64,000 bases of DNA from Syntrophomonas sp. (GCA_016841875.1 JAENYG010000006.1:1-64000), one strand, 5' to 3'; positions 1 to 64,000 are shown, numbered from the stretch's first letter. Program-made: numbers and translations. The notes: generated from the letters alone by a model not told the origin.

Positions 1-15
1 ATCTACACAGCACTA

Positions 16-93
16 GGTGTGGATCCACCCTCGTTATAAATTCCGGGAATGCAGGGTGCTAACCCACACCGGAGTCTTTGGCTCATTTTTTTT
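16..93. ncRNA. Structured RNA candidate cut by window edge
   Basis: Three nested inverted repeats are visible: GGTGTGG (16-22) with CCACACC (64-70), ACCCT (27-31) with AGGGT (53-57), and ATTCC (40-44) with GGAAT (46-50). Eight T residues follow at 86-93 on the plus strand. The arrangement is far tidier than a chance spacer and suggests a folded RNA whose 5' part lies left of the window. The minus strand carries AGGGTGGATCC, one base off the T-box core AGGGTGGNACC, but there is little room for a full T-box leader. The RNA class and strand are not established. Confidence 0.35.
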
Positions 94-131
94 ACACCGT
101 TACACAGACTTAACCGCTCTATTCCGACTAT

Positions 132-719
132 TTAATTATAACTTAAGTTCTTTCTGCTTTTAATAATGTTATCAATAATACCATACCAACGGGAAACATC
201 TTCCGATGCGGTTTTATACTCTTCGCTATCTTTGCTAACTTCCCAAAATAGGAAATTAGCCAAAACAAAAGGGGTTTGTGAATCGTTGAATGATATTTTT
301 AAATCAATTCTGTTGATTCTATCTGCCGCTGCCTTTCCAGATAGATTCCCTATTACCTTATCAACACTATCAGCTAGAACATTACCAACTGTTTGACTTC
401 TCACCTGATTATTTATCGAAGTAGTTGTATCATTAACTTTATATTCTATAATTTCACAAGAGATTATATCATTAAATTTATACACCAAAGGAACAGGAGT
501 GCCATTTTTCATAGTGCTTATGCAAATCTTTTTTTCTTCCTGATTTATGCCAATTACCATATTTTGATTTGCATATGTTTGTGTTGCAGAAAAGAAATTA
601 ACGGATTCCTCAAGCTTTTTCTTTCTATTCATATAATGATTATATATTTTCATATTTTTGTTATTAAATAACATGTAGGCAACAAATCCACAAACAATCA
701 AAGACACCACAATCAACAA
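132..719 (-). CDS. Membrane-anchored hypothetical protein
   Basis: The function is not recognised. The product has one hydrophobic N-terminal segment of about 20 residues (VVSLIVCGFVAYMLF) followed by a soluble domain with alternating strands, as in small membrane-anchored proteins of unknown function. The open frame begins with TTG at 737, but the only good ribosome site (AAGGAG, 729-734) lies inside that extension. It sits 9 nt before another TTG at 717-719, which is therefore the preferred start (195 residues). The base composition is AT-rich compared with the genes from 944 onward. It stands alone, followed downstream on the same strand by the structured RNA region. The frame is probably real; nothing supports a role. 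Confidence 0.6.
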   Translation of the reverse strand: MLIVVSLIVCGFVAYMLFNNKNMKIYNHYMNRKKKLEESVNFFSATQTYANQNMVIGINQEEKKICISTMKNGTPVPLVYKFNDIISCEIIEYKVNDTTTSINNQVRSQTVGNVLADSVDKVIGNLSGKAAADRINRIDLKISFNDSQTPFVLANFLFWEVSKDSEEYKTASEDVSRWYGIIDNIIKSRKNLSYN

Positions 720-943
720 ACGAATCAACTCCTTCAAAATATTGGCCTAACAAGTAAATTAGTTCCTATTGTAATATTTTGTTATTCTCTTTTATCTTTC
801 GTACCCAAGGAGGATGGTTTCGGAACGACTCGGATAATACTAACTTTAAAACCAGCCTTACTGCCCGGAGCAATACACCCGCCTAACTCACTACTAAAAT
901 CATGAGTTTGCGACGGGTGATAAACAATCAGCATTATTGAATA

Positions 944-1888
944 CTACATAATAACTGCGCGTATAAAAAGAATAATCCAAAGTAAAAAAATAACAAACCG
1001 TACTGATAGAAAAATCCCTTTTACTGTTTTGCTAGTCAGATACAATTTGATCAAATCCTCATATACCCATCCGCCGTCCAGCGGGCTAATGGGGAAGGAG
1101 TTAATAAAACCGAAAAACAAACTGCCCAATGCCAGAAATAGTAACAGCTGGGACGATATTAAAAGTCCAATTATAACCAGGATCACGGCTAGCAAGGCAT
1201 TGGTTCCGATACCGGATGCGTTAAACCTCAAGTGCACCCTGGGTTCTGCCTGGAAAAAAGTAGTCTCGTCAGCCTCTACAAAACCCCCAACAATAGAACC
1301 TGCCATCGCCCCTACCCGTTTAATTTTAATATCGTTATTAGCCAGAACAACACCGTGGGCAAATTCATGAACGCATAAGCCTAGAATAACACCCACCGCA
1401 AATACTAAAGCATTTATTCCAGACATTCCTCCGCCGTAAAATTGAATGAACGGAAGGCTTCCAACGGCCAAAAAAACCGTCGGAACTATTAAGGTGAAGC
1501 CGATCATGCCGACTCCAAATGCGGTTGTCATTCTTTCAAAAATCTTCCACACGGCCTGGTAACGGCTGGTAATACGATAAAAGAACTCTGGAAGAGTGCT
1601 GCTGCTTGCCATGACCATACCTTGGTCATGCAACTCGACTTCATCTGCAATAGATTCAAATTTTACTAGTATATTTTTATACCTTTCAGTTGTTTCGGCT
1701 AATTCTTGGTCTATTTTTGTGTTCTTTTCGGCTTGAGCTCTTTCCAGGTAAGCTCCTACGTCTCTAAGATCGAGGTATACATCACCGAGCGAACTCTCGA
1801 CCGCGCACCCCTTCTCCTGAATCACCTTAATCTTATCCAAATTCTTTTCCAGCTTGGACAAATGTTTATTAAGGCTAGCTAATTGCAT
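944..1888 (-). CDS. M50/site-2-type membrane metalloprotease
   Basis: The protein has 314 residues. The first 95 or so form a charged, coiled-coil-like cytoplasmic part, followed by several membrane segments. The zinc motif HEFAH lies at residues 174-178 inside a membrane segment, and the second family motif SPLDGG at 268-273 would supply the third zinc ligand. These are the hallmarks of intramembrane site-2 proteases, which cut membrane-bound substrates such as anti-sigma factors. The substrate here is unknown. The start overlaps the end of the upstream winged-helix gene by 14 nt, so the two are probably translationally coupled and may form a regulator/protease pair. The N-terminal coiled coil is unusual for RseP/SpoIVFB and no PDZ domain is seen. 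Confidence 0.8.
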   Translation of the reverse strand: MQLASLNKHLSKLEKNLDKIKVIQEKGCAVESSLGDVYLDLRDVGAYLERAQAEKNTKIDQELAETTERYKNILVKFESIADEVELHDQGMVMASSSTLPEFFYRITSRYQAVWKIFERMTTAFGVGMIGFTLIVPTVFLAVGSLPFIQFYGGGMSGINALVFAVGVILGLCVHEFAHGVVLANNDIKIKRVGAMAGSIVGGFVEADETTFFQAEPRVHLRFNASGIGTNALLAVILVIIGLLISSQLLLFLALGSLFFGFINSFPISPLDGGWVYEDLIKLYLTSKTVKGIFLSVRFVIFLLWIILFIRAVIM

Positions 1889-2141
1889 TTCTGCCTTTTT
1901 CTGTTATATCATATTTTTTGGATCCGAATAGTTTCTTCTCTACTACAACAATATAGTCATTTTTTTCAAGTTCATCCAACACTGCTTGCGATCTCCCCGT
2001 TGCTCCCACGGGGTTATTACCACCTTTAATTTCAGTAAGTCTATCGCGCACTATTCTGGTGAGTTCACTTGAATCTTTGCGACCTTCTTTTAGGGCTTCA
2101 AGATAAAGTTTTTGAACCAATGTTAAATCATTATTTGTCAT
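1875..2141 (-). CDS. Small winged-helix-like protein
   Basis: The protein has 88 residues and is predicted to be helical in its first half. The C-terminal pattern VLDELEKNDYIVVVEKK...YDITEKGRNAI is typical of the wing and last helix of winged helix-turn-helix regulators. A good ribosome site (GGAGGTG) precedes the ATG. It overlaps the M50 protease gene and is probably the first gene of that two-gene operon. Whether it binds DNA or acts as a protein partner of the protease cannot be told from sequence. Confidence 0.65.
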   Translation of the reverse strand: MTNNDLTLVQKLYLEALKEGRKDSSELTRIVRDRLTEIKGGNNPVGATGRSQAVLDELEKNDYIVVVEKKLFGSKKYDITEKGRNAIS

Positions 2142-2468
2142 TTTATAAAAGCACCTCCAATTACATTGTTATCGACAATATTTTAGTAAAACCGACACGA
2201 AAAGTAAAGCTTTTCCCTGATGTTTCTCCATATAAAGTCAAGTACTGCATCTAGGAAACATAACATCTGACATGAAATAGAATCCACCATACGCTTCCGG
2301 TTTGCGCCTTCCTCTTCCAGCAACCTGATCTTTGGCTCTATTTTCATGTGTGCAGGCTTAATCGGTTCCGACCGGGAGATGAGAATACTTCCCCCGGTCA
2401 TCCCCTTTGATTTTTACTTGCTCCCATTCGAGAAGTCTTTTTGTTTGGTTTCTCGAATTGCTTAATAC
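2142..2468. other. Intergenic region after cstA
   Basis: No convincing gene is present; a 72-codon minus-strand frame lacks a ribosome site and looks random. A 9-bp inverted repeat (ATTCGAGAA 2426-2434, TTCTCGAAT 2450-2458, 15-nt loop) follows the cstA stop. It may end that transcript, although it has no clear U-tract. Confidence 0.4.
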
Positions 2469-4115
2469 TTACACTGCTTCTTCCTCCGCAGTTGCCAGTA
2501 CAATATCCTGAGCTGTAATGCTATTTCTCTTCTTGAAGAAGTCCATGTAGAAGAACCCGGTCAGAATAACAGCAAGTGCCGGTATCCAAGCCAGATATAG
2601 CATATCTTGCACCACATAGGTGTAGCTAAGGTAACACGCTCCTGGTATTGCTACGACAAAGGTGGTAAACATTAATGCAAACCAGAAGTACCCTGTAGGT
2701 CTGCCAACTAACTTAAGCCAAATGATAACCGTCATGAAGGACATTAATGCCAGTAGACTCGACAGGGCCGGGAAAAGTACCCATATATAGAACCAACCCC
2801 CGGACAGTGCCAGGATTCCACAGAGAACCAGGGAAAGTGATGCTGCACCCCACTTGGAAGCGGAATTAGGAACAACCGGTTTAACCGTCATTCCGTAAAG
2901 TTCCAGCATGAATATTCTCATGTTCCTGGCACCAGATTCCAGTGTCGTTATCATGAATATGCTGCCGAGCAATCCACCCCAGACTGCCCATACATCAAGG
3001 GGAATGAAAGTGAATACATTTCCGGCAATTTGTGCATACCCGTTTTGGAGGATAAATATCCACCCTTTACCGATATATTCCGAATAGACTGCCAGAGGCA
3101 AGACAGCGGCAGAAGCCAAAGCTACAAATGCCGTTAGTCCTTCCAATGCTTCTCCGCCATAGCCTATGAGGCGCACATATTTTTCATCAGGTATTCTTCT
3201 GGAGGTATATCCTGTGGTCCAGAAAGAATGCATCCCGGTCAAGGCACCGCATGATATGGTCAGGAACAACATCGGCCAAAGAGGTCCCTTGGAGGTCGTC
3301 GCGATAACAGCCGGCAGCTCAAGCGGAAGATTACCGACAATGCACCCTACCAGCAGGATTACCGATCCCACGCACATGAAGCAAAAATTAAGGAAGTTTC
3401 TGGGTTCGACCAACATCCACGCCGGGATGGAGGCTGATATTACCGGATAACATACGAAAATACCAAACCATACATAATACGACAGATGTATTGGGTATTT
3501 GAGACCCAACACAACGCATATACCTACGATTATTACTCCGAGTATAGTAGCCCTGAGAACCGGCCAGCCAAAACGATAGATCAAGAATCCCATCATAACC
3601 CCGCTGACAGTGAAGGCAATGGTCGGAAGAGTCAACTGCGGTGTCGCTTCGAAAAGCTTGGCTAACGCAGTTAGGAAAACAGCTGTAAATGCTGCAATAC
3701 TGAACCATCCTAGAAGCACGCCCATCTTTCCAGCCCTTACACTGATGAGCTCCGTTATAAGACCCCCTATGGTCTTCCCTTGTTTGCGCATAGAAATGTG
3801 CATAGTCGCATAGTCATGGGGTGAACCCAAGAATATGTTACCCAGGGTGATATAAAGGAAAGCGGGCAGGAAACCCCACATGGCACCAGTTGCGCCCCCT
3901 GCCAAAGGTGCACCGCCGGCTATTGATGCCCAGTGATCACCAAACAGTGTTACCGGATTAGCCGGATAAAAATCCACGTCATCCCGTAGTTCAATTGCCG
4001 GCACTTTCCTGCCTGGTTTGTATTTCAGATAAACTTTTTGCAGATGCCCACCAATAAACAAATATCCCAAAGTCCAGATGGCAATTCCTATTAATGTTAG
4101 TGACGTTGTAGTCAT
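2469..4115 (-). CDS. cstA: Carbon starvation protein CstA family transporter
   Basis: The protein has 548 residues with many hydrophobic segments and the CstA-family N-terminal block (GDHWASIAGGAPLAGGATGA, then SPHDYATMHISMRKQGKTIG). Characterised members import peptides or pyruvate when carbon is scarce. This copy is shorter than E. coli CstA (about 700 residues), as is common for family members in anaerobes. AGGAGG lies 6-12 nt before the ATG. It is the last gene of a same-strand series after the Hdr and CoA-transferase genes, but a 361-nt gap separates it from them, so it may have its own promoter. Substrate is unknown; an organic acid or pyruvate would fit the neighbourhood. Confidence 0.9.
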   Translation of the reverse strand: MTTTSLTLIGIAIWTLGYLFIGGHLQKVYLKYKPGRKVPAIELRDDVDFYPANPVTLFGDHWASIAGGAPLAGGATGAMWGFLPAFLYITLGNIFLGSPHDYATMHISMRKQGKTIGGLITELISVRAGKMGVLLGWFSIAAFTAVFLTALAKLFEATPQLTLPTIAFTVSGVMMGFLIYRFGWPVLRATILGVIIVGICVVLGLKYPIHLSYYVWFGIFVCYPVISASIPAWMLVEPRNFLNFCFMCVGSVILLVGCIVGNLPLELPAVIATTSKGPLWPMLFLTISCGALTGMHSFWTTGYTSRRIPDEKYVRLIGYGGEALEGLTAFVALASAAVLPLAVYSEYIGKGWIFILQNGYAQIAGNVFTFIPLDVWAVWGGLLGSIFMITTLESGARNMRIFMLELYGMTVKPVVPNSASKWGAASLSLVLCGILALSGGWFYIWVLFPALSSLLALMSFMTVIIWLKLVGRPTGYFWFALMFTTFVVAIPGACYLSYTYVVQDMLYLAWIPALAVILTGFFYMDFFKKRNSITAQDIVLATAEEEAV

Positions 4116-4476
4116 TGCTCATTTCCTCCTCTACAAAGCTATAAACTTCTAATCCTCAAAACCCGATTCAATACGCGAACTCTCTGCTACTAGTAAGTTC
4201 GGCTGTTGTGTATTAACAGTGAGTAATTAGGTCAAGATTTTTTGCCCAACTTAACCATTTCCCGACTACATACGATTGAATCTTACCCTACATCTCCTCC
4301 TCCTTTAATATTTAGTTTGATTGTGGCAATAAGAACTTATGTTACTAAATAAAATCGGGAACATTAGCACCCGGTTGCCACCTAATACAGATAATAATGA
4401 TAAACCATGTCGAATAGTCACCTACCGCCTATATACATACTTTGCGGCCGAACGAAACCTTAACGAACGGATAAAA
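4116..4476. other. Intergenic region between CoA-transferase and cstA
   Basis: There is no gene. On the minus strand a strong ribosome site (GGAGGAGGAG, from about 4294 upward) is followed at once by ATG TAG (4288-4293), a start-stop. A sequence resembling a -24/-12 promoter (TGGCA...GGTGCT, 4366-4381) has only 9 nt between its GG and GC, one fewer than sigma-54 tolerates, so it is not called. Confidence 0.35.
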
Positions 4477-5271
4477 CTATTTCTTTCTAAGTGAACCAGT
4501 TACGTCTACTGCTCTGAGGTTCTCCAGTTCCTTTTCCGTAGGCTCAGGAATGACTTGTACATCCGGGGCTACCTTGAGATCCCAGCCAGTATTTTCTTTA
4601 ACTTCCTCTATGGAGGAGAAAGGATAATAACCAGTCAGAATAAACTCTTTAGTAACCGGGTCAGGTCTGAGAATTCCCAGAGTGGTAATCATTGCAGAAG
4701 GTCCGCCCCCTGGGAACCCATATTTTTCACGGGCATTTCCACCGTCCAGATAGCCCGGTGAGGAAATGTAAGAAACTTTTTCATTGAATCTCTTCTTCTC
4801 GTGAGTAACCATGAGCAGATATTGCTTGGCGCCGGTAGCAATCTCATTAGCACCACCGGAACCATTCAACCTTACTCTAGGCAGGGTGTATTTCCCGACC
4901 TTCCATGGATCGGTACCTTCCGCCCAGATGCCGGTAGTATTAACATTGCCATATTTATCAGTTTCTGCTGCACCGATAACTGCATTGTCAACTCTTCCAG
5001 AGGCCACCAGGAATCCCAGAGCATCAATAGCATTGGTAAAGCTGACTGCATTAGCGGATATACGATTGTCTTCTATACCCCAGGGCAGTCCACCTACTGG
5101 AGTGGATCCATAAACTCCGCCTTCAGTAAATGCCATCAGATTCGGAGCATGATTTCTCTGAGCAAAGAATCCTGCCAGCATACTGAGGCCAACCCCAAAT
5201 ATTGCCAGTTCACCATCTTTAAACTCCCTACCGGTTGCAATTGCCATCATTTCTTGTCTTGTATAGTCCAT
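4477..5271 (-). CDS. CoA-transferase subunit B, glutaconate type
   Basis: The protein has 264 residues and belongs to the family I CoA-transferase beta subunits, like glutaconate CoA-transferase B. The sequence TEGGVYG contains the glutamate expected to form the covalent CoA-thioester intermediate, and SGGANEIA..., followed by FPGGGPSAMITTLGI, matches the family C-terminal half. A longer frame opens at 5310, but the strong AAAGGAGGT sits just before an internal ATG at 5269-5271. That start leaves the gene non-overlapping with subunit A, whose stop is at 5276. The enzyme would move CoA between an acyl-CoA and a free acid in the cytoplasm. The acid pair is not determinable; a dicarboxylate or a fatty acid is possible. 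It is coupled to subunit A upstream. Confidence 0.85.
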   Translation of the reverse strand: MDYTRQEMMAIATGREFKDGELAIFGVGLSMLAGFFAQRNHAPNLMAFTEGGVYGSTPVGGLPWGIEDNRISANAVSFTNAIDALGFLVASGRVDNAVIGAAETDKYGNVNTTGIWAEGTDPWKVGKYTLPRVRLNGSGGANEIATGAKQYLLMVTHEKKRFNEKVSYISSPGYLDGGNAREKYGFPGGGPSAMITTLGILRPDPVTKEFILTGYYPFSSIEEVKENTGWDLKVAPDVQVIPEPTEKELENLRAVDVTGSLRKK

Positions 5272-5275
5272 GGTC

Positions 5276-6259
5276 TTACCTCCTTTCCAAGAGTTCCTTG
5301 ATTTCCGCATCAGTCTTAATCCACTGTCTGTACGGATCCATCAAGAACGCAGTATCAGTATTAGTTATCTTGTCGATTCTTTCCTGGCCGATCATGTTTA
5401 CATAATCCCAGACATCGCCATATTGGCCGAATTTTTCGAGATATTCATTGGTGCCTTCCTCAGTCTTGAGCATCTTATTCATGTAGAACATGTGCTCTTC
5501 ATCACTGTCATAAAGACCAGTGGAACATGCTGGCCACACGCCATACGGAGCATATACGACCGCATCAGTTACTATATAAGGAATTCTGACCAGGTTAGGA
5601 AATTGCCTCATAGCCCCGGTGTCCACTATCTTGTCAGCAACAAGAATTACCTTCTTGGAGCAGCGGGATAATTCATAGCGGCACCATTCGGTACCCAGCA
5701 TGATAGCATTACCATAAATATCTGCCATGGTTACATGTATTGCTGCTACATCAGGTTTGATCGGAGTGAATGCTCCACATATTTTGCCGGTGAATGGGTC
5801 AGTGATTTCAGGGATTTTTTTGGTATTGGGGTAGTTTTCGGGATCATCTGCTGATGCCCACTGCTGGTCACAACCAGTATTCATAAATGTAGGTACAAAT
5901 GGCCAGTTCAATGCTCCAGCCATCATCCGGATGGGGATAGCTCCATTGGAATAATCTTCCAGAATGGTTTTTCCGGTTTCAACTGCTCTTTTTAAGCCAT
6001 TAGCAAAACCATATACTTCTAATCCGGAAAATCCTACTTCTATCCGTTTAATTCCGCCTACTGCGGCTAACAGGTTGGTTCCCTGAGAGTTACAGTTGGA
6101 TGCACAGTCAATATCCTTTATTCCGGCTTTAACCATTTCTCTAAAAAACGAAATACAATCCGAGCCTACTGGCAGTGCTCCACCATGCCCAAAATACATG
6201 CCATCGTAGGTGTATTGTTCAACAGCTTCTTTCATTGTGATGAGCTTGCTTTTGTTCAA
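5276..6259 (-). CDS. CoA-transferase subunit A, glutaconate type
   Basis: The protein has 327 residues. The N-terminus (MKEAVEQYTYDGMYFGHGGALPVG) and central block (NTGCDQQWASADDPENYP, then CGAFTPIKPDVAAIHVTMAD) fit glutaconate CoA-transferase alpha subunits of about 320 residues. It pairs with the subunit B gene 4 nt downstream. The ribosome site is AAAGGAGGAAAAGTC before the ATG. The pair lies 250 nt after the Hdr-like operon on the same strand. This suggests the Hdr complex and the CoA ester may serve the same oxidation pathway, but the spacer holds a hairpin, so read-through is uncertain. Confidence 0.85.
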   Translation of the reverse strand: MNKSKLITMKEAVEQYTYDGMYFGHGGALPVGSDCISFFREMVKAGIKDIDCASNCNSQGTNLLAAVGGIKRIEVGFSGLEVYGFANGLKRAVETGKTILEDYSNGAIPIRMMAGALNWPFVPTFMNTGCDQQWASADDPENYPNTKKIPEITDPFTGKICGAFTPIKPDVAAIHVTMADIYGNAIMLGTEWCRYELSRCSKKVILVADKIVDTGAMRQFPNLVRIPYIVTDAVVYAPYGVWPACSTGLYDSDEEHMFYMNKMLKTEEGTNEYLEKFGQYGDVWDYVNMIGQERIDKITNTDTAFLMDPYRQWIKTDAEIKELLERR

Positions 6260-6357
6260 TGACTTTTCCTCCTTTTTAACTTGGCGGGTATTTTTCTGGA
6301 GTAATAGTTTTTATCTTTCTCTCTAAAAGAATATAATGATATTGTGTTTTTGTATTG

Positions 6358-6405
6358 GACTGGCTAATTCAGGTACTGATTAGTCAGTCATTTTTTTCAC
6401 CTCCT
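6358..6405 (-). promoter_or_regulatory. Hairpin with ribosome site and mini-ORF
   Basis: An imperfect 11-bp inverted repeat (GACTGGCTAAT 6358-6368, ATTAGTCAGTC 6379-6389) lies between the Hdr operon and the CoA-transferase genes. On the plus side it is followed by seven T. On the minus strand AGGAGG (6400-6405) is 8 nt before ATG ACT GAC TAA (6380-6391), a three-codon frame inside the hairpin arm. It could be a leader-type regulatory element or just a terminator-like hairpin. Confidence 0.3.
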
Positions 6406-6510
6406 TTTCTTACCATTAGATTTCAACAAACTGCATCTGGTTTACCCTGAACACACTTATATAGATCTACCTGTATTTTTTTCAGCAGTTTCATAATAAT
6501 TTACCTATTT

Positions 6511-7386
6511 TTATGCCAGCCCTTTACTCTGCAGTAAGGGAAAGGGACTGGTAAGGAGTCGCTTTAATCCCAACTGCGCAGGTGAATACCCAAAGGCTAT
6601 CCCCATTAACTGGGTAAGATATATTATCGGCAAATCATATTTTTTACCTTTCTTGGCTGCAATAGCCTCTTGTCTGCTATCCAGGTTTACGCCGCACATG
6701 GGACAGGCTACCACAATCGCATCTGCTCCAGCCTGCTGGGCTGATTCCAAAACCTGTCCACTCAGATCCAGGACAATATCAGTGTCGCTAGCCGCATATC
6801 CACCGCCACAGCACTCTGCCTTGTGAGCCCAAACTACTGTATCGGCTCCCATAGCTTGAAGAATCAAATCCATAGATATGGGCTGTTCCGGATCGTCAAA
6901 TTGCACGACATCTTTGGGCCGGGTCAGCAAACAGCCATAATAGGCAGCCAGTTTTAAACCCTGCAGCGGTTTTATAGTTTTCTCAGCTACAGCATTCAAT
7001 CCCTGGTCCTCCATAATAAACTGCAGGAGATTGCTGACTTCCGGTTCCACGGGCGGCTCAGCCTGAATTATTTCTCCTACCTCAGCGGCCAAAACGCTAT
7101 TATTTCGCAGTTCATAGGAAGCGCCTTTCAACCGACTAAAACATCCAGCACATGGTGCCAGCACTTTATTCATCTTCATATCCCTGGCTATAGCCAGATT
7201 GCGAGCACTCAGACTTATAGTTAATTCATGATTCAGACTATGGGCTGCGGTAGCTCCGCAGCAGTTCCAGTCTTCAATCTCATTTAAGTTAATACCCAGG
7301 TGTTTGCATACTACTTCTACTGAGATACCATATTCTTTCGCCAATCCATGTAATGAACACCCGGGGAAATAAGCCACATTCATCAT
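6511..7386 (-). CDS. hdrB: HdrB-like CCG-domain subunit (second copy)
   Basis: The protein has 291 residues with two CCG (cysteine-rich) domains. The first shows GCS, NCCG and CAGC; the second shows GCLL, ECCGGG and CPMC. Both follow the C-x31..39-CC-x33..36-C-x2-C pattern that binds the unusual [4Fe-4S] clusters cleaving disulfides in methanogen heterodisulfide reductase. It starts directly after the hdrC-like stop and is the last gene of the five-gene operon. Methanogen coenzymes are not expected here, so the true substrate of the site is unknown. In bacteria such subunits serve menaquinone-linked, sulfur-oxidising or flavin-bifurcating complexes. Confidence 0.88.
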   Translation of the reverse strand: MMNVAYFPGCSLHGLAKEYGISVEVVCKHLGINLNEIEDWNCCGATAAHSLNHELTISLSARNLAIARDMKMNKVLAPCAGCFSRLKGASYELRNNSVLAAEVGEIIQAEPPVEPEVSNLLQFIMEDQGLNAVAEKTIKPLQGLKLAAYYGCLLTRPKDVVQFDDPEQPISMDLILQAMGADTVVWAHKAECCGGGYAASDTDIVLDLSGQVLESAQQAGADAIVVACPMCGVNLDSRQEAIAAKKGKKYDLPIIYLTQLMGIAFGYSPAQLGLKRLLTSPFPLLQSKGLA

Positions 7387-7968
7387 TTAGCCCTCCCTCT
7401 GTGCTGGTATATTTCTAAACATACGCCGAACCTGCTGTACATTTTTTATTCTGGAAGGGAGGGGATTCAACTTGCCTTTAAAAAACATTTTTATCCCCAT
7501 TTCAGCATCTTTGGTATACTGCTTGGACTTTATATTAAACTGCACAGTCATCAAAGCTTCTGCAACTCTGCCATACTGTTTGATAGAACCTAACATCAGT
7601 TCATGGAATAATTCTACATTGGGCCTGGTGGCAGGAACACACTGTTTATAAGCTTTTTCCCTCATATAATCCATTATCTTAGGAATATTAATGGATGAAG
7701 GACACCTGTCAACACACAACTGGCAGGCTACACAGGACCATAATGCATCCATCTTTAATAGTTTTGCTTCTTCTCCGATTTTTATTAATTGAATTATCTT
7801 CCTGGGAGTAATATCAAATATATGAGCATTGGAACATCCACCGGAACATTTGCCGCACTCCAAACACATTTCAATATCCGTGTGGCAGTGTTCTTTTATT
7901 TCCTCTCGGAGTGAGTTACTAGTTTGATCTATTCTTAAAACATGGTAGAAGTCTGCGGTATTATGCAT
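7387..7968 (-). CDS. hdrC: HdrC-like iron-sulfur subunit (second copy)
   Basis: The protein has 193 residues with two ferredoxin-type [4Fe-4S] motifs, CLECGKCSGGC near residue 35 and CVACQLCVDRCP near residue 78, as in HdrC (usually about 190 residues). It would carry electrons between the HdrA flavin subunit and the HdrB active-site subunit. It ends where the next hdrB-like gene begins, so translation is coupled. It differs clearly from the first hdrC-like gene of the operon, so the two are not a recent duplication. Confidence 0.88.
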   Translation of the reverse strand: MHNTADFYHVLRIDQTSNSLREEIKEHCHTDIEMCLECGKCSGGCSNAHIFDITPRKIIQLIKIGEEAKLLKMDALWSCVACQLCVDRCPSSINIPKIMDYMREKAYKQCVPATRPNVELFHELMLGSIKQYGRVAEALMTVQFNIKSKQYTKDAEMGIKMFFKGKLNPLPSRIKNVQQVRRMFRNIPAQREG

Positions 7969-7979
7969 TTACTCGCCCC

Positions 7980-9008
7980 CTAATCCTGATTGAACAGGGC
8001 TACCACGTCTGCAGCTGCGGCCGCTCCCTGATGCTGTGCTCCCAGACTCTCAACTGCGAATCCACATGCTCCGGCAAAGAACACTCGTTCTCCTGCCTGA
8101 ACTGGATTCTTGCTATCATATTCAATAAAGCCATACTGGTCTGTTTTAGCCGCAAACATTTCTGCTAGTTCTCCCGTTTTGGCATTGGGGACTATGGCAC
8201 TGGCCAGCACGATCATATCTGCTGCTACTTCCACCGGTACACCCATCAAAGTATCCTCGGCTCTTATCATAAGCTTGCCATTTTCGGGCAGTACTTTGGC
8301 GGGACGTCCTCTGACATACCGCACATGTTTTTCTTCAATGACCGAACGCACAAATTCTTCATATTCCTTGCCGGTAGCACGATAGTCCATATAAAATACA
8401 AAACATTTGGCATCTGGATTGAGGTCTTTCATAACCCCGGCCTGTTTAGCAGTATACATACAGCAAATCTTAGAGCAGTATGGAAAACCTTTAGAACGGT
8501 CCCGAGATCCTACACACTTGAAAAATGCTACTACCTGAGGCAATTCAGATTTATCTTTACCAGCCATGGCTTTGAGCTGATCTTCAAATTCCAGAGAATT
8601 ATACACATTTTCAAAGGCACCATAACCATATTCGCCATACACCGAAGCATCAAACATTTCAAATCCAGTGGCCAGAACTACCGCATCAACTTCAACCTGT
8701 TCTGAAACACTGGCACTGTCCAAATTAACTATAAAAGTTTTCTCTTTTCGCTCCGCTGAAGTCACAACTGTATTCAACATGGTTTTAATAGCGGAGCATT
8801 TCTCAATCTTTTTTACTTTGTCGTCCACCAGATCCTGTGGGTTCTCCCAGCGCGGGAAACTGCTGTAAAGCTTGTTTAATGCTCCACCCAGTTGCGGCTC
8901 TTTTTCAACTATAAGCACCTGGTAACCTGCATTACCAATTTTGATAGCAGCTTCCATACCGGCTACTCCCCCACCGATTATGAGTGCTGTCTTTTTCCTA
9001 TTGTTCAT
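7980..9008 (-). CDS. hdrA: Short HdrA-like FAD subunit
   Basis: The protein has 342 residues and opens with a Rossmann FAD-binding motif (GGGVAGMEAA). A middle block with CVGSRDRSKGFPYCSKICC and MDYRATGKEYEEF is diagnostic of HdrA-type flavoproteins. The C-terminus has the second nucleotide-contact motif (FFAGACGFAVESLGAQHQGAAAAADV). Methanogen HdrA is about 650 residues with ferredoxin inserts; this one lacks them, as do the roughly 340-residue HdrA proteins of bacterial sulfur-oxidising sHdr complexes. It sits centrally between two hdrCB pairs. Electron donor or acceptor is unknown. Confidence 0.87.
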   Translation of the reverse strand: MNNRKKTALIIGGGVAGMEAAIKIGNAGYQVLIVEKEPQLGGALNKLYSSFPRWENPQDLVDDKVKKIEKCSAIKTMLNTVVTSAERKEKTFIVNLDSASVSEQVEVDAVVLATGFEMFDASVYGEYGYGAFENVYNSLEFEDQLKAMAGKDKSELPQVVAFFKCVGSRDRSKGFPYCSKICCMYTAKQAGVMKDLNPDAKCFVFYMDYRATGKEYEEFVRSVIEEKHVRYVRGRPAKVLPENGKLMIRAEDTLMGVPVEVAADMIVLASAIVPNAKTGELAEMFAAKTDQYGFIEYDSKNPVQAGERVFFAGACGFAVESLGAQHQGAAAAADVVALFNQD

Positions 9009-9968
9009 TTATTTGTCTCCTTTCCCCAACCCCAGTTTTTTAAGAATAGGATCAACAGATGTTGAATTCGCATTAAACCCGATCGATTCAATGGGAGCTC
9101 CAAATGCCAGAGCAATCAGCTGCCCTAAATCTACTACCGGGATATCGTATGGTCCAAAGCCTCTTTTGGCTAGTTTGGGCTGTTCCCGATCCAGAGCTAC
9201 GTTGCATCCCGGACAGGTAGTGGTCATGATATCCACTCCCTCTTCCTTAGCGCTGTCGAATTTCTTGGCCAAATGAGGCTGCACCACGTTTTCCGGATGG
9301 GTAAATCCCCGGCCAACCGCATAGCCGCAGCACATCCTTCGCTCTTTATAAAAAACCGGAGTTGCTCCCAGAGCTGTGTATATCTCCTCATGGAAAGTAG
9401 GAAGATCCCCTTCATCCAGGATGCCATACTGCTGAGCCAAGTAGTGACAGCCATAGTGGGCTGCTACTCTTAAGCCAGTTAAAGGCCGAACTACATTTTC
9501 TTTAATACGATCCAACAGCAGGTAATATAATTCCTGCACATGATAAACGGTGCTCTTTCCTTCGTAATGGTATCCCCACTGAGCTATCAAATCATTGCAC
9601 ATCTTTTTATACTCCGGATGATGGTCTATAATGTGCTTTAATTCTTTATTGTAACCAAAACATCCATTGCAGAACACATAGGTATCCAAACCATATCTCT
9701 GTTCTACCAGCGCCAGATTGCGTGCCGTTACTGCCAGTGATGGTTCGGCAATATGCCCGGAACAGGTTAAAATATATCCAGAACAGCAGCTTTGATCAGG
9801 ATCTTTTATTACTTCTATCCCCAATTTCTTGAGAACATATTCTACGCAGTTCTCAGTTCCCGGATATTCCATACTGCCGGTACAACTGCGGAAGAGAAAT
9901 ATTTTTTCGGGGATTTCCGGAATACGTTCCTGGGGTTTAACTACCCTCTTCTGTGTCATAGCGCTCAT
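9009..9968 (-). CDS. hdrB: HdrB-like CCG-domain subunit (first copy)
   Basis: The protein has 319 residues with two CCG domains. The first has SCTGS, SCCSG and CNGC; the second has GCHY, MCCGY and CPGC. All cysteines for two cysteine-rich cluster sites appear present. Its start overlaps the upstream hdrC-like gene by 32 nt and its stop abuts hdrA. It is only distantly similar to the other hdrB-like protein of the operon, which suggests two non-equivalent halves of one complex, as in sHdr, where one HdrB is thought to be catalytic and the other electron-transferring. Confidence 0.87.
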   Translation of the reverse strand: MSAMTQKRVVKPQERIPEIPEKIFLFRSCTGSMEYPGTENCVEYVLKKLGIEVIKDPDQSCCSGYILTCSGHIAEPSLAVTARNLALVEQRYGLDTYVFCNGCFGYNKELKHIIDHHPEYKKMCNDLIAQWGYHYEGKSTVYHVQELYYLLLDRIKENVVRPLTGLRVAAHYGCHYLAQQYGILDEGDLPTFHEEIYTALGATPVFYKERRMCCGYAVGRGFTHPENVVQPHLAKKFDSAKEEGVDIMTTTCPGCNVALDREQPKLAKRGFGPYDIPVVDLGQLIALAFGAPIESIGFNANSTSVDPILKKLGLGKGDK

Positions 9969-10566
9969 CTACTAATCTCCCCCCCAAAAATGTAAGAGTC
10001 ACTGGTTTTTCTTCGCCTTTGGCCTGCACTTCATCCAGGGCTTTCATCCAATCATAAGCTCCGGTTTGTTTAAATATTTCACCATATTCGTGAATAGCTT
10101 TTTTCGATACCTTGGGCCAGGGGTCAACCCCTATTCCTTCACGTAAGCCTTTTATTTTATCTATACCTTTTTGCCCCGGAACAAAAGTCAATCCACATTC
10201 CAGGGATCGATAAGCATATTTGTTTATGGGCGTAACGTATTTAAGTCCATAACCATTCTCTAAGGCCAGATAGCGCAGTTGCATCATAAGCAGCGGGTAA
10301 TGAATATCAACCGGACATACTCGGTAACAATTCGCACACCACAAACATCTCCAGATTTCTTCACTCTGCAGTACTCTATCAACTTCTCCAAGCAATATAT
10401 CGTGTACTATCTGCCGGGGATTATAAGATGGATGCAAAGCTGCTACCGGACAGTTGCCGGTACATTTTCCGCACTGCAGGCATTCATCCAGGTTAGGCAC
10501 TAGATTATATCGGTCTACCTTTTGATATAACTTATCATCCCACTGAGTCATATTTTCTCTGGGCAA
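9937..10566 (-). CDS. hdrC: HdrC-like iron-sulfur subunit (first copy)
   Basis: The protein has 209 residues with two [4Fe-4S] motifs, CLQCGKCTGNCP near residue 28 and CLWCANCYRVCP near residue 74. The C-terminal extension is longer than in the second copy. It is the first gene of the operon, about 70-80 nt downstream of a well-formed sigma-54 promoter. The 32-nt overlap with the next hdrB-like gene implies coupled translation and a fixed stoichiometry. Confidence 0.87.
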   Translation of the reverse strand: MPRENMTQWDDKLYQKVDRYNLVPNLDECLQCGKCTGNCPVAALHPSYNPRQIVHDILLGEVDRVLQSEEIWRCLWCANCYRVCPVDIHYPLLMMQLRYLALENGYGLKYVTPINKYAYRSLECGLTFVPGQKGIDKIKGLREGIGVDPWPKVSKKAIHEYGEIFKQTGAYDWMKALDEVQAKGEEKPVTLTFLGGRLVDERYDTEEGS

Positions 10567-10642
10567 ATTATCTACATCTCCTTTGCCAGTGTTTTTTCCC
10601 GGAACAAACCGAATTCGAAATCACTTTGTCATTGCTATTCTA

Positions 10643-10661
10643 TTTGCAATTAATATGCCAA
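10643..10661 (-). promoter_or_regulatory. Sigma-54 promoter of the hdr operon
   Basis: Reading the minus strand gives TTGGCATATTAATTGCAAA. It has the invariant GG (-24) and GC (-12) separated by exactly 10 nt, close to the consensus TGGCACG-N4-TTGCA. Predicted start of transcription is near 10634, about 70 nt before the first hdrC start codon. A sigma-54 activator is encoded just upstream on the same strand (11043-12833). Confidence 0.8.
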
Positions 10662-10720
10662 CTCCTATTAAATATAAGTTGCCCAGTAAACTGCAGTATA
10701 TCCCGGTTTGCGAATATAAA

Positions 10721-10760
10721 AGTGTCAGCTTTCTAGAATTAATTCTAAAAAACTGACACT
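10721..10760. promoter_or_regulatory. 20-bp inverted repeat, likely activator site
   Basis: AGTGTCAG...TTCTAGAATT (10721-10740) is matched by AATTCTA...CTGACACT (10741-10760) at 18 of 20 positions with no spacer. The outer half-sites are AGTGTCAG and CTGACACT. It lies about 60-100 nt upstream of the -24 element, the usual place for a sigma-54 enhancer-like site. It could instead be a transcription terminator of the upstream genes, because the RNA would form a long hairpin, but a U-tract is lacking. Confidence 0.5.
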
Positions 10761-10867
10761 CTAAATTGGGCTTTCGTCATTTTTTTCACATTTTCGCTAT
10801 TTCACAAAGCTTAAATAATAAATAAGCAACATTATCCCCTCATGCACATAAAATCGATAAATCACAA

Positions 10868-11005
10868 TTATTTAAAAAACAAATATAAAGAAATAAAGGC
10901 TGAAGTCCACCCAAGCATAAATCCTGTACTAATTAAAACTCCAGCTTCAACTTTATCTCTTCGTGCAGCTATGAGAATTATCATTATTACAAGAACTGGA
11001 ATCAA
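10868..11005 (-). CDS. Possible 45-residue membrane protein
   Basis: A short frame begins with TTG (11003-11005) and encodes two hydrophobic stretches (IPVLVIMIILIAA and VLISTGFMLGWTSAFISLYLFF) joined by ARRDKVEAG, the shape of a two-span small membrane protein. A stop lies directly upstream and no ribosome site is visible. It may therefore be a decayed remnant or be expressed only by coupling with the activator gene, which ends 37 nt upstream. No family recognised. Confidence 0.3.
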   Translation of the reverse strand: MIPVLVIMIILIAARRDKVEAGVLISTGFMLGWTSAFISLYLFFK

Positions 11006-11042
11006 TTATATATGCTGACATAATTTTACGTTAAACTTTTTC

Positions 11043-12833
11043 TTAATCTGATATCCCCAGGGCCTTCAGTTTATAATACAACGTACTGCGAGGAATACCT
11101 AGTTTCTTAGCCGCACGCGCTTTATTGTGTTTGCATTCTTCCATAGCCCGTATTATTACCTCTCGCTCCCTCTTGACCAGTAATTCATCCAAATTGGGCG
11201 GTTCTAAATCATCCTCTAAAATTTGACCTCTATTCAGAAGGTCGTTATTACCGCTTAAGTTCTCTAATACTCCGGCCTCAGCCAGGGAATTAATGCTGAT
11301 AAAATCATCCTCCATAAGAATAATCACACTTTCCAGCAGGTTATGCAGCTGTCGTACATTACCTGGCCATTCATAAGCCTGAAATAAGTCCAAGACCTGC
11401 TGATCAATCCCACCTATGGACCGCATATACACGCACTCCATCTCATTGATAAATCTTTTGATCAACCCGATTATATCTTCCTGCCTCTGTCTCAGCGGGG
11501 GAATTTCCAATGTAACAACATTTAAGCGGTAAAAAAGATCCTCCCGGAATTTTCCTTCTGCAACCAGTCGGGACAGGTCCTTATTGGTAGCTGCAATTAA
11601 CCTTACATTTATTTCAACTGTTGCGGTACCGCCCACCCGGTAAAACTTGCGTTCTTGAATTACCCTTAACAGCTTGGCCTGCATATCCAGGGGAAGTTCT
11701 CCTATTTCGTCTAAAAATATGGTTCCCCCATTGGCAAGCTCAAATTTACCCTGCTTTCCAGATTTGTTGCCGCCAGTAAAGCTGCCTGCTTCGTACCCAA
11801 ACATCTCACTTTCAAATAGATTGCTGGGAATCGCACTGCAGTTAACGGCAATAAATGCTTGTTTAGCTCGTTTGCTGTTTTGATAAATTACATTGGCCAT
11901 CAGTTCTTTGCCGGTACCGCTCTCTCCCTGAATCAGCACCGTGGCATCAGTTCCGCCCACCCGTTTGGCCTGTAATAATACTTTCTTAGTGTCTATATTA
12001 ATAGTGTAGAATGGCTCTTTGATAATGTCTTCTTTATTCACAATTCTTTCCTCAAGCTGTTTTACTCGTCTGTTAACCCGGTTCAGCTCTTCCATTAACG
12101 TTTTGGTGTGGCTGACATCGGCAGTGGTAGAAACTGCTCCAACAACAGTCCCATCCGGCATAATCACCGGTACTGCATTGCGTACCACATATAAACCTTC
12201 CCTTAATTCATAAAAAATATTACGGCATGATTCGCTGGTAGCTATTACTTTCAAAGTAATATCGTCAGGGAAAAATTCCTCCAGCTGATAGCCGACAATA
12301 TCCTCTGCCTTAAACCCGAATAAATCTTCTGCACTTCGATTCCAGAAAATCACCCTTCCCTGGCAGTCGACTACTTGAATGGCCTGACTAATGTTATCCA
12401 ATATGGCATACATATGCTCGCTAAGCATTTCTAATTTATCGCAGAATCCATTGCATACATCTCTGGCAGTTAACATACCAACAATACTTCCAGTAACATC
12501 CATAACCGGCAGTCGGCCAATCTTGAGTTGCCTCATGACTTCCCGTGCCTCTACTAAAGGTTCATCGACAGTAGTAGTAATAGTATTTTTTCTGCCAATT
12601 TCAGATATGGGAAGATAGGGAGGAAAGCCGTTCTCTACACATCTCATAAGATGCTCTTTAGTTACTAGATGGAGACCATCTGGGCAACCATCTTCAATGA
12701 CCACTTCTCCCCAGTGATTCTGCAGCATCATGCTGATTACCGTCTCTACTGCAGTATCGCTGTTAACACGCCCAAAATCGCAGGTCATCGCTTCTCCAAC
12801 ATTGATAGTATTAATCGGTTGCATTTGTGTCAA
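11043..12833 (-). CDS. CBS-PAS sigma-54-dependent activator
   Basis: The protein has about 596 residues. Two CBS domains cover roughly residues 10-130 ([22 protein letters not shown]) and a PAS domain covers about 140-250 ([22 protein letters not shown]). An AAA+ sigma-54 interaction domain has Walker A GESGTGKE, Walker [12 protein letters not shown] and the sigma-contact loop GSFTGG (GAFTGA in most relatives). A Fis-type helix-turn-helix ends the protein ([18 protein letters not shown]). The open frame reaches 12863, but AAGGAGG precedes TTG at 12831-12833. CBS pairs often bind adenine nucleotides, so energy charge is a plausible signal. Its likely target is the sigma-54 promoter of the adjacent hdr operon. 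Confidence 0.9.
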
Positions 12834-12992
12834 GGAAATACCTCCTTTTTCCAAGAAGATCAAAAGTCCGTCGCAATAAGTCGATTTATGTCTTGTGACT
12901 ATTATAACATAGCAAAATCATTTATTCAGCAATATCATGACAGGCATTTATGGCCTTAACGGTAATGGCAATCGATTAGAATTTTCTGTTAA

Positions 12993-13109
12993 TCATAAAA
13001 AGTTAACTGCAAGTATGCTGGATAAAAAAGACACAATAACCAGGCCAGCAACTACATACAAAAACATTCTCTGCTTCTTTTTCCCCCGGGCGCTTTTCAT
13101 GAAACTCAT
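12993..13109 (-). CDS. 38-residue single-span membrane protein
   Basis: The frame encodes a basic N-terminus (MSFMKSARGKKKQRM) followed by one hydrophobic span (FLYVVAGLVIVSFLSSILA), resembling the small DUF4044-like proteins of Firmicutes. A purine-rich GTGGGGGAACGG lies just before the ATG. It sits in the gap between yqeY and the activator gene, after the yqeY terminator. The function is unknown and the family match is a resemblance, not a firm assignment. Confidence 0.45.
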   Translation of the reverse strand: MSFMKSARGKKKQRMFLYVVAGLVIVSFLSSILAVNFL

Positions 13110-13168
13110 ATCCGTTCCCCCACTTAATTTATGATGCTACTATTGTACTGTATTTATAAAAAAAAACA

Positions 13169-13209
13169 AAAAGCCTGTTAAGAATAATATTAATCCTTAA
13201 CAGGCTTTT
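13169..13209 (-). terminator. Terminator after yqeY
   Basis: A perfect 14-bp stem (AAAAGCCTGTTAAG 13169-13182, CTTAACAGGCTTTT 13196-13209) lies just after the yqeY stop. On the minus strand a U-tract follows, giving a strong intrinsic terminator for the rpsU-yqeY transcript. It could also work in the plus direction. Confidence 0.85.
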
Positions 13210-13217
13210 ATGACCTT

Positions 13218-13667
13218 TTATTGAAGTATTTCTTTAACCAGTAGATTTATTAGTTTCCCATCTGCTCGGCCCTTTAATCCAGGCATGATTTCCTTCATCA
13301 CTTTTCCGGCTTCGCCTGAACTTTTGGCCCCCAGATCTTGTACCGCTTTTTCAATTATAGCCCTTATTTCACTTTCGTCTAACTGCTCGGGAAGGTATTC
13401 CTGAATTACTGATATTTCTTCCTGCAAGCGAACGACATCATCTACTCTATTCGCTTTTTGATAATCACCGATTACATCTCGGCGTTTTTTTAGCTCGCGA
13501 TTTAAAATGTCCAGCATTTCCTGGTCAGTTAACACATCTCTTTTTGCTATTTCAGCTTCCTTCTGTGCTGCTCTAACCATTCTAATAGTAGCCAGCCTTA
13601 TTTTACCGGCTTCTCTATCTTTCATGGCCTTTTTCATATCATCGAGCAATCTATCAGCAAGGGACAA
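13218..13667 (-). CDS. yqeY: GatB/YqeY-domain protein
   Basis: The protein has 149 residues, the usual length for stand-alone YqeY. The N-terminal block (DRLLDDMKKAMKDREAGKIRLATIRM) and the end (GKVMKEIMPGLKGRADGKLINLLVKEIL) match the tail domain shared with GatB of the tRNA amidotransferase. This domain may bind tRNA; the role of the free protein is not known. The start is TTG at 13665-13667 with GGAGGG 7-8 nt before it. It follows rpsU by 11 nt, a classic Firmicute gene pair. Confidence 0.92.
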   Translation of the reverse strand: MSLADRLLDDMKKAMKDREAGKIRLATIRMVRAAQKEAEIAKRDVLTDQEMLDILNRELKKRRDVIGDYQKANRVDDVVRLQEEISVIQEYLPEQLDESEIRAIIEKAVQDLGAKSSGEAGKVMKEIMPGLKGRADGKLINLLVKEILQ

Positions 13668-13678
13668 CTTATTCCCTC

Positions 13679-13855
13679 CTAAAATTTCTTCTTCTTGCGT
13701 GCAGCTTCTGATTTCTTTTTCCTTTTAATACTTGGTTTTTCATAGTGATCATGCTTTCTTATATCTTGCATAACCCCAGACTTTTGACAGGATCTTTTGA
13801 ACCTTCTTAAAGCACTATCCAGGGATTCATTTTTTCCTACTTTAACTTCGCTCAT
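13679..13855 (-). CDS. rpsU: Ribosomal protein S21
   Basis: The 58-residue protein starts [19 protein letters not shown] and ends in a very basic tail ([13 protein letters not shown]), the standard S21 pattern and length. It is a small-subunit protein near the anti-Shine-Dalgarno end of 16S rRNA, needed for initiation. An adjacent ATG one codon upstream (13856-13858) is an equally possible start; GAGGG lies just before both. It is co-transcribed with yqeY. Confidence 0.95.
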
Positions 13856-13930
13856 CATTTCCCTCCCCTCATCGTTTGGGCTATATAAATGCCATTATAT
13901 TGTACTATTTCAATAGGCATTGAGTCAAGA

Positions 13931-14284
13931 TTAGCCTGCTGGCCAGGTCATTTTTCTTCCCCCTAAAAGGTGATAATGGAGGTGCATTACGGTCTGTCCG
14001 CCCCATTCACCACAGTTATTAACCAGTCGGTACCCATTCTGGTCTATATTCATCTCTCTGGCAATTACTGCAGCTTTTATCTGAATTTGACTCAAAATTT
14101 CACTATGGCTGTGGTTGACTTCATTCAAGGAATCGATATGTTCCCTGGGGATAATTAGAATATGCACCGGAGCGGTAGGACTAATATCTTCGATAGCAAT
14201 AAGCAGGTCATCTTGAAATACTATTTTAGACGGAATCTCGCCAGCAATTATCTTACAAAATATACAATCATTGTTATCAGGCAT
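13931..14284 (-). CDS. HIT-family nucleotide-binding hydrolase
   Basis: The protein has 117 residues with the histidine triad HLHYH near the C-terminus. The N-terminus (CIFCKIIAGEIPSKIV) matches the HINT/PKCI branch, which hydrolyses nucleoside phosphoramidates; the physiological substrate in bacteria is unclear. A longer frame begins at 14323, but GGAGGTGAAGC precedes the ATG at 14282-14284. It occupies its usual clostridial place between mtaB and rpsU. Confidence 0.93.
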   Translation of the reverse strand: MPDNNDCIFCKIIAGEIPSKIVFQDDLLIAIEDISPTAPVHILIIPREHIDSLNEVNHSHSEILSQIQIKAAVIAREMNIDQNGYRLVNNCGEWGGQTVMHLHYHLLGGRKMTWPAG

Positions 14285-14561
14285 TGCTTCACCTCCTCTA
14301 TAGTATATCAAAATTATTTTCATTTAGCTGCTAAAGCTGTATAAAAATGAATGGTCCGAATTAATAGTTACCTAAAACACAGTTAGAGTCAAGACTAAAA
14401 TGCAATTTAATAAGGAATTGCTTTATTTGCCTGAAATCTTGGCTTGCCTTCTCCAATAGTCGGATGTGCTGCTACCAAGAGGTCTGGCAGAAGAAATTCT
14501 ATACCGTCCCAGCATTTACCTGCAATATCCCAGCGGAAATACGCTTGTTATTAATCATTTA

Positions 14562-15863
14562 TCAAGTACTGGCTGCTTTATAAACCGGTGTCCCATTAAC
14601 CCCCAGAATAACCTTCACAAATTTCCCGGTTATTTCTTGTTTGGATCTCATCTCCACCTGCACATAATTATCACTTAAACCCTGATATGAATCTGGTCCA
14701 GTTTTCTTCTCTACCAGAACCTCTAGTTCTCGGTTATCCAATCCCTTTATAAAGTCATCATTTTTTTGCCGGGCTACATTCATCAGCAATTGACTTCTCC
14801 GGTGCTTTTCAACCTCATTCACTTGGGGTGATAAAAGAGCTGCACTAGTCCCACTCCTTATAGAATATGGAAAAACATGGAGATCATATACTGGTAGTTC
14901 CTGCACTAATTCTAAGCTTTGCATAAAGTCACTTTCACTTTCCCCTGGAAATCCTACCATGATATCCGTGGTAAAAGCAATATCTGGTATTTGGGAGGAA
15001 ATACTATGGAGTAGTTTTTTATAATATTTTCTATCATATCTCCGGTTCATAGCCCGTAAAATATTATCGCTCCCACTTTGTACCGGTATATGCAGATGTC
15101 TGCAAAGTCCCGGTTCAGAGGCTGCGATTTCAATCAGTGCTTCGCTCACTTCCAGAGGCTCGATGGAGCTGAGCCGAATTCTATATCGACCTTTAATACG
15201 GGCGAATATTTCCCTAATTAATCTACTTATATCCCAGCCCGGTATATCACTACCGTAAAGGCCAGTGTGTATTCCTGTTAATACCAATTCCCGATAACCA
15301 AGGGAAAGCATCTGTTCAATCTCAAACAACACTTCTGCTGGTTTTTTACTTCGAACCGGCCCCCTGGCGAATGGGACTATGCAATAGGAGCAATAATTCT
15401 CACAGCCATCCTGGATTTTTATAAAGCCCCGGGTCCTCTGATGAGGTCGTGTATAGTTAACCGTTTTCAAGCCGGTGTTCTTGGTTATTGAAGCGCAATA
15501 ATTCCTGCAGGTATCGGTTCCTTCCGCCAGGTATGTTTCAATAATATCTACTATACTTTCTTTATCACTATTGCCCACAATCAGATTAAGCCCTTCAATT
15601 CCAGCCAGTTGCCCTGAATCTACCTGGGCCATACACCCAACCGCTGCAATTAATGCCGAGGGGGTCTTGCGTATTGCTCTTCTAATAACAGCTCTGGACT
15701 TTCGGTCACTGGTATGAGTTACCGTACAGGTATTAATAATGTAGATTTCCGCTTCTTGAGTGAAATTGACCAGCTGATATCCCCGAGCCAGGAATTCTTC
15801 TTTCAGTTGTTCTGTTTCTACCTGGTTGACCTTACATCCCAGGGTACGAAAAGCTACTCGCAT
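14562..15863 (-). CDS. mtaB: tRNA t6A37 methylthiotransferase MtaB
   Basis: The protein has 433 residues with three modules. The UPF0004 N-terminal domain binds an auxiliary iron-sulfur cluster (GCKVNQVET, NTCTVTHTSDRKSR, GCMAQ). A radical-SAM core follows with CENYCSYCIVP (CxxxCxxC) and then a C-terminal TRAM domain. MtaB adds a methylthio group to t6A at position 37 of tRNAs reading ANN codons, which steadies decoding. The order rsmE-mtaB-HIT is conserved in related bacteria. A 238-nt gap follows it. Confidence 0.93.
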   Translation of the reverse strand: MRVAFRTLGCKVNQVETEQLKEEFLARGYQLVNFTQEAEIYIINTCTVTHTSDRKSRAVIRRAIRKTPSALIAAVGCMAQVDSGQLAGIEGLNLIVGNSDKESIVDIIETYLAEGTDTCRNYCASITKNTGLKTVNYTRPHQRTRGFIKIQDGCENYCSYCIVPFARGPVRSKKPAEVLFEIEQMLSLGYRELVLTGIHTGLYGSDIPGWDISRLIREIFARIKGRYRIRLSSIEPLEVSEALIEIAASEPGLCRHLHIPVQSGSDNILRAMNRRYDRKYYKKLLHSISSQIPDIAFTTDIMVGFPGESESDFMQSLELVQELPVYDLHVFPYSIRSGTSAALLSPQVNEVEKHRRSQLLMNVARQKNDDFIKGLDNRELEVLVEKKTGPDSYQGLSDNYVQVEMRSKQEITGKFVKVILGVNGTPVYKAAST

Positions 15864-15933
15864 GGATGATCCTTTCTTTTAATGTCAGGGGACACACCTC
15901 CCTGGGGGTTCCTTAATTGGAGGAATGTCCCCA

Positions 15934-16686
15934 TTATGTGCCCAGCAGGCCATATTCGTACATTATTATGCTGGATGCAACTATACCGGCGGTTTCGGTC
16001 CGCAATATCCTGGGACCTAACGATGCAATGTTTACTCCCTGCTTATCGGCGTCTTTTACCTCAGCATCAGAAAATCCACCTTCCGGCCCCACTATTAATA
16101 ATAATTTGCCGTTGGTATGAGCCTGATTCTTAATATTATGTAAAACCTGGCGCAGCCCGTTATTCTTCTCATTTTCATACAACATTATTGCAGGAAGATC
16201 ACCAATCTCTTTATAGATGCTGTTCATTTCCATGATTGGTTTTACCATCGGAACAACATTACGGCGGCACTGCTTACAGGCCTCCCTGGCAATATGCTGC
16301 CATCTTATAACTTTCTTGACTGCATTATCTCCCTGCAGGCGAACGATAGTATGTTCAGATAATAGAGGATAAATGACTGCCACTCCGATTTCTGTTGCTT
16401 TCTGAATAATATTATCCATCTTATCCCCTTTAGCTATACCCTGAACCAGGTATAAGGATATTTCCGGGGAGTCTTCTTTTACCGACATCTCAGTTATTTT
16501 AGCCAATAAACCATTATTTGTGTCTTCCATCAGCAACGCCTGATATTCTTGCCCATTACCATCGAACAGTATTACCTTATCCCCAGCCTTAAGGCGAAGA
16601 ACCTTCTTCATATGACGTGCTTCCTGTTTATCGATATAAGCTATGTCCCCCTGGATATTATCAGCTGACACAAAAAAACGGTGCAT
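15934..16686 (-). CDS. rsmE: 16S rRNA m3U1498 methyltransferase
   Basis: The protein has about 250 residues. It has an N-terminal PUA-like part (HRFFVSADNIQGDIAYIDKQEARHM...VLRLKAGDKV) and a C-terminal SPOUT knot domain with the signature LLIVGPEGGFSDAEV and the end block LGPRILRTETAGIVA. It methylates U1498 in 16S rRNA. The ATG at 16684-16686 has AAAGGGTG before it and is preferred over an upstream TTG. It follows prmA, its normal partner. Confidence 0.94.
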   Translation of the reverse strand: MHRFFVSADNIQGDIAYIDKQEARHMKKVLRLKAGDKVILFDGNGQEYQALLMEDTNNGLLAKITEMSVKEDSPEISLYLVQGIAKGDKMDNIIQKATEIGVAVIYPLLSEHTIVRLQGDNAVKKVIRWQHIAREACKQCRRNVVPMVKPIMEMNSIYKEIGDLPAIMLYENEKNNGLRQVLHNIKNQAHTNGKLLLIVGPEGGFSDAEVKDADKQGVNIASLGPRILRTETAGIVASSIIMYEYGLLGT

Positions 16687-16856
16687 TAACAAACACCCTT
16701 TCCATGCGAGTGTGCCTCTTTCCGGCCCAGTCTTACTGCCTGAAAAGACACACCATGTTTTTTCCCCGGTCTATTTCACAATACCCCGGTGTAGGAAAAT
16801 CTTTCTATTACCAGATTAAGCCTTCTAACCTTGCGGAATTTCAACAACAACAGCTA

Positions 16857-17783
16857 TTACCTCTGCTTAACCGCAGAGACTCCTACCCAATCTGTATCAG
16901 TCAAGACTTTTTCTATGGTAAATCCGCAAGTTTCCAGCTGCTGTTTGACCCCAGGCCAGCGACTGTCTACTATACCTGATCCGAAAAAATAGCCTCCGGG
17001 CGGTAGTATTTGGGCAACTCCGGGGATCAACATTTCCACCACCTCAGCGGTTATGTTGGCCAGTACTACATCTGCCTCCATATTAGTAATTTCCTCAACA
17101 ATATTGCCATAATCAATTTCTATTACATCCTGTAGTTGGTTCAAGGCTATATTTTCCCGGGCAACTTTCACTGCAATTTCATCTATATCCATGGCTTTTA
17201 TGGAGCTGGCGCCAAATTTGGCAGCAGCTATAGACAGTATACCTGATCCACATCCAGCATCTATTATTTTTTCTCCGCCTTTAATATATTCATCCACAAA
17301 AATCAAGCAGAAGCGGGTTGAAGCATGTATTCCAGTACCAAAAGCCATACCCGGATCAATTTCTATGATTATTTCATTATCTTGTGGGTGGTATTCCTCC
17401 CAGGATGGCTTTATTACCAGCCGTTCCTTAACCTTAAAGGTATGATAGTACTTCTTCCATGATGTTTCCCAGTCTTCATCTCTTACTTCATTAATATATA
17501 CTTTGCATTCAATATCAAAATTGGACTTTACGGCATCCAATCTCAGCATCAGCTCATCCATGATTTCCCTTTCTTCCGGGAAGTATCCTTTCACTACCAC
17601 AAACTCGTGGTTCAGAAAATCCGGTGAAACGGAATTGGAGTCCCAGGTATCCTTTTTAACATACTTTCTGGCTGCCTGGGGGTCTTCAATAATAACACCA
17701 CCTGAGCCCAGGTGGTGAAAAATGCCTGATATTGCTTCAACACAAATTCCCTCGGTCAGCACGCTTACTTCTTTCCAGTTCAT
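16857..17783 (-). CDS. prmA: Ribosomal protein L11 methyltransferase
   Basis: The protein has 308 residues, the normal length. The SAM site is GCGSGILSIAAAKFGA, followed by MDIDEIAVKVARENIALN, and the NIT post-motif is VVLANITAEVVEMLIPG. PGMAFGTGIHASTRFCL is a PrmA signature. The enzyme trimethylates lysines and the N-terminus of ribosomal protein L11. It starts 11 nt after dnaJ, so it is part of the heat-shock transcript. Confidence 0.95.
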   Translation of the reverse strand: MNWKEVSVLTEGICVEAISGIFHHLGSGGVIIEDPQAARKYVKKDTWDSNSVSPDFLNHEFVVVKGYFPEEREIMDELMLRLDAVKSNFDIECKVYINEVRDEDWETSWKKYYHTFKVKERLVIKPSWEEYHPQDNEIIIEIDPGMAFGTGIHASTRFCLIFVDEYIKGGEKIIDAGCGSGILSIAAAKFGASSIKAMDIDEIAVKVARENIALNQLQDVIEIDYGNIVEEITNMEADVVLANITAEVVEMLIPGVAQILPPGGYFFGSGIVDSRWPGVKQQLETCGFTIEKVLTDTDWVGVSAVKQR

Positions 17784-17793
17784 TTACTCACCC

Positions 17794-18930
17794 CTATCCC
17801 ATGGCATCCTTGAATTTATCGAATAAGCCTTTCTTACCAGTTTTAGCCTCTTCATCCTCGTCATAGAAAGAGGCCAGTAGTTCCTTCTGTCTTTTATCCA
17901 GCTTGGTAGGTATAGCTACATCGATAATAATTTTCAAATCCCCATGGCGATGTCCATTTAAATAAGGTACCCCTTTACTCTTGACCGTTAGTATGGTACC
18001 GGGCTGGGTTCCTTCAGGTATATGCAGATTGTGACTCGCCCCTCCCAACAAAGAAATTACTAAATCGATACCCAGAGCTGCTTGGACAAAATTAATTTCT
18101 AGATTTTTTATTAAGGTATACCCTTCCCTCTTAAACTCTGCATGAGGTCTTACCACAATGGTAATATACAAGTCTCCAGCAGGGCCTCCTCGTTGTCCAT
18201 GTTCTCCTTCACCCTGTACCCTTAATCTGGAACCGGTATCGATCCCTGCTGGTATGCGCAGATTTATTTTGCGAGGTTTCCGAACCTGCCCGTTTCCCCT
18301 GCATACTGAGCATGGTTTTTCTATAACTCTGCCCTCACCTCTACAACGGTTGCAGGTTTTAACCGTCTCAAAGCGCCCAAACGGAGTGCTTTGAACACTT
18401 CTGACCTGACCACTCCCCTTACATTCCGGACAGTCTTTAATATTAGAACCAGGTTCTGCTCCACTCCCATTACATTTATCGCATTTCTCAACCCGGTTAA
18501 TTTCAATTTCTTTCTCCAAACCAAAGACTGCATCTTCAAAGTCTATATCCAGACGAAATTCCTTATCAGCCCCTCGTCTCGGTGCGTTCTTGTTCCTGCG
18601 CCCGGCTCCACTGCTGCCAAAAAACATATCAAAAATGTCGCCGAAACCGCCTAGATCATTAGGGTCGAATCCTCCGAACCCTCCTGCCCCTGCATTCCTG
18701 GTAGGATCAAAAGCATCATAACCAAAGCGATCATAAGTGTCTCGTTTCTGGGGATCACTTAATATTTCGTAGGCATCGCTTATTTCTTTGAATTTTTCCG
18801 CTGCATTATCTTCCCGATTAACATCAGGATGATATTTTCTGGCCATTTTTCTATATGCCCTCTTGATATCTTCCGCAGAAGCATCCTTTGATATCTGCAG
18901 GATCTCATATAAATCACGTTTAGAAGACAT
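17794..18930 (-). CDS. dnaJ: Chaperone DnaJ
   Basis: The protein has 378 residues: a J domain with HPD near residue 36, a Gly/Phe-rich stretch, and a zinc domain with four CxxCxGxG repeats (CDKCNGSG, CPECKGSG, CNRCRGEG, CSVCRGNG) before the substrate-binding C-terminal domains. It delivers unfolded proteins to DnaK and stimulates its ATPase. The annotated start is the ATG at 18928-18930 after AAGGTGGAGAG; the frame upstream crosses a hairpin and is not expected to be translated. Confidence 0.96.
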   Translation of the reverse strand: MSSKRDLYEILQISKDASAEDIKRAYRKMARKYHPDVNREDNAAEKFKEISDAYEILSDPQKRDTYDRFGYDAFDPTRNAGAGGFGGFDPNDLGGFGDIFDMFFGSSGAGRRNKNAPRRGADKEFRLDIDFEDAVFGLEKEIEINRVEKCDKCNGSGAEPGSNIKDCPECKGSGQVRSVQSTPFGRFETVKTCNRCRGEGRVIEKPCSVCRGNGQVRKPRKINLRIPAGIDTGSRLRVQGEGEHGQRGGPAGDLYITIVVRPHAEFKREGYTLIKNLEINFVQAALGIDLVISLLGGASHNLHIPEGTQPGTILTVKSKGVPYLNGHRHGDLKIIIDVAIPTKLDKRQKELLASFYDEDEEAKTGKKGLFDKFKDAMG

Positions 18931-18955
18931 TTCTCTCCACCTTCCTAAGCCGGGT

Positions 18956-18986
18956 AAACCCGGAAGCAATTGCTGCTTCCGGGTTT
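18956..18986 (-). promoter_or_regulatory. Hairpin between dnaK and dnaJ
   Basis: A perfect 13-bp stem (AAACCCGGAAGCA 18956-18968, TGCTTCCGGGTTT 18974-18986, 5-nt loop) lies just before the dnaJ ribosome site. There is no U-tract beyond the stem. It is more likely an attenuating or RNA-stabilising hairpin that sets the DnaK:DnaJ ratio than a full terminator. Confidence 0.6.
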
Positions 18987-19121
18987 ATAATACTCTCCTG
19001 TTTTTATATCTTCACAGTCTCAAATCTATATTAACACTGTATCAAATACTAAAACTTTACCCAGATTTAAAATACTTATTTTAATATTATACTCTGTACA
19101 CTCGGTATTTACATCCAAAAT

Positions 19122-20936
19122 TTATTTTTCGTCATCAGCAACATCGTAATCCGCATCAAACACATCTCCCTCGGCTGATCCATCATCTCCCTCTGATTGC
19201 GGATTAGCATGTTCATACAATTTAGCACTGACTTTGTAAATTACCTGGGTTAATGCTTCTGTAGAAGACTTAATGGGTTCAATATCGTCTCCTTCCAGCG
19301 CTTTCTTCAGATCATCTCCAGCTGCTTCCAATTCATTCTTTAATTCATCATCTATTTTATCAGCATTTTCTTTTAAGGTTTTGTCACTCTGGTATATCAT
19401 ACTATCCGCAGCATTCCTGGCTTCAATCTCTTCCAGGCGTTTTTCATCCTCTTCCGCAAATTTCTCCGCATCTTTTACCATACGTTCTATATCTTCATCT
19501 TTCAACCCGCCCGATGAAGTAATGGTTATGGTCTGTTCTTTGTTGGTAGCCAGATCTTTGGCGGTAACATTAACGATACCATTTACATCGATATCAAATT
19601 TAACTTCAATTTGAGGTAAACCCCGGGGAGCAGGTGGTATACCGCTCAACTGGAAGCGACCCATGGTTACATTGCCCCCAGCCATTTTCCTTTCCCCCTG
19701 CAGTACATGAACATCTACCGAAGGTTGATTATCAGCAGCAGTTGTAAAAATCTGGCTTTTAGAAGTTGGGATAGTAGTATTTCTCTCAATAATCCTGGTA
19801 AACACACCACCCAGAGTCTCTATCCCCAGTGATAACGGGGTTACATCCAGTAATACCACATCTGTTACTTCACCCGACAGAACGCCGGCCTGTATTGCTG
19901 CTCCGACCGCTACGACTTCATCCGGATTTATACCTTTAAAGGGTTCTTTCCCGATAAAATTTTTCACTGCATCCTGTACTGCCGGTATCCTGGTAGAACC
20001 GCCTACCAGGATGATTTTATCGATTTGTTCTGGTTTCAACCCCGAATCTTTCATGGCCTGCCGGGTAGGCCCCATAGTCTTTTCTACCAGGTCGGCAGTC
20101 ATCTCGTCAAATCTTGCTCTGGTTAAAGTCCGTTCTAGATGCATAGGACCTTCCTGAGTAGCAGTAATGTAAGGTATGTTGATATCCGTGCTCATGACCC
20201 CGGAAAGTTCATGTTTTGCTTTTTCGGCAGCTTCTTTTAATCTATGCATGGCCATTTTATCATTTTTTAAGTCTACGCCATTATCTTTCTTAAATTCTTC
20301 CACCAACCAGTTGATGATTTTGTCATCGAAGTCATCCCCACCCAGACGATTATTTCCACTGGTAGCTTTAACCTCAAAAACACCGTCTCCTATTTCTAGA
20401 ATAGATACATCAAAAGTACCACCACCCAGGTCAAAGACCAGTATGGTCTGCATATTCTCTTTATCCAATCCATAAGCCAGGGCAGCCGCAGTTGGTTCGT
20501 TGATTATTCTCAATACCTCCAGCCCGGCAATCTTACCTGCATCTTTAGTGGCCTGGCGCTGTGAATCGGTAAAGTAAGCCGGCACCGTTATTACGGCCTG
20601 GGTGATCTTTTCTCCCAGGTAGGCCTCTGCGTCAACCTTGAGTTTTTGCAGTATCATAGCCGATATTTCCTGAGGCGAATACTTTTTCTGATCTATTTGA
20701 ACACTATAATCAGTACCCATTTTTCTTTTAATCGATACAATAGTTCTTTCCGGGTTGGTTATCGCCTGTCGCCTGGCTACTCTGCCTACCAGTCTTTCAC
20801 CTGTTTTAGAAAAACCCACTACTGAGGGCGTAGTACGTTCTCCTTCTGCATTAGTGATAACATTTGCTTCTTTACCTTCCATAACAGCAATACAAGAATT
20901 GGTTGTTCCCAAGTCTATTCCAACAACCCTGCTCAT
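19122..20936 (-). CDS. dnaK: Chaperone DnaK (Hsp70)
   Basis: The protein has 604 residues. The ATPase domain has [23 protein letters not shown] and [11 protein letters not shown]; the substrate-binding domain begins after [15 protein letters not shown], and an acidic tail ends the protein. The gap of about two dozen residues seen in the ATPase domain of Gram-positive DnaK relative to E. coli is consistent with the length. AGGTGTTGATA precedes the ATG at 20934-20936, so the frame extension to 20951 is ignored. It is the central gene of hrcA-chaperonin-grpE-dnaK-dnaJ-prmA. Confidence 0.97.
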
Positions 20937-20991
20937 TATCAACACCTCCAAAATCTATATAAATGAATTTATTAACTTAAAGCAATCTGCT

Positions 20992-21537
20992 TTAATTACT
21001 AACCTTAACCAGGCTCGGTCTTATAACCCTGCCATGCATTATGTAGCCCTTTTGCAGTTCTTCAATAACAGTATTTTCCGGATAGTTGCTGTTTTGTTCT
21101 ATGGCCAGTGGTTGATGATACTGTGGATCAAATGGTTTACCAACTACATGCAGAGCCTCGGCTCCTTCCTGTTCAACCATTTCTTTTAGTCTGGAATGTA
21201 TCATTTTCACACCTTTTACCAGCACTTCCGGATCCTGTTTAGGGTCATACATACTAAGCGCTCTTTCTAAATCATCTATTACCGTAAGCATATTTTTTAC
21301 CAGAGGCAGCGCTGCAAATTTGACATATTCTTCTCGTTCCCGGGCGGATCTTTTTCTGATGTTTTCCACTTCAGCTAGAGCTCGGAGATAAAGCTCGTTA
21401 GTGGTCTTTATTTCTTCCTTTAGTTTGCTGATCTCCTCTTGCACCTGTTCTTTTCCATTCTCAATCACTTCTTGCATATCCTCACTGCTGGAAGTATTTA
21501 CTTCACCTGCAGCAAAATCAAACTTATTATCATCCAA
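20992..21537 (-). CDS. grpE: Nucleotide exchange factor GrpE
   Basis: The protein has 181 residues, with an acidic N-terminus, a long coiled-coil helix (EEISKLKEEIKTTNELYLRALAEVENIRKR) and the C-terminal beta domain ending MHGRVIRPSLVKV. It releases ADP from DnaK. GAGGTG overlaps a possible GTG start at 21546, but a TTG three codons later (21535-21537) has better spacing and is used here. It starts within about 10 nt of the chaperonin stop. Confidence 0.94.
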   Translation of the reverse strand: MDDNKFDFAAGEVNTSSSEDMQEVIENGKEQVQEEISKLKEEIKTTNELYLRALAEVENIRKRSAREREEYVKFAALPLVKNMLTVIDDLERALSMYDPKQDPEVLVKGVKMIHSRLKEMVEQEGAEALHVVGKPFDPQYHQPLAIEQNSNYPENTVIEELQKGYIMHGRVIRPSLVKVSN

Positions 21538-21547
21538 GAATATCACC

Positions 21548-23113
21548 TCAATTCATTAGATTATTATTTAGACTACCTTGGTCAGTTTGCATTTTAATTA
21601 TCATATTGATCCGTAAAACTGCGGCAGCCACTTCTCCAGCTGTTTTTAGGGCGTTTGTTTTAACTCCAGCCGAATCAACTATTCCTTTTTCAAAAGCATC
21701 TATCAATTGTTCTGAACTATAATCTATGGAAATAGAAGAGCTGCCTGCTTCTTTCTGGGCGGTAATCACATCCCCCATTTTTTTAAGAGGATTTAATCCT
21801 GCATTAGCAGCCATACACAAAAAAGGTCTTTTTAGAGCTTCACTTACACAGGAAATACCGTAGGAACTTAAACCATCTTCATGATCGGCTAACTCTTGAA
21901 GTCTTTCGGCCAGCCAAACTTCCAATGTTCCTCCCCCTGCAACTATACCCCCCTGTACCGCCGCCTGAACAGCAGCTGCTGCATCTTGAGCAATACGTTC
22001 TCTCTCCTCTGCCGCTTCTCTGGTGGAAGCCCCTATCAATATGGTAGCAAAACTCTCTCCGCTGCCATCATAAACACATACCTGCCGGTTTTTTTTGTCA
22101 AACCAGACCTGTTCGGCGCAGCCGATATATTGTTTAACCTTTTCAATGGTTTCATCCAGTGTACATCTTTTTAGTTTTTGAGCTCCAGTGTGTCTGCATA
22201 AGTCATCCATTTCACGGGATGATACTCTTTGAACTGCTGCTATACCGGAGCGGCTGAAAAATTCTTCGGCTGTATCGTCAATGCCCCGGTCAACCACAAC
22301 CAAGTTAACACCGGAATCTCTTATCTTCTGAAGATTATACTCGTAGAGATCACGGGACTGCATATAATGTTTAAATCCGCTGTCTGTTTTCAGAGCATCA
22401 TTATCTATTTTGCCTGGTCCAAGTGCATCATTAATAACCATGATGACTGGATTGCCGATATATTCCGGCAGTATATGCATATTTATCGGTTCCTTATTAA
22501 TAATGACCCCGTTAAATACCCTATCTGCTGCTGCTTCACAAGATGTAACCGCATCAGCCAATTTATAAACCGGATGCAGCAATTTCTCCATCCCGCTTAG
22601 ACTGGCACCATCTACTACCAGCCTTGCTAAATCCTCATATCCCCTTCCTGCAATTACTGCAGTATCGAATAAATGCTTATCGTCTAAAGATGAAATATGA
22701 ACAGTAGCTTCATTAATCAGCCTAATAGCTTCTTTTATACCTTTATTAATACCATCGACCAGTGAGCTCACAGGTACTCCTTTTAAAATTCGGGATGATC
22801 CCTCAGCAATAAGGGCACCGGCTAAAATAGCAGTAGTTGTAGTACCATCACCTACTTCTGACTGCTGTGATTTAACGGCACTGATAATCATTCGAGCTAC
22901 TGGATGGTTAACTTCCATCAAATTCAATATGGTGAGGCCGTCATTGCTAACAGCTATACCCCCAAAGTTATCAATGAGCATAACATCCAGGCCCTTGGGA
23001 CCGAGGGTTCCTTCTACCACCCGAGACACTGCCTGGGCTGCGCTGGTGTTATTAAGCAGAGTCCGAAAATTTTCCTCCACTTCCTGATGACCTGTAAGAA
23101 GATGATCAGACAT
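21548..23113 (-). CDS. Archaeal-like (group II/III) chaperonin in dnaK operon
   Basis: The protein has 521 residues and belongs to the TCP-1/thermosome side of the chaperonin family, not GroEL. It has GPKGLDVMLIDNFG, the ATP motif GDGTTTTAILAGAL, and the downstream block VQGGIVAGGGTLEV. It would form a double-ring ATP-driven folding chamber with a built-in lid and so need no GroES; none is encoded nearby. Chaperonins of this kind are known inside dnaK operons of a few Firmicutes such as Carboxydothermus. AAGGAGG lies before the ATG at 23111-23113. It sits between hrcA and grpE and should be under CIRCE control. Confidence 0.88.
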   Translation of the reverse strand: MSDHLLTGHQEVEENFRTLLNNTSAAQAVSRVVEGTLGPKGLDVMLIDNFGGIAVSNDGLTILNLMEVNHPVARMIISAVKSQQSEVGDGTTTTAILAGALIAEGSSRILKGVPVSSLVDGINKGIKEAIRLINEATVHISSLDDKHLFDTAVIAGRGYEDLARLVVDGASLSGMEKLLHPVYKLADAVTSCEAAADRVFNGVIINKEPINMHILPEYIGNPVIMVINDALGPGKIDNDALKTDSGFKHYMQSRDLYEYNLQKIRDSGVNLVVVDRGIDDTAEEFFSRSGIAAVQRVSSREMDDLCRHTGAQKLKRCTLDETIEKVKQYIGCAEQVWFDKKNRQVCVYDGSGESFATILIGASTREAAEERERIAQDAAAAVQAAVQGGIVAGGGTLEVWLAERLQELADHEDGLSSYGISCVSEALKRPFLCMAANAGLNPLKKMGDVITAQKEAGSSSISIDYSSEQLIDAFEKGIVDSAGVKTNALKTAGEVAAAVLRINMIIKMQTDQGSLNNNLMN

Positions 23114-23139
23114 TAACTCCTCCTTGACATTATCAGTCC

Positions 23140-24177
23140 TCAAAAAAATTTTTTACTTAATAACTGGTCCAGGATGTTGCGGAGCGATTCAACCGTTCCG
23201 GCTGCTTTCCAATATTCCATTCTAACCGGTCCAATAACCCCTATTTTACCCATTTCACCGAAGTTATTGTACCCGGCTACAACCAGACTCATCTCCTGTA
23301 TATCTTCAGCTTTGTTTTCTTTACCAATAGTAATATTTACATCCTCGCTTATTTTCTCGGGAATTATCTGTTTTAATAATATGTCCTCTTCGAGAATGGT
23401 TAATATACGTTTTAACTTATCCATATCCTTAAATTCTGGTTCATTTAATATGTTCAAAGCACCGCTTATGACAACACTTTCGTCCCGGGAACCCTGCATC
23501 ATAACATCAACGGCTTCCAGCACCTTATCAATAACTTTTCTCCGGTTTTTCAAATCTTCTCGCAGGGCTTTTAGTTCATTACGCCTCATTTCCTCCAGCC
23601 TGGTTCCTGATAAAACTCGGGTGAATGCCTTCCCTATTAGCTGCAATTCTTCACTGGAAATGGAGGATGGAACATCAATTCTACGATGCATCAACACACC
23701 TACGTCGGTTACTACCAGCAGCATTGCTTTTCCATCGGTAATAGGGATAATTTGAACATTCTTAAACTCACTCAGTTTTATAGATGGAACTATGACGAAG
23801 GAAGCATAATTGGTTACCTGGGATAGAAAACTACCCACTTTACTAACAATATCGCTCCATTCGCCTATATTTTCATTTAATATCTTGTTCAGTATTTCCA
23901 GCTCAGAATCATCCAAAGTCTCTTTTTGCATCATACAGTCAACATAATACCTGAAACCCATTTCTGAAGGTATTCTGCCCGCAGAAGTATGGGGCTGCTC
24001 CAGATATCCCATATCCTCCAAATCAGCCATTTCATTCCGAACCGTAGCCGCACTTATCCTCAGATTATGTTTTCTTACTACCGAACGTGACCCAACCGGT
24101 TCGGCAGTTTCAACATAGTCCCGGATAATTGATTCTAATATTTTGCTTTTTCTGGTATCTAAGCTCATATTTTTCAC
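23140..24177 (-). CDS. hrcA: Heat-shock repressor HrcA
   Basis: The protein has 345 residues. The N-terminal winged helix ([38 protein letters not shown]) is the HrcA signature and the rest is the dimerisation/GAF-like domain, ending with the expected GPVRMEY. It represses the operon by binding CIRCE and needs chaperonin help to fold. The start is GTG at 24177 or ATG three codons later. Its own operator lies 8 nt upstream, so it is autoregulated. Confidence 0.96.
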
Positions 24178-24184
24178 CAGTCTG

Positions 24185-24211
24185 TTAGCACTCTCAGCGA
24201 TTGAGTGCTAA
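24185..24211 (-). promoter_or_regulatory. CIRCE operator
   Basis: TTAGCACTC-N9-GAGTGCTAA matches the CIRCE consensus at every conserved position. It is located between the predicted transcription start and the hrcA start codon, the normal place for HrcA repression. Confidence 0.98.
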
Positions 24212-24225
24212 TCAGTATTTATTAA

Positions 24226-24254
24226 AAAATAGCACCTGTAGTGCGGATTGTCAA
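24226..24254 (-). promoter_or_regulatory. Sigma-A promoter of hrcA-dnaK operon
   Basis: On the minus strand TTGACA (24249-24254) is followed after 17 nt by TATTTT (24226-24231). Transcription would start just before CIRCE. Confidence 0.8.
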
Positions 24255-24263
24255 GCCTCTAAA

Positions 24264-25430
24264 TCAAGCAGTAAAGTGGCAAAGAACCTCATTGGAAATA
24301 AAATATGCTCTTCTGGTAAACATGAGCTGGCCTTTGCTTATATTTAATAGACCCCTATCTACATATTTTTCTATTATATCTTTATAGTAATCTAATATTT
24401 TTATGCCATACCTCAAATCGAATTGTTCCAGGTTAATACCATCGCACATTCTAAGTCCCAGGATAATTGCGTCGGAAGCTAATTCTTGCTTCTCCTTCAT
24501 ACTTTCCAGTTCTTCCACTTCAGACTCTCTGCCGTTCTCCAGCGCCCCTAAATAATGGTTTAGATCCTTCTTATTAATATAGCGTCGTTTATCAGTAAAA
24601 CTAACTGCTCCAGCACCTATCCCCATATATTCCCTAGCCTTCCAGTATATCAGATTATGCTGACACTCATAACCCGGGCGGACAAAATTTGAGATTTCGT
24701 ATTGTTCAAAACCTCCTTGCTTGATCATATCAATGCCCATATCATACATCTGAGCTTCGCTTTCTTCCCCCAGCAGCTCGAAACGGCCTTTTCTGATATC
24801 CACTGCTAACGGGGTATTCTCATCCAGCTGCAGCAGATATATGGACAAATGAGCAGGTTCTAGTTCTAAAGCAATTCTTAGGGTTTCCTCCCATTTGCTT
24901 ATAGTCTGCCCCGGTATTCCATAAATTAAATCAAGATTATAATTGCTTAGCCCACTGTCCTGTATGAGCTTGATGGTATTAACAGCATCACGGGCATTAT
25001 GAGACCGACCCAGGATATGCAAATCATCATCCTGGAAACTCTGAACCCCGAGGGATATCCGGTTAAAACCAGCCTCACAGATAGCTTTTAACTTATCACC
25101 GTCCAGAGTAGCTGGATTAGCTTCCAGGGAAATCTCAGCATTATCATCCAGGTCCAGGTATGTTCTAACCGCATCCATCATGTTTTTTAATTCTTCCCCT
25201 GACAATATACTAGGTGTTCCACCACCAACATATACTGTTTTCGCCCGGGTATCGGCTAAAGATGCAGCTTTAAATTCCAATTCCTTTTGCACTGCCTTTA
25301 CATATCGTTTAAACATGGCTGAAGACTCTGTGGGCAAAGAATAAAAATCACAATAACTGCATTTTTTTATACAAAAGGGTATGTGTATATATATACCCCT
25401 GTCGCTCGTTTTACCTTGTACTGGAATCAT
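24264..25430 (-). CDS. hemW: HemW, radical-SAM heme chaperone
   Basis: The protein has 388 residues. The radical-SAM motif CIKKCSYCDF lies at about residues 18-27; the CDF ending and lack of the HemN N-terminal extension point to HemW and not coproporphyrinogen dehydrogenase. Family blocks VYVGGGTPSIL, SLEANPATL and RISLGVQSFQDDDL follow. HemW hands heme to target enzymes. In relatives it sits directly next to lepA; here an unrelated gene separates them. Confidence 0.92.
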   Translation of the reverse strand: MIPVQGKTSDRGIYIHIPFCIKKCSYCDFYSLPTESSAMFKRYVKAVQKELEFKAASLADTRAKTVYVGGGTPSILSGEELKNMMDAVRTYLDLDDNAEISLEANPATLDGDKLKAICEAGFNRISLGVQSFQDDDLHILGRSHNARDAVNTIKLIQDSGLSNYNLDLIYGIPGQTISKWEETLRIALELEPAHLSIYLLQLDENTPLAVDIRKGRFELLGEESEAQMYDMGIDMIKQGGFEQYEISNFVRPGYECQHNLIYWKAREYMGIGAGAVSFTDKRRYINKKDLNHYLGALENGRESEVEELESMKEKQELASDAIILGLRMCDGINLEQFDLRYGIKILDYYKDIIEKYVDRGLLNISKGQLMFTRRAYFISNEVLCHFTA

Positions 25431-25485
25431 ACTGGCCTCATTTCATTTTGTAATCATAAACTAGTTTAAGAATTGTTCGCCTGGA

Positions 25486-26388
25486 TTATAATTTGGTAAT
25501 AATGGTTTTATAAAAGTCTGCACTTATCCATTTTCTGTTAATATCATATTCTTCCAGGGGCAATAAATTTTCCATAAAAGGGACATCGGGCGTATAAATC
25601 CAACTGCCTCCTGGAACAAGTGACTCTAATATTTTCATATATGTTTGCGCATAACAAATATCCAAGCCATCATTCTGCAGAAAGTGATGGAGAAAATGGC
25701 TGCTAAAAGAGAGATGCGAAATAATCGTTCCCCATTTTTTATGGCCGTATGAAAATTCAAGCCAGTTACAATTGAAAAAATAATGGCTATTTTTCTTCAA
25801 GCAATCCATTCCATACGCTTCCAAATGCTGTGCCCTGAAATATTCAACTAAATATCCGTGTTCTCCACAGCCAATATCTAATATTGGCTCAATCAGAAAA
25901 CGCTTATCGATACTTAGCAGATCTAATTGAAATGCAGAAGAATATTCGGCACACACAAAATGTTTAGCCTTAATATTTGAATTGTTGTTAATTTGATAAA
26001 TGGCTGGATTTGTCTTTTTTATTAACCAGCGAATCCTCTCATAATGCCTTTCTTCGATTTTCTCAATTGGAAATTTATTAATAATATCGCGAAGCAACAA
26101 TAAATAAATTTGCTTCATAATTGATTTGTCTTCATTGCTAAAATTTGTATAGGGGTCTATCTGATAAAATGTTCTGACAAATCCATTTATATAATCCAGC
26201 AATAAGGCTTCTTTATCTTCACTTGAGAGATTGTTTAATTGCCCATCAAGCAGTTGAATTGCTTTTACGGTAGTTGAATTAAAATGGAACTGATCTTCTA
26301 CCGTACAAAATAAATTCTTAAATGAATTTTCCTGAAATTGTTGGTTCGTAATCTCAGTAAATTTTGTTAAGCTGGCTTTCATGTCCAT
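25486..26388 (-). CDS. Methyltransferase-like protein, AT-rich insertion
   Basis: The protein has 300 residues and no named family was recognised. DIGCGEHGYLVEYF near residue 162 resembles SAM-binding motif I of class I methyltransferases, followed by AYGMDCLKK (acidic position of motif II) and later LESLVPGGSWIYTPDVP (a post-motif pattern). The N-terminal 130 residues are helical and charged. The gene is much richer in A and T than hemW and lepA on either side and breaks their conserved adjacency, which suggests horizontal gain. Substrate unknown. Confidence 0.6.
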   Translation of the reverse strand: MDMKASLTKFTEITNQQFQENSFKNLFCTVEDQFHFNSTTVKAIQLLDGQLNNLSSEDKEALLLDYINGFVRTFYQIDPYTNFSNEDKSIMKQIYLLLLRDIINKFPIEKIEERHYERIRWLIKKTNPAIYQINNNSNIKAKHFVCAEYSSAFQLDLLSIDKRFLIEPILDIGCGEHGYLVEYFRAQHLEAYGMDCLKKNSHYFFNCNWLEFSYGHKKWGTIISHLSFSSHFLHHFLQNDGLDICYAQTYMKILESLVPGGSWIYTPDVPFMENLLPLEEYDINRKWISADFYKTIITKL

Positions 26389-26529
26389 ATAATATTTGTT
26401 CCCTCAAACATACTATAAAAAAGGTTACAGAAGTTTCATCAATATGTTTTTCCAGCAGTATTTTATTTTTATTGACGTCCTTATTGCATCTTTATGCACC
26501 CTGCCCATTTATTGGGGGGTATTACATTC

Positions 26530-28329
26530 CTATTCTTTTTCAATATCCATTACGCTCATGAAGGCATCTTTGGGTACTTCAATATGACCGATTTGCTTCA
26601 TCCTTTTCTTGCCTTCCTTCTGTTTCTCCAGCAGTTTCTTCTTCCGAGTGATATCTCCGCCATAACACTTGGCCAGTACATCCTTTCTCATGGCCTTTAT
26701 GTTTTCCCGGGCAATCACCTTGCTGCCAATGGCAGCCTGAATAATTACTTCATACATCTGCCGGGGGATAATTTTTCTAAGCCGCTGAGCTATGGAGCGA
26801 GCTCTCTGATAGGAGTTGTCCTTATGGGTTATAAAACTTAAAGCGTCGATAACCTCCCCATTGAGCATAACATCCAGTTTAACCAGATCGGAGATCTCAT
26901 AAGCACTCAGTTCGTAGTCAAGAGAAGCATAACCTTTGGTTCTTGATTTCATTAAATCGAAGAAATCGTAAAGAATTTCGGCCAGAGGCAGTTTATAAGT
27001 AATAATTACTCTCTGTGCAGTCAGGTATTCCATGTTAATATAAGTACCCCGTTTTTCCTGACACAGTTCCATGATAGTACCCACATACTCATGGGGCACC
27101 ATAATGGTAGCCTTATAATATGGCTCCAAGACCGCCTGTATTTTTTGAGCAGGAGGCCAGTGGGTGGGGTTTTGCACATCCTTTTCACTGCCATCAGTTA
27201 ACTGGATTCGATACACCACCACCGGAGCTGTAGCCATGAGGCTCAAATCATATTCTCGCTCCAGTCGTTCCCTGACAATCTCTAGATGCAGCAGTCCCAG
27301 AAATCCGCAGCGGAAACCAAAGCCCAGCGCATCTGAGCTTTCAGGTTCATAGAATAAGGACGCATCATTCAGCTTAAGTTTGTCTAAAGCATCTCTTAAT
27401 TTTTCGAAATCATTGTTCTCCAGGGGGTAAAGTCCACAATAAACCATAGGTTTTACTTCCTGATAACCTGGCAAGGCCCTGGGAGCTGGTACCCTGGCTC
27501 CGGTTATGGTATCACCCACCCGGGTATCTATGACGTTTTTGATCCCTGCTACCAGGTATCCCACCTCACCTGCCTTCAAGGATTGCACCTCGGTCATGTA
27601 AGGGGTTATCACTCCAATTTCACTTACTTCAAATTGCTTACCACTGGCCATCATCTTAATCATGTCACCTTTTTGAACCTCCCCGGCCACTACCCTTATA
27701 TAAGATATAGCTCCTTTATAAGAATCAAAATAAGAATCAAAAATAAGTGCTTGTAAAGGGCCCTTCTCATCGCCAACAGGGGCCGGAGTTTTATTCACTA
27801 TAGCTTCCAGTACCTCTTCAATACCTAAACCCATTTTGGCGGATATAGGAATAATCTCGCTGTGGTCAATCCCCAGGACATCTTCCATTTCCTGCATAAC
27901 TTTTTCTGGTTCAGCACCAGGTAAATCTATCTTGTTAACTACTCCAATAACCTCCAGATTTAATTCCATGGCCATATAAACATTGGCCAGGGTTTGAGCT
28001 TCAATCCCCTGGGAAGCATCCACAATCAGCAGTGCTCCTTCACAGGCCGCCAGGCTGCGGGATACTTCATAGGAAAAATCCACATGACCGGGCGTATCGA
28101 TCAAGTTAAGTATATATTCCTTTTCATCTCTGGCTTTGTATTTCAATCTAACCGGCTGCAGCTTGATAGTAATACCTTTTTCCCTTTCCAGATCCATCTT
28201 ATCCAGATACTGTTCCCGCATTTCTCTTGCACTGATGGCACCCGTGACCTGCAGCAAACGATCTGCCAGGGTAGATTTGCCATGATCTATGTGAGCTATT
28301 ATGCTAAAATTTCTGATTCTATCCTGCAA
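26530..28329 (-). CDS. lepA: Elongation factor 4 (LepA)
   Basis: The protein has 599 residues, identical in length to typical LepA. The GTPase motifs are [18 protein letters not shown] and NKIDLPGA; the LepA-specific C-terminal domain ends [13 protein letters not shown]. It is a ribosomal back-translocase/assembly GTPase. The frame runs up to 28380, but GGAGG lies 9 nt before a TTG at 28327-28329, which gives the normal N-terminus ([17 protein letters not shown]). Confidence 0.96.
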
Positions 28330-28465
28330 TTTTATAAACCTCCAGAACTTAGATCGAGGATCACCAGCCTCCCGGGGCACATTTCAGCATTTTCCCCTGG
28401 ACGTCACTATTAAGGAAGCTATCTGAACCTTAGAAGATTATATCCCATAAATAAAGTCCTATCAA

Positions 28466-30031
28466 TCAGACCCTGCCCGGCAGTTTCCTGCGCAGCATAT
28501 TCAGGAGCAGTTCGCTCTCCTCCAATTTAAATGGATAAATCAAAACACCATAGACGATTACACCAATGAATACTGCCGTACCAGTCCCTAGCAGCAGACT
28601 CAGTTTGTCGGCCAGATTTAATACTGACAGCAAGTAGGCGAGAGAATAACGGACTGCGAAAAACATTACCAGGGATGCTGCACTTGAAATAAACAGGCTG
28701 GATAATATCCGACTCCCTCCTATTTTACCGATTTTTATACGCAAAATACCTATTAGCAGTACAAAATTCACCATCCCGGCCAGCGAATAGGCCAGGGCCA
28801 ATCCCTGATGTTGATACGGATCAGACAGCTTCAGGGAAAGAAGTATATTAACTGCTATGGTAACTGCAGCAGCTATCATCGGGGTTCTGGTATCTTTCAA
28901 GGCATAAAAGCTCCGATTTAATACTTGTATGGCTGAGTAAGCAAACAACCCCAAACTGTAATATACCAGGGCCTGGTTGGTTGTAATAGTCATCATTGGA
29001 GTAAATTGGCCCTGCTGAAAAAGCAGTTTAATGAGCACTTCCCCAACAGCTATCAGTCCTAGTGAAGCAGGCATACTAACAAGAAATATAGCCCTTAAAC
29101 CCAGCGAAGTGCTCTGTTTGAATTGATCCATTTTCCCACGGGCGGCCAGTGTGGTAAGGGTGGGGAATATGGCTATAGCAATGGATATGGCAAAAATTCC
29201 AATCGGCAGGTTCATAACCTTCTGGGCCAGATTCAATGCACTTATGGTTCCAGCTCCCAGGGTAGATGATATATTCTGGGTCACAAACAAGTTTAACTGT
29301 ATTACACCCAATCCAGCCAGCACAGGCAGCATTAAGATCATTATCTGTCTAAATCCATCATCTTTGTAATCCAGGGAAAAATGATACTTGATACCTACCC
29401 GACGCAGGGCAGGTATCTGAACCACAAAATTAAGTGCTGCTCCTATGACCACACCATAAGAAAATGCTGCAACTCCCAGGTGTTTAACAAAAAGCACTCC
29501 GATCACTATGATGACCAGATTGTAAACCAGGCTTCCCAAGGCAGGGGCAGTAAAATTATTATAGGAATTCAATATTCCCATAGCAAAACCATTCAGGCTC
29601 ATAAAAATGGTCTGCAGAAACATTATATGGGTCAAGTTGACCGCCAGGGCTACGTACTGATCAGGAAGTCCCGGCGCCAGCAAAGTGATCAGGGGCCTGG
29701 TATAGATATAGGCAGCAATAACCAGAACTGTTAAGCAGATGATGGAATAATTGAAAACTATGCTGGCTGATTTCCAACCCTCGGCTTCTTTGTCCGTGGC
29801 CAGACACGATGAAAATATGGGGATAAAGGCAGAACTCAAAGCTCCTCCAACCAGGAGCATGTAAAGAAAATCTGGAACTGAAAATGCTGCTCGGTACGCA
29901 TCCGTAATATAGTTTTGTCCGAATAAGGTATAAAGAGCAACTTCTCGGCCGTATCCCAGTATCCTGGATACAGCTACGGTCAACATCAAAAGCAAGGCTG
30001 CTTTAGCAACCCGCTGACCCGTTTCACTCAA
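28466..30031 (-). CDS. murJ: Lipid II flippase MurJ
   Basis: The protein has 521 residues with about 14 membrane spans and the MurJ/MviN N-terminal pattern (ISRILGYGREVALYTLFG, TDAYRAAFSVPDFLYMLL). It moves lipid II across the cytoplasmic membrane for peptidoglycan synthesis. It lies between lepA and the spoIIP operon, which is not the most common location, and follows the terminator of the spoIIP transcript. Confidence 0.92.
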   Translation of the reverse strand: MSETGQRVAKAALLLMLTVAVSRILGYGREVALYTLFGQNYITDAYRAAFSVPDFLYMLLVGGALSSAFIPIFSSCLATDKEAEGWKSASIVFNYSIICLTVLVIAAYIYTRPLITLLAPGLPDQYVALAVNLTHIMFLQTIFMSLNGFAMGILNSYNNFTAPALGSLVYNLVIIVIGVLFVKHLGVAAFSYGVVIGAALNFVVQIPALRRVGIKYHFSLDYKDDGFRQIMILMLPVLAGLGVIQLNLFVTQNISSTLGAGTISALNLAQKVMNLPIGIFAISIAIAIFPTLTTLAARGKMDQFKQSTSLGLRAIFLVSMPASLGLIAVGEVLIKLLFQQGQFTPMMTITTNQALVYYSLGLFAYSAIQVLNRSFYALKDTRTPMIAAAVTIAVNILLSLKLSDPYQHQGLALAYSLAGMVNFVLLIGILRIKIGKIGGSRILSSLFISSAASLVMFFAVRYSLAYLLSVLNLADKLSLLLGTGTAVFIGVIVYGVLIYPFKLEESELLLNMLRRKLPGRV

Positions 30032-30291
30032 GTTCTCAACTCCAGTCGCTGCAGGATTTATGAATGATTAAGTATGCAGCAGAATACATGGATATAATTA
30101 TACTCGATATCTTACAAATCTCCATCCCTTTAATCGATACCTAATAAACACTGGATTTTGGCAATAGTATTGATTGTTATAGTAAATGGTAATCCATATT
30201 AGAATTGTACCGCTTTCTTGATTACGTGCTTAACCGGCAGGAATTATATTAAAACCATATCAAAATTAATACTTCAGGGTACTAATAAAAA

Positions 30292-30318
30292 AGCCGCTGG
30301 TTTCTAAAACCACCGGCT
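30292..30318 (-). terminator. Terminator of the spoIIP transcript
   Basis: A GC-rich stem AGCCG-c-TGGTTT / AACCA-c-CGGCT with a 4-nt loop is followed on the minus strand by a run of T (complement of the A-run before 30292). It ends the spoIIP-small protein unit. Confidence 0.85.
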
Positions 30319-30350
30319 CTAGTGTACTATCTGATTTATTCAAATTAATG

Positions 30351-30635
30351 CTACAAGACAACTGCATCAAATACAATCCATATATTGAGAAGATAATTCC
30401 TAATCGAACTGCGGTATTGATCGTATAAATGTGATGACTTTTCCGCTGGCTCTGAAATTTGATATTCTTCACCCAGCATCTGCAAATATATATTGCTATC
30501 ATCTATATCAACAGCTATCACTGCTTTGCGTTCTTCTCCGGTAAGCTGGTTTATCCCTTCATTGCTGATATTTAAAGCCGCTGCCATGAGTGTAATTATT
30601 AATACCAATACCATGCTTATACCAATACTTCGCAC
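30351..30635 (-). CDS. Small protein coupled to spoIIP
   Basis: The protein has 94 residues: an N-terminal hydrophobic segment (IGISMVLVLIITLMAAALNI), a short polar middle, and a second hydrophobic end (LLNIWIVFDAVVL). No family recognised. The GTG start immediately follows the spoIIP TGA (30636-30638), so translation is coupled, and the shared terminator makes a two-gene unit. A role in engulfment or the forespore is inferred only from position. In many clostridia this locus instead carries gpr next to spoIIP. Confidence 0.55.
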   Translation of the reverse strand: MRSIGISMVLVLIITLMAAALNISNEGINQLTGEERKAVIAVDIDDSNIYLQMLGEEYQISEPAEKSSHLYDQYRSSIRNYLLNIWIVFDAVVL

Positions 30636-31688
30636 TCATCCCACTTCTTTCTCCAGCACCTGCAGCAGCACATTAATAAATAACTCCCCGGCATACTGAG
30701 CTTCCTCCAGACTATTATAATCGGTGCCCATCTCCAGCAGCAGGGCATGATCATGATACTCCTGATTATAGGTTCCGGCCTTGGTTCTAACTCCTTTGAT
30801 CAAACCAGGATACATCCGTTGGCCCTCCTGGTACAATTTTTGAGCAAAAGATAGATTTTCTTTCCAGTGAGGATGTTCTTTTCGTTCGTCAGTTCCTACA
30901 ACGATCAAAATCACCGCACTCTTCTTGCCATCAACAGATATAGTAGCAGCCTTTTTCGATCCCGGGATGCTGTCTCGGTGTACATCAAATATGGCCAGTG
31001 TTTTTGAAGGGCCAGAATCAACAATTTGTTTGACAGTCTCCCGGGATTTGGTATAACTCTCATTATAATCTGGCCAATCATGGATAGTATTTATATAATT
31101 TGCAGCTAGTCCCTTTTCTAACAGAATATCTGCCATGTGAGCGGCCACAGTGTTCACCAGCCCTCTTTTACCATCCAACTTGGCTTTTCCTGAATCTGGA
31201 ATATATGATTCGGCGCTGTGGGTACAATAGAAAGTAATCCGGGTATCTTTCGCCGATTCTATAAGTACCGGTGAGGCCAGTTCGTCGGTCTCCATTCTGA
31301 TAGCAGGAAGTTGAATGTTATCGGCGGAGGAATTAATACTAACTGCTGCTTGCTTTTCTTCACTGCTGTCCTTGCTGTAAGCCAGAGCATTTATGCTGGT
31401 GGCAAACATATTTTCCGCAAATTGTCGGCCTAGATAATCACGAGATAGGTGTTCAATATCAGTATCCCCTGCCATGGCTGAATTTACACTGCTGATTAGT
31501 CTCTGGGCAATTTTTTCATTTATTCTGGCGCACCAAAACGAACCATCTTGGGCCGCAAGACCGGATGCTGACCAGGCGCTCAGAGAACTACAACTCAGAT
31601 CCAGACTCAATCCTGCTAAGATGATAACAATAAATATCTGCATAAAAAAAATACTTTTTATGAAATTCTGAAAATTTAGCTTATGCAT
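30636..31688 (-). CDS. spoIIP: Stage II sporulation protein P
   Basis: The protein has about 350 residues with an N-terminal membrane anchor (FIKSIFFMQIFIVIILAGLSL) and an extracytoplasmic amidase/endopeptidase domain. SpoIIP signatures include YCTHSAESYIPD with the metal-binding His and Glu, FDVHRDSIPG and LLEMGTDYNSLEEAQYAGELF. It degrades septal peptidoglycan during engulfment. GAGAGG precedes the ATG at 31686-31688. This is the strongest evidence that the host forms endospores. Confidence 0.93.
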   Translation of the reverse strand: MHKLNFQNFIKSIFFMQIFIVIILAGLSLDLSCSSLSAWSASGLAAQDGSFWCARINEKIAQRLISSVNSAMAGDTDIEHLSRDYLGRQFAENMFATSINALAYSKDSSEEKQAAVSINSSADNIQLPAIRMETDELASPVLIESAKDTRITFYCTHSAESYIPDSGKAKLDGKRGLVNTVAAHMADILLEKGLAANYINTIHDWPDYNESYTKSRETVKQIVDSGPSKTLAIFDVHRDSIPGSKKAATISVDGKKSAVILIVVGTDERKEHPHWKENLSFAQKLYQEGQRMYPGLIKGVRTKAGTYNQEYHDHALLLEMGTDYNSLEEAQYAGELFINVLLQVLEKEVG

Positions 31689-31843
31689 CCTGTCCACCTC
31701 TCCAGCAATATGTTAAAATCTATGTTAAATCATTATAATTAGAACTGTTTTTTGGGTAGAGTAGATCATCAAGAAGCTTTTTGCATTAATAGACCAGTAG
31801 ATATCATGGCTTATCTAACTGCCCAAAAAGGCACGCTTTTTTC

Positions 31844-31872
31844 TTGCATTTTATAAACTGAAGTGCTATAGT
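31844..31872 (+). promoter_or_regulatory. Sigma-A promoter of rpsT
   Basis: TTGCAT (31844-31849), a 17-nt spacer and TATAGT (31867-31872) precede the rpsT ribosome site AAGGAGGTG. Confidence 0.75.
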
Positions 31873-31908
31873 ATTTCTGTTAGCTTAAAATAATAAGGAG
31901 GTGAAGTT

Positions 31909-32175
31909 GTGGCAAAAAGCAAAACTCCAGCTAAGAGAGCCAGAAGAGCCGAAGCAAATCGTCTTAGAAATAAAGCGTATAAGACCAGGCTGAAAACGGC
32001 TATAAATAAATATGAAGCATCACTCGCAACAGCAGATACTGAAGCCGCACAGGGTAGTTTGTTGCAAGTAACCTCCCTGATCGATAAAAGTGTAAGCAAA
32101 GGCATACTGCACAAGAATACAGCAGCCCGGAAGAAATCAGCTCTAACCAGAAAATTTAATGCACTTGCACAGTAA
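31909..32175 (+). CDS. rpsT: Ribosomal protein S20
   Basis: The protein has 88 residues and is lysine/arginine/alanine-rich and helical (AKSKTPAKRARRAEANRLRN ... KGILHKNTAARKKSALTRKFN), the standard S20 length and ends. It is a primary binder of 16S rRNA. GTG start with AAGGAGGTG 6 nt before. It is divergent from spoIIP and convergent with holA, its conserved neighbour. Confidence 0.96.
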   Translation: MAKSKTPAKRARRAEANRLRNKAYKTRLKTAINKYEASLATADTEAAQGSLLQVTSLIDKSVSKGILHKNTAARKKSALTRKFNALAQ

Positions 32176-32177
32176 AA

Positions 32178-32426
32178 AGAACCTGTCATTATGACAGATT
32201 CCAGACCGATGTCAAAAACGAATATCTGCGTTATTTCAAAAAGCCCTTACAGGACCACAATTTGAGTTCGCGAAAGCTCACAAAGGATAAAGAAGCCCAC
32301 TCAATCAACGTACTCGTGTACGCCTTAATTGCGGGCTTTTTTTATGCCTTGATTTTGGCTCCCGTCATTGGCCTGGCATTTTGTTGATTGCGACAACAAA
32401 GAACCTGTCATAATGACAGGTTCTTT
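32178..32426 (+). repeat. Duplicated terminator flanking a hairpin element
   Basis: Two near-identical palindromes, AGAACCTGTCATTATGACAGATTC (32180-32203) and the perfect 13-bp hairpin of 32398-32426, flank about 195 nt. Between them lies a longer hairpin (AAGCCC 32293-32298 to GGGCTT 32333-32338, with inner pairs CAATCAA/TTAATTG and CGTAC/GTACG) followed by seven T. The latter is probably the working rpsT terminator; the last palindrome probably ends holA. The layout suggests an insertion or segment duplication inside an original shared terminator. Confidence 0.6.
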
Positions 32427-32488
32427 ATTTTATAATTTCTTATCTTCACCTATGTAGGGTAAAAGTTATTCCCACCGCGGTTCCCTTT

Positions 32489-33469
32489 CTATTTTCGGGT
32501 ACATATCTCTATAATCAATGCTTCTAAAAGAAATACTGAGTCCTGGGAAGTATTTTTTATTTTGAAATCAATATCCAGGCACTGTTCAAAGCATCCCTGA
32601 ATTTCTTTCCAGGAGAAATGGCGTCCTGATTCGGCAAATCTCTTTACCATAAAGTCTCTCATAGAGGTTATTTCTGCAATTTTCTTATTGTTATGACCCT
32701 GTTCCTGGTACGCTTTCACCTTAGCCATATTCGCAAACTGCCGAGCAGTCATATTTAAAAATAGCAGCGGGTGTTCTCCCTGCTCCAGCAGTTGGTAGAA
32801 TGCTTTTAGAGAACCTGGTAAATCTCTTTTTAATAAAGCATCGGTTAACTTAAATACTTTTATTTCATCTCGAATACTTAACTCTTCTTCGATATCTTTC
32901 TCATCTATGATCCGTCCCTCTACCTGCAGGCAGAGCTTTTCGATCAAGTTATACAGGTAATACATGTCCTGACCGCTGTTAAGCAGTCGGTTAACCACCT
33001 CTGCGTTACAGGCCCGGTCTCGGGCTGCAAATTCATCAGCGACCCACTTACTAATATATCTGGCATCTGGATATTTGCATTCAATCATCTGGGCTTCCTT
33101 GCTCAACCTCTTAACCAGCGGATTAGTCTTTTCCAGTTCATCAGCGGTTAAGATCAAAGTTTGACCCTGGGGAGCACTATCCAGGTAATCGTTGATCACC
33201 TTGATGAAATCTTCGCTCTTATTTCCCCTTTTCTTCCCTTTTCCTAACCAGTAAGGCCTTTTTATGACCGCTACCCGATACAGGGTGAAAAGTGGACTGA
33301 ACTCCAACTGTTCCCTTAATTCACGGGGATTGATCTCATCACTATCAAAGTGCAGTATTTCAGGCTCTTCTCCCATCTGCTCACAGACCTGCTCTACTAT
33401 TTTTTTAATCTGTTGATCCAGTAAAAAGTGCTCTTTCCCCCACAGGAAATACAGATTGCTTTCTTTCAT
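32489..33469 (-). CDS. holA: DNA polymerase III delta subunit
   Basis: The protein has about 326 residues. The N-terminus (NLYFLWGKEHFLLDQQIKKI) and the central clamp-loader blocks match bacterial HolA, which opens the beta clamp. The open frame reaches 33535, but the ATG at 33467-33469 follows GGGGAG and gives the normal start. The holA-rpsT neighbourhood is conserved in Firmicutes. Confidence 0.92.
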   Translation of the reverse strand: MKESNLYFLWGKEHFLLDQQIKKIVEQVCEQMGEEPEILHFDSDEINPRELREQLEFSPLFTLYRVAVIKRPYWLGKGKKRGNKSEDFIKVINDYLDSAPQGQTLILTADELEKTNPLVKRLSKEAQMIECKYPDARYISKWVADEFAARDRACNAEVVNRLLNSGQDMYYLYNLIEKLCLQVEGRIIDEKDIEEELSIRDEIKVFKLTDALLKRDLPGSLKAFYQLLEQGEHPLLFLNMTARQFANMAKVKAYQEQGHNNKKIAEITSMRDFMVKRFAESGRHFSWKEIQGCFEQCLDIDFKIKNTSQDSVFLLEALIIEICTRK

Positions 33470-33655
33470 TGATGATCTCCCCGCTATAATTCTCTTTATC
33501 ATTATACCAGTTAACGGTAAAAGCATAACAATCATTATTATATATCGAAAGGCATATGCTATACTCTAGAACGATAGAGCAATATAATTGAATATAAGTA
33601 GAGATTTTGAATCCTCTTTTTTGTAATGTTCCTGTTCCGCAGGGAGGTGTATTAT

Positions 33656-35041
33656 TTGATCAAGCACTTTGACGTAATCATAATTGGCGCTGGTCCGGCA
33701 GGCATTTTCGCGGCTCTGGAAATAACTCAAAAAACCCCGCTCAAGGTACTTATACTTGAAAAAGGCCGGACCGTTGAAAAAAGGAAATGTCTGATAGGCG
33801 ATAAAGCAGATGCCTGTGTTAATTGCCAACCCTGTTCCATAATGTGCGGCTGGGGTGGAGCAGGTGCATTTTCTGATGGCAAACTAACTTTAACTACAGA
33901 ATTTGGAGGCTGGCTGCACGATTACATAGGCAAAGAAAAACTTAGGTCCCTGATCGAGTATGCAGACAGTATTTATGTAAAATATGGTGCTCCAGATCGG
34001 GTCTTCGGGCACGATGGCGAAAAGATCGAAGACCTTAGACTTCGATCAGCACGGGCCGGATTAAAACTGGTACCTGCACGCATAAGACACATGGGTACAG
34101 AAAATACCATAAAAGTATTAAGCAGCATATATGATGACCTTAAAGAAAAACAAACCATTCAAACCACAGAAATCGTGGAAGAAATACTGGTAAATAATAA
34201 TCGTGTGCAGGGTGTAAAGACCAACAGCAGTACCTATTACTCTCCTATCATTATTGCTGCTCCGGGCCGGGATGGCGCCCAGTGGTTTGCAGAACAGGCT
34301 AAATCCATGGGTATCGCTATGCAAAATAACCAGGTCGATATCGGTGTAAGGGTAGAAGTACCTGCAGTGACCATGCAGGAATATACCGATAATATTTGGG
34401 AACCTAAGATCATTTTTAATACCCGTGAATTTGATGATATAGTCAGGACATTTTGCGTGAACCCCAATGGTCACGTAGTTATGGAAAATACTAACGGAAT
34501 AATTACCGTTAACGGTCACTCTTTTGCCGAAAGCAAAAGCAGCAACACCAATTTTGCACTGTTAATGAGTCAGGAATTCACTCAGCCTTTTAACCGTCCC
34601 ATATTATATGGTCGGCGTATCGCCAGCCTGGCCAATATGTTAAGCGGTTCTATAATAGTACAGCGTTATGGAGATCTAAAGCGAGGACGGCGTTCCACGC
34701 CATCTCGCCTGCTAAAAGGACTGGTTGAACCAACCCTAAAAGGTGCTGTCCCGGGAGATTTATCTCTGGTACTTCCTCACCGTTTTATGGTGGGCATCAA
34801 AGAATGTCTGGAAGCACTGGACAAAGCCATGCCTGGCGTGGCTTCCGACCATACCCTGCTTTATGGCATAGAAGCAAAATTCTACTCCGCCCGCCCCAGT
34901 TTAAGCAGTTCATTACAGACGGATGTTGAAGGATTATGGGCTATAGGTGATGGAGCAGGTGTAACCCGGGGTTTGATCCAGGCCAGCGCTTCGGGGATCA
35001 TTGCGGCAGAAGATATAATAAGCAAAACCCTCTCTATATAG
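33656..35041 (+). CDS. FAD-dependent oxidoreductase, COG2509-like
   Basis: The protein has 461 residues. FAD motif GAGPAGIFAALEI opens the protein, followed by CVNCQPCSIMCGWGGAGAFSDGKL, a cysteine-containing signature of this uncharacterised family, and the C-terminal ALWAIGDGAGVTRGLIQASASGI-type flavin motif (here GLWAIGDGAG). AGGGAGGTG precedes a TTG at 33656-33658; the upstream ATG at 33626 has no ribosome site. The reaction is unknown. It is in tandem with a Nudix gene 15 nt downstream. Confidence 0.88.
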   Translation: MIKHFDVIIIGAGPAGIFAALEITQKTPLKVLILEKGRTVEKRKCLIGDKADACVNCQPCSIMCGWGGAGAFSDGKLTLTTEFGGWLHDYIGKEKLRSLIEYADSIYVKYGAPDRVFGHDGEKIEDLRLRSARAGLKLVPARIRHMGTENTIKVLSSIYDDLKEKQTIQTTEIVEEILVNNNRVQGVKTNSSTYYSPIIIAAPGRDGAQWFAEQAKSMGIAMQNNQVDIGVRVEVPAVTMQEYTDNIWEPKIIFNTREFDDIVRTFCVNPNGHVVMENTNGIITVNGHSFAESKSSNTNFALLMSQEFTQPFNRPILYGRRIASLANMLSGSIIVQRYGDLKRGRRSTPSRLLKGLVEPTLKGAVPGDLSLVLPHRFMVGIKECLEALDKAMPGVASDHTLLYGIEAKFYSARPSLSSSLQTDVEGLWAIGDGAGVTRGLIQASASGIIAAEDIISKTLSI

Positions 35042-35056
35042 AAAGGTAATCATGTT

Positions 35057-35602
35057 ATGAAGAAATTAACCGAAGAAGTATTGTATGCTGGAAATTGGAT
35101 TGTTCTAAAGGTATCAAGCTTATCAGGGCGAAATGGACAGATTGTGCAATGGGAATATGTAGAAAGAAAAAATATGAGTGGCGGAATGGTGATCATCCCC
35201 CGCCTCATTCCATCCAATAGAATTGTTCTTATAAAACAATATCGTCCTGCAATTGATAATTATATTATAGGTTTTCCGGCTGGTATAGCAGATTCCAGGA
35301 ACATCGAAAGAGAAGCCTTAAGGGAACTGCAGGAGGAAACCGGTTTTACCGGCAGAATAACCAGGATCAGTCCGCCCCTTAAGAGCAACCCCGCCTTTAT
35401 CGATGACCATGTTTATGTCGTAAATGCAGAAATAGACGAAACAGCTGCCCTCAATCTTGATCCGGTTCAGAATCTGGGTGCTGGAGAAGATATCGAAGTC
35501 ATACTGGTAAAGGAAGATGAACTGCTGTCTTTTCTGGAAGAACAAAATAATCAAGGCCTGGAAATAGGTATTGGTCCCTGGTACGTGTTTGCATCCAGGT
35601 AG
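35057..35602 (+). CDS. Nudix hydrolase, ADP-ribose pyrophosphatase-like
   Basis: The protein has 181 residues. The Nudix box GIADSRNIEREALRELQEETGF keeps the metal-binding REL-x-EE-x-G but is one residue shorter between the first Gly and RE than the canonical G-x5-E-x7-REU, and the first Glu is replaced. The preceding FPAG and the QYRPAI motif (KQYR) are typical of ADP-sugar pyrophosphatases. It is probably co-transcribed with the flavoprotein gene upstream. Exact substrate unknown. Confidence 0.85.
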   Translation: MKKLTEEVLYAGNWIVLKVSSLSGRNGQIVQWEYVERKNMSGGMVIIPRLIPSNRIVLIKQYRPAIDNYIIGFPAGIADSRNIEREALRELQEETGFTGRITRISPPLKSNPAFIDDHVYVVNAEIDETAALNLDPVQNLGAGEDIEVILVKEDELLSFLEEQNNQGLEIGIGPWYVFASR

Positions 35603-35667
35603 TTGCCATACATAAGTCTATTGAGGGACATGGGCCTGGAACACCTTCCCCTTTACGCCAAACGTAT

Positions 35668-36504
35668 CTACAGGTCTTTCTTCTCGAAACAATACACTGC
35701 TGCGGATAATAATACCCCTATGTATACTATGGTATAAACGAGCATTAAGGTGCTGGGAGTGGATGCTGTACCAAAAGGACCGAAGTTCACTATACTGCTC
35801 TGTGCCATAGTGCTACTGGCCTGGGCAACTGCCAGGCGATAAACGGCATCGGCCGGCATTAACAGGCTGGATATGATACCAATATTGATCAGGGCGGTAT
35901 TACCCATCAATGCACCTATCTGCTCAACAAAGCCTCCGATTATAGTAACTACAAAAACCATAAAAGCACTGATGCCAGCCGTCATAGTACTGAACAGAGA
36001 CGAGAACAGCATGGTAACTACCAGCAGGGTAAGGGGAAAAAGCATAAAGATCAATATACCTGCTGCTGCACCCCAAGGATCAAAAACAAGCCTGCAAAAA
36101 TACAAATTCAGCCCCATGACCGCTGTAAGCAAAATGCTGCTATACAATGAAGTAACCACACCGTAAGCAATAAATTTACCCAGTATGATACTACTGCGTT
36201 TTAGAGGGCTTGATGCCAGACCAAGAATAGTACCATTTTCAATTTCTTGTGAAATGCTCCCAGCTCCAGTTATTACTGCCATCGAGCCAACCATAAATGT
36301 TGAAACATACCAGCCCAGAATCAATAACTGGTATCCTATTTGCTGAAGTAAAAAAAACTGCTCCCCCTGAGGACCCAGGTCTTTCACTGTATAATAAAGA
36401 CCGGTGCCATAAATCAGCAGGTAGATCAGAGTTAAAATAATTCCCAGGTGAATTATCCGCTTGTTTACAACCTCTTTCAAAGTAAGCTTGATAACATGTT
36501 TCAT
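35668..36504 (-). CDS. ABC-2 type transporter permease
   Basis: The protein has 278 residues with six hydrophobic segments and the ABC-2 pattern ISQEIENGTILGLASSPLKRSSIILGKFIAYG. It is the membrane part of an exporter paired with the ATPase gene, whose stop overlaps its start by one base. The cargo is unknown. The unit belongs to the ECF sigma operon. Confidence 0.85.
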   Translation of the reverse strand: MKHVIKLTLKEVVNKRIIHLGIILTLIYLLIYGTGLYYTVKDLGPQGEQFFLLQQIGYQLLILGWYVSTFMVGSMAVITGAGSISQEIENGTILGLASSPLKRSSIILGKFIAYGVVTSLYSSILLTAVMGLNLYFCRLVFDPWGAAAGILIFMLFPLTLLVVTMLFSSLFSTMTAGISAFMVFVVTIIGGFVEQIGALMGNTALINIGIISSLLMPADAVYRLAVAQASSTMAQSSIVNFGPFGTASTPSTLMLVYTIVYIGVLLSAAVYCFEKKDL

Positions 36505-37418
36505 TACACAGCCCCATCATTCTCAATTAAATCTATAAAAACTTCCTCCAACCCTCTGCTCCTGCTCTCAACCCGATATATCATGCCCCCGGCTCTTACT
36601 ATCTCATTAATGATAATAGGAACTTCTTCACGATTCACAGCTTTTAACTGCAGCAGCTTATCATTCATATTTACTGCACGTCCTTCAATATTCCACCGGG
36701 TGAAAAGGTCATGGTTCAGATTATCCACCTCAATAGTGATTTCCTGCTCCTTAGTCATAAAATCTACTATTGGCCCGGCATCAATTAGATGTCCCTGCTT
36801 AATAAAACCCAGGTGGGAACAGGTCATTTCAACTTCTCCCAGCAGATGGCTGTTTAGAAATATGGTAGTTCCCCGCTGCTGCAGCCTTTTAATAGCATCC
36901 CGCACATCCCTGCGGCCCAGGGGATCAAGCGCTGAAGTAGGTTCATCCAGCAATACCAAAGCCGGCTGATGTAAGATCGCCCGGGCCAATCCAAGTCGCT
37001 GCTGCATTCCCTTGGAATAGGTCTTTATCATGCCTTTCTCCCGCCCTTTAAGACCTACCAGTTCCAGCGCTTCCTGTATTGCAAGCTTCTCCTTATCAGC
37101 TGGAATTTGGTAAACCCGGGCATAAAAACTCAAAAGTTCCCAGGCATTCAACCAGTCATAAAACCGGAACATCTCGGGCAGATATCCGGTCTTATACCTT
37201 ACCTCTATATCTCCCGCGGCTTGACCCATAATGAAAGCCTTCCCGGAGCTGGGTCTGACCAGACCCATAAGCATTTTTACCAGGGTACTTTTTCCGGCTC
37301 CATTAGGCCCTAGAAGACCAAAGACCTGCCCCTCCTTTATGGAGAGGCAGATATCGGTACAGGCCGCTGTATGTTCATACTTCTTGCTAAGTTTTTCTGT
37401 TTCCAGCAATATTTTCAC
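36504..37418 (-). CDS. ABC transporter ATPase
   Basis: The protein has 304 residues with Walker A GPNGAGKST, signature YSKGMQQRLGLARAIL, Walker B LVLLDEPTSALDP and switch His in LNSHLLGEVE. A C-terminal extension of about 80 residues is typical of drug or lantibiotic-type exporters (CcmA/NatA-like). It overlaps the anti-sigma gene stop by 4 nt. Confidence 0.92.
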   Translation of the reverse strand: MKILLETEKLSKKYEHTAACTDICLSIKEGQVFGLLGPNGAGKSTLVKMLMGLVRPSSGKAFIMGQAAGDIEVRYKTGYLPEMFRFYDWLNAWELLSFYARVYQIPADKEKLAIQEALELVGLKGREKGMIKTYSKGMQQRLGLARAILHQPALVLLDEPTSALDPLGRRDVRDAIKRLQQRGTTIFLNSHLLGEVEMTCSHLGFIKQGHLIDAGPIVDFMTKEQEITIEVDNLNHDLFTRWNIEGRAVNMNDKLLQLKAVNREEVPIIINEIVRAGGMIYRVESRSRGLEEVFIDLIENDGAV

Positions 37419-38491
37419 CTCAGAGATTCAGCTGTGGAAATCAAATCCATATCATTTCCAGAATGGCTGGCCAGGAAGTAGAGCATCCCGTTTTCCTCCC
37501 ATATCAGCACCCGAGAGTTTTCCTCATCCAGGTACACCCCATCCTGCCCTCTCACTTCTACTTTTTGGGCTCCTTCATTGGCTGGTATCAAGAGGGTATG
37601 TTCCCAATCACTGACCGCTTCCAATTGTCTTCTAAGATCTTCCGGCCATATCGGCAGCCCCACTATGGCATCAGCTACCTCACTAACATTGATTCCTTCC
37701 GGTACTTCGATCACCGGTGCAGGACACTGCATCAATTGATAATCTTCATTAGAGACCTTAAGAGTATCTCCAACCGTAATCCTGCAGGTCTGCCCCTCCA
37801 GGCTGCCAGGGAGAAAATAGTCACTGCCCATCGCCTTTAACAGCTGGTTGAGATTATCGACCCGGGGAGTTATTTCTACCACGGCAGTTTTCTGCAAATA
37901 ATACTCTGTCTCTGATTCGTCGATATCTGCCGGGAGTATAGGCGTAAAAGCCAGCTCATCCAGATCTTCACGAGCTAATGCTTTAGATTCACTTTCACCT
38001 ATTATGTCTATTTTGCCGTATTTATCCAGGTCAAAACTCTCATCCCCCTGCATAATGGCCGCTTCGATCTGCGACATATCCGCCGGACTTATACTGACCA
38101 CGTCTACCTGCTGTACCCTGAAGGCCTGTAATAGATTAGATGCAAAAACCTGTACGGAAGGAATCGAACCGGCAGCAATAACTGCCATCATAATCACTGC
38201 TGCTACCATAAATTTCTTCATCTTCATAAAATTCCCCTCTTTCTTCGCCCCAAAGCTCCGGGCCTTGATATTTTCCCAGGTGATCTCCTGCCCCTGTACC
38301 TGAACTTCCTTTTCATATTCATTTAATCGGGGTAGATTTTTTATCCTAAACTCTAAGTCGCACTTCATTTCATCCAGATGCCGACAGCATTCAGAACATA
38401 CATCCAGGTGCTTCTTGACTTCCTGCTTTTCTCGAGTACTGAGCTCATCCTCTAGAAACATTAAAAGTTGAATGTCTTCCAGGCATGTCAT
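37415..38491 (-). CDS. Anti-sigma factor with zinc finger and DUF4367-like domain
   Basis: The protein has about 358 residues. The N-terminal zinc-binding anti-sigma domain has HLDVCSECC near residue 40. A single membrane span (FMVAAVIMMAVIAAGSIPSVQVFA) lies near residue 110, followed by an external domain of about 230 residues ending in the DUF4367-like WEENGMLYFLASHS. It should hold the ECF sigma factor until a surface signal arrives. The ATG at 38489-38491 is used; it lies inside the 3' end of the sigma gene, so the two are coupled. Confidence 0.82.
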   Translation of the reverse strand: MTCLEDIQLLMFLEDELSTREKQEVKKHLDVCSECCRHLDEMKCDLEFRIKNLPRLNEYEKEVQVQGQEITWENIKARSFGAKKEGNFMKMKKFMVAAVIMMAVIAAGSIPSVQVFASNLLQAFRVQQVDVVSISPADMSQIEAAIMQGDESFDLDKYGKIDIIGESESKALAREDLDELAFTPILPADIDESETEYYLQKTAVVEITPRVDNLNQLLKAMGSDYFLPGSLEGQTCRITVGDTLKVSNEDYQLMQCPAPVIEVPEGINVSEVADAIVGLPIWPEDLRRQLEAVSDWEHTLLIPANEGAQKVEVRGQDGVYLDEENSRVLIWEENGMLYFLASHSGNDMDLISTAESLR

Positions 38492-39005
38492 CCTTCTTGC
38501 CCGCCTCCTTTCCTTCATATTCCAGTCTGAACCTCCTCATAGCTCTTACCAGGAGTGTTCCTACTGAACCAATGGAAATGTCTAATGCTTCTGCTATCTC
38601 TGCATAACTCATACCTGACATCCTCATCTTGAGCAGTACCTGATCTTTCCATTTCAAACGTTCCAGTACATCCTCCACTTCAATACGCAGCATATCCGTA
38701 TGGTCAATGCCACTGGTAGCCACATATCCATCCGGTAATCTTAATTCCATCCCGGCCCGACTCTTTCGATATCTGAAATCACTATAGACCAGGTTACTGA
38801 GGACCTTTTTCAACCAGGCCCGAGAATTTATTATCTGCTTATTATTGGGGGCTTCAAACCAGCGGATAAATGTCTCCTGACAAAATTCCCGGGCCTTTTC
38901 CTCATCTCTTACCAGGTACAGGGCATAACGGTATATATGTGGATATTCTCCATTATAAAAATTTTCAGCTTCTGTTTCAGTATAGCCCTGAGCCAGATTA
39001 ATCAC
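38445..39005 (-). CDS. ECF-type RNA polymerase sigma factor
   Basis: The protein has 186 residues. Region 2 is HIYRYALYLVRDEEKAREFCQETFIRWF and region 4 is LKWKDQVLLKMRMSGMSYAEIAEALDISIGSVGTLLVRAMRRFR. It is the first gene of a four-gene operon with its anti-sigma factor and an ABC exporter, a common envelope-stress arrangement. Start is GTG at 39003-39005; the ribosome site is weak. Confidence 0.9.
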   Translation of the reverse strand: MINLAQGYTETEAENFYNGEYPHIYRYALYLVRDEEKAREFCQETFIRWFEAPNNKQIINSRAWLKKVLSNLVYSDFRYRKSRAGMELRLPDGYVATSGIDHTDMLRIEVEDVLERLKWKDQVLLKMRMSGMSYAEIAEALDISIGSVGTLLVRAMRRFRLEYEGKEAGKKDDMPGRHSTFNVSRG

Positions 39006-39181
39006 TTCCTGTCAAACCGGTTTGTATTGGATTCATTACCTTAGACGTTATTGGCATGTTTTTTATTACATCTTGAATAAAATTTATGTATTTTTTATTA
39101 CTCATATTATCACCCTCTTCTTGATGATGGTAAACCTTATGCCCTGCCAGGTTTATATATTTTGTATTATTATTTATATAG

Positions 39182-39214
39182 TACCTTGCATTGCAAGGTA
39201 GCAGGTGTTATACT
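39182..39214 (+). promoter_or_regulatory. padR promoter with palindromic operator
   Basis: TACCTTGCA-T-TGCAAGGTA (39182-39200) is a perfect 19-bp palindrome. TTGCAT inside it (39186-39191) and TATACT (39209-39214) are 17 nt apart, a good sigma-A promoter. A repressor on the palindrome would cover the -35 box; the PadR protein encoded next is the obvious candidate. Confidence 0.75.
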
Positions 39215-39254
39215 ATAGTCACTTAATAAATCCCTTAGAAAGGAGTTGAGCCAA

Positions 39255-39578
39255 TTGAATATCCAGTTCAAAAAGGGAGTCCTGGAGCTCTGTGTTCTCT
39301 CCATTCTCAAGCAAAAGAACTGTTATGGCTATGAACTGGTAAATGATATATCTCAAAACATAACTATTTCCGAAGGTACTATATACCCACTGCTGCGCCG
39401 GATGAAAAGTGACGGGTATGTAGAAACTTACCTGCAGGAATCACAGGAAGGCCCCCCCAGAAAATATTACGCTCTGACTGCCCAGGGTGAACAGGCTAGA
39501 GCAGCTCTGGATGTGGAATGGTCCTCTTTTGTGGAAAAGGTCAACAATATAGTTAAGGGAGGTGCGGTTGTTGAATAA
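39255..39578 (+). CDS. PadR-family transcriptional regulator
   Basis: The protein has 107 residues with the PadR winged helix ([23 protein letters not shown] ... [23 protein letters not shown]) and the closing [11 protein letters not shown]. It is a short, PadR-s2-like form. AAAGGAG is 9 nt before the TTG at 39255-39257; the frame extension to 39246 is too close to that site. It probably represses its own operon through the palindrome at 39182-39200. Its stop overlaps the next gene. Confidence 0.93.
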
Positions 39579-40170
39579 ACAGGAGTTCATTTCCATGATT
39601 CGAAAATCATTGGGAGATATGAGATCTGAAGATGTGAACGATATTATCTACGATTATGAAGAACATTTTAATATCGGTATGCAGGAAGGTCAGTCGGAAG
39701 AAGAAATAGCAGTTAAACTGGGTAATCCCACCAGCATTGCCCGACAATACCGGGCTGACTATATGGTAAAGCAAGCGGAACAGCATAAATCAACTGCTAA
39801 CATGTTAAGAGCAGTACTGGCTATTATCGGACTGGGCTTTTTTAATATTATTATTGTGCTCGGACCCTTTATGGCATTGGTAGCCTGTTTATTAGCCCTT
39901 TTTGCAGCTTCCTTGAGTATTGTTGTGGCTGGGATGGGAGTATTAATAGGGATAATTTTACATCCGGTACTTTCGTCTACTATTAGCATTCCTGGCTTTC
40001 TATTGGGAAGTACCCAGATGATAGCCGCCGGTTTATTGGGAGCAGTAGGAATAATATCATTTGGTCTTCTATTACTCATTGGAACTTATTACCTGAGCAG
40101 ACTATTTTATAATTTAACCATTAAGTATTTGAGACTAAACGTGAGTATAGTAAGCAGTAAGGAGGTTTAA
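39571..40170 (+). CDS. DUF1700 membrane protein
   Basis: The protein has 199 residues. The soluble N-terminal block ([42 protein letters not shown]) is the DUF1700 signature, followed by about four membrane spans. Such proteins often accompany PadR regulators and DUF4097 proteins. The TTG start at 39571 lies within the end of padR (overlap of 8 nt), preceded by GGGAGG. Molecular role unknown; envelope stress sensing is a guess from the family context. Confidence 0.88.
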
Positions 40171-40174
40171 AGAT

Positions 40175-41086
40175 ATGCCAAATAGAGTTACACCTAAAAT
40201 TGTCTTAATCTTAATTATCATAACCCTGCTGTCCCTGAGTATTTCTGCAGTACTATTTATTAACGGCAGCCTCTCCTCAGGTGTTGATAATTATCTTAAC
40301 TTTAAGCAGGAAACAAGTGCCTTGGAAGAGGTTGTAGATGAGAATCGTACTTTTGATGCTCAGAATATCAAGAACATCATGGTTAAGACGGTCAGTGCAG
40401 ATGTGCACTTATTGACTGCCGGAACGAACGAAATAGATGTTACGTTGACCGGTGAAACTTCTTATGACCAGGAACAGAACCCTTATGTCACATTAGTGAG
40501 TGAAATCCAAAATGATGATACACTTTATTTAGAAGTACAGCACCGGCCGGGTTTAAATTTAAAGAGCATTGATCTTAAACTTGACATAGCATTACCGGCG
40601 GAATATGCTCATAATATCAACATCAGCACCATTTCAGGGAACCTGGACTTCAGTGCCATTGAACTTGACAGCTTTAGCTATAACTCAATTTCCGGAGATC
40701 TGAATGGGAAAAAGCTAAGCGCTGATAATATAGAATTACATTTTACTTCGGGGACTGCCAATATAAATGAAATAAACGGTGATCTTTCCTTTGAATCTGT
40801 CTCCGGTGATATCAACACTACCTATAAAACCTTGGATAGTAATATAGAAGCTAATACCACATCAGGCAATATGGTATTTTACCTGCCTGAAGATGCATCT
40901 TTCAGCTTATTGTTCAAGACCGTATCGGGTAATATCAGCACTGATTTCCCGGGTACCATAACTCATAGTTCCAATCAAAAATTAGAAGAAGTGGTGGGCT
41001 CGGGAGATAATCAGGTCCATATCAAAACGATCTCTGGCAATGTACAGATTTATGATGTAAATGGAGAAAATGATGGAACTGACTAA
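40175..41086 (+). CDS. DUF4097-family surface protein
   Basis: The protein has 303 residues with an N-terminal membrane anchor (IVLILIIITLLSLSISAVLF) and a repetitive beta-rich domain with recurring SGN/SGD turns (ISTISGNLDFSA, NSISGDLNG, SVSGDINTT, TVSGNISTD, TISGNVQIYD). This is the right-handed beta pattern of the putative adhesin family. It is 4 nt after the DUF1700 gene and is probably regulated by PadR. Function unknown. Confidence 0.85.
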   Translation: MPNRVTPKIVLILIIITLLSLSISAVLFINGSLSSGVDNYLNFKQETSALEEVVDENRTFDAQNIKNIMVKTVSADVHLLTAGTNEIDVTLTGETSYDQEQNPYVTLVSEIQNDDTLYLEVQHRPGLNLKSIDLKLDIALPAEYAHNINISTISGNLDFSAIELDSFSYNSISGDLNGKKLSADNIELHFTSGTANINEINGDLSFESVSGDINTTYKTLDSNIEANTTSGNMVFYLPEDASFSLLFKTVSGNISTDFPGTITHSSNQKLEEVVGSGDNQVHIKTISGNVQIYDVNGENDGTD

Positions 41087-41969
41087 AATACATGGCAATA
41101 CTTATTATATACCTGCTCCAACCAACATCGGGGTGTTCCAGTTTAAAGACAAATACTCTTTACTGATTGACACCGGCAGTGATAACAGTGAAGCGAAAAG
41201 AATAAGCGCCCTGCTGTCTGCCCAGGGTATATCCATAAAATATATCATCAACAGCCATGAGCACTTTGACCACTGTGGGGGAAATATCTATATTAAAGAA
41301 AACTTTCCCGGGAGTATTTTTTACAGCTCCCGGGAATCTTCCCTGTTCATTGAAAATGCTTATCTCTTTCCATTATATATTTTTGGAGGTAATCCACCCC
41401 ATGAACTAAGCAGAGATTACGTAAAAAATAAGCCGCGGAGTATTGATCATCTGCTGGATGTGGGAACAGAGAAAATAAACAACGAAAAATTTGATATCAT
41501 TTCCCTGCCCGGGCATGCCAGGGGACAGATAGGAATAGGCACCCGAGATAATGTATGCTTTTTAGGGGATGCTCTTTTCAGCCAGGATATATTGGAGAAA
41601 TATTCAGTTCCTTTTCTGATGGATATACAGGCCCAACTGGATACTTTAAATGCGCTGGAAAAACTGAACCACGATTATTATGTTCTAGGGCATGCCTCAA
41701 GAATATATACTAGAGACGAAATGCCCGAGTTAATTGAGCTAAATCGTCAAACCTTGAATAAATATCTGTCCCTCTGCCTGGATCTAAGCGATCAACCAAA
41801 AAGCCGGGAAGAACTGCTGGAGGAAATAATCATACTGGAAGATCTATCAGTGGACCTTAATGAATATTACCTCTTAAGCTCAACTATGGCCGCACTGGTA
41901 ACATATCTGTACAATCAAGGATCTTTAAAATATCAGATTGAAAACGGCAGAGTATATTTCTATAAATAA
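41061..41969 (+). CDS. MBL-fold metallohydrolase
   Basis: The protein has 302 residues. The metal site is HEHFDH (residues about 65-70), with later ligands in LPGHARGQIGI, FLGDALFS and VLGHAS. These are metallo-beta-lactamase-fold motifs of the glyoxalase-II-like type; a C-terminal helical part of about 90 residues is extra. It overlaps the DUF4097 gene by 26 nt, so it is the last gene of the padR operon. A start at one of the ATGs 4-5 codons in is possible. Substrate unknown. Confidence 0.82.
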   Translation: MEKMMELTKIHGNTYYIPAPTNIGVFQFKDKYSLLIDTGSDNSEAKRISALLSAQGISIKYIINSHEHFDHCGGNIYIKENFPGSIFYSSRESSLFIENAYLFPLYIFGGNPPHELSRDYVKNKPRSIDHLLDVGTEKINNEKFDIISLPGHARGQIGIGTRDNVCFLGDALFSQDILEKYSVPFLMDIQAQLDTLNALEKLNHDYYVLGHASRIYTRDEMPELIELNRQTLNKYLSLCLDLSDQPKSREELLEEIIILEDLSVDLNEYYLLSSTMAALVTYLYNQGSLKYQIENGRVYFYK

Positions 41970-41974
41970 TATCT

Positions 41975-43402
41975 TTACCATCTCAACCAGGCCCCAATCC
42001 GTTTGAAAACATACTGCCAGCCAAAGGCGGTAAAGAACGGTGAATTTTTCTTTTTCGGCAGTGTACGCCACAGGCGTACAAAAATTAAAAGAGCCAGCAT
42101 GGCAGCTAAGAGCTCTGACAAAGAGAAAGCCAACCAAACACCGTTCAGTCCCAGGTGATCGGGGAGAAATATCAACAAGGGCAGAAAAAAGCCTAACTGT
42201 CGGCAAAGGGATAGCAACATAGCAGTAAATCCCCGATCAACGGCCTGTAAAACTGTATTTAGTATCAATACCGGTCCGATAAGAGGTATAAAGACAGTCG
42301 CTAAGCGCATACAGTTAACTCCCAGAACCGTAAGAGCTGGATCAGTAGAAAAGTATTTTATGATACAAAGCGGATGAATCTGCATAATATACCAGGCTGC
42401 CAGCATAAAAGCAAAGGCTAAAGTTGAAGCCTTTATAATGGTCTCCTTTACCCTATCGAATTTACCTGCCCCATAGGCAAAAGCAGCTATGGGCATAGTC
42501 CCCTGTATCAAGCCGAAAACCGGCATATACATCATTGATCGTATACGTAGAAATACGCCTAAGGCGGCCACTGCGGTAAAGCTAAATCCTGCCAGTATTC
42601 TATTAATATACCCCATGATAAAAACACCTGTGAGCTCCATTATCAAACTAGGCAAGGCCACCCGGTGAATATCTATAAGAACTTTACATGAAGGTTTAAA
42701 ATGGTACAGCGACCAGCTCAAAAACTGTTTTCTACAGATGACTATTCCCCCGGCCAAAATGGTACATAAAACCTGAGCCAACACTCCTGCCAGGGCAGCC
42801 CCTTCTAAACCCATCGCTTTAATGGGACCCAATCCAAAAATGAATATTGGATCTAAAATCACATTAAAAGCAATTCCGATAATAGATATCAGCACCGGCA
42901 GCAGGGTGTTGCCTTCTCCCTGTATGGCACTGCATAAAATGATGGGGACAAAGGTAAATATGCACCCTGAAAGAAGGATCTGCATATAGCCTTTACTCAA
43001 TATCAATATTTTGGTACTGCATCCAAAGAAAATCAGCAATTCATCCATATAATGAAAACCCAAGAGCGGAAAAACACATCCATAAATAATACCCAAAATA
43101 AGTCCATGCCAGGCCGCATTATCTGCATAGGCAGATTCATTGCTTCCTAGAGTACGCCCTACCAGAGATGTAATACCAACTCCAGTAGCAGATGCCATAG
43201 AAGCAATAAGCACTTGAACTGGAATAACCATGGTTAATGCCGCCAGGCAATCAGATCCAAGCCTGGCTACAAACAGCGTATCAACCAGACTGAACATGGA
43301 AAAGATCATCATGCCGGCCATAGCTGGGAAAGAAAGCTTAAGCAGGAGATAACCTATACCCTTCTGCAGAATAGCGCTTTCATTAACAGGTATTTTGCTG
43401 AT
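41975..43402 (-). CDS. MATE-family efflux transporter, unusual start
   Basis: The protein has about 475 residues and 12 membrane spans, of the MATE/DinF-NorM group that exports cationic compounds with Na+ or H+. The first usual start codon (ATG 43319-43321) cuts off part of helix 1. The frame upstream encodes a normal MATE beginning (ILQKGIGYLLLKLSFPAMAGMM) and reaches a strong AGGAGG (43412-43417), but no ATG, GTG or TTG follows it. ATC (43400-43402, spacing 9) is used here as the most likely initiation codon. A recent point mutation of the start is the alternative. Confidence 0.8.
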   Translation of the reverse strand: MSKIPVNESAILQKGIGYLLLKLSFPAMAGMMIFSMFSLVDTLFVARLGSDCLAALTMVIPVQVLIASMASATGVGITSLVGRTLGSNESAYADNAAWHGLILGIIYGCVFPLLGFHYMDELLIFFGCSTKILILSKGYMQILLSGCIFTFVPIILCSAIQGEGNTLLPVLISIIGIAFNVILDPIFIFGLGPIKAMGLEGAALAGVLAQVLCTILAGGIVICRKQFLSWSLYHFKPSCKVLIDIHRVALPSLIMELTGVFIMGYINRILAGFSFTAVAALGVFLRIRSMMYMPVFGLIQGTMPIAAFAYGAGKFDRVKETIIKASTLAFAFMLAAWYIMQIHPLCIIKYFSTDPALTVLGVNCMRLATVFIPLIGPVLILNTVLQAVDRGFTAMLLSLCRQLGFFLPLLIFLPDHLGLNGVWLAFSLSELLAAMLALLIFVRLWRTLPKKKNSPFFTAFGWQYVFKRIGAWLRW

Positions 43403-43527
43403 GAATATCTCCCTCCTTTTGAATAAAGCTATGAATGAAAAGATTACAATAGTATGTTTTAATGTTATAAGGTAAGATTTACCTGAACAGTCATCCTATG
43501 AAACATCGATGAGGAGGATAAACCACT

Positions 43528-44856
43528 ATGTCATTGTTGATCAAAAATGGGACTGTAGTCAGCATGAATGAAGGACGGGAAGTTACTAAAGCCGATATCC
43601 TGGTGCAAGACGATCGTGTAATCGAAATATCCCCTTTCATCAGTGCAGATGTCGAGCACACTATTGACGCCACCGATATGCTGGTCATCCCCGGTCTGAT
43701 TCAAGCGCATGTACACCTGTGTCAGGCCCTTTTTCGAGGCTCAGCCGACGATATGGAACTGCTGGACTGGTTAAAAAAGCGTATCTGGCCGCTGGAAGGC
43801 AGTCACGATGAGGAATCCTTGTATTATTCAGCTCTGCTCGGTTCTGCTGAATGTCTTCGAGGTGGTACCACTGCCGTTATCGACATGGGGACTGTTCACC
43901 ACACTGAATCTATATTTACCGCTGTTCAAGAAGCAGGTCTGCGTTACCTGGGGGGTAAATGTATGATGGATTGGGGTCCGGAAGTGCCAGATACCCTGAT
44001 GGATACCAGCAGCAATGCTATTGATGAAAGTATGGAACTCTACCATAGCTGGAACGGCCGGGAAAACGGGCGGATAAACTATGCCTTGTGCCCCCGATTT
44101 GTACTATCCTGTACCGAGAACTTATTAGTTGAGATGCAGAAGCTATCAGCAAAGTATAATATCCCCATCCATACTCACGCTTCTGAAAACCTGGCCGAGG
44201 TAAAAGCTGTGCAGCAGAGGACCGGGATGAGGAACGTAGCTTACCTGGATAAATTAGGATTGTGCAGTGACAAACTTATATTGGCCCACTGCATTCATAT
44301 TGATGAAGAGGAAATGGATATATTATCTGCCAGTAAAACCAATATAGTTCACTGTCCATCCGCCAACCTGAAACTGGCTTCAGGCATAGCCAAAATACCT
44401 GCCCTGCTGGCAAAAGGAGCACAGATTGCACTGGGTGCCGATGGACCTCCCTGTAATAATAACCTGGATGTTTTCCAGGAGATGCGCCTGGCCTCCCTCA
44501 TACAGAAGCCTGAGCACGGCCCAACCAGCATGCCGGCAGAAACTGTATTCGAGCTGGCTACGCTGGGAGGAGCTAAAGCTATGGGTTTAGAAAAGGAAAT
44601 AGGCAGCCTGGAAGTGGGGAAAAAAGCAGATATCGTATTAGTAGATCTTACCGGCTGGCACACCCAACCTATGAGTGCTGCCAGTATATATTCTCACCTG
44701 GTTTACCAGGCCAAGTCCAGCGATGTTTATTGCACCATCGTAGACGGCCAGGTACTGATGTTAAATGGAAAGATCAACACCATAAATGAAAGCGAATTAA
44801 GAACCAGAGTCCAGGAATCCTTTTTACGCGTATTCGGTAGAAGTAAAATTTTGTAA
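43528..44856 (+). CDS. Amidohydrolase, SAH/MTA deaminase-like
   Basis: The protein has 442 residues in the COG0402 amidohydrolase family. Metal ligands are HVHL (near residue 56), HTHAS (near 213), AHCIHID and the aspartate in LGADGPPCNNNLD. Members deaminate S-adenosylhomocysteine, methylthioadenosine, 5'-deoxyadenosine or related bases; the exact substrate cannot be read from the motifs. 5'-deoxyadenosine would suit a radical-SAM-rich anaerobe. GAGGAGGA lies 10 nt before the ATG. It is monocistronic. Confidence 0.87.
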   Translation: MSLLIKNGTVVSMNEGREVTKADILVQDDRVIEISPFISADVEHTIDATDMLVIPGLIQAHVHLCQALFRGSADDMELLDWLKKRIWPLEGSHDEESLYYSALLGSAECLRGGTTAVIDMGTVHHTESIFTAVQEAGLRYLGGKCMMDWGPEVPDTLMDTSSNAIDESMELYHSWNGRENGRINYALCPRFVLSCTENLLVEMQKLSAKYNIPIHTHASENLAEVKAVQQRTGMRNVAYLDKLGLCSDKLILAHCIHIDEEEMDILSASKTNIVHCPSANLKLASGIAKIPALLAKGAQIALGADGPPCNNNLDVFQEMRLASLIQKPEHGPTSMPAETVFELATLGGAKAMGLEKEIGSLEVGKKADIVLVDLTGWHTQPMSAASIYSHLVYQAKSSDVYCTIVDGQVLMLNGKINTINESELRTRVQESFLRVFGRSKIL

Positions 44857-45262
44857 GTCTGCCAATTCAACATAGATAATGGCAAATTTAAAACGATAAC
44901 ATACCCCAAAATATTAAGAGTTCGAATCCCTTCTTCCCCACTAGGTATCGATACAACACCTAGTAGATTATGGTCGCAGCAATCGTCTTGATTCTGGTGG
45001 AGCCAAACACCAGCAGCAACACCTTAATATCCTGAAAACAACGTATTATGTTATAAGAGTTAAAAGTATTTTCTATAAGCAACGTCTTGATATATAAAGC
45101 GAAGAAGCCCGCCTGGATAAGGCGGGCTTCTATTTGAATGGGGGTATTGTATTTTTTTCAATCAGTTTATCAACATGTTTTAACCTTTGTAAACAGTTAT
45201 TCAGACTTCTTCAATGTGCCGTTAAAAAATATTTTGCCTATATTCCATCCCAAGTTGTTGCA
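44857..45262. other. Intergenic region with tRNA-like 3' fragment
   Basis: At 44916-44943 there is a T-arm-like stretch (AAGAG-TTCGAAT-CCCTT) followed by CTTCCCC-A-CTA, as at the 3' end of a tRNA, but no matching acceptor strand or anticodon arm precedes it. A 7-bp hairpin (ACTAGGT 44940-44946, ACCTAGT 44958-44964) begins in the last bases. The rest holds nothing recognisable until the terminator at 45104. Confidence 0.35.
45104..45130. terminator. Bidirectional hairpin terminator
   Basis: An 11-bp stem (GAAGCCCGCCT / AGGCGGGCTTC, 5-nt loop) lies between the convergent amidohydrolase and MBL genes. U-tracts are short on both sides. Confidence 0.65.
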
Positions 45263-46099
45263 TCACTCATAGTAAACCGGAGCCAATTCATACCTTCCCG
45301 GAATCGAATGATCATGATAGCTGACTATTTCCAGGTCGGGTTCGGACTTCTTTAGATTGTGAAGTTTTTTTAGTGTTTCGAAGGCCAGGGGTTTTTCATG
45401 GACGAGTTTTTGCATTAACCATGACTTGGGTGCCGGACCTGCCAGGTTTTCCGGGAAATAGACGGAGTCGCCGGGAAATAAGAATCTTCTTCCTGATGGC
45501 AGGTTTACAAATACTCCTGTTAACCCGTCAGAGTGACCCGGTAGATCAACTAAAATAAAACGGCCATCTCCAAACAAATCCAGCGAAGCTGGAAACCCAA
45601 GATATGATTTACCTGGAACCGTCGAAATTAATTCGATATCCAGTTTGGGGTTTGCTTCATACTGCTCACGAACGTAGGAATGCTTATGCGAATCTGCTGC
45701 AGTTGCCGCTTCCCACTCTTTCTTGTTTATAAAGTATTTGGCATTAGGGAAGTCGCGCATGCCGCCGGCGTGATCATAGTGAAGATGAGATAAGATGCCG
45801 TATTTGACCGCTGCCGGGTCTAAACCCCTGGCCTGCATCTGATATATTAAAGGATTACGGCCTGGATCGAAAACCGCTTTCATGACACTTTGATGAAACC
45901 ACGCGTTGGTCTTATATTTGGGGTTCTTAAACTCTTGATTCATCCTGGTACCTATGCCAGTGTCCAATAGAATTAAATCTCCGTTATACTCAATTACAGC
46001 ACTAAGGATAGGAAATTTAACGCGTTTCCATGGCTGTCCTTTGACAAATAGCCCCTTAGGGATCGAACAAGAAGAGCTTGCGAAAAGGTATATTTTCAT
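45263..46099 (-). CDS. MBL-fold lactonase-like hydrolase
   Basis: The protein has 278 residues with HLHYDHAGG (HxHxDH), a later histidine in LPGHSDG, FPGDSV, and a final YHDHS. These match the N-acyl-homoserine-lactone lactonase/AttM-like branch. In a syntroph the substrate could be any lactone or thioester, so quorum quenching is not claimed. It is followed upstream by two SDR genes on the same strand (59 nt gap) and may share their transcript. Confidence 0.8.
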   Translation of the reverse strand: MKIYLFASSSCSIPKGLFVKGQPWKRVKFPILSAVIEYNGDLILLDTGIGTRMNQEFKNPKYKTNAWFHQSVMKAVFDPGRNPLIYQMQARGLDPAAVKYGILSHLHYDHAGGMRDFPNAKYFINKKEWEAATAADSHKHSYVREQYEANPKLDIELISTVPGKSYLGFPASLDLFGDGRFILVDLPGHSDGLTGVFVNLPSGRRFLFPGDSVYFPENLAGPAPKSWLMQKLVHEKPLAFETLKKLHNLKKSEPDLEIVSYHDHSIPGRYELAPVYYE

Positions 46100-46158
46100 A
46101 ATAGCTAACCCCCTTTATAATTTAGTATGAGGATATTTACGGTAAACCAAAGGGGAAT

Positions 46159-46944
46159 TTAAGGTATTTCAAATGCATCGCCGTATGAACCAAAAGCCGT
46201 CCATCCTCCATCCACCGGCAGGTTGGCTCCGTTTACGAAGCTGGCTGCATCAGAAAGGAGGAAAAGTACCGGTTCTGCGATTTCCTCTGTGCGTCCTAAT
46301 CTCCCCATGGGAGTACGCCTTTTTACTGTTTTATCATCAGCTACTCCCAGTTCGATTCCCTTTTGCACCATCTCGGTAAGTATATACCCAGGTGAAACGG
46401 AGTTTACGTTTATGTTGTAACGTGCCCACTCAATGGCAAGATTCTTGGTCAGCATAATTATCCCTGCTTTTGCCGGGCCATAGGCGGTTCTGTATGGTAA
46501 ACCTCCTAAGCCGACCACGGAAGCTATGTTGACAATCCTGCCATACCTTTGTTCCACCATGTATTTTCCTGTTTCTTTTGAGCATAGGTAACACCCCCGT
46601 AGATGAACATCCATTAGATGCTGCCAGCGATCCACTTTTTGTTCCAGAGTCGGAACTATTTGATCGGATATTCCCGCATTGTTTATCAGAATATCAATTC
46701 GACCAAAAGCTTCAATAGACTTTTCTACCATGTTATGAACTTCGTCTTCGCTGGATACGTCGGCAATAACCAGTAATGCTTGCCTTCCTAATTTCTTAAT
46801 CTCGTCGGCTGCCGCATTGGCTGATTCGCCATTTATGTCGTTTATAATTACATCGGCCCCCTCTTTGGCCAATGCTAAAGCGATAGCCTTGCCAATTCCG
46901 ACACCCGCCCCAGTGACAAGGGCAACTTTATTTTCAAAACGCAT
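46159..46944 (-). CDS. Short-chain dehydrogenase (FabG-like)
   Basis: The protein has 261 residues with a classic SDR layout: TGAGVGIGKA (NAD(P) site), NNAGIS, ASVVG, catalytic YGPAK and SPGYILTEM. It probably interconverts a hydroxy and a keto acyl-CoA or similar alcohol; the acidic residue after the second strand region (NDINGES) favours NAD over NADP. It is second in a probable SDR-SDR-MBL operon. Confidence 0.85.
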   Translation of the reverse strand: MRFENKVALVTGAGVGIGKAIALALAKEGADVIINDINGESANAAADEIKKLGRQALLVIADVSSEDEVHNMVEKSIEAFGRIDILINNAGISDQIVPTLEQKVDRWQHLMDVHLRGCYLCSKETGKYMVEQRYGRIVNIASVVGLGGLPYRTAYGPAKAGIIMLTKNLAIEWARYNINVNSVSPGYILTEMVQKGIELGVADDKTVKRRTPMGRLGRTEEIAEPVLFLLSDAASFVNGANLPVDGGWTAFGSYGDAFEIP

Positions 46945-47000
46945 TCTTTTTCCCCCTTAAAAAATATTTACAGGACGGTAGATTTTCACCTTTTAATGAA

Positions 47001-47801
47001 TTAAGGGAGGAAATACCCACCATTAACATCCAGCATGCAACCGGTCATATAGTTGGACATATCTGAACAGAGGTATATAATTGTTTCGGCGATGTCTTCG
47101 GGACGGCCAATACGTCCAACGGGAGCCGCGCTCTCAGGGTAAGGGTAACCCATTGTCATAGGTGACCAAATGAGGCCGGGGGCAATAGCGTTAATCAGAA
47201 TACCATCTGGTGCGCCATATTTGGAGCACCACTTGACAAGCCCGTGTACCCCTGCTTTGGCTGCCACGTAGTGAGGCCCCGATAATGCTCCGCCTATCCT
47301 CGCCGCCATTGAACTGAGGCAGATAATTCTTCCGCTCTTCTGCTCTTTCATGGTGTTCCACACCGCTTTGGTACACAGAAAAGTTCCGGTTAGATCAACG
47401 TTAATAACCTTATTCCATTCCTCCAGGGAAAGTATGTCAATAGGTGTCATAAGCAGTATTCCAGCGCTGTTTATAAGTATGTCAATGCGCCCAAATTTTT
47501 TTTTAGTAGCATTAACCAGATTGTTCACTTCTTCTTCTTGGGCGACATTACACTTTATATCAATGCAATCCGCACCGATTTTTTTCAATTCTTCCATAGT
47601 TTCTTCGCAGGCAGCAATATCAGATACTGTTACTTTTGCCCCTGCCCGAGCCAGGGCATAGCAAGCGGCTTGACCGAGTCCCCCTTTGGCCCCGGTAACA
47701 ATGGCTACTTTTCCCTTCAGGTTAATCGATCCGCTGACCGGTACGTTACAGCTATCAGGGATCTGAGGAATATTTGTTTGACTGCTTTCTATAGTCGACA
47801 T
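47001..47801 (-). CDS. Short-chain dehydrogenase (second SDR)
   Basis: The protein has 266 residues: TGAKGGLGQA cofactor site, NSAGIL, SSMAAR, catalytic YVAAK and APGLIWSPM. About 25 extra N-terminal residues precede the fold. AGGTATGAAAC lies before the ATG. It is the first gene after the spacer with sigma-54 elements, so the SDR operon is probably induced together with the thiolase read in the other direction. Confidence 0.84.
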   Translation of the reverse strand: MSTIESSQTNIPQIPDSCNVPVSGSINLKGKVAIVTGAKGGLGQAACYALARAGAKVTVSDIAACEETMEELKKIGADCIDIKCNVAQEEEVNNLVNATKKKFGRIDILINSAGILLMTPIDILSLEEWNKVINVDLTGTFLCTKAVWNTMKEQKSGRIICLSSMAARIGGALSGPHYVAAKAGVHGLVKWCSKYGAPDGILINAIAPGLIWSPMTMGYPYPESAAPVGRIGRPEDIAETIIYLCSDMSNYMTGCMLDVNGGYFLP

Positions 47802-47954
47802 GTTTCATACCTCCCATTATTTTGATCTAAATCATCGTTAATGCAAGCCTATTGACGTATCCCTCCCTTTAAAGCGTTTTTCTCCTGATCATGTCCGGTT
47901 CTACCTGGCATCCTTTGGTGCCTATGGATAAAGCAGACATCCCGTCCTTAATTT

Positions 47955-47973
47955 ATGCAAAAAACATGCCCCT
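47955..47973 (-). promoter_or_regulatory. Sigma-54 promoter toward SDR genes
   Basis: On the minus strand AGGGGCATGTTTTTTGCAT has GG and GC exactly 10 nt apart, with GGCATG and TTTTGCAT close to consensus. Predicted start of transcription lies about 145 nt before the first SDR gene. Confidence 0.6.
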
Positions 47974-48146
47974 GAACTGAATCATGAAACTGGGTCGGCA
48001 TGCTGTCAGTCTGATCAAAACCCGTGGCCCCCACCATGTGGCAATGATATGTGGATTCATAGATTAAGACCACTTCTGTGTCAAAAGTGAAACAATATTT
48101 ATTTTAACTATTTCAAAAATGACATGGTTAATCTTTTTGATAATTA

Positions 48147-48168
48147 TTGTGTACAAAAATTGTCACAA
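48147..48168. promoter_or_regulatory. Dyad, likely sigma-54 activator site
   Basis: TTGTG-N12-CACAA. Its sequence TGTGTA..AAAATTG..ACA agrees at 16 of 20 positions with the site at 63417-63434 read on the minus strand. It lies between the two divergent sigma-54 promoters. Confidence 0.45.
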
Positions 48169-48468
48169 ATCGACTCCTCTTTTCAACAAGGTCACAAAAG
48201 ATTATTCAGTACGCCCATAGTGAAGGGCATTCACCCTGGTTTATAGCCCGAATATTCTTAATGACAACCATTCCAAAGGCAAACCAAGGTGGATACTCAA
48301 CGAAAAGCTCCCTTACTTAATAAAGCATAGTAACTGATACCGTAATAAAAGTACTAAGGTTACGAGGAATAAAGACCCGTTTGATTTATTTCATCCTTTT
48401 CGTTATCACCTTGTAAGTAGACTTTTTACGTAATAACAAGGGCTTATGTGGATTTCCCCTTTAACTTA

Positions 48469-48486
48469 TTGGCATATCATTTGCAA
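48469..48486 (+). promoter_or_regulatory. Sigma-54 promoter before ferredoxin remnant and thiolase
   Basis: TTGGCATATCATTTGCAA has the GG-N10-GC spacing and is nearly identical to the hdr operon promoter (TTGGCATATTAATTGCAA). Transcription would start near 48496 and run through the ferredoxin remnant to the thiolase. Confidence 0.8.
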
Positions 48487-48517
48487 TAACAAACTTCATC
48501 ACAAAAAAGGGGGCGTA

Positions 48518-48694
48518 ATGGCTTATAAAATTGGAGCAGGATGTTTTGGTTGCGGTGCCTGGTTTGAAGAATATTCAGTTGAATCATAAAAATAGATCAA
48601 GCATTGACCCCCAATCCTGCTCGGTTGCGGTAAGTGCATCGAAGTTTGACCAATGCAGATCCCCCCAAAGCCAGGAATAAAGATTAGCCGGTAA
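48518..48694 (+). pseudogene. Decayed 2[4Fe-4S] ferredoxin gene
   Basis: An ATG with GGGGGC before it opens a frame reading MAYKIGAGCFGCGAWFEEYSVES, clearly the first cluster of a bacterial ferredoxin with its third and fourth cysteines changed to Trp (codon 15) and Tyr (codon 19). Stops follow at codons 24, 26 and 30. The second cluster is recognisable as GCGKCIEV-stop-PMQIPPKPGIKISR, where TGA (codon 44) stands for the last Cys. The first Cys of this cluster is found only in another frame (IDPQSC), implying compensating frameshifts. It once probably fed or drained electrons for the downstream pathway. Confidence 0.8.
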
Positions 48695-48857
48695 AATAAA
48701 CGTATTTAACTTCAGACAAGATCCACTATCTTAACATAATTGGTTAGTGACAAATGGTAAATAAAATGAATCAAAACGATTACGGTTGATACTTTAGATT
48801 ATTTGACTCAAGTATGATGGATCAAAAAAACCATAAATAACTAAGGAGGAATTTATA

Positions 48858-50087
48858 ATGATGAAAGAAGTAAACGAAGTAGTACTGGTAAGCGCCTGCA
48901 GGACGGCTATAGGTAAGTATGGTGGAGGTCTGGCTGACGTACCAGCCAATGAGTTGACTAAGATTGTTGGAACTGAAGCTATTAAACGTGCAGGCATTGA
49001 ACCGGCCATGGTGGATGAAATCGTATCCGGACTGTGCATGCATCACGGAAACGGCTCGCTGCCTCCCCGTATAGTGGCAATGGAAATAGGTATGGACAAA
49101 CGTTCAGGAGCTACCATGCTCAGCCAGAATTGTGCATCTGGTATGCGGGCCCTTGATATTGCGGCGATGAAGCTAATGCTCGGTGATACTCAGATTGCAT
49201 TAGTAACTGGAACTGAAAGTATGAGCCGGCCTCCTTATATACTTCCAGCTATGAGATGGGGAGCAAGAATGGGCGATACAAAAGCGGTAGACCCGATTCT
49301 TTCTGATGGTCTATTTTGCCAACTGGCTGGAAGCCATATGGGCGGAACTGCTGAAAATATTGCTGAATTATATGGCATTACCCGGGAAGAGTGTGATCAG
49401 GTGGCCGTGACCAGTCACATGCGTGCTGTTAGAGCAATTGATGAAGGCCGCTTCAAGGCTGAAATTATTCCTGTGGAATTAAAGACCAAAAAAGGAGTTA
49501 AAGTATTCGATACTGACGAACATCCCATACGAGGAGCCAGTATGGAAACAGTTGGCAAACTGCCTCCGGCTTTCAAAAAAGGCGGTGTAGTAACAGCCGC
49601 CAATGCGTCGGGCATGAATGATGCATCGGCGGCAGTAATTTTAATGACCAAGAAAAAGGCAGAAGAGTTAGGTATTAAGCCGTTGATGAAATTGATTACC
49701 GTCTGCACCGAAGGTGTAGAAGCAAGAGTTATGGGCCTGGGCCCGGCGGTGGCTATACCCAAAGCCCTAAAAATGGCAGGAATGACCTATGATCAGGTGG
49801 ATTATTGGGAAATAAATGAGGCTTTTGCACCCCAGGTAATAGGGGTTAAAAGGATGATAAAAGACGATTTTGGCATTGAACTGGATATGGGCGATATCAA
49901 TCGCCATGGTAATATCAACAACAACGGCTCTGGAATCGGCTTGGGACATCCGGTAGGCTGTACGGCTCTGCGTATCATTGTCAGTCTCTATTATGAATTA
50001 AAAAGGTTGGACAAAACCGTAGGCGGAGCTTCTCTTTGCGTAGGTGGCGGCCCGGCGATGGCTTCCCTTTGGACCCGGGATATATAA
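48858..50087 (+). CDS. Acetyl-CoA acetyltransferase (thiolase)
   Basis: The protein has 409 residues with all thiolase catalytic parts: nucleophile Cys in QNCASGMRAL (near residue 93), NEAFAPQ, GHPVGCTALR with the active-site His, and Cys in SLCVGGGPA. It cleaves 3-ketoacyl-CoA to acetyl-CoA, the last step of beta-oxidation, or condenses two acetyl-CoA. AAGGAGGA is 8 nt before the ATG. Expression is expected from the sigma-54 promoter at 48469, through the ferredoxin remnant. Confidence 0.95.
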   Translation: MMKEVNEVVLVSACRTAIGKYGGGLADVPANELTKIVGTEAIKRAGIEPAMVDEIVSGLCMHHGNGSLPPRIVAMEIGMDKRSGATMLSQNCASGMRALDIAAMKLMLGDTQIALVTGTESMSRPPYILPAMRWGARMGDTKAVDPILSDGLFCQLAGSHMGGTAENIAELYGITREECDQVAVTSHMRAVRAIDEGRFKAEIIPVELKTKKGVKVFDTDEHPIRGASMETVGKLPPAFKKGGVVTAANASGMNDASAAVILMTKKKAEELGIKPLMKLITVCTEGVEARVMGLGPAVAIPKALKMAGMTYDQVDYWEINEAFAPQVIGVKRMIKDDFGIELDMGDINRHGNINNNGSGIGLGHPVGCTALRIIVSLYYELKRLDKTVGGASLCVGGGPAMASLWTRDI

Positions 50088-50139
50088 CGGGATAAACCTT
50101 TCTCCCTTTTATTCGCGCAGTATGGTAAAACTAATAATT

Positions 50140-50176
50140 GAGGCTGTCCCAAATCTGATATTGGTGGGCCAGCCTC
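50140..50176 (+). terminator. Terminator after thiolase
   Basis: A stem of GAGGCTG-t-CCCA / TGGG-c-CAGCCTC is followed by TTATTATTT, 53 nt after the thiolase stop. It may also serve the convergent activator gene. Confidence 0.75.
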
Positions 50177-50249
50177 TTATTATTTCCAAGCAAATTGTTA
50201 TTAGATAATACATTTCATAGAGCTACAAACCTTTTGTTGCTGAGATTGT

Positions 50250-52229
50250 TTATTTATCCTTGTTTAATCTGCGATATAACGTACTTCTGGAAATCCCCAA
50301 TTCTTTGGCCACAAGATCTACATTGTTATATTTCTTAAGATAGTCTTTAATTACCCTGGATTCAATCGTTCTTGTATAGCTTTTTAGGTGCCTGCCTGGT
50401 CCTGACTGATCAAGCATCGTGGCGTTATTTTTCGCAATATGCTCAGGGAGAAGATCTAAAGTCAGAGTTCTATCATTAGCCAAATTAATACACCGTTCAA
50501 TGATATTCTGTAATTCCCGAATATTTCCTGGCCAATCGTATAAGGAACAGGCCATCACAAAATCATCATCAATCTCAAAAGCAGATATGCCCAAACGGGA
50601 TGAAATTCTTTTTACTATATAGTCAATTAAAAGGAGAATATCACCCCTACGCTCTTTTAATGGCGGCAGGGAAATTGAAACTACATTAAGTCTATAATAA
50701 AGGTCTTCACGGAAACTACCCTTTTCAACTTCTTTGGACAAATCTTTATTGGTTGCAGCAATTATCCTTACATTAATTGGTAGAGGAGTTTTCCCCCCGA
50801 CTCGGGTTACAGCCCTTTCTTCCAGTACCCTTAAAAGAGAAGTTTGCATATCTAATGGCATATCTCCGATTTCATCCAAAAACATCGTTCCACCATCAGC
50901 TAGCTCGAATTTTCCTGGATTACCTCCCTTTTTTGCCCCAGTGAAAGCTCCTTCCACATAGCCGAAAAGCTCACTTGCCAAAAGTTCGCGTGGGATAGCG
51001 GCGCAGTTGATAGCGATATAAGGTTGATCACCACGTCCGCTAGCATTGTGAATGGACTGGGCAAAAAGATCTTTTCCAGTACCGCTTTGACCTAAAAGCA
51101 AAACAGTAGAGTATGAGTTTGCTACTCGGTTTGCCGTTGCAATACAATTTAAAAATTTTTCATCTTCTCCTATCAATTCATTAAAAGTGATCGTTGCGTA
51201 ATTGCCTATGGTGCGTGCTACCAAATTCTTTATATGAGACATCTCCTGCATTATGAATATTTTACCAATAAACTTATTTTTAAAGCGAATGCATCGGCTG
51301 GTTAATGTAAATCTTATTATTCCAAAATCATTTTGCACATGAATGAATTCATCATTCACTTCTTCCTGCATCTTTATAACATTTAAAAGATCAGAAGGCT
51401 TACTGGCGGTACCAAAAGTATTAGCAAGCATTGAAAGTATGTTATGGCCTAACGGGTCTTCTTTAATTCTAAAAATATCCAGCGCTTTTTGATTTACGTG
51501 GGTGATACTCATTTTTTCATCAACGGCTATTATCCCGCTGGAGATTGATTCCATAATTAAAGTCTTATAATTACTTTCAATTTCAGCCTTATTCTTTAGT
51601 CTATTTGTAGCCATCTGCTTTTCTATGAATTTTACTAGGGCGGCTATCATACCCAAAGTGTGAGGATGCACCAACTTGTCATTCCCGGCAATAATTAAAC
51701 TTCCTATTGTTGCATTCGTGTCTGGATCATGTATGGGTGCTGCCGACATGGTATTATTCCTCAAGAAAACCAAGTAGTTTTCAGAAGGATGCAACTGATA
51801 CGGTTTATCTTCTATAACCGACAGAACTCCCGCATTGGTTCCCATTATATCTTCTGCCCAATTGCTTCCAGGAATCGCGTTTACAGATTTAGCTTGATTC
51901 AACGCCTCGTCATCACCAACTGTTTCCAGGATAATAAGATTACTCCCTTCCATTACCATGAGAATCACTTCAACTCCTACATCGTTTATTACTTCGTAAA
52001 ATTGCTGCATTACCGGAAGAGTGACCTCTATAAATTCCTGATATTTTATTCTCAGTTCTTTTAGTTCATTTTCAGATAAAATCGTAGTATTTCTTTTCTT
52101 AAAAGGATCTACTTTTTTCCTGCTGCGCTTCCATGATTCAAGTATTTCTGGACGAATATCATTGGGATCTATCTGTTTCCCGGAAATAAATCTCATTATA
52201 AGGTCATGCTTTTTATCGGAATCGTCCAT
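50250..52229 (-). CDS. GAF/PAS sigma-54-dependent activator
   Basis: The protein has 659 residues. The N-terminal 210 form an AcoR-type sensor region (WKRSRKKVDP, then a GAF-like stretch), followed by a PAS domain (ISSGIIAVDEKMSITHVNQKALDIF). The AAA+ domain has Walker A GQSGTGKD, sigma-contact loop GAFTGA and Walker B FLDEIGDMPLD; a Fis-type HTH ends the protein (LVAKELGISRSTLYRRLN). It probably senses a metabolite of the acyl-CoA pathway and opens the nearby sigma-54 promoters at 47955, 48469, 63107 and 63514. Its own gene has a sigma-54-like promoter. Confidence 0.9.
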   Translation of the reverse strand: MDDSDKKHDLIMRFISGKQIDPNDIRPEILESWKRSRKKVDPFKKRNTTILSENELKELRIKYQEFIEVTLPVMQQFYEVINDVGVEVILMVMEGSNLIILETVGDDEALNQAKSVNAIPGSNWAEDIMGTNAGVLSVIEDKPYQLHPSENYLVFLRNNTMSAAPIHDPDTNATIGSLIIAGNDKLVHPHTLGMIAALVKFIEKQMATNRLKNKAEIESNYKTLIMESISSGIIAVDEKMSITHVNQKALDIFRIKEDPLGHNILSMLANTFGTASKPSDLLNVIKMQEEVNDEFIHVQNDFGIIRFTLTSRCIRFKNKFIGKIFIMQEMSHIKNLVARTIGNYATITFNELIGEDEKFLNCIATANRVANSYSTVLLLGQSGTGKDLFAQSIHNASGRGDQPYIAINCAAIPRELLASELFGYVEGAFTGAKKGGNPGKFELADGGTMFLDEIGDMPLDMQTSLLRVLEERAVTRVGGKTPLPINVRIIAATNKDLSKEVEKGSFREDLYYRLNVVSISLPPLKERRGDILLLIDYIVKRISSRLGISAFEIDDDFVMACSLYDWPGNIRELQNIIERCINLANDRTLTLDLLPEHIAKNNATMLDQSGPGRHLKSYTRTIESRVIKDYLKKYNNVDLVAKELGISRSTLYRRLNKDK

Positions 52230-52330
52230 TATCTTTATCCCCCTTCCTTATTAATCAGAGTTCTCATGCTTTATATGTTGTTTAGCTTATCTTTTTTCAT
52301 CATACATGCGTATCCTTATCTTTTCAATGT

Positions 52331-52349
52331 ATGCACATTTCATGCCATC
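52331..52349 (-). promoter_or_regulatory. Possible sigma-54 promoter of activator gene
   Basis: On the minus strand ATGGCATGAAATGTGCAT has GG-N10-GC spacing. The -12 box is GTGCAT and not TTGCA, so it is weaker than the others. It lies about 105 nt before the activator start and could allow autoactivation. Confidence 0.45.
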
Positions 52350-52457
52350 GTTTTCAAAAACGTTGCTGTTCTAATGTTGTAAAAACTATAAGGAGAGTAA
52401 AATAATTAATGTTCCTCATATAACCTGCCTGTTAATTCAAATAGTCACGGTTATCTA

Positions 52458-53550
52458 TTGGGTAATAATTACAAAGCACTTTTGTTGGATTTCTCTCCTA
52501 ACTGCGTAATAGCGATAGATAGGAAACTGAATATTACCCATGTAAATCAGAGGGCAATTAATACCTTCAATTTCGAAAACAATATAATTGGCGAAAATGT
52601 TTTATCGGTTTTTACAAGTAGTTTGGGGATAGTAAAGAAGCAACGTGAACTTGCCGATATAATAAAAACTAATATTGATATAAACAATGAGTTCATTCAC
52701 CTGCAAACTATATCTGGGATGAAAAGGTATTTAGTAACAGCTCGTTGTATAAGTCTTAATGAAGAATTTATCGGTAAGATCCTTCTTATTCAGGAAATGT
52801 GTATTGATATTGGGAGAGAGCGGTACAGGAAAAGACTTATTTGCCCAGTCTATTCACAATGCAAGCAGACGAAGTAATCAACCCTATATTGCAATTAACT
52901 GTGCCGCAATACCTAGAGAGCTATTGGGTAGTGAATTATTTGGATACGAGGAAGGAGCCTTTACAGGCGCGAAAAAAGGTGGTAATCCTGGTAAATTTGA
53001 ATAGGCTGAAGGAGGAACTATCTTTCTCGATGAAATCGGAGAAATGCCTTTGGATATGCAAACGGCGTTGCTAAGAGCAATAGAAGAAAAGGCAGTAACC
53101 CGGATAGGGGGAAAAACGGCTTGCTCTGTGGCTGTTAGAATAATAGCAGCAACCAACAAAGACTTATTAAACCAAGTAGAAAAAGGCCACTTTCGCAATA
53201 ACCTCTACTACCGGCTAAATGTTATTACTATTAAATTACCACCATTAAGAGAAAGAAAAGGAGATATTCCTATATTAATAAAGAATCTCGTTAATAAAAT
53301 AGGTGAGCAATTGGACCATAGAATTAAAAATATAGATTCCGGCTTCTACATGGCGTGCTCATTGTTTAACTGGCCAGGTAACATTCGCCAATTGCAAAAT
53401 ACCATCGAGTTCTGTATCAATTTAGCCAAGTCTTCATATTTGGGTTTAGATCTATTACCAGAAGAAATTAGAAAAAACATTAACCTGCATGAAGAGCATA
53501 AATTAGACCCGACAAAAATAATGAAATCATATATTGTATCGCAAACTTAA
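52458..53550 (+). pseudogene. Broken paralogue of the sigma-54 activator
   Basis: Three pieces align in order with the intact activator on the other side of the spacer: a PAS domain (52458 to about 52800; CVIAIDRKLNITHVNQRAI), the start of the AAA+ domain ([20 protein letters not shown], then [12 protein letters not shown]), and its remainder (EMPLDMQTALLRAIEEKAVTRIGG). The N-terminal sensor is absent, about 45 residues between PAS and Walker A are deleted with a frameshift near 52800, a TAG at about 53001 interrupts FE-AEGGT, and the C-terminal HTH is missing after KSY. It is divergent from its paralogue, so it arose by local duplication or is the remnant of a second regulator. Confidence 0.85.
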
Positions 53551-53633
53551 TAAAAATTAAAACGATCGGGAACGAAGAATGTTTCATTATCAATGGGAAG
53601 GCATCAGTAGTATATAAGCTTCTTATTAATATC

Positions 53634-54020
53634 TTAGCCCTTGTTCATTAAACTTATGAGAATTCCTTTACCATCCCCTGTTAAGACCGTTTCATTATTT
53701 TGGTTTGTGCATTCATAGGAGGCCCATGCCTTAGTACGTTTAGCTGATTCTTCGATACGATCAAGACGTAATTTGCAGGTGATCATATCCCCGGCATAGA
53801 CGGCGCGCACAAAGTTGAAATTCATCTGGTTCCCCAAAAAATTAAGTTCTCCGCCAATTTCAGTTATTAAACTGGCTGTTAATAAACCCTGTACCATTAA
53901 TCTGCCCGATTCATCAGGTTCTTTGTGAACTGTCCCTGTATTATGTGTCAGTTCCCCAAATAGAATAATTTCCTCATTGGTAAAAGTTCTTTCCCGAGTT
54001 ATAGTATCTCCTGTTTCCAC
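53634..54020 (-). CDS. MaoC-like hotdog protein
   Basis: The protein has 128 residues. ELTHNTGTVHKEPDESGRLMVQGLLTASLI resembles the MaoC/R-hydratase segment in which Asp and His of D-x4-H act, but here the usual D-x-N-P-[IL]-H reads HNTGTVH, so hydratase activity is uncertain. It might be an (R)-enoyl-CoA hydratase, an FapR-like acyl-CoA binder or a thioesterase. GGAGGTAGC lies before the ATG. It is downstream of the flavoenzyme gene on the same strand. Confidence 0.7.
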   Translation of the reverse strand: METGDTITRERTFTNEEIILFGELTHNTGTVHKEPDESGRLMVQGLLTASLITEIGGELNFLGNQMNFNFVRAVYAGDMITCKLRLDRIEESAKRTKAWASYECTNQNNETVLTGDGKGILISLMNKG

Positions 54021-54168
54021 CGTGCTACCTCCTTATACCCCGACATTATTCAGGTGTATTAACATACTCCATCCTTGTTAGATTTAACCTCACTTGCTAT
54101 TAGTAACTCGCTGCCTATTCTACAAAAGGTAGGCAGTCACCCGTTTTAATTAAAATTACTGATTACTT

Positions 54169-56211
54169 TTAGATAGAAAAGCCAGCATCAAACCCTTCAC
54201 GTATGGAATCTACTAGGGTACGTACCTGTTTAGCGTCACCGATTAGACAAGTTGAAGGATATTCATCCTTTAACTCTTGATATAATGAGTTTTCTGAGCT
54301 AGAGCCAATGGCCAGGATCACATTATCACCTGCTATCAACTCTTCTTGTCCGTCTGCCCGAGTAACTACTACCCCTTCTGGGACTATAGATTTGGCCACA
54401 GTGGATGTCATTATTCTTACACCCATCTGTTTTAATTCCTTTAGGATAAACCACCGTGTAGAATTACCTAATCCTCTACCAGCAGTTTTATCCATTTCCA
54501 GTATTACAATCTCTTTAGTCCCATGTAGTGCCAAGCTTTTTATTGTTTCCACATTTTCCGCATCATTCAGCAGTAAAAACCGGATAGTATCGCTATCTAT
54601 AGTCCCCATATGGGCAATGTGGATTCCTACTTCACATCCGACCGCACCACCACCAAGTATAATTATCCGTCGGCCTATTTCAACTGATTCCATTAATATT
54701 TTACCCGCCTCGATTACATGTTCTCCTTTTATCCCCGGTATAGATGGTATAGTTGGATTTGCACCCGATGCAAAAATTATATACTCCGGAGCAAATTCTC
54801 GAATTTCGTCAGCCCTAACCTCTTTGTTCAATTCAACCTCAACTTCAAGCAGCGCTAAACTCTTTTCTAAATAATCTATAATGTTTAGCAAATCACCACG
54901 CCCGGGGACTGCCCCGGCTTTAAGTATTTGTCCGCCCAGCTTATCATTCTTTTCCCACAGCGTTACGGCATGTCCCCTCAATGCTGCAACACGGGCTGCT
55001 TCCATCCCTGCAGCCCCACCACCGATTACCAGAACCTTTTTGCGAACTTCAACTCGTACTAATTTAGTTTCATTTTCACGTCCTACCTGCGAATTAACCA
55101 TACAGGTAGCTTTTTTGCCCTGGAATATATTATCCAGACAGCCTTGATTACAGCCCACACATTTTCTGATTTCATAATAACGACCTTCTGCAATCTTCTT
55201 GGGAAGTTCTGGATCAGCCATAAGGCCACGAGCCATGCCGATCAAATCGGCTCTACCATTAACTAAAATCTCTTCGGCTAGAAATGGATCATTAATACGG
55301 TTGCAGGCTACTACAGGAACATTAACCGCAGGTTTAATCCCCTGTGCTAAGTATACAAATGCCCCGGGCGGCACATTCATAGTTATTTGAGGTACATTAG
55401 TTTCATGCCAACCACCGGTTACATTCAAAGCATCCGCACCAGCTTCCTCCAACAGTTGGGCATACCTTTTAGCATCTTCAATATTACTGCTTCCAGGAAC
55501 AAAATCATTGCCCCCCATTCTAACCATAATTGTAAAATCAGGTCCAACTGCCTGACGTATAGCCATTATAACTTCAACCGCAAATCTTGCCCTATTTTCA
55601 AAACTACCCCCATATTCGTCCGTTCTGAAATTTACAATAGGTGATAGAAATTGAGAAAGAAGATATCCCCCGCCGCCTATTACTTCCACCAAATCATACC
55701 CAGCCTCTTTCACCCGTCTGGCAGCAGCAGCAAATAACCCAATAGCTTCTTTTATATCACCAATGGTCATCTCTCGGGGAATAACTCCTGTTAACGAAGA
55801 TGGAACCGCAGACGCACTTATGGGCAGCCATTCCGACCTTTCGACGCGACCCAAATGCATTAACTGCGCACCAATTTTGGCTCCCTCTTCATGAACAGCT
55901 TTTACCAGTAACTTATGGCCTGGTATAAACTTATCATCTCCAAGCCCCATTTCTTCTACTAAGACTCTTCTTTTATCTATCTCTAATTCAGCATTAGCTT
56001 TAAGACTCCAATAACTTGGATATGGATCAATTACACACCCCCCAACTATAATCAGACTTACTCCGCCTCGAGCTCTTTCTCGATAATAATTAATGGCTTG
56101 ATCCTTTATATACCCACCTTCACAAAATCCCGTATGCATAGCAGGCATAATTATCCGGTTTTTTAAGTCAACTTTTCCAATTTTATATGGTTGTAATAAT
56201 TTCATCTCCAT
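54169..56211 (-). CDS. 2,4-dienoyl-CoA reductase-like flavoprotein (OYE family)
   Basis: The protein has 680 residues in three modules: an Old Yellow Enzyme FMN barrel (residues 1-340), an iron-sulfur cysteine set CVGCNQGC...C (near 350-372), and an FAD/NAD(P) reductase module (VLVIGGGAAGMEAARVA; second nucleotide site IILGGGAVGCEVG). This is the layout of bacterial FadH and trimethylamine dehydrogenase. The active-site stretch VEVIGGGGYLLSQFLSP resembles FadH (GSEGYL) more than ene-reductases with two histidines. It would reduce unsaturated acyl-CoA or act on a related enoate. NAD(P)H specificity is not evident. Confidence 0.87.
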   Translation of the reverse strand: MEMKLLQPYKIGKVDLKNRIIMPAMHTGFCEGGYIKDQAINYYRERARGGVSLIIVGGCVIDPYPSYWSLKANAELEIDKRRVLVEEMGLGDDKFIPGHKLLVKAVHEEGAKIGAQLMHLGRVERSEWLPISASAVPSSLTGVIPREMTIGDIKEAIGLFAAAARRVKEAGYDLVEVIGGGGYLLSQFLSPIVNFRTDEYGGSFENRARFAVEVIMAIRQAVGPDFTIMVRMGGNDFVPGSSNIEDAKRYAQLLEEAGADALNVTGGWHETNVPQITMNVPPGAFVYLAQGIKPAVNVPVVACNRINDPFLAEEILVNGRADLIGMARGLMADPELPKKIAEGRYYEIRKCVGCNQGCLDNIFQGKKATCMVNSQVGRENETKLVRVEVRKKVLVIGGGAAGMEAARVAALRGHAVTLWEKNDKLGGQILKAGAVPGRGDLLNIIDYLEKSLALLEVEVELNKEVRADEIREFAPEYIIFASGANPTIPSIPGIKGEHVIEAGKILMESVEIGRRIIILGGGAVGCEVGIHIAHMGTIDSDTIRFLLLNDAENVETIKSLALHGTKEIVILEMDKTAGRGLGNSTRWFILKELKQMGVRIMTSTVAKSIVPEGVVVTRADGQEELIAGDNVILAIGSSSENSLYQELKDEYPSTCLIGDAKQVRTLVDSIREGFDAGFSI

Positions 56212-56627
56212 ACCTCCATTAAGTTAAACGACTCTTAACCCTTTACTTCATAATTGATAATTAAAATATATCCATGTGCTTACCATTTCCAATCTATCTT
56301 TTCAAGGTTTCCCTTTCATTTTATACAGAATATAATCGCCCATTATGGTTTTAAAATAGTTAAATATGGTTTAGATTGTACTACATTTAAAACTCCGTCT
56401 TTCATCGTTTTAAGTCTGTTTTCGATTTTTAGCTATGCATACAGCACCAAGCTTGGTTTATTATAGAAAGAACTAATAGTTTTATTCCTGCAGTTATTTA
56501 CATCTTTGTCCAAAGTTATGTTTATAGTTGGACTTCTTTTCTATAAGCTAGTGGTAAGGTTACTGAATTTGACAAGGTGAATACTCCAATTATTTATTAA
56601 AGGCTCAAAAATCTTTAAAAAACCGAA
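56212..56627. other. AT-rich intergenic region
   Basis: No gene, repeat or convincing promoter was seen in this stretch between the CoA-transferase and the flavoenzyme gene. It is markedly AT-rich. A strict search for GG-N10-GC on the minus strand found no acceptable sigma-54 site. Confidence 0.4.
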
Positions 56628-57284
56628 TTAATACTCCATTAATTTTACTCCCTCCCCGGGGATAACCAAGGCTGCTTCAGTTTTGGCTTGAACCTCCTCA
56701 ATAGTGGTATTTGGTGCAATTTCTCTCAGCACAAGGCCATCTTTGGTGACCTCAATAAGTGCCAATTCACTCAGGATCCAATCTACACTCTCTTTAGCGG
56801 TTAGAGGGAGCCTGCACTGTTTAAGTATTTTGGGATTGCCATTTCTATCACAGTGTTCGGTTACCACAACCACCATTTTTGATCCAGTCGCTAAATCCAT
56901 AGCGCCGCCCATACCGGGAACCAGCTTGCCAGGCACCATGTAGTTTGCGAGATTACCTTTCTCATCTACTTCCAACACACCAAGTACAGTCGCATCCACA
57001 TGCCCCCCCCGGATTAATCCAAAGGAGGTAGCACTGTCAAAGTAGCACCCTCCGGGTAATATGGTCAATGGGTTGGCACCTGCATTGGTCAGATATGGAT
57101 TTTCATAACCCTTCTCAGGACTGGGACCAAAGCCAATGGCACCATTTTCAGTTTGAAAATGCAGCTTTATTCCTTCAGGAATATAATTAGATAAGGAGGT
57201 TGGCATTCCAATACCCAGGTTAACCAGCATACCATCTTTGAATAACCGCGCCCCCCGCCTGCCTACTTTTTCCCGTACATCCAT
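56628..57284 (-). CDS. 3-oxoacid/acetoacetate-type CoA-transferase subunit B
   Basis: The protein has 218 residues, the normal length for AtoA/ScoB. The catalytic glutamate is in TENGAIGFGP; GLIRGGHVDATVLGVLEVDEKGNLANY and PGMGGAMDL are family blocks. It transfers CoA between acetyl-CoA or succinyl-CoA and a short-chain acid. Its start overlaps the stop of subunit A by one base. Confidence 0.93.
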   Translation of the reverse strand: MDVREKVGRRGARLFKDGMLVNLGIGMPTSLSNYIPEGIKLHFQTENGAIGFGPSPEKGYENPYLTNAGANPLTILPGGCYFDSATSFGLIRGGHVDATVLGVLEVDEKGNLANYMVPGKLVPGMGGAMDLATGSKMVVVVTEHCDRNGNPKILKQCRLPLTAKESVDWILSELALIEVTKDGLVLREIAPNTTIEEVQAKTEAALVIPGEGVKLMEY

Positions 57285-57931
57285 TAGATATCCCTCCTTA
57301 CAATATAATCTACCAGCACACCGGGAGTAACTACATCATCAGGGTCCATAAAATCAACCAGATGATCTACTTCGGCGATCACTATATCCGCTGCCAATGC
57401 TATCTCAGGATTAAAGTTTCTACCTGTAGCTTGATACCGCAGATTGCCATGCTTGTCACCCACAAACCCTTTTATAAAAGCGAATTTACCTCTTAAAGGC
57501 ATTTCCAAAAGCATCTCCCTGCCATTGATTACACGTATTTCCTTTCCCTCAGCAACAGGTGTACCTACCCCGGTAGGCGTATAAAAACCACCTAAACCTA
57601 CTCCGCCAGCACGAATACGCTCAATCAGTGTACCTTGAGGATTCAGCTCTACCTCCAGTTCTCCTTCACTCATCTGGCGACCGGTTTCTTTGTTGGTTCC
57701 GAGGTGAGATGCTATGACTTTCTTAAATTGTTTATTCATTATTAACTTGCCAACACCCCGGTCTGGCCATCCTGTGTCATTACAGATCAAGGTAAGATTC
57801 TTGACATTGCTGCTGACTAAAGCGTCGCAAATAGCCTCAGGACTGCCAACTGCCAGGAATCCGCCGACTAAAATTGTATCGCCATCACTGACCATTGCCG
57901 CAGCTTCGTCAGCGGTTATGATTTTTGCCAT
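57284..57931 (-). CDS. 3-oxoacid/acetoacetate-type CoA-transferase subunit A
   Basis: The protein has 215 residues. The oxyanion-type glycine motif VGGFLAVGSPEAICDAL and the block ASHLGTNKETGRQMSEGELEVELNPQGTL identify AtoD/ScoA. CGGAGTG precedes the ATG at 57929-57931. With subunit B it could activate butyrate or branched acids by CoA transfer. This is a second CoA-transferase type, different from the glutaconate-type pair at 4477-6259. Confidence 0.93.
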   Translation of the reverse strand: MAKIITADEAAAMVSDGDTILVGGFLAVGSPEAICDALVSSNVKNLTLICNDTGWPDRGVGKLIMNKQFKKVIASHLGTNKETGRQMSEGELEVELNPQGTLIERIRAGGVGLGGFYTPTGVGTPVAEGKEIRVINGREMLLEMPLRGKFAFIKGFVGDKHGNLRYQATGRNFNPEIALAADIVIAEVDHLVDFMDPDDVVTPGVLVDYIVRRDI

Positions 57932-58135
57932 AATAATCACACTCCGTTCAAAATTATTAACGTATAACATACAATGATAAAAAGTAAGATTACAAATCTT
58001 ATATGCTGATTTAATTGCACATTAGTATAGAGAGCTTTATTTATACAGGCCACCTGGAAATTGGCGGCTAACTAAGATGGTTAAAATATTAAATAGAGGA
58101 CAATTTCAGCACGCTAAAAAGAACATCAACAAATA

Positions 58136-58672
58136 CTAGATTTGCATTCCCATATCCAGGTATTTTTTCGCAAGATCTACGTATAATTGTTTGCCCATTG
58201 ACCAAGTTTTGGTGTCTTTTTCGGTTACTTCGCGAATAACCACGGCTGGATTGCCTGCAACAACAACCTTATCAGGGACTACTTGATCTACTCTTACAAT
58301 AGCTCCCTCAGCTACTATAGCTCCCGCTCCAATAACCGAAAACAAACTGCAAACGCTGCACATACCAATTACTGCTGAATCACCGATTTCAATGCCATGA
58401 ATTACGGCTCCATGCCCAATAGTTACTGATTTTCCTATTTTACATATACCCTTTTCTTGAAACATACTGTGGGGTGGAGCATGGACGATAACTCCTTCTT
58501 CGACGGCAGTTCCTGAACCTATTTTGATGGTTCCATAGTCTCCGCGTAGGATAGCCCCATGACCGACGTAACAATTGTCACCAATCGTAACGTCTCCGAT
58601 CACCAGGGCGTGTTCGCTGACATAGGTATTTTTTCCAATCTCGGGTTTTTTTCCATCGAAGGTATATATCAA
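58136..58672 (-). CDS. Gamma-carbonic-anhydrase-family protein
   Basis: The protein has 178 residues with left-handed beta-helix hexapeptide repeats (VIGDVTIGDNCYVGHGAILRGDYGTIKIG). Zinc-ligand histidines appear in VHAPPHSM and IGHGAVIHG. It is closest in feel to PaaY/CaiE-type proteins, some of which are thioesterases that clear dead-end CoA adducts and are encoded with CoA pathways. TTG start with GAGAGGAG before it. A 63-codon frame overlapping its start is discussed among the rejected items. Confidence 0.85.
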   Translation of the reverse strand: MIYTFDGKKPEIGKNTYVSEHALVIGDVTIGDNCYVGHGAILRGDYGTIKIGSGTAVEEGVIVHAPPHSMFQEKGICKIGKSVTIGHGAVIHGIEIGDSAVIGMCSVCSLFSVIGAGAIVAEGAIVRVDQVVPDKVVVAGNPAVVIREVTEKDTKTWSMGKQLYVDLAKKYLDMGMQI

Positions 58673-58809
58673 TATTTTTACTCCTCTCCATATTGACTAT
58701 TTCCTTGAAAGCATCAAGGGCTTCTTCTATCATTTCGAATTCAGAGGCAAATTCCAGAGTTTTTTGCATGGATGCTAACCAGAATTGGATAAATAGTTAA
58801 GAATAAAAA

Positions 58810-59250
58810 CTAAGGTACTTGCCGAAGAGTGAAGATTCCATGACTCTTAGCTGCCAGTGACTTTTCGGAGTTATAAACTTGTGATTCAGCCACTGCGGTA
58901 TTTTTACCTAAATTAATAACATAACCCTTGGCAATTATATCATCTCCGACATTTACGGGGAGGAAATAGTTAATACTCATTTCCATAGTAACCACAGTAA
59001 ATTTATAGGTAGCGATCGCAAGGCCCATGGCCGTGTCTGCCAAAGCAGCGATATATCCGCCATGAGCATGGTTGGAAGTATTCCCGAACTCCTTTTTGAT
59101 GTTCATGGCTGCCTTCGCTGTTCCAGGACTGAGGTTCAATACAGTGATTCCCAGATTTTCGTAAGATGGTGCATCCTGCATTATTTGTATTATTTGATTA
59201 AAGAGAGCTTTTTCAATACCGCCATTTTCAGTTTGAATATTGTACATCAT
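58810..59250 (-). CDS. PaaI-like hotdog thioesterase
   Basis: The protein has 146 residues. GNTSNHAHGGYIAALADTAMGLAI contains the HGG..A..D pattern in which the Asp is catalytic in PaaI-type thioesterases, and EMSINYFLPV follows. It hydrolyses acyl- or aryl-CoA thioesters and may rescue CoA from dead-end products. AAGGAG lies before the ATG at 59248-59250; a longer frame to 59277 has no ribosome site. Confidence 0.88.
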   Translation of the reverse strand: MMYNIQTENGGIEKALFNQIIQIMQDAPSYENLGITVLNLSPGTAKAAMNIKKEFGNTSNHAHGGYIAALADTAMGLAIATYKFTVVTMEMSINYFLPVNVGDDIIAKGYVINLGKNTAVAESQVYNSEKSLAAKSHGIFTLRQVP

Positions 59251-59290
59251 TACACTCCTTATGCCAGGATGGCGCATGGCCTTCTTAGAT

Positions 59291-59326
59291 ATAAAGGAGG
59301 CATAGTATTTTCTATGCCTCCTTTAT
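59291..59326 (-). terminator. Perfect 15-bp hairpin after enoyl-CoA hydratase
   Basis: ATAAAGGAGGCATAG (59291-59305) and CTATGCCTCCTTTAT (59312-59326) form a perfect stem with a 6-nt loop, 16 nt after the hydratase stop. It probably ends or processes the dehydrogenase operon. The stem also contains an AAAGGAGG ribosome-site-like word on the plus strand. Confidence 0.65.
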
Positions 59327-59341
59327 AAGGCTTAAAAAGTG

Positions 59342-60154
59342 CTATTTTCCTTTGAAATCAGGTTTTCTTTTCTCCAGGAAGGCCGAAGTGCCTTCTTTAA
59401 AATCTTCTGTATTGACCAGCCACATGATCATACCCCGTTCAATAGTCTGGGCTGCTTCAATGCTGTCGCATGTGACGGAGTCATTTATAATAGTCTTGGC
59501 TGCCCTTACTGCTAGAGGCGGTTTCGAAGTAATAGCTTTAACAGTTTTCTCAACCGCGGCCAATAGCTCTTCTATTGGCACGACTTTGTTTACTAAACCT
59601 ATCCGGTATGCTTCTTCAGCATCAATAATTTCACCGGTATAAATCATTTCTTTGGCCCGGTTTATTGCGATTTTTCTAGGAAGTCTGATAGTTCCGCCCC
59701 AACCGGCCAGAATTCCCAGGTTAATCTCCAATAAGCCAAACTTTGCGGTTGGAGATGCGTAGATATAATCGCAGCACAGAGCTAGTTCCACACCCCCGGC
59801 ATAACAGTGTCCTTTTACCGCTGCAATAACCGGTTTATCCATATAAGTCAGCAGTTTTTGTATATGGTTGCCCCGTTGATACATATAATCGTAGCCGTCA
59901 GCGTTATTCATCTTGTTCAAAAGGCCGATGTCTCCACCTGAACAGAAGGCATCATCCCCGGCACCGGTGAGTACGATGCAGCGGATACTATTATCTGTCG
60001 CTGCGTTTTCCAATGCTTCGGTTAACTCAACCTGCATAGTTTCTGTGAGGGAATTAAACATTTTTGGGTTGTTGAGAGTTAACCAGAGAACCTCTTCGTT
60101 TTTTCCTTTTCTCTCGTAATGGATTTGTTTGAATTCGGGTTGATATTGAGCCAA
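59342..60154 (-). CDS. Enoyl-CoA hydratase (crotonase family)
   Basis: The protein has 270 residues. AFCSGGDIGLL forms the oxyanion hole. Both catalytic glutamates of hydratases are in place, in AGGVELALCCD and FGLLEINLGILAGWGGTIRLPR. It adds water across the 2,3 double bond of enoyl-CoA. It is fourth in the operon of acyl-CoA dehydrogenase, thiolase-like protein, DUF35 and hydratase, with 13-27 nt gaps. Confidence 0.93.
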   Translation of the reverse strand: MAQYQPEFKQIHYERKGKNEEVLWLTLNNPKMFNSLTETMQVELTEALENAATDNSIRCIVLTGAGDDAFCSGGDIGLLNKMNNADGYDYMYQRGNHIQKLLTYMDKPVIAAVKGHCYAGGVELALCCDYIYASPTAKFGLLEINLGILAGWGGTIRLPRKIAINRAKEMIYTGEIIDAEEAYRIGLVNKVVPIEELLAAVEKTVKAITSKPPLAVRAAKTIINDSVTCDSIEAAQTIERGMIMWLVNTEDFKEGTSAFLEKRKPDFKGK

Positions 60155-60167
60155 TGGAATTACCTCC

Positions 60168-60581
60168 TTATTTCACCAAGCGGAACATGACTAGAGTGGT
60201 GTCTTCGGTGACGTCTTCAAACACGACCTCGACATCAGCGCCGATTTTTATTTCTTCCGGCCCTGCATCCACGATCCTGCTCAACATCCGCGGCCCTTCA
60301 GCCAGATCAATCATGGCCAGAGTGAAGGGCTGCTCTTTGGTGAATACCGGAGGAGCCCCCATGTAAGTAGTTGAATAGGTGTATATCGTACCTTTCCCCG
60401 AGGCTTCAACCCACTCATGCTCCAGGGACATGCATTCTGTGCAGTAATAATACGGTGGATGGTCAATATTTCCGCAATCTTTACATTTTTTCAGTAAGAA
60501 TTTATGATCTTTAGTCCCCTTCCAGAATTCCTGTGACCATTTCTGGGGTACAGGTAAGGGTTTGTTATATTCAGTGCTCAT
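60168..60581 (-). CDS. DUF35 zinc-ribbon/OB-fold protein
   Basis: The protein has 137 residues with a rubredoxin-like zinc ribbon (CKDCGNIDHPPYYYCTEC, CxxC...CxxC) and a C-terminal OB fold. Such proteins form complexes with thiolase-like proteins, for example BbsA with BbsB or the DUF35 domain of ChsH2 with Ltp2, and may help bind acyl-CoA. It lies 17 nt downstream of the thiolase-like gene, the expected partner. Confidence 0.9.
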   Translation of the reverse strand: MSTEYNKPLPVPQKWSQEFWKGTKDHKFLLKKCKDCGNIDHPPYYYCTECMSLEHEWVEASGKGTIYTYSTTYMGAPPVFTKEQPFTLAMIDLAEGPRMLSRIVDAGPEEIKIGADVEVVFEDVTEDTTLVMFRLVK

Positions 60582-60598
60582 TACTACCTCTCCTTTCT

Positions 60599-61771
60599 TT
60601 AGGGTATTTCATTACCCAGAACAGCGCAGTGTACGTCCATAAAGGCTCCGCCGCCGCAATCTTCAATCAGGAAGCGGGCCCCCGGAACTTGTGCTCTGCC
60701 AGCTTTGCCCTGTAATTGCCGAACACTTTCAACCAGCAGAGCAGTGCCAACACCAGTACCGGTGTGACCGAAGGATAGAGCTTCACCATTGGTGCATACC
60801 GGCATTTTCCCGCCGGGCATTGTATTTCCATCCATGAAGTATTTGCCAGCTTCTCCTCGTTTGCAGAATCCCATATCCTCGAAAATCATCAGGGTAAACA
60901 CCGGATAGGATGCATATATTTGAGCAATATCCATGTCTTCAGGGCCAAGTCCTGACTTATTGTAAGCCTCATCAGCAGCCGGCTTAGTTACTATCCTGGT
61001 TAAATCCTTGGCTTTGGTCAAATTGCGGTGAGAGTATCTGGAGCCTTCTCCCAGAATGTAGACGGGTTTGTCCACCAGCTTTTTAGCTCGTTCGGCGGTG
61101 GTCATAATAAAGGCGCTTCCACCGTCTGCCAGAACATTGCACATGAATGCGGTAAGCGGGGTAGATACCATTCTGGAACCCATTACCTGTTCCAGGGTTA
61201 AATCCTTTTTATTCATGGCATTGTCCTGCAGCAGAGCCCACTTGCGAGCGGCCACACATACCGAGCCAACTTGTTCTACTGTTGTTCCGGTTTCGTAACA
61301 ATATCTTTGGGTGACCATCGCGCCCAAAGCGTTAAAGCTCATACCGTAAGGGATCTCCCATTCCGGATCACAACCCGCCTTAGCAAATCCCTCCGCCAGC
61401 TGTCCCGGGGTGAATTCGGAAAAGCGCTGGGAATGCACACACAGAACCATGTCGTGCCCACTGATCAATAAACCTTCTGCGGCTTTGCGAATGGAGTGGC
61501 TGGACGCCCCACCTGAAGATACCAGGGCAGTGGTTTTACAATTTTTTATCCCCAGTGCTTCGGGCAGACGTCCAAAAGTAACCTCGGTGTTCCAGTCGTT
61601 ACCCATGATAGACATTTGACCAAGCACACCGTCTATATCGTCTTTATTAATACCGGCATCTTTGATAGCTAAATAGGCAGCCATTGAAGCTATTTCCAGA
61701 TGAGACCGGTCTGGATACCAACCACACGGTACTTCTCCAGTCCCAATTATTGCGAACTGACCTTTACTCAT
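60599..61771 (-). CDS. Thiolase-fold protein lacking the nucleophile Cys
   Basis: The protein has 390 residues of SCP-x/lipid-transfer thiolase type. At the position of the nucleophilic CASG, the sequence reads LVSSGGASSHS, so the catalytic cysteine is absent. The C-terminal active-site block is kept as SFGHTGTGVG, followed by ESVRQLQGKAG. Relatives of this type with DUF35 partners include Ltp2-like retro-aldolases and the BbsB thiolase. It may cleave a branched 3-hydroxyacyl-CoA by retro-aldol reaction, or be a thiolase with a shifted mechanism. It is second in the acyl-CoA dehydrogenase operon. Confidence 0.82.
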   Translation of the reverse strand: MSKGQFAIIGTGEVPCGWYPDRSHLEIASMAAYLAIKDAGINKDDIDGVLGQMSIMGNDWNTEVTFGRLPEALGIKNCKTTALVSSGGASSHSIRKAAEGLLISGHDMVLCVHSQRFSEFTPGQLAEGFAKAGCDPEWEIPYGMSFNALGAMVTQRYCYETGTTVEQVGSVCVAARKWALLQDNAMNKKDLTLEQVMGSRMVSTPLTAFMCNVLADGGSAFIMTTAERAKKLVDKPVYILGEGSRYSHRNLTKAKDLTRIVTKPAADEAYNKSGLGPEDMDIAQIYASYPVFTLMIFEDMGFCKRGEAGKYFMDGNTMPGGKMPVCTNGEALSFGHTGTGVGTALLVESVRQLQGKAGRAQVPGARFLIEDCGGGAFMDVHCAVLGNEIP

Positions 61772-61799
61772 TATAATTAACCTCCTTTGTTATCAATAT

Positions 61800-62963
61800 T
61801 TAATAGGATTTAGGCAAACCAGTCCATTGCGCTATCATATTTTTGGCCATTTCATCTGATATAGGCGAAAATACCATCTGCTTGTAATCACGGAAGTGAC
61901 GCTGCAGGTCATATTCCATGCAAACCCCGTAACCGCCTAATATCTCCATTCCCTTGATAGCAGCTATTTCGGATGCCCGACCGGCTACTATCTTGGCCAT
62001 GGCAGCTTCCATATGATAGGGAAGACCGTTTTCCATCAAATAACAGCATTTGTATATGAGATTGGTGGCATTTTCTATTTCAATTAGCATGTCTGCCAGG
62101 TAGTGCTGGAGCACCATGAATGAACCGATCGGTTTGCCAAAGGCATAGCGCTGCAGGGAATATTCATGTGCTGCCTGGTAGGCTGCCTTGGCAATTCCCA
62201 AAGACAGCATAGCTGTACCAATTCTCTCGGGGTTAAGCACATCCACCAATTTATTCCATCCGTTGTTTTCCACGCCCAGCATGTTCTCGGCAGGTACAAC
62301 CACATCTTCAAAGAAGATCTCGGTAGTTCCACAAGCATGGATGCATACCTTTTTGATTAGGTTGACTGTGATTCCGGGGGTTTTGGCATCTACCACAAAT
62401 ACCGACATAGCCTTGGTGCGCTTGGTAGATTTGGGATCAGTTAACGCAACTACCAGCATGTAGTCAGCTACATTTCCGCCAGAGATGAACACCTTCTGCC
62501 CGTTCAGGACGTAATTGTCACCTTTTTTTACCGCGATTGTCTTCATTGCATTAATGATATCAGTTCCGCCACCCGGCTCTGTTAAGGCCAGGCAATATTT
62601 CGTTTCTCCGGCTGCCATTTTGGGGAGATGGAATCTCTTTTGTTCTTCATTTCCCATACCGCCAATGACTTTCGCGCCAAAAGAAACAGCCAATCCCGCA
62701 CAGATAGCCGCAGCTACCGACGCCGTAGACAGTTCCTCCATAGCAATCATATAGTCGGTAAACGTCATCCCAGATCCGCCGTATTCTTCGGGAATGATCA
62801 TTCCGAACAATCCCAAGTCAGCTAGCTTTTTATAGAGCTCGTCAGGAATAAAGTCACAGTTTTCATCCATCCAGGCTACATATTCCCTGGTGAGTTCCTT
62901 TTCACAAAACTTCTTGAATGTTTGTCTTAGTATTTTCTGTTCATCGGTAAATCCAAAGTCCAT
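61800..62963 (-). CDS. Acyl-CoA dehydrogenase
   Basis: The protein has 387 residues with all three domains. FAD/substrate motifs include CLALTEPGGGTDI and VFISGGNVADYMLV, and RYAFGKPIGSFMVLQHYLADM begins the C-terminal helical bundle. The usual catalytic Glu of short-chain enzymes (IYEGT) is replaced: the region reads MVFSPISDEM. The alternative Glu of isovaleryl-CoA dehydrogenases (REAFG) is also absent (RYAFG), although a Glu six residues before that Arg-Tyr-Ala-Phe-Gly stretch (HEYSLQR) could act. It reduces FAD for transfer to an electron-transfer flavoprotein. It is the first gene after the sigma-54 promoter at 63107. Confidence 0.9.
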   Translation of the reverse strand: MDFGFTDEQKILRQTFKKFCEKELTREYVAWMDENCDFIPDELYKKLADLGLFGMIIPEEYGGSGMTFTDYMIAMEELSTASVAAAICAGLAVSFGAKVIGGMGNEEQKRFHLPKMAAGETKYCLALTEPGGGTDIINAMKTIAVKKGDNYVLNGQKVFISGGNVADYMLVVALTDPKSTKRTKAMSVFVVDAKTPGITVNLIKKVCIHACGTTEIFFEDVVVPAENMLGVENNGWNKLVDVLNPERIGTAMLSLGIAKAAYQAAHEYSLQRYAFGKPIGSFMVLQHYLADMLIEIENATNLIYKCCYLMENGLPYHMEAAMAKIVAGRASEIAAIKGMEILGGYGVCMEYDLQRHFRDYKQMVFSPISDEMAKNMIAQWTGLPKSY

Positions 62964-63106
62964 ATGTCTGTCACATTCCTTTCATCTAAATTGGCTCCTA
63001 TTAAGATCAGTCAAATCCACCTATTAATTGGGGAGTGTTTTTATGGGATAATGCATCCCCCCTTTTTTTGAAATAATAACGCTGCTACGGATCTTGAAAA
63101 GTAATA

Positions 63107-63124
63107 ATGCAAAACATATGCCAT
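63107..63124 (-). promoter_or_regulatory. Sigma-54 promoter of acyl-CoA dehydrogenase operon
   Basis: On the minus strand ATGGCATATGTTTTGCAT has GG-N10-GC spacing and shares TGGCATAT with the promoters at 10643 and 48469. The dehydrogenase start lies about 145 nt downstream. Confidence 0.8.
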
Positions 63125-63173
63125 ATGAAAAAGCTCATTAATATACCACTTAATAACGCTGTTTTATTATGAT

Positions 63174-63191
63174 TGTGTATCAATTTTGAGA
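63174..63191 (+). promoter_or_regulatory. Activator site A
   Basis: TGTGTATCAATTTTGAGA, with the dyad core TCAAWWTTGA. It lies about 50 nt upstream of the -24 box of the dehydrogenase promoter. It matches site B (63417-63434, opposite strand) at 16 of 18 positions. Confidence 0.55.
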
Positions 63192-63416
63192 TTATTTAAC
63201 ATTACATTATTGATTTAGGAGTAATGGGCAGTAAACCAAGTTCAAAGAGACCACATATGCGATTACACAGGGTGAGGAATGCGAAGAAAAACGGTGGAAC
63301 CCTTAATGAAAAAAGTACTTAACTAACGCCGTATACGAAAAAAGCTTATTGTCTTTAAAGCATATAGGGCTTTTATTTACTTGTTTCAGTATTGACAGTC
63401 CCTTGCACTTCTTCTG

Positions 63417-63434
63417 TCTCAATTTTGATACACA
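63417..63434 (-). promoter_or_regulatory. Activator site B
   Basis: On the minus strand it reads TGTGTATCAAAATTGAGA. It lies about 80 nt upstream of the -24 box of the rightward sigma-54 promoter at 63514 and mirrors site A. Confidence 0.55.
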
Positions 63435-63513
63435 TTTCTGCGTTAACCTTTCGCGAAAATAGCTTTGGTGTGTCCCCAGCAGAATATTCCCTTATCTATA
63501 GGGCGTTAATCCC

Positions 63514-63532
63514 ATTGGCACAAAAATTGCGT
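63514..63532 (+). promoter_or_regulatory. Sigma-54 promoter toward cold-shock-like gene
   Basis: ATTGGCACAAAAATTGCGT has GG-N10-GC spacing and is a near-consensus sigma-54 promoter (TGGCAC, TTGC). Transcription would start near 63543 and run to the right edge. Confidence 0.8.
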
Positions 63533-63655
63533 AACTAGTTCATTAACAATTAGTTTTGAAACCTCCATAATCGTTACTCAGATGTTCTCCGGAAGTGGGC
63601 TGATTATCCTTGACTGGTAAATCACGAATATAGGCGAAGGAAGGAGGGATAAAGT

Positions 63656-63768
63656 ATGAAGCAGTTTTGGTGTCCTATGTAATTATATGTGTTTTAGCAA
63701 TAGGTTTATTTATTATGGATAACCATCAGAGGCTTATTATGGTTTTGATATCAAGGCACCTTGTATGA
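63656..63768 (+). pseudogene. Small membrane-protein frame, apparently frameshifted
   Basis: AGGAGG (63642-63647) is 8 nt before ATG at 63656, but that frame stops after 8 codons. In the next frame a longer peptide runs to 63768 with one hydrophobic span (VLVSYVIICVLAIGLFIM). A single missing base near 63660 would join the two, so it looks like a recently frameshifted small membrane protein. Alternatively translation begins at TTG 63667. No family recognised. Confidence 0.35.
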
Positions 63769-63831
63769 GCTTTTATAGTCCAGTGTTGTAATTGGATTTT
63801 TGCCTCTCTAGTATAGAAAGGAGAAACAGGT

Positions 63832-64000
63832 ATGCAGGGAAAAGTTAAATGGTACGATAATGGTAGAGGATTTGGAGTTATTGAAACTGAAACGGGGGAA
63901 GAGGTCATTTTCACCCAAGTCGCAGTAGAAAATGCTGGTCGGATTTCTCTAAGGGCTAAAGAACAAGTAGAGTTCGATATTAAAAAAGGCCCTAAAGGCG
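63832..64000 (+). CDS. Cold-shock-domain-like protein, partial
   Basis: The first 56 residues are in the window; the gene runs off the right edge. MQGKVKWYDNGRGFGVIE matches the start of CspA-type proteins, with RNP1 as GRGFGVIE (normally KGYGFI). The RNP2 stretch VIFTQVAV differs from the usual VFVHFSAI, losing aromatic nucleic-acid-stacking residues. AGAAAGGAG precedes the ATG. It would bind single-stranded RNA or DNA. Its position behind a sigma-54 promoter is unusual for a cold-shock gene. Confidence 0.8.
   Translation, partial: MQGKVKWYDNGRGFGVIETETGEEVIFTQVAVENAGRISLRAKEQVEFDIKKGPKG

Follow-up and report, generated by a model that had tools for sequence, protein, structure and literature searches.

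The window analysed here, the whole 64,000-nt stretch of DNA, is contig C34 of a 3.97-Mb genome. The host is an anaerobe of digester type, and the named genomes nearest to it are Syntrophomonas and Syntrophomonadaceae MAGs. Five tightly packed genes encoding Hdr subunits run on the minus strand from 10566 to 6511 in the order hdrC1-B1-A-C2-B2 (Table 1). hdrC1 and hdrB1 overlap, and the remaining gaps are 0–11 nt. The MPRE start of HdrC1 is kept in relatives. HdrB1 and HdrB2 each contain two full CX(n)CCX(n)CXXC motifs, and HdrC1 and HdrC2 each contain two CXXCXXCXXXC motifs. HdrA has neither an N-terminal [4Fe-4S] domain nor ferredoxin domains. It aligned end to end with sHdrA (PDB 6tjr) at 31% identity over 321 aa, and with methanogen HdrA in two pieces only, flanking an insert. 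The gap between hdrA and hdrC2, where hyp is absent in the window, is 11 nt. No hyp, LbpA or LplA gene was found in the operon neighbourhood within the window, and no QmoC-type membrane subunit lies beside the hdr block there. The initial annotation had described five packed C-B-A-C-B genes, full CCG motifs in both HdrB proteins, a HdrA of 342 residues without ferredoxin inserts, and no hyp, lipoate-binding protein or lipoate ligase nearby. The domain and motif reading of HdrA and the gene and motif content of the window agree with this description. Sequence matches suffice to settle the folds of the proteins.

Table 1. Features of the hdr locus and adjoining genes, in positions of the window.
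Feature	Position	Strand	Description	Basis or remark
Activator	11043..12863	-	sigma-54 enhancer-binding activator, CBS-PAS-AAA+-Fis	nearest NCBIfam PrdR, under its cut-off
Activator-site palindrome	10723..10758	.	TGTCAG-N24-CTGACA, 36 bp, near-perfect	z -9
Sigma-54 promoter	10645..10660	-	-24/-12 promoter TGGCATATTAATTGCA	94 nt before hdrC1
HdrC1	9937..10566	-	209 aa, two [4Fe-4S] motifs, TTG start	ORF and motif reading
HdrB1	9009..9968	-	319 aa, two complete CCG motifs, methanogen-type HdrB branch	motifs, tree
HdrA	7980..9008	-	342 aa, FAD motif GGGVAG, cluster motif C165-C178-C182-C183	
HdrC2	7387..7968	-	193 aa, two [4Fe-4S] motifs	
HdrB2	6511..7386	-	291 aa, two complete CCG motifs, Flox/sHdrB2-type branch	motifs, tree
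CoAT1 alpha	5276..6259	-	class I CoA-transferase, Gct/Ipd-like	
CoAT1 beta	4477..5310	-	Glu kept (FTEGG) at usual catalytic position	
CstA	2469..4115	-	CstA-family transporter, pyruvate/peptide type	

The genome and its relatives were examined for the same arrangement. HdrA at 56–73% identity was found, within the block, in 15/60 relatives. With the own genome included, 16/61 genomes carry HdrA at 56–100% identity, and all 16 have it in a C1-B1-A-C2-B2 block. One contig (G040) starts within hdrB1. At L046 hdrA was masked in the gene calls by an ORF on the opposite strand and was recovered using tblastn (L016). HdrB1 was also used as a query over about 85,000 species genomes, which generated 34 loci, among them Desulfosporosinus lacus, a Pelotomaculum MAG, Syntrophaceae, Desulfovibrio, and Thermoleophilia MAGs. 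The block is intact in most of the 34 named loci and is kept in about 30 genomes, chiefly Syntrophomonadaceae MAGs. Since it is conserved across relatives and most named loci, the gene arrangement is not due to chance.

The neighbours are conserved as well. The CoA-transferase and CstA that the initial annotation had placed next to the operon proved to be a class I pair and a CstA-family transporter, both downstream, while the activator gene is on the upstream side. The usual order in relatives is activator, hdr block, CoAT1 and a transporter (MFS or CstA), followed in many by CoAT2, a second enzyme of the CoA-transferase fold. The activator gene adjoins the hdr block in most loci, and an MFS transporter takes the corresponding place of CstA in many relatives. 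Two members of another Bacillota family (G214, G262) have the hdr block with MFS, CoAT2 and activator genes, and an AtoDA-like pair instead of CoAT1. A minimal unit, C1-B1-A-CoAT2-activator without C2-B2, was found in G189/L090.

CoAT2 was present in 10/13 hdr-positive and 0/8 hdr-negative relatives (Fisher p about 0.001, ignoring kinship). The relatedness of the genomes inflates these association counts. In a phylum sample, 9/9 genomes with a close CoAT2 also carry the hdr block. CoAT2 is absent from three hdr-positive relatives (G002, G003 and G026), so the Hdr complex may have a wider role. No CoAT2 was found in the stretch read around the Desulfosporosinus, Syntrophaceae and G083/G167 clusters.

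In this genome the operon and CoAT2 share the same kind of sigma-54 promoter and the same activator palindrome. The sigma-54 promoter pattern was found at 16/24 loci, against a shuffled mean of 0.18. The palindrome lies upstream in the window and in 14 relatives (L037-L049, L051), and was not found in the outlying lineages. In the own genome (~4 Mb) the palindrome pattern occurs at four places, and the reversed-pattern control at 1. Palindromes with the same core occur in the window and at two sites on C19, one 183 bp before CoAT2 alpha and one before an hdr relic. The fourth match, on C5, differs in its core. A separate sigma-54 site (TGGCATGCTAATTGCA) lies 119 nt upstream of the ATG of CoAT2 alpha. 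In G001 and G002 the operon and CoAT2 or the hdr relic are on one contig, and from this synteny C19 appears to be the neighbour of C34, with an assembly gap between the two at window position 1. Judged by the shared promoter type and palindrome, the hdr operon and CoAT2 are co-regulated at the level of their DNA sites. The common promoter makes their link testable through expression. This regulon, and the linked selenocysteine enzyme described below, had been missed in the initial annotation.

In 20 loci, with identity as low as 37%, the reading frame of CoAT2 alpha is interrupted by a TGA at one and the same site, and in none of these 20 is the site TAA or TAG. Two homologs (L084, L131) have Cys at this site. 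Directly 3' of the TGA is a hairpin (GCTCTCCGTGCGGGAGC and variants). This putative SECIS hairpin is 100% paired in 18/18 aligned sequences of the closer CoAT2 group. At two of its pairs both partners are substituted, in each case at third codon positions (9 double-change cells), and the covariation score was reached by 0/500 shuffles. The single-sequence folding energy of the region was not significant, with z of about -0.3 to -0.5 in four folding windows, the first of which was misplaced. The hairpin is therefore supported by its covariation and not by its folding energy. The genome encodes tRNA-Sec (70 bits) and SelB (371 bits), both on C41. Given the TGA/Cys site, the covarying SECIS, tRNA-Sec and SelB, we predict that CoAT2 alpha is almost certainly a selenoprotein, with Sec at residue 105.

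CoAT2 alpha matched IpdA with an E of about 1e-23. At the site homologous to the Sec, IpdA-like proteins have Glu, and Gct-like proteins, CoAT1 alpha among them, have Asn. In an ungapped alignment the Sec falls on the residue that differs (Glu/Ala) between the IpdA entries 6co6 and 6coj, and we take this Glu of IpdA to be catalytic. HMMER's IpdA alignment, which places a 2-residue gap beside the Sec site, was set aside, and the ungapped reading was preferred on account of four intermediates with Glu, all of which align gap-free. CoAT2 has the class I CoA-transferase fold in common with IpdAB and glutaconate CoA-transferase (PDB 6co6, 1poi). It is unlike IpdAB in that its alpha subunit has Sec or Cys in place of the Glu at the 6co6 position, and its beta subunit is without the usual Glu. 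No CoAT2-like selenoprotein family was found among the NCBIfam models, or in the texts of selenoprotein reviews and methods papers from 2016, 2022, 2025 and 2026 that were searched. Absence from these texts does not prove novelty, but CoAT2 would add to the selenoproteins a family with the CoA-transferase fold that was not previously listed.

The descent of the Hdr subunits was examined using trees. The HdrA tree was a midpoint-rooted maximum likelihood tree made with IQ-TREE, with supports given as pairs. Its sHdr references were one named sHdrA (6tjr) and one Bacillota sHdrA (G200), and Qmo was left out. A plasmid collection searched for further sHdr references produced matches only in Picosynechococcus and Ilyobacter. 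Window HdrA and its relatives form one group (99.2/100), joined by D. lacus plus G079 (88.7/97) and then by G083/G167 (98.7/100). Flox and methanogen HdrA form a second group (99.7/99), and sHdr (6tjr, G200) plus Picosynechococcus a third (94.9/99). With a midpoint root and few sHdr references, the separation of the HdrA clades is solid and their branching order is not. Thus the assignment of window HdrA to a clade of its own, distinct from sHdrA and from Flox/methanogen HdrA, is solid as a tree-based reading. The two types of HdrB separate at 100/100 in a tree of their own. HdrB2 groups with Flox HdrB and sHdrB2, and HdrB1 is on the opposite side with methanogen HdrB (87/91). The initial annotation had called the complex sHdr-like and had named a firm grouping of HdrA with the ordinary Flox/Mvh-linked type as grounds against this. 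HdrA is not with Flox and methanogen HdrA, but it is not with sHdrA either, and as a statement of descent "sHdr-like" has to be abandoned. The genuine Bacillota sHdr cluster that served as a positive control (G200, locus L115) has hyp, as a 268-aa gene, and an LbpA-like protein.

Known Hdr complexes serve methanogenesis, Flox bifurcation and sulfur oxidation. The window Hdr is a branch apart from these, with a link to CoA-thioester chemistry in anaerobes of syntrophic life. These organisms have no DsrC, and the thiol-disulfide carrier of their Hdr has been called "alternative and unknown" (PMC6687939). We give about an even chance to the reading that the operon encodes a soluble, sigma-54-controlled, two-armed Hdr of its own family, which works with CoA-transferases, an acid transporter and the Sec enzyme CoAT2 in a CoA-thioester pathway. 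Many genomes keep the link with CoA-transferases and a transporter for organic acids, which makes a CoA-thioester pathway far more likely than the oxidation of sulfur. The initial annotation had suggested organic-acid oxidation and not sulfur oxidation. The conserved CoA-transferases and transporter, and the lack of LbpA, give good support for an organic acid rather than sulfur, but none for "oxidation".

In the proposed mechanism the complex would carry out thiol/selenol redox chemistry at two sites for this pathway. An organic acid would be imported and then activated to its CoA thioester by CoAT1. CoAT2 may act on this thioester with its selenol and end up as, or hand over, an oxidised species (Se-S or S-S). 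HdrB1, the arm that is kept in the minimal operon, would exchange electrons with this species. The short HdrA, with its FAD and one [4Fe-4S] cluster, would join the two HdrC-HdrB arms, its flavin carrying the electrons, and HdrB2 would exchange electrons with a second thiol/disulfide or carrier. As to direction, we lean towards Hdr re-reducing the selenoenzyme, by analogy with thioredoxin, which re-reduces glycine reductase. We lean this way because glycine-reductase genes immediately precede the hdr block in one MAG (L085), thioredoxin-like genes follow it in G167, and re-reduction fits what is generally known of the chemistry of Sec reductases.

A more specific and tentative proposal, which we consider possible though rather doubtful, is that CoAT2 uses its selenol to cleave or reduce an acyl-CoA, with Hdr regenerating the selenol or collecting the electrons, in a new Se-dependent energy pathway. 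The Grd and Prd systems also have a selenoenzyme that acts on a small acid, the window operon has a PrdR-like activator, and grd genes are the ones that precede hdr in that MAG. In contrast, CoAT2 has no sequence relation to Grd/Prd, and re-reduction by Hdr is a proposal. If true, the pathway would parallel glycine reductase as a selenium-dependent system, though with unrelated components. More broadly, the co-regulated Sec enzyme of CoA-transferase fold points to an undescribed route of organic-acid processing.

The electrons might instead flow the other way. Hdr would then take up the electrons released when an organic acid or acyl-CoA is oxidised, which is the idea of the initial annotation, with a thiol-containing or CoA-bound intermediate oxidised at one HdrB and a second acceptor used at the other. 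The conserved CoA-transferases and transporter fit this, as do syntrophic hosts that live off fatty-acid oxidation and the acyl-CoA dehydrogenase-like genes, read by eye, that adjoin the G035/L042 cluster. We nevertheless regard it as unlikely, since the hdr block has no conserved gene for a dehydrogenase, Etf or Flx, and the Sec enzyme and the glycine-reductase neighbourhood suit reductive chemistry equally well or better.

Handling of persulfide or CoA-disulfide, in a CoA-based counterpart of sHdr with CoA in place of lipoate, is a good deal less probable. It is suggested by a CoA-disulfide reductase that ends in a rhodanese domain and adjoins CoAT2 in G000, and by relatives of this reductase that adjoin CoAT2 in G008, G010 and G012. 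A related reductase and TauE/SafE- and OsmC-like genes also adjoin the hdr block of D. lacus, and a CsoR-like gene is near the block of G167. However, many clusters are without a CoA-disulfide reductase, and the two CoA-transferases would be left unexplained. The DsrE/TusA matches in the genome are limited to one fused 200-aa YedF-like ORF, one separate TusA and two borderline DsrE.

We consider a true sHdr sulfur-oxidation complex whose partners were lost or relocated very improbable. The likeness to sHdr of Hyphomicrobium denitrificans (shdrC1B1A-hyp-C2B2) is one of architecture: both have two HdrC-HdrB arms on a short HdrA with a single FAD and [4Fe-4S] (6tjr for sHdrA), and the C-B-A-C-B order matches. 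Membership was rejected on the HdrA tree, in which window HdrA is outside the sHdr clade, and on the lack of hyp and of LbpA. A search of the genome for lbpA and lplA, a check named in the initial annotation, identified no LbpA; the sole GcvH is in a gcvT-H-PA-PB-lpd-lplA operon on C35, with its own LplA. No LbpA was found near the related hdr clusters either, whereas LbpA accompanies every sHdr cluster in a published survey (PMC6067878). The relatives are anaerobic, and the window operon, unlike sHdr, has no dedicated lipoate assembly genes and is linked to CoA-transferases and a candidate selenoenzyme. For the short MetV-F-HdrA proteins found in relatives (L055, L056) an assignment to sHdr was likewise dismissed, given MetV/MetF-like neighbours and no HdrB or HdrC.

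Just as poor a candidate is a bifurcating HdrABC of the ordinary Flox/Mvh-linked type with one arm more. Pairwise, HdrA is closer to Flox HdrA than to sHdrA, and HdrB2 resembles Flox HdrB (41%), but window HdrA is short, without the ferredoxin and N-terminal domains, and in a separate clade, no flxABCD or mvhD lies beside the window's hdr block, and the only cluster in the genome that has them is a complete Flox-Hdr on C52. HdrC2-HdrB2 and the HdrA core of the window are homologous to their counterparts in this FlxABCD-HdrABC. In contrast, the C52 cluster has adjacent flx genes and a long HdrA that includes ferredoxin domains and a Sec site (an in-frame TGA); the window operon has none of these. 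Methanogen HdrABC, whose HdrB falls beside HdrB1 of the window, differs in having a single HdrB-HdrC arm, a long HdrA and CoM-S-S-CoB as its substrate.

The 5' half of hdrA in the window is less conserved than the sequence around it. Nucleotide identity to a congener is 62-68% in this segment, compared with 83-89% on either flank. HdrA shares 71-73% identity with four congeners, against 84-97% for HdrC1 and HdrB1. By these sequence comparisons hdrA is a mosaic or fast-evolving gene. The drop in identity relative to both flanks, together with the lower conservation of HdrA than of HdrC1/HdrB1, suggests recombination.

The same genome (G000) and a relative (G002) carry a fragment of HdrB joined to a fragment of HdrA, which is the remnant of a second hdr operon. 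The relic still has its own activator-site palindrome (TGTCAG-N24-CTGACA) and sigma-54 site. G000 also encodes a Flox-Hdr cluster (FlxABCD-HdrABC). At the known CxxU site, the HdrA of this cluster is encoded with an in-frame TGA, which makes it a second selenoprotein Hdr in the genome.

Location of features
Feature	Position	Source	Basis
hdrA 5' half	8470-8900	window	
Chaperonin-like ORF, dnaK operon, between hrcA and grpE	21548-23143	window	by eye
Truncated sigma-54 activator fragment	53044-53550	window	by eye
hdr operon relic	L053 7829-8332 (C19, about 57.8-58.5 kb)	G000	
hdr operon relic	C7:58629-59159	G002	
Flox-Hdr cluster	L052 (C52:38000-54000)	G000	
Glycine-reductase genes directly before the hdr block	L085 676-8071	Syntrophomonas MAG	
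sHdr-side C-B-A-C-B block	L099 5065-9513	Picosynechococcus sp. PCC 7003 plasmid (cyanobacterial)	
Variant hdr block	L117 4284-8860		
Variant hdr block	L118 5391-9910		

The Picosynechococcus block lacks the hyp gene, and only a single CCG motif is complete in its HdrB1. In the two variant blocks, L117 and L118, HdrA is separated from HdrC2 by a second short HdrC, and upstream lie two conserved proteins of small size.

Glycine-reductase genes (component B, GrdC-like and trxAB-like) directly precede the hdr block of the Syntrophomonas MAG. In Desulfosporosinus lacus (L093) the genes flanking the block are TauE/SafE-, OsmC- and Crp-like, with one that resembles a CoA-disulfide reductase and others that resemble molybdopterin oxidoreductases, all named by eye from sequence.

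Elsewhere in the window, the chaperonin-like ORF resembles group II/III rather than GroEL, and the sigma-54 activator fragment is probably a pseudogene.
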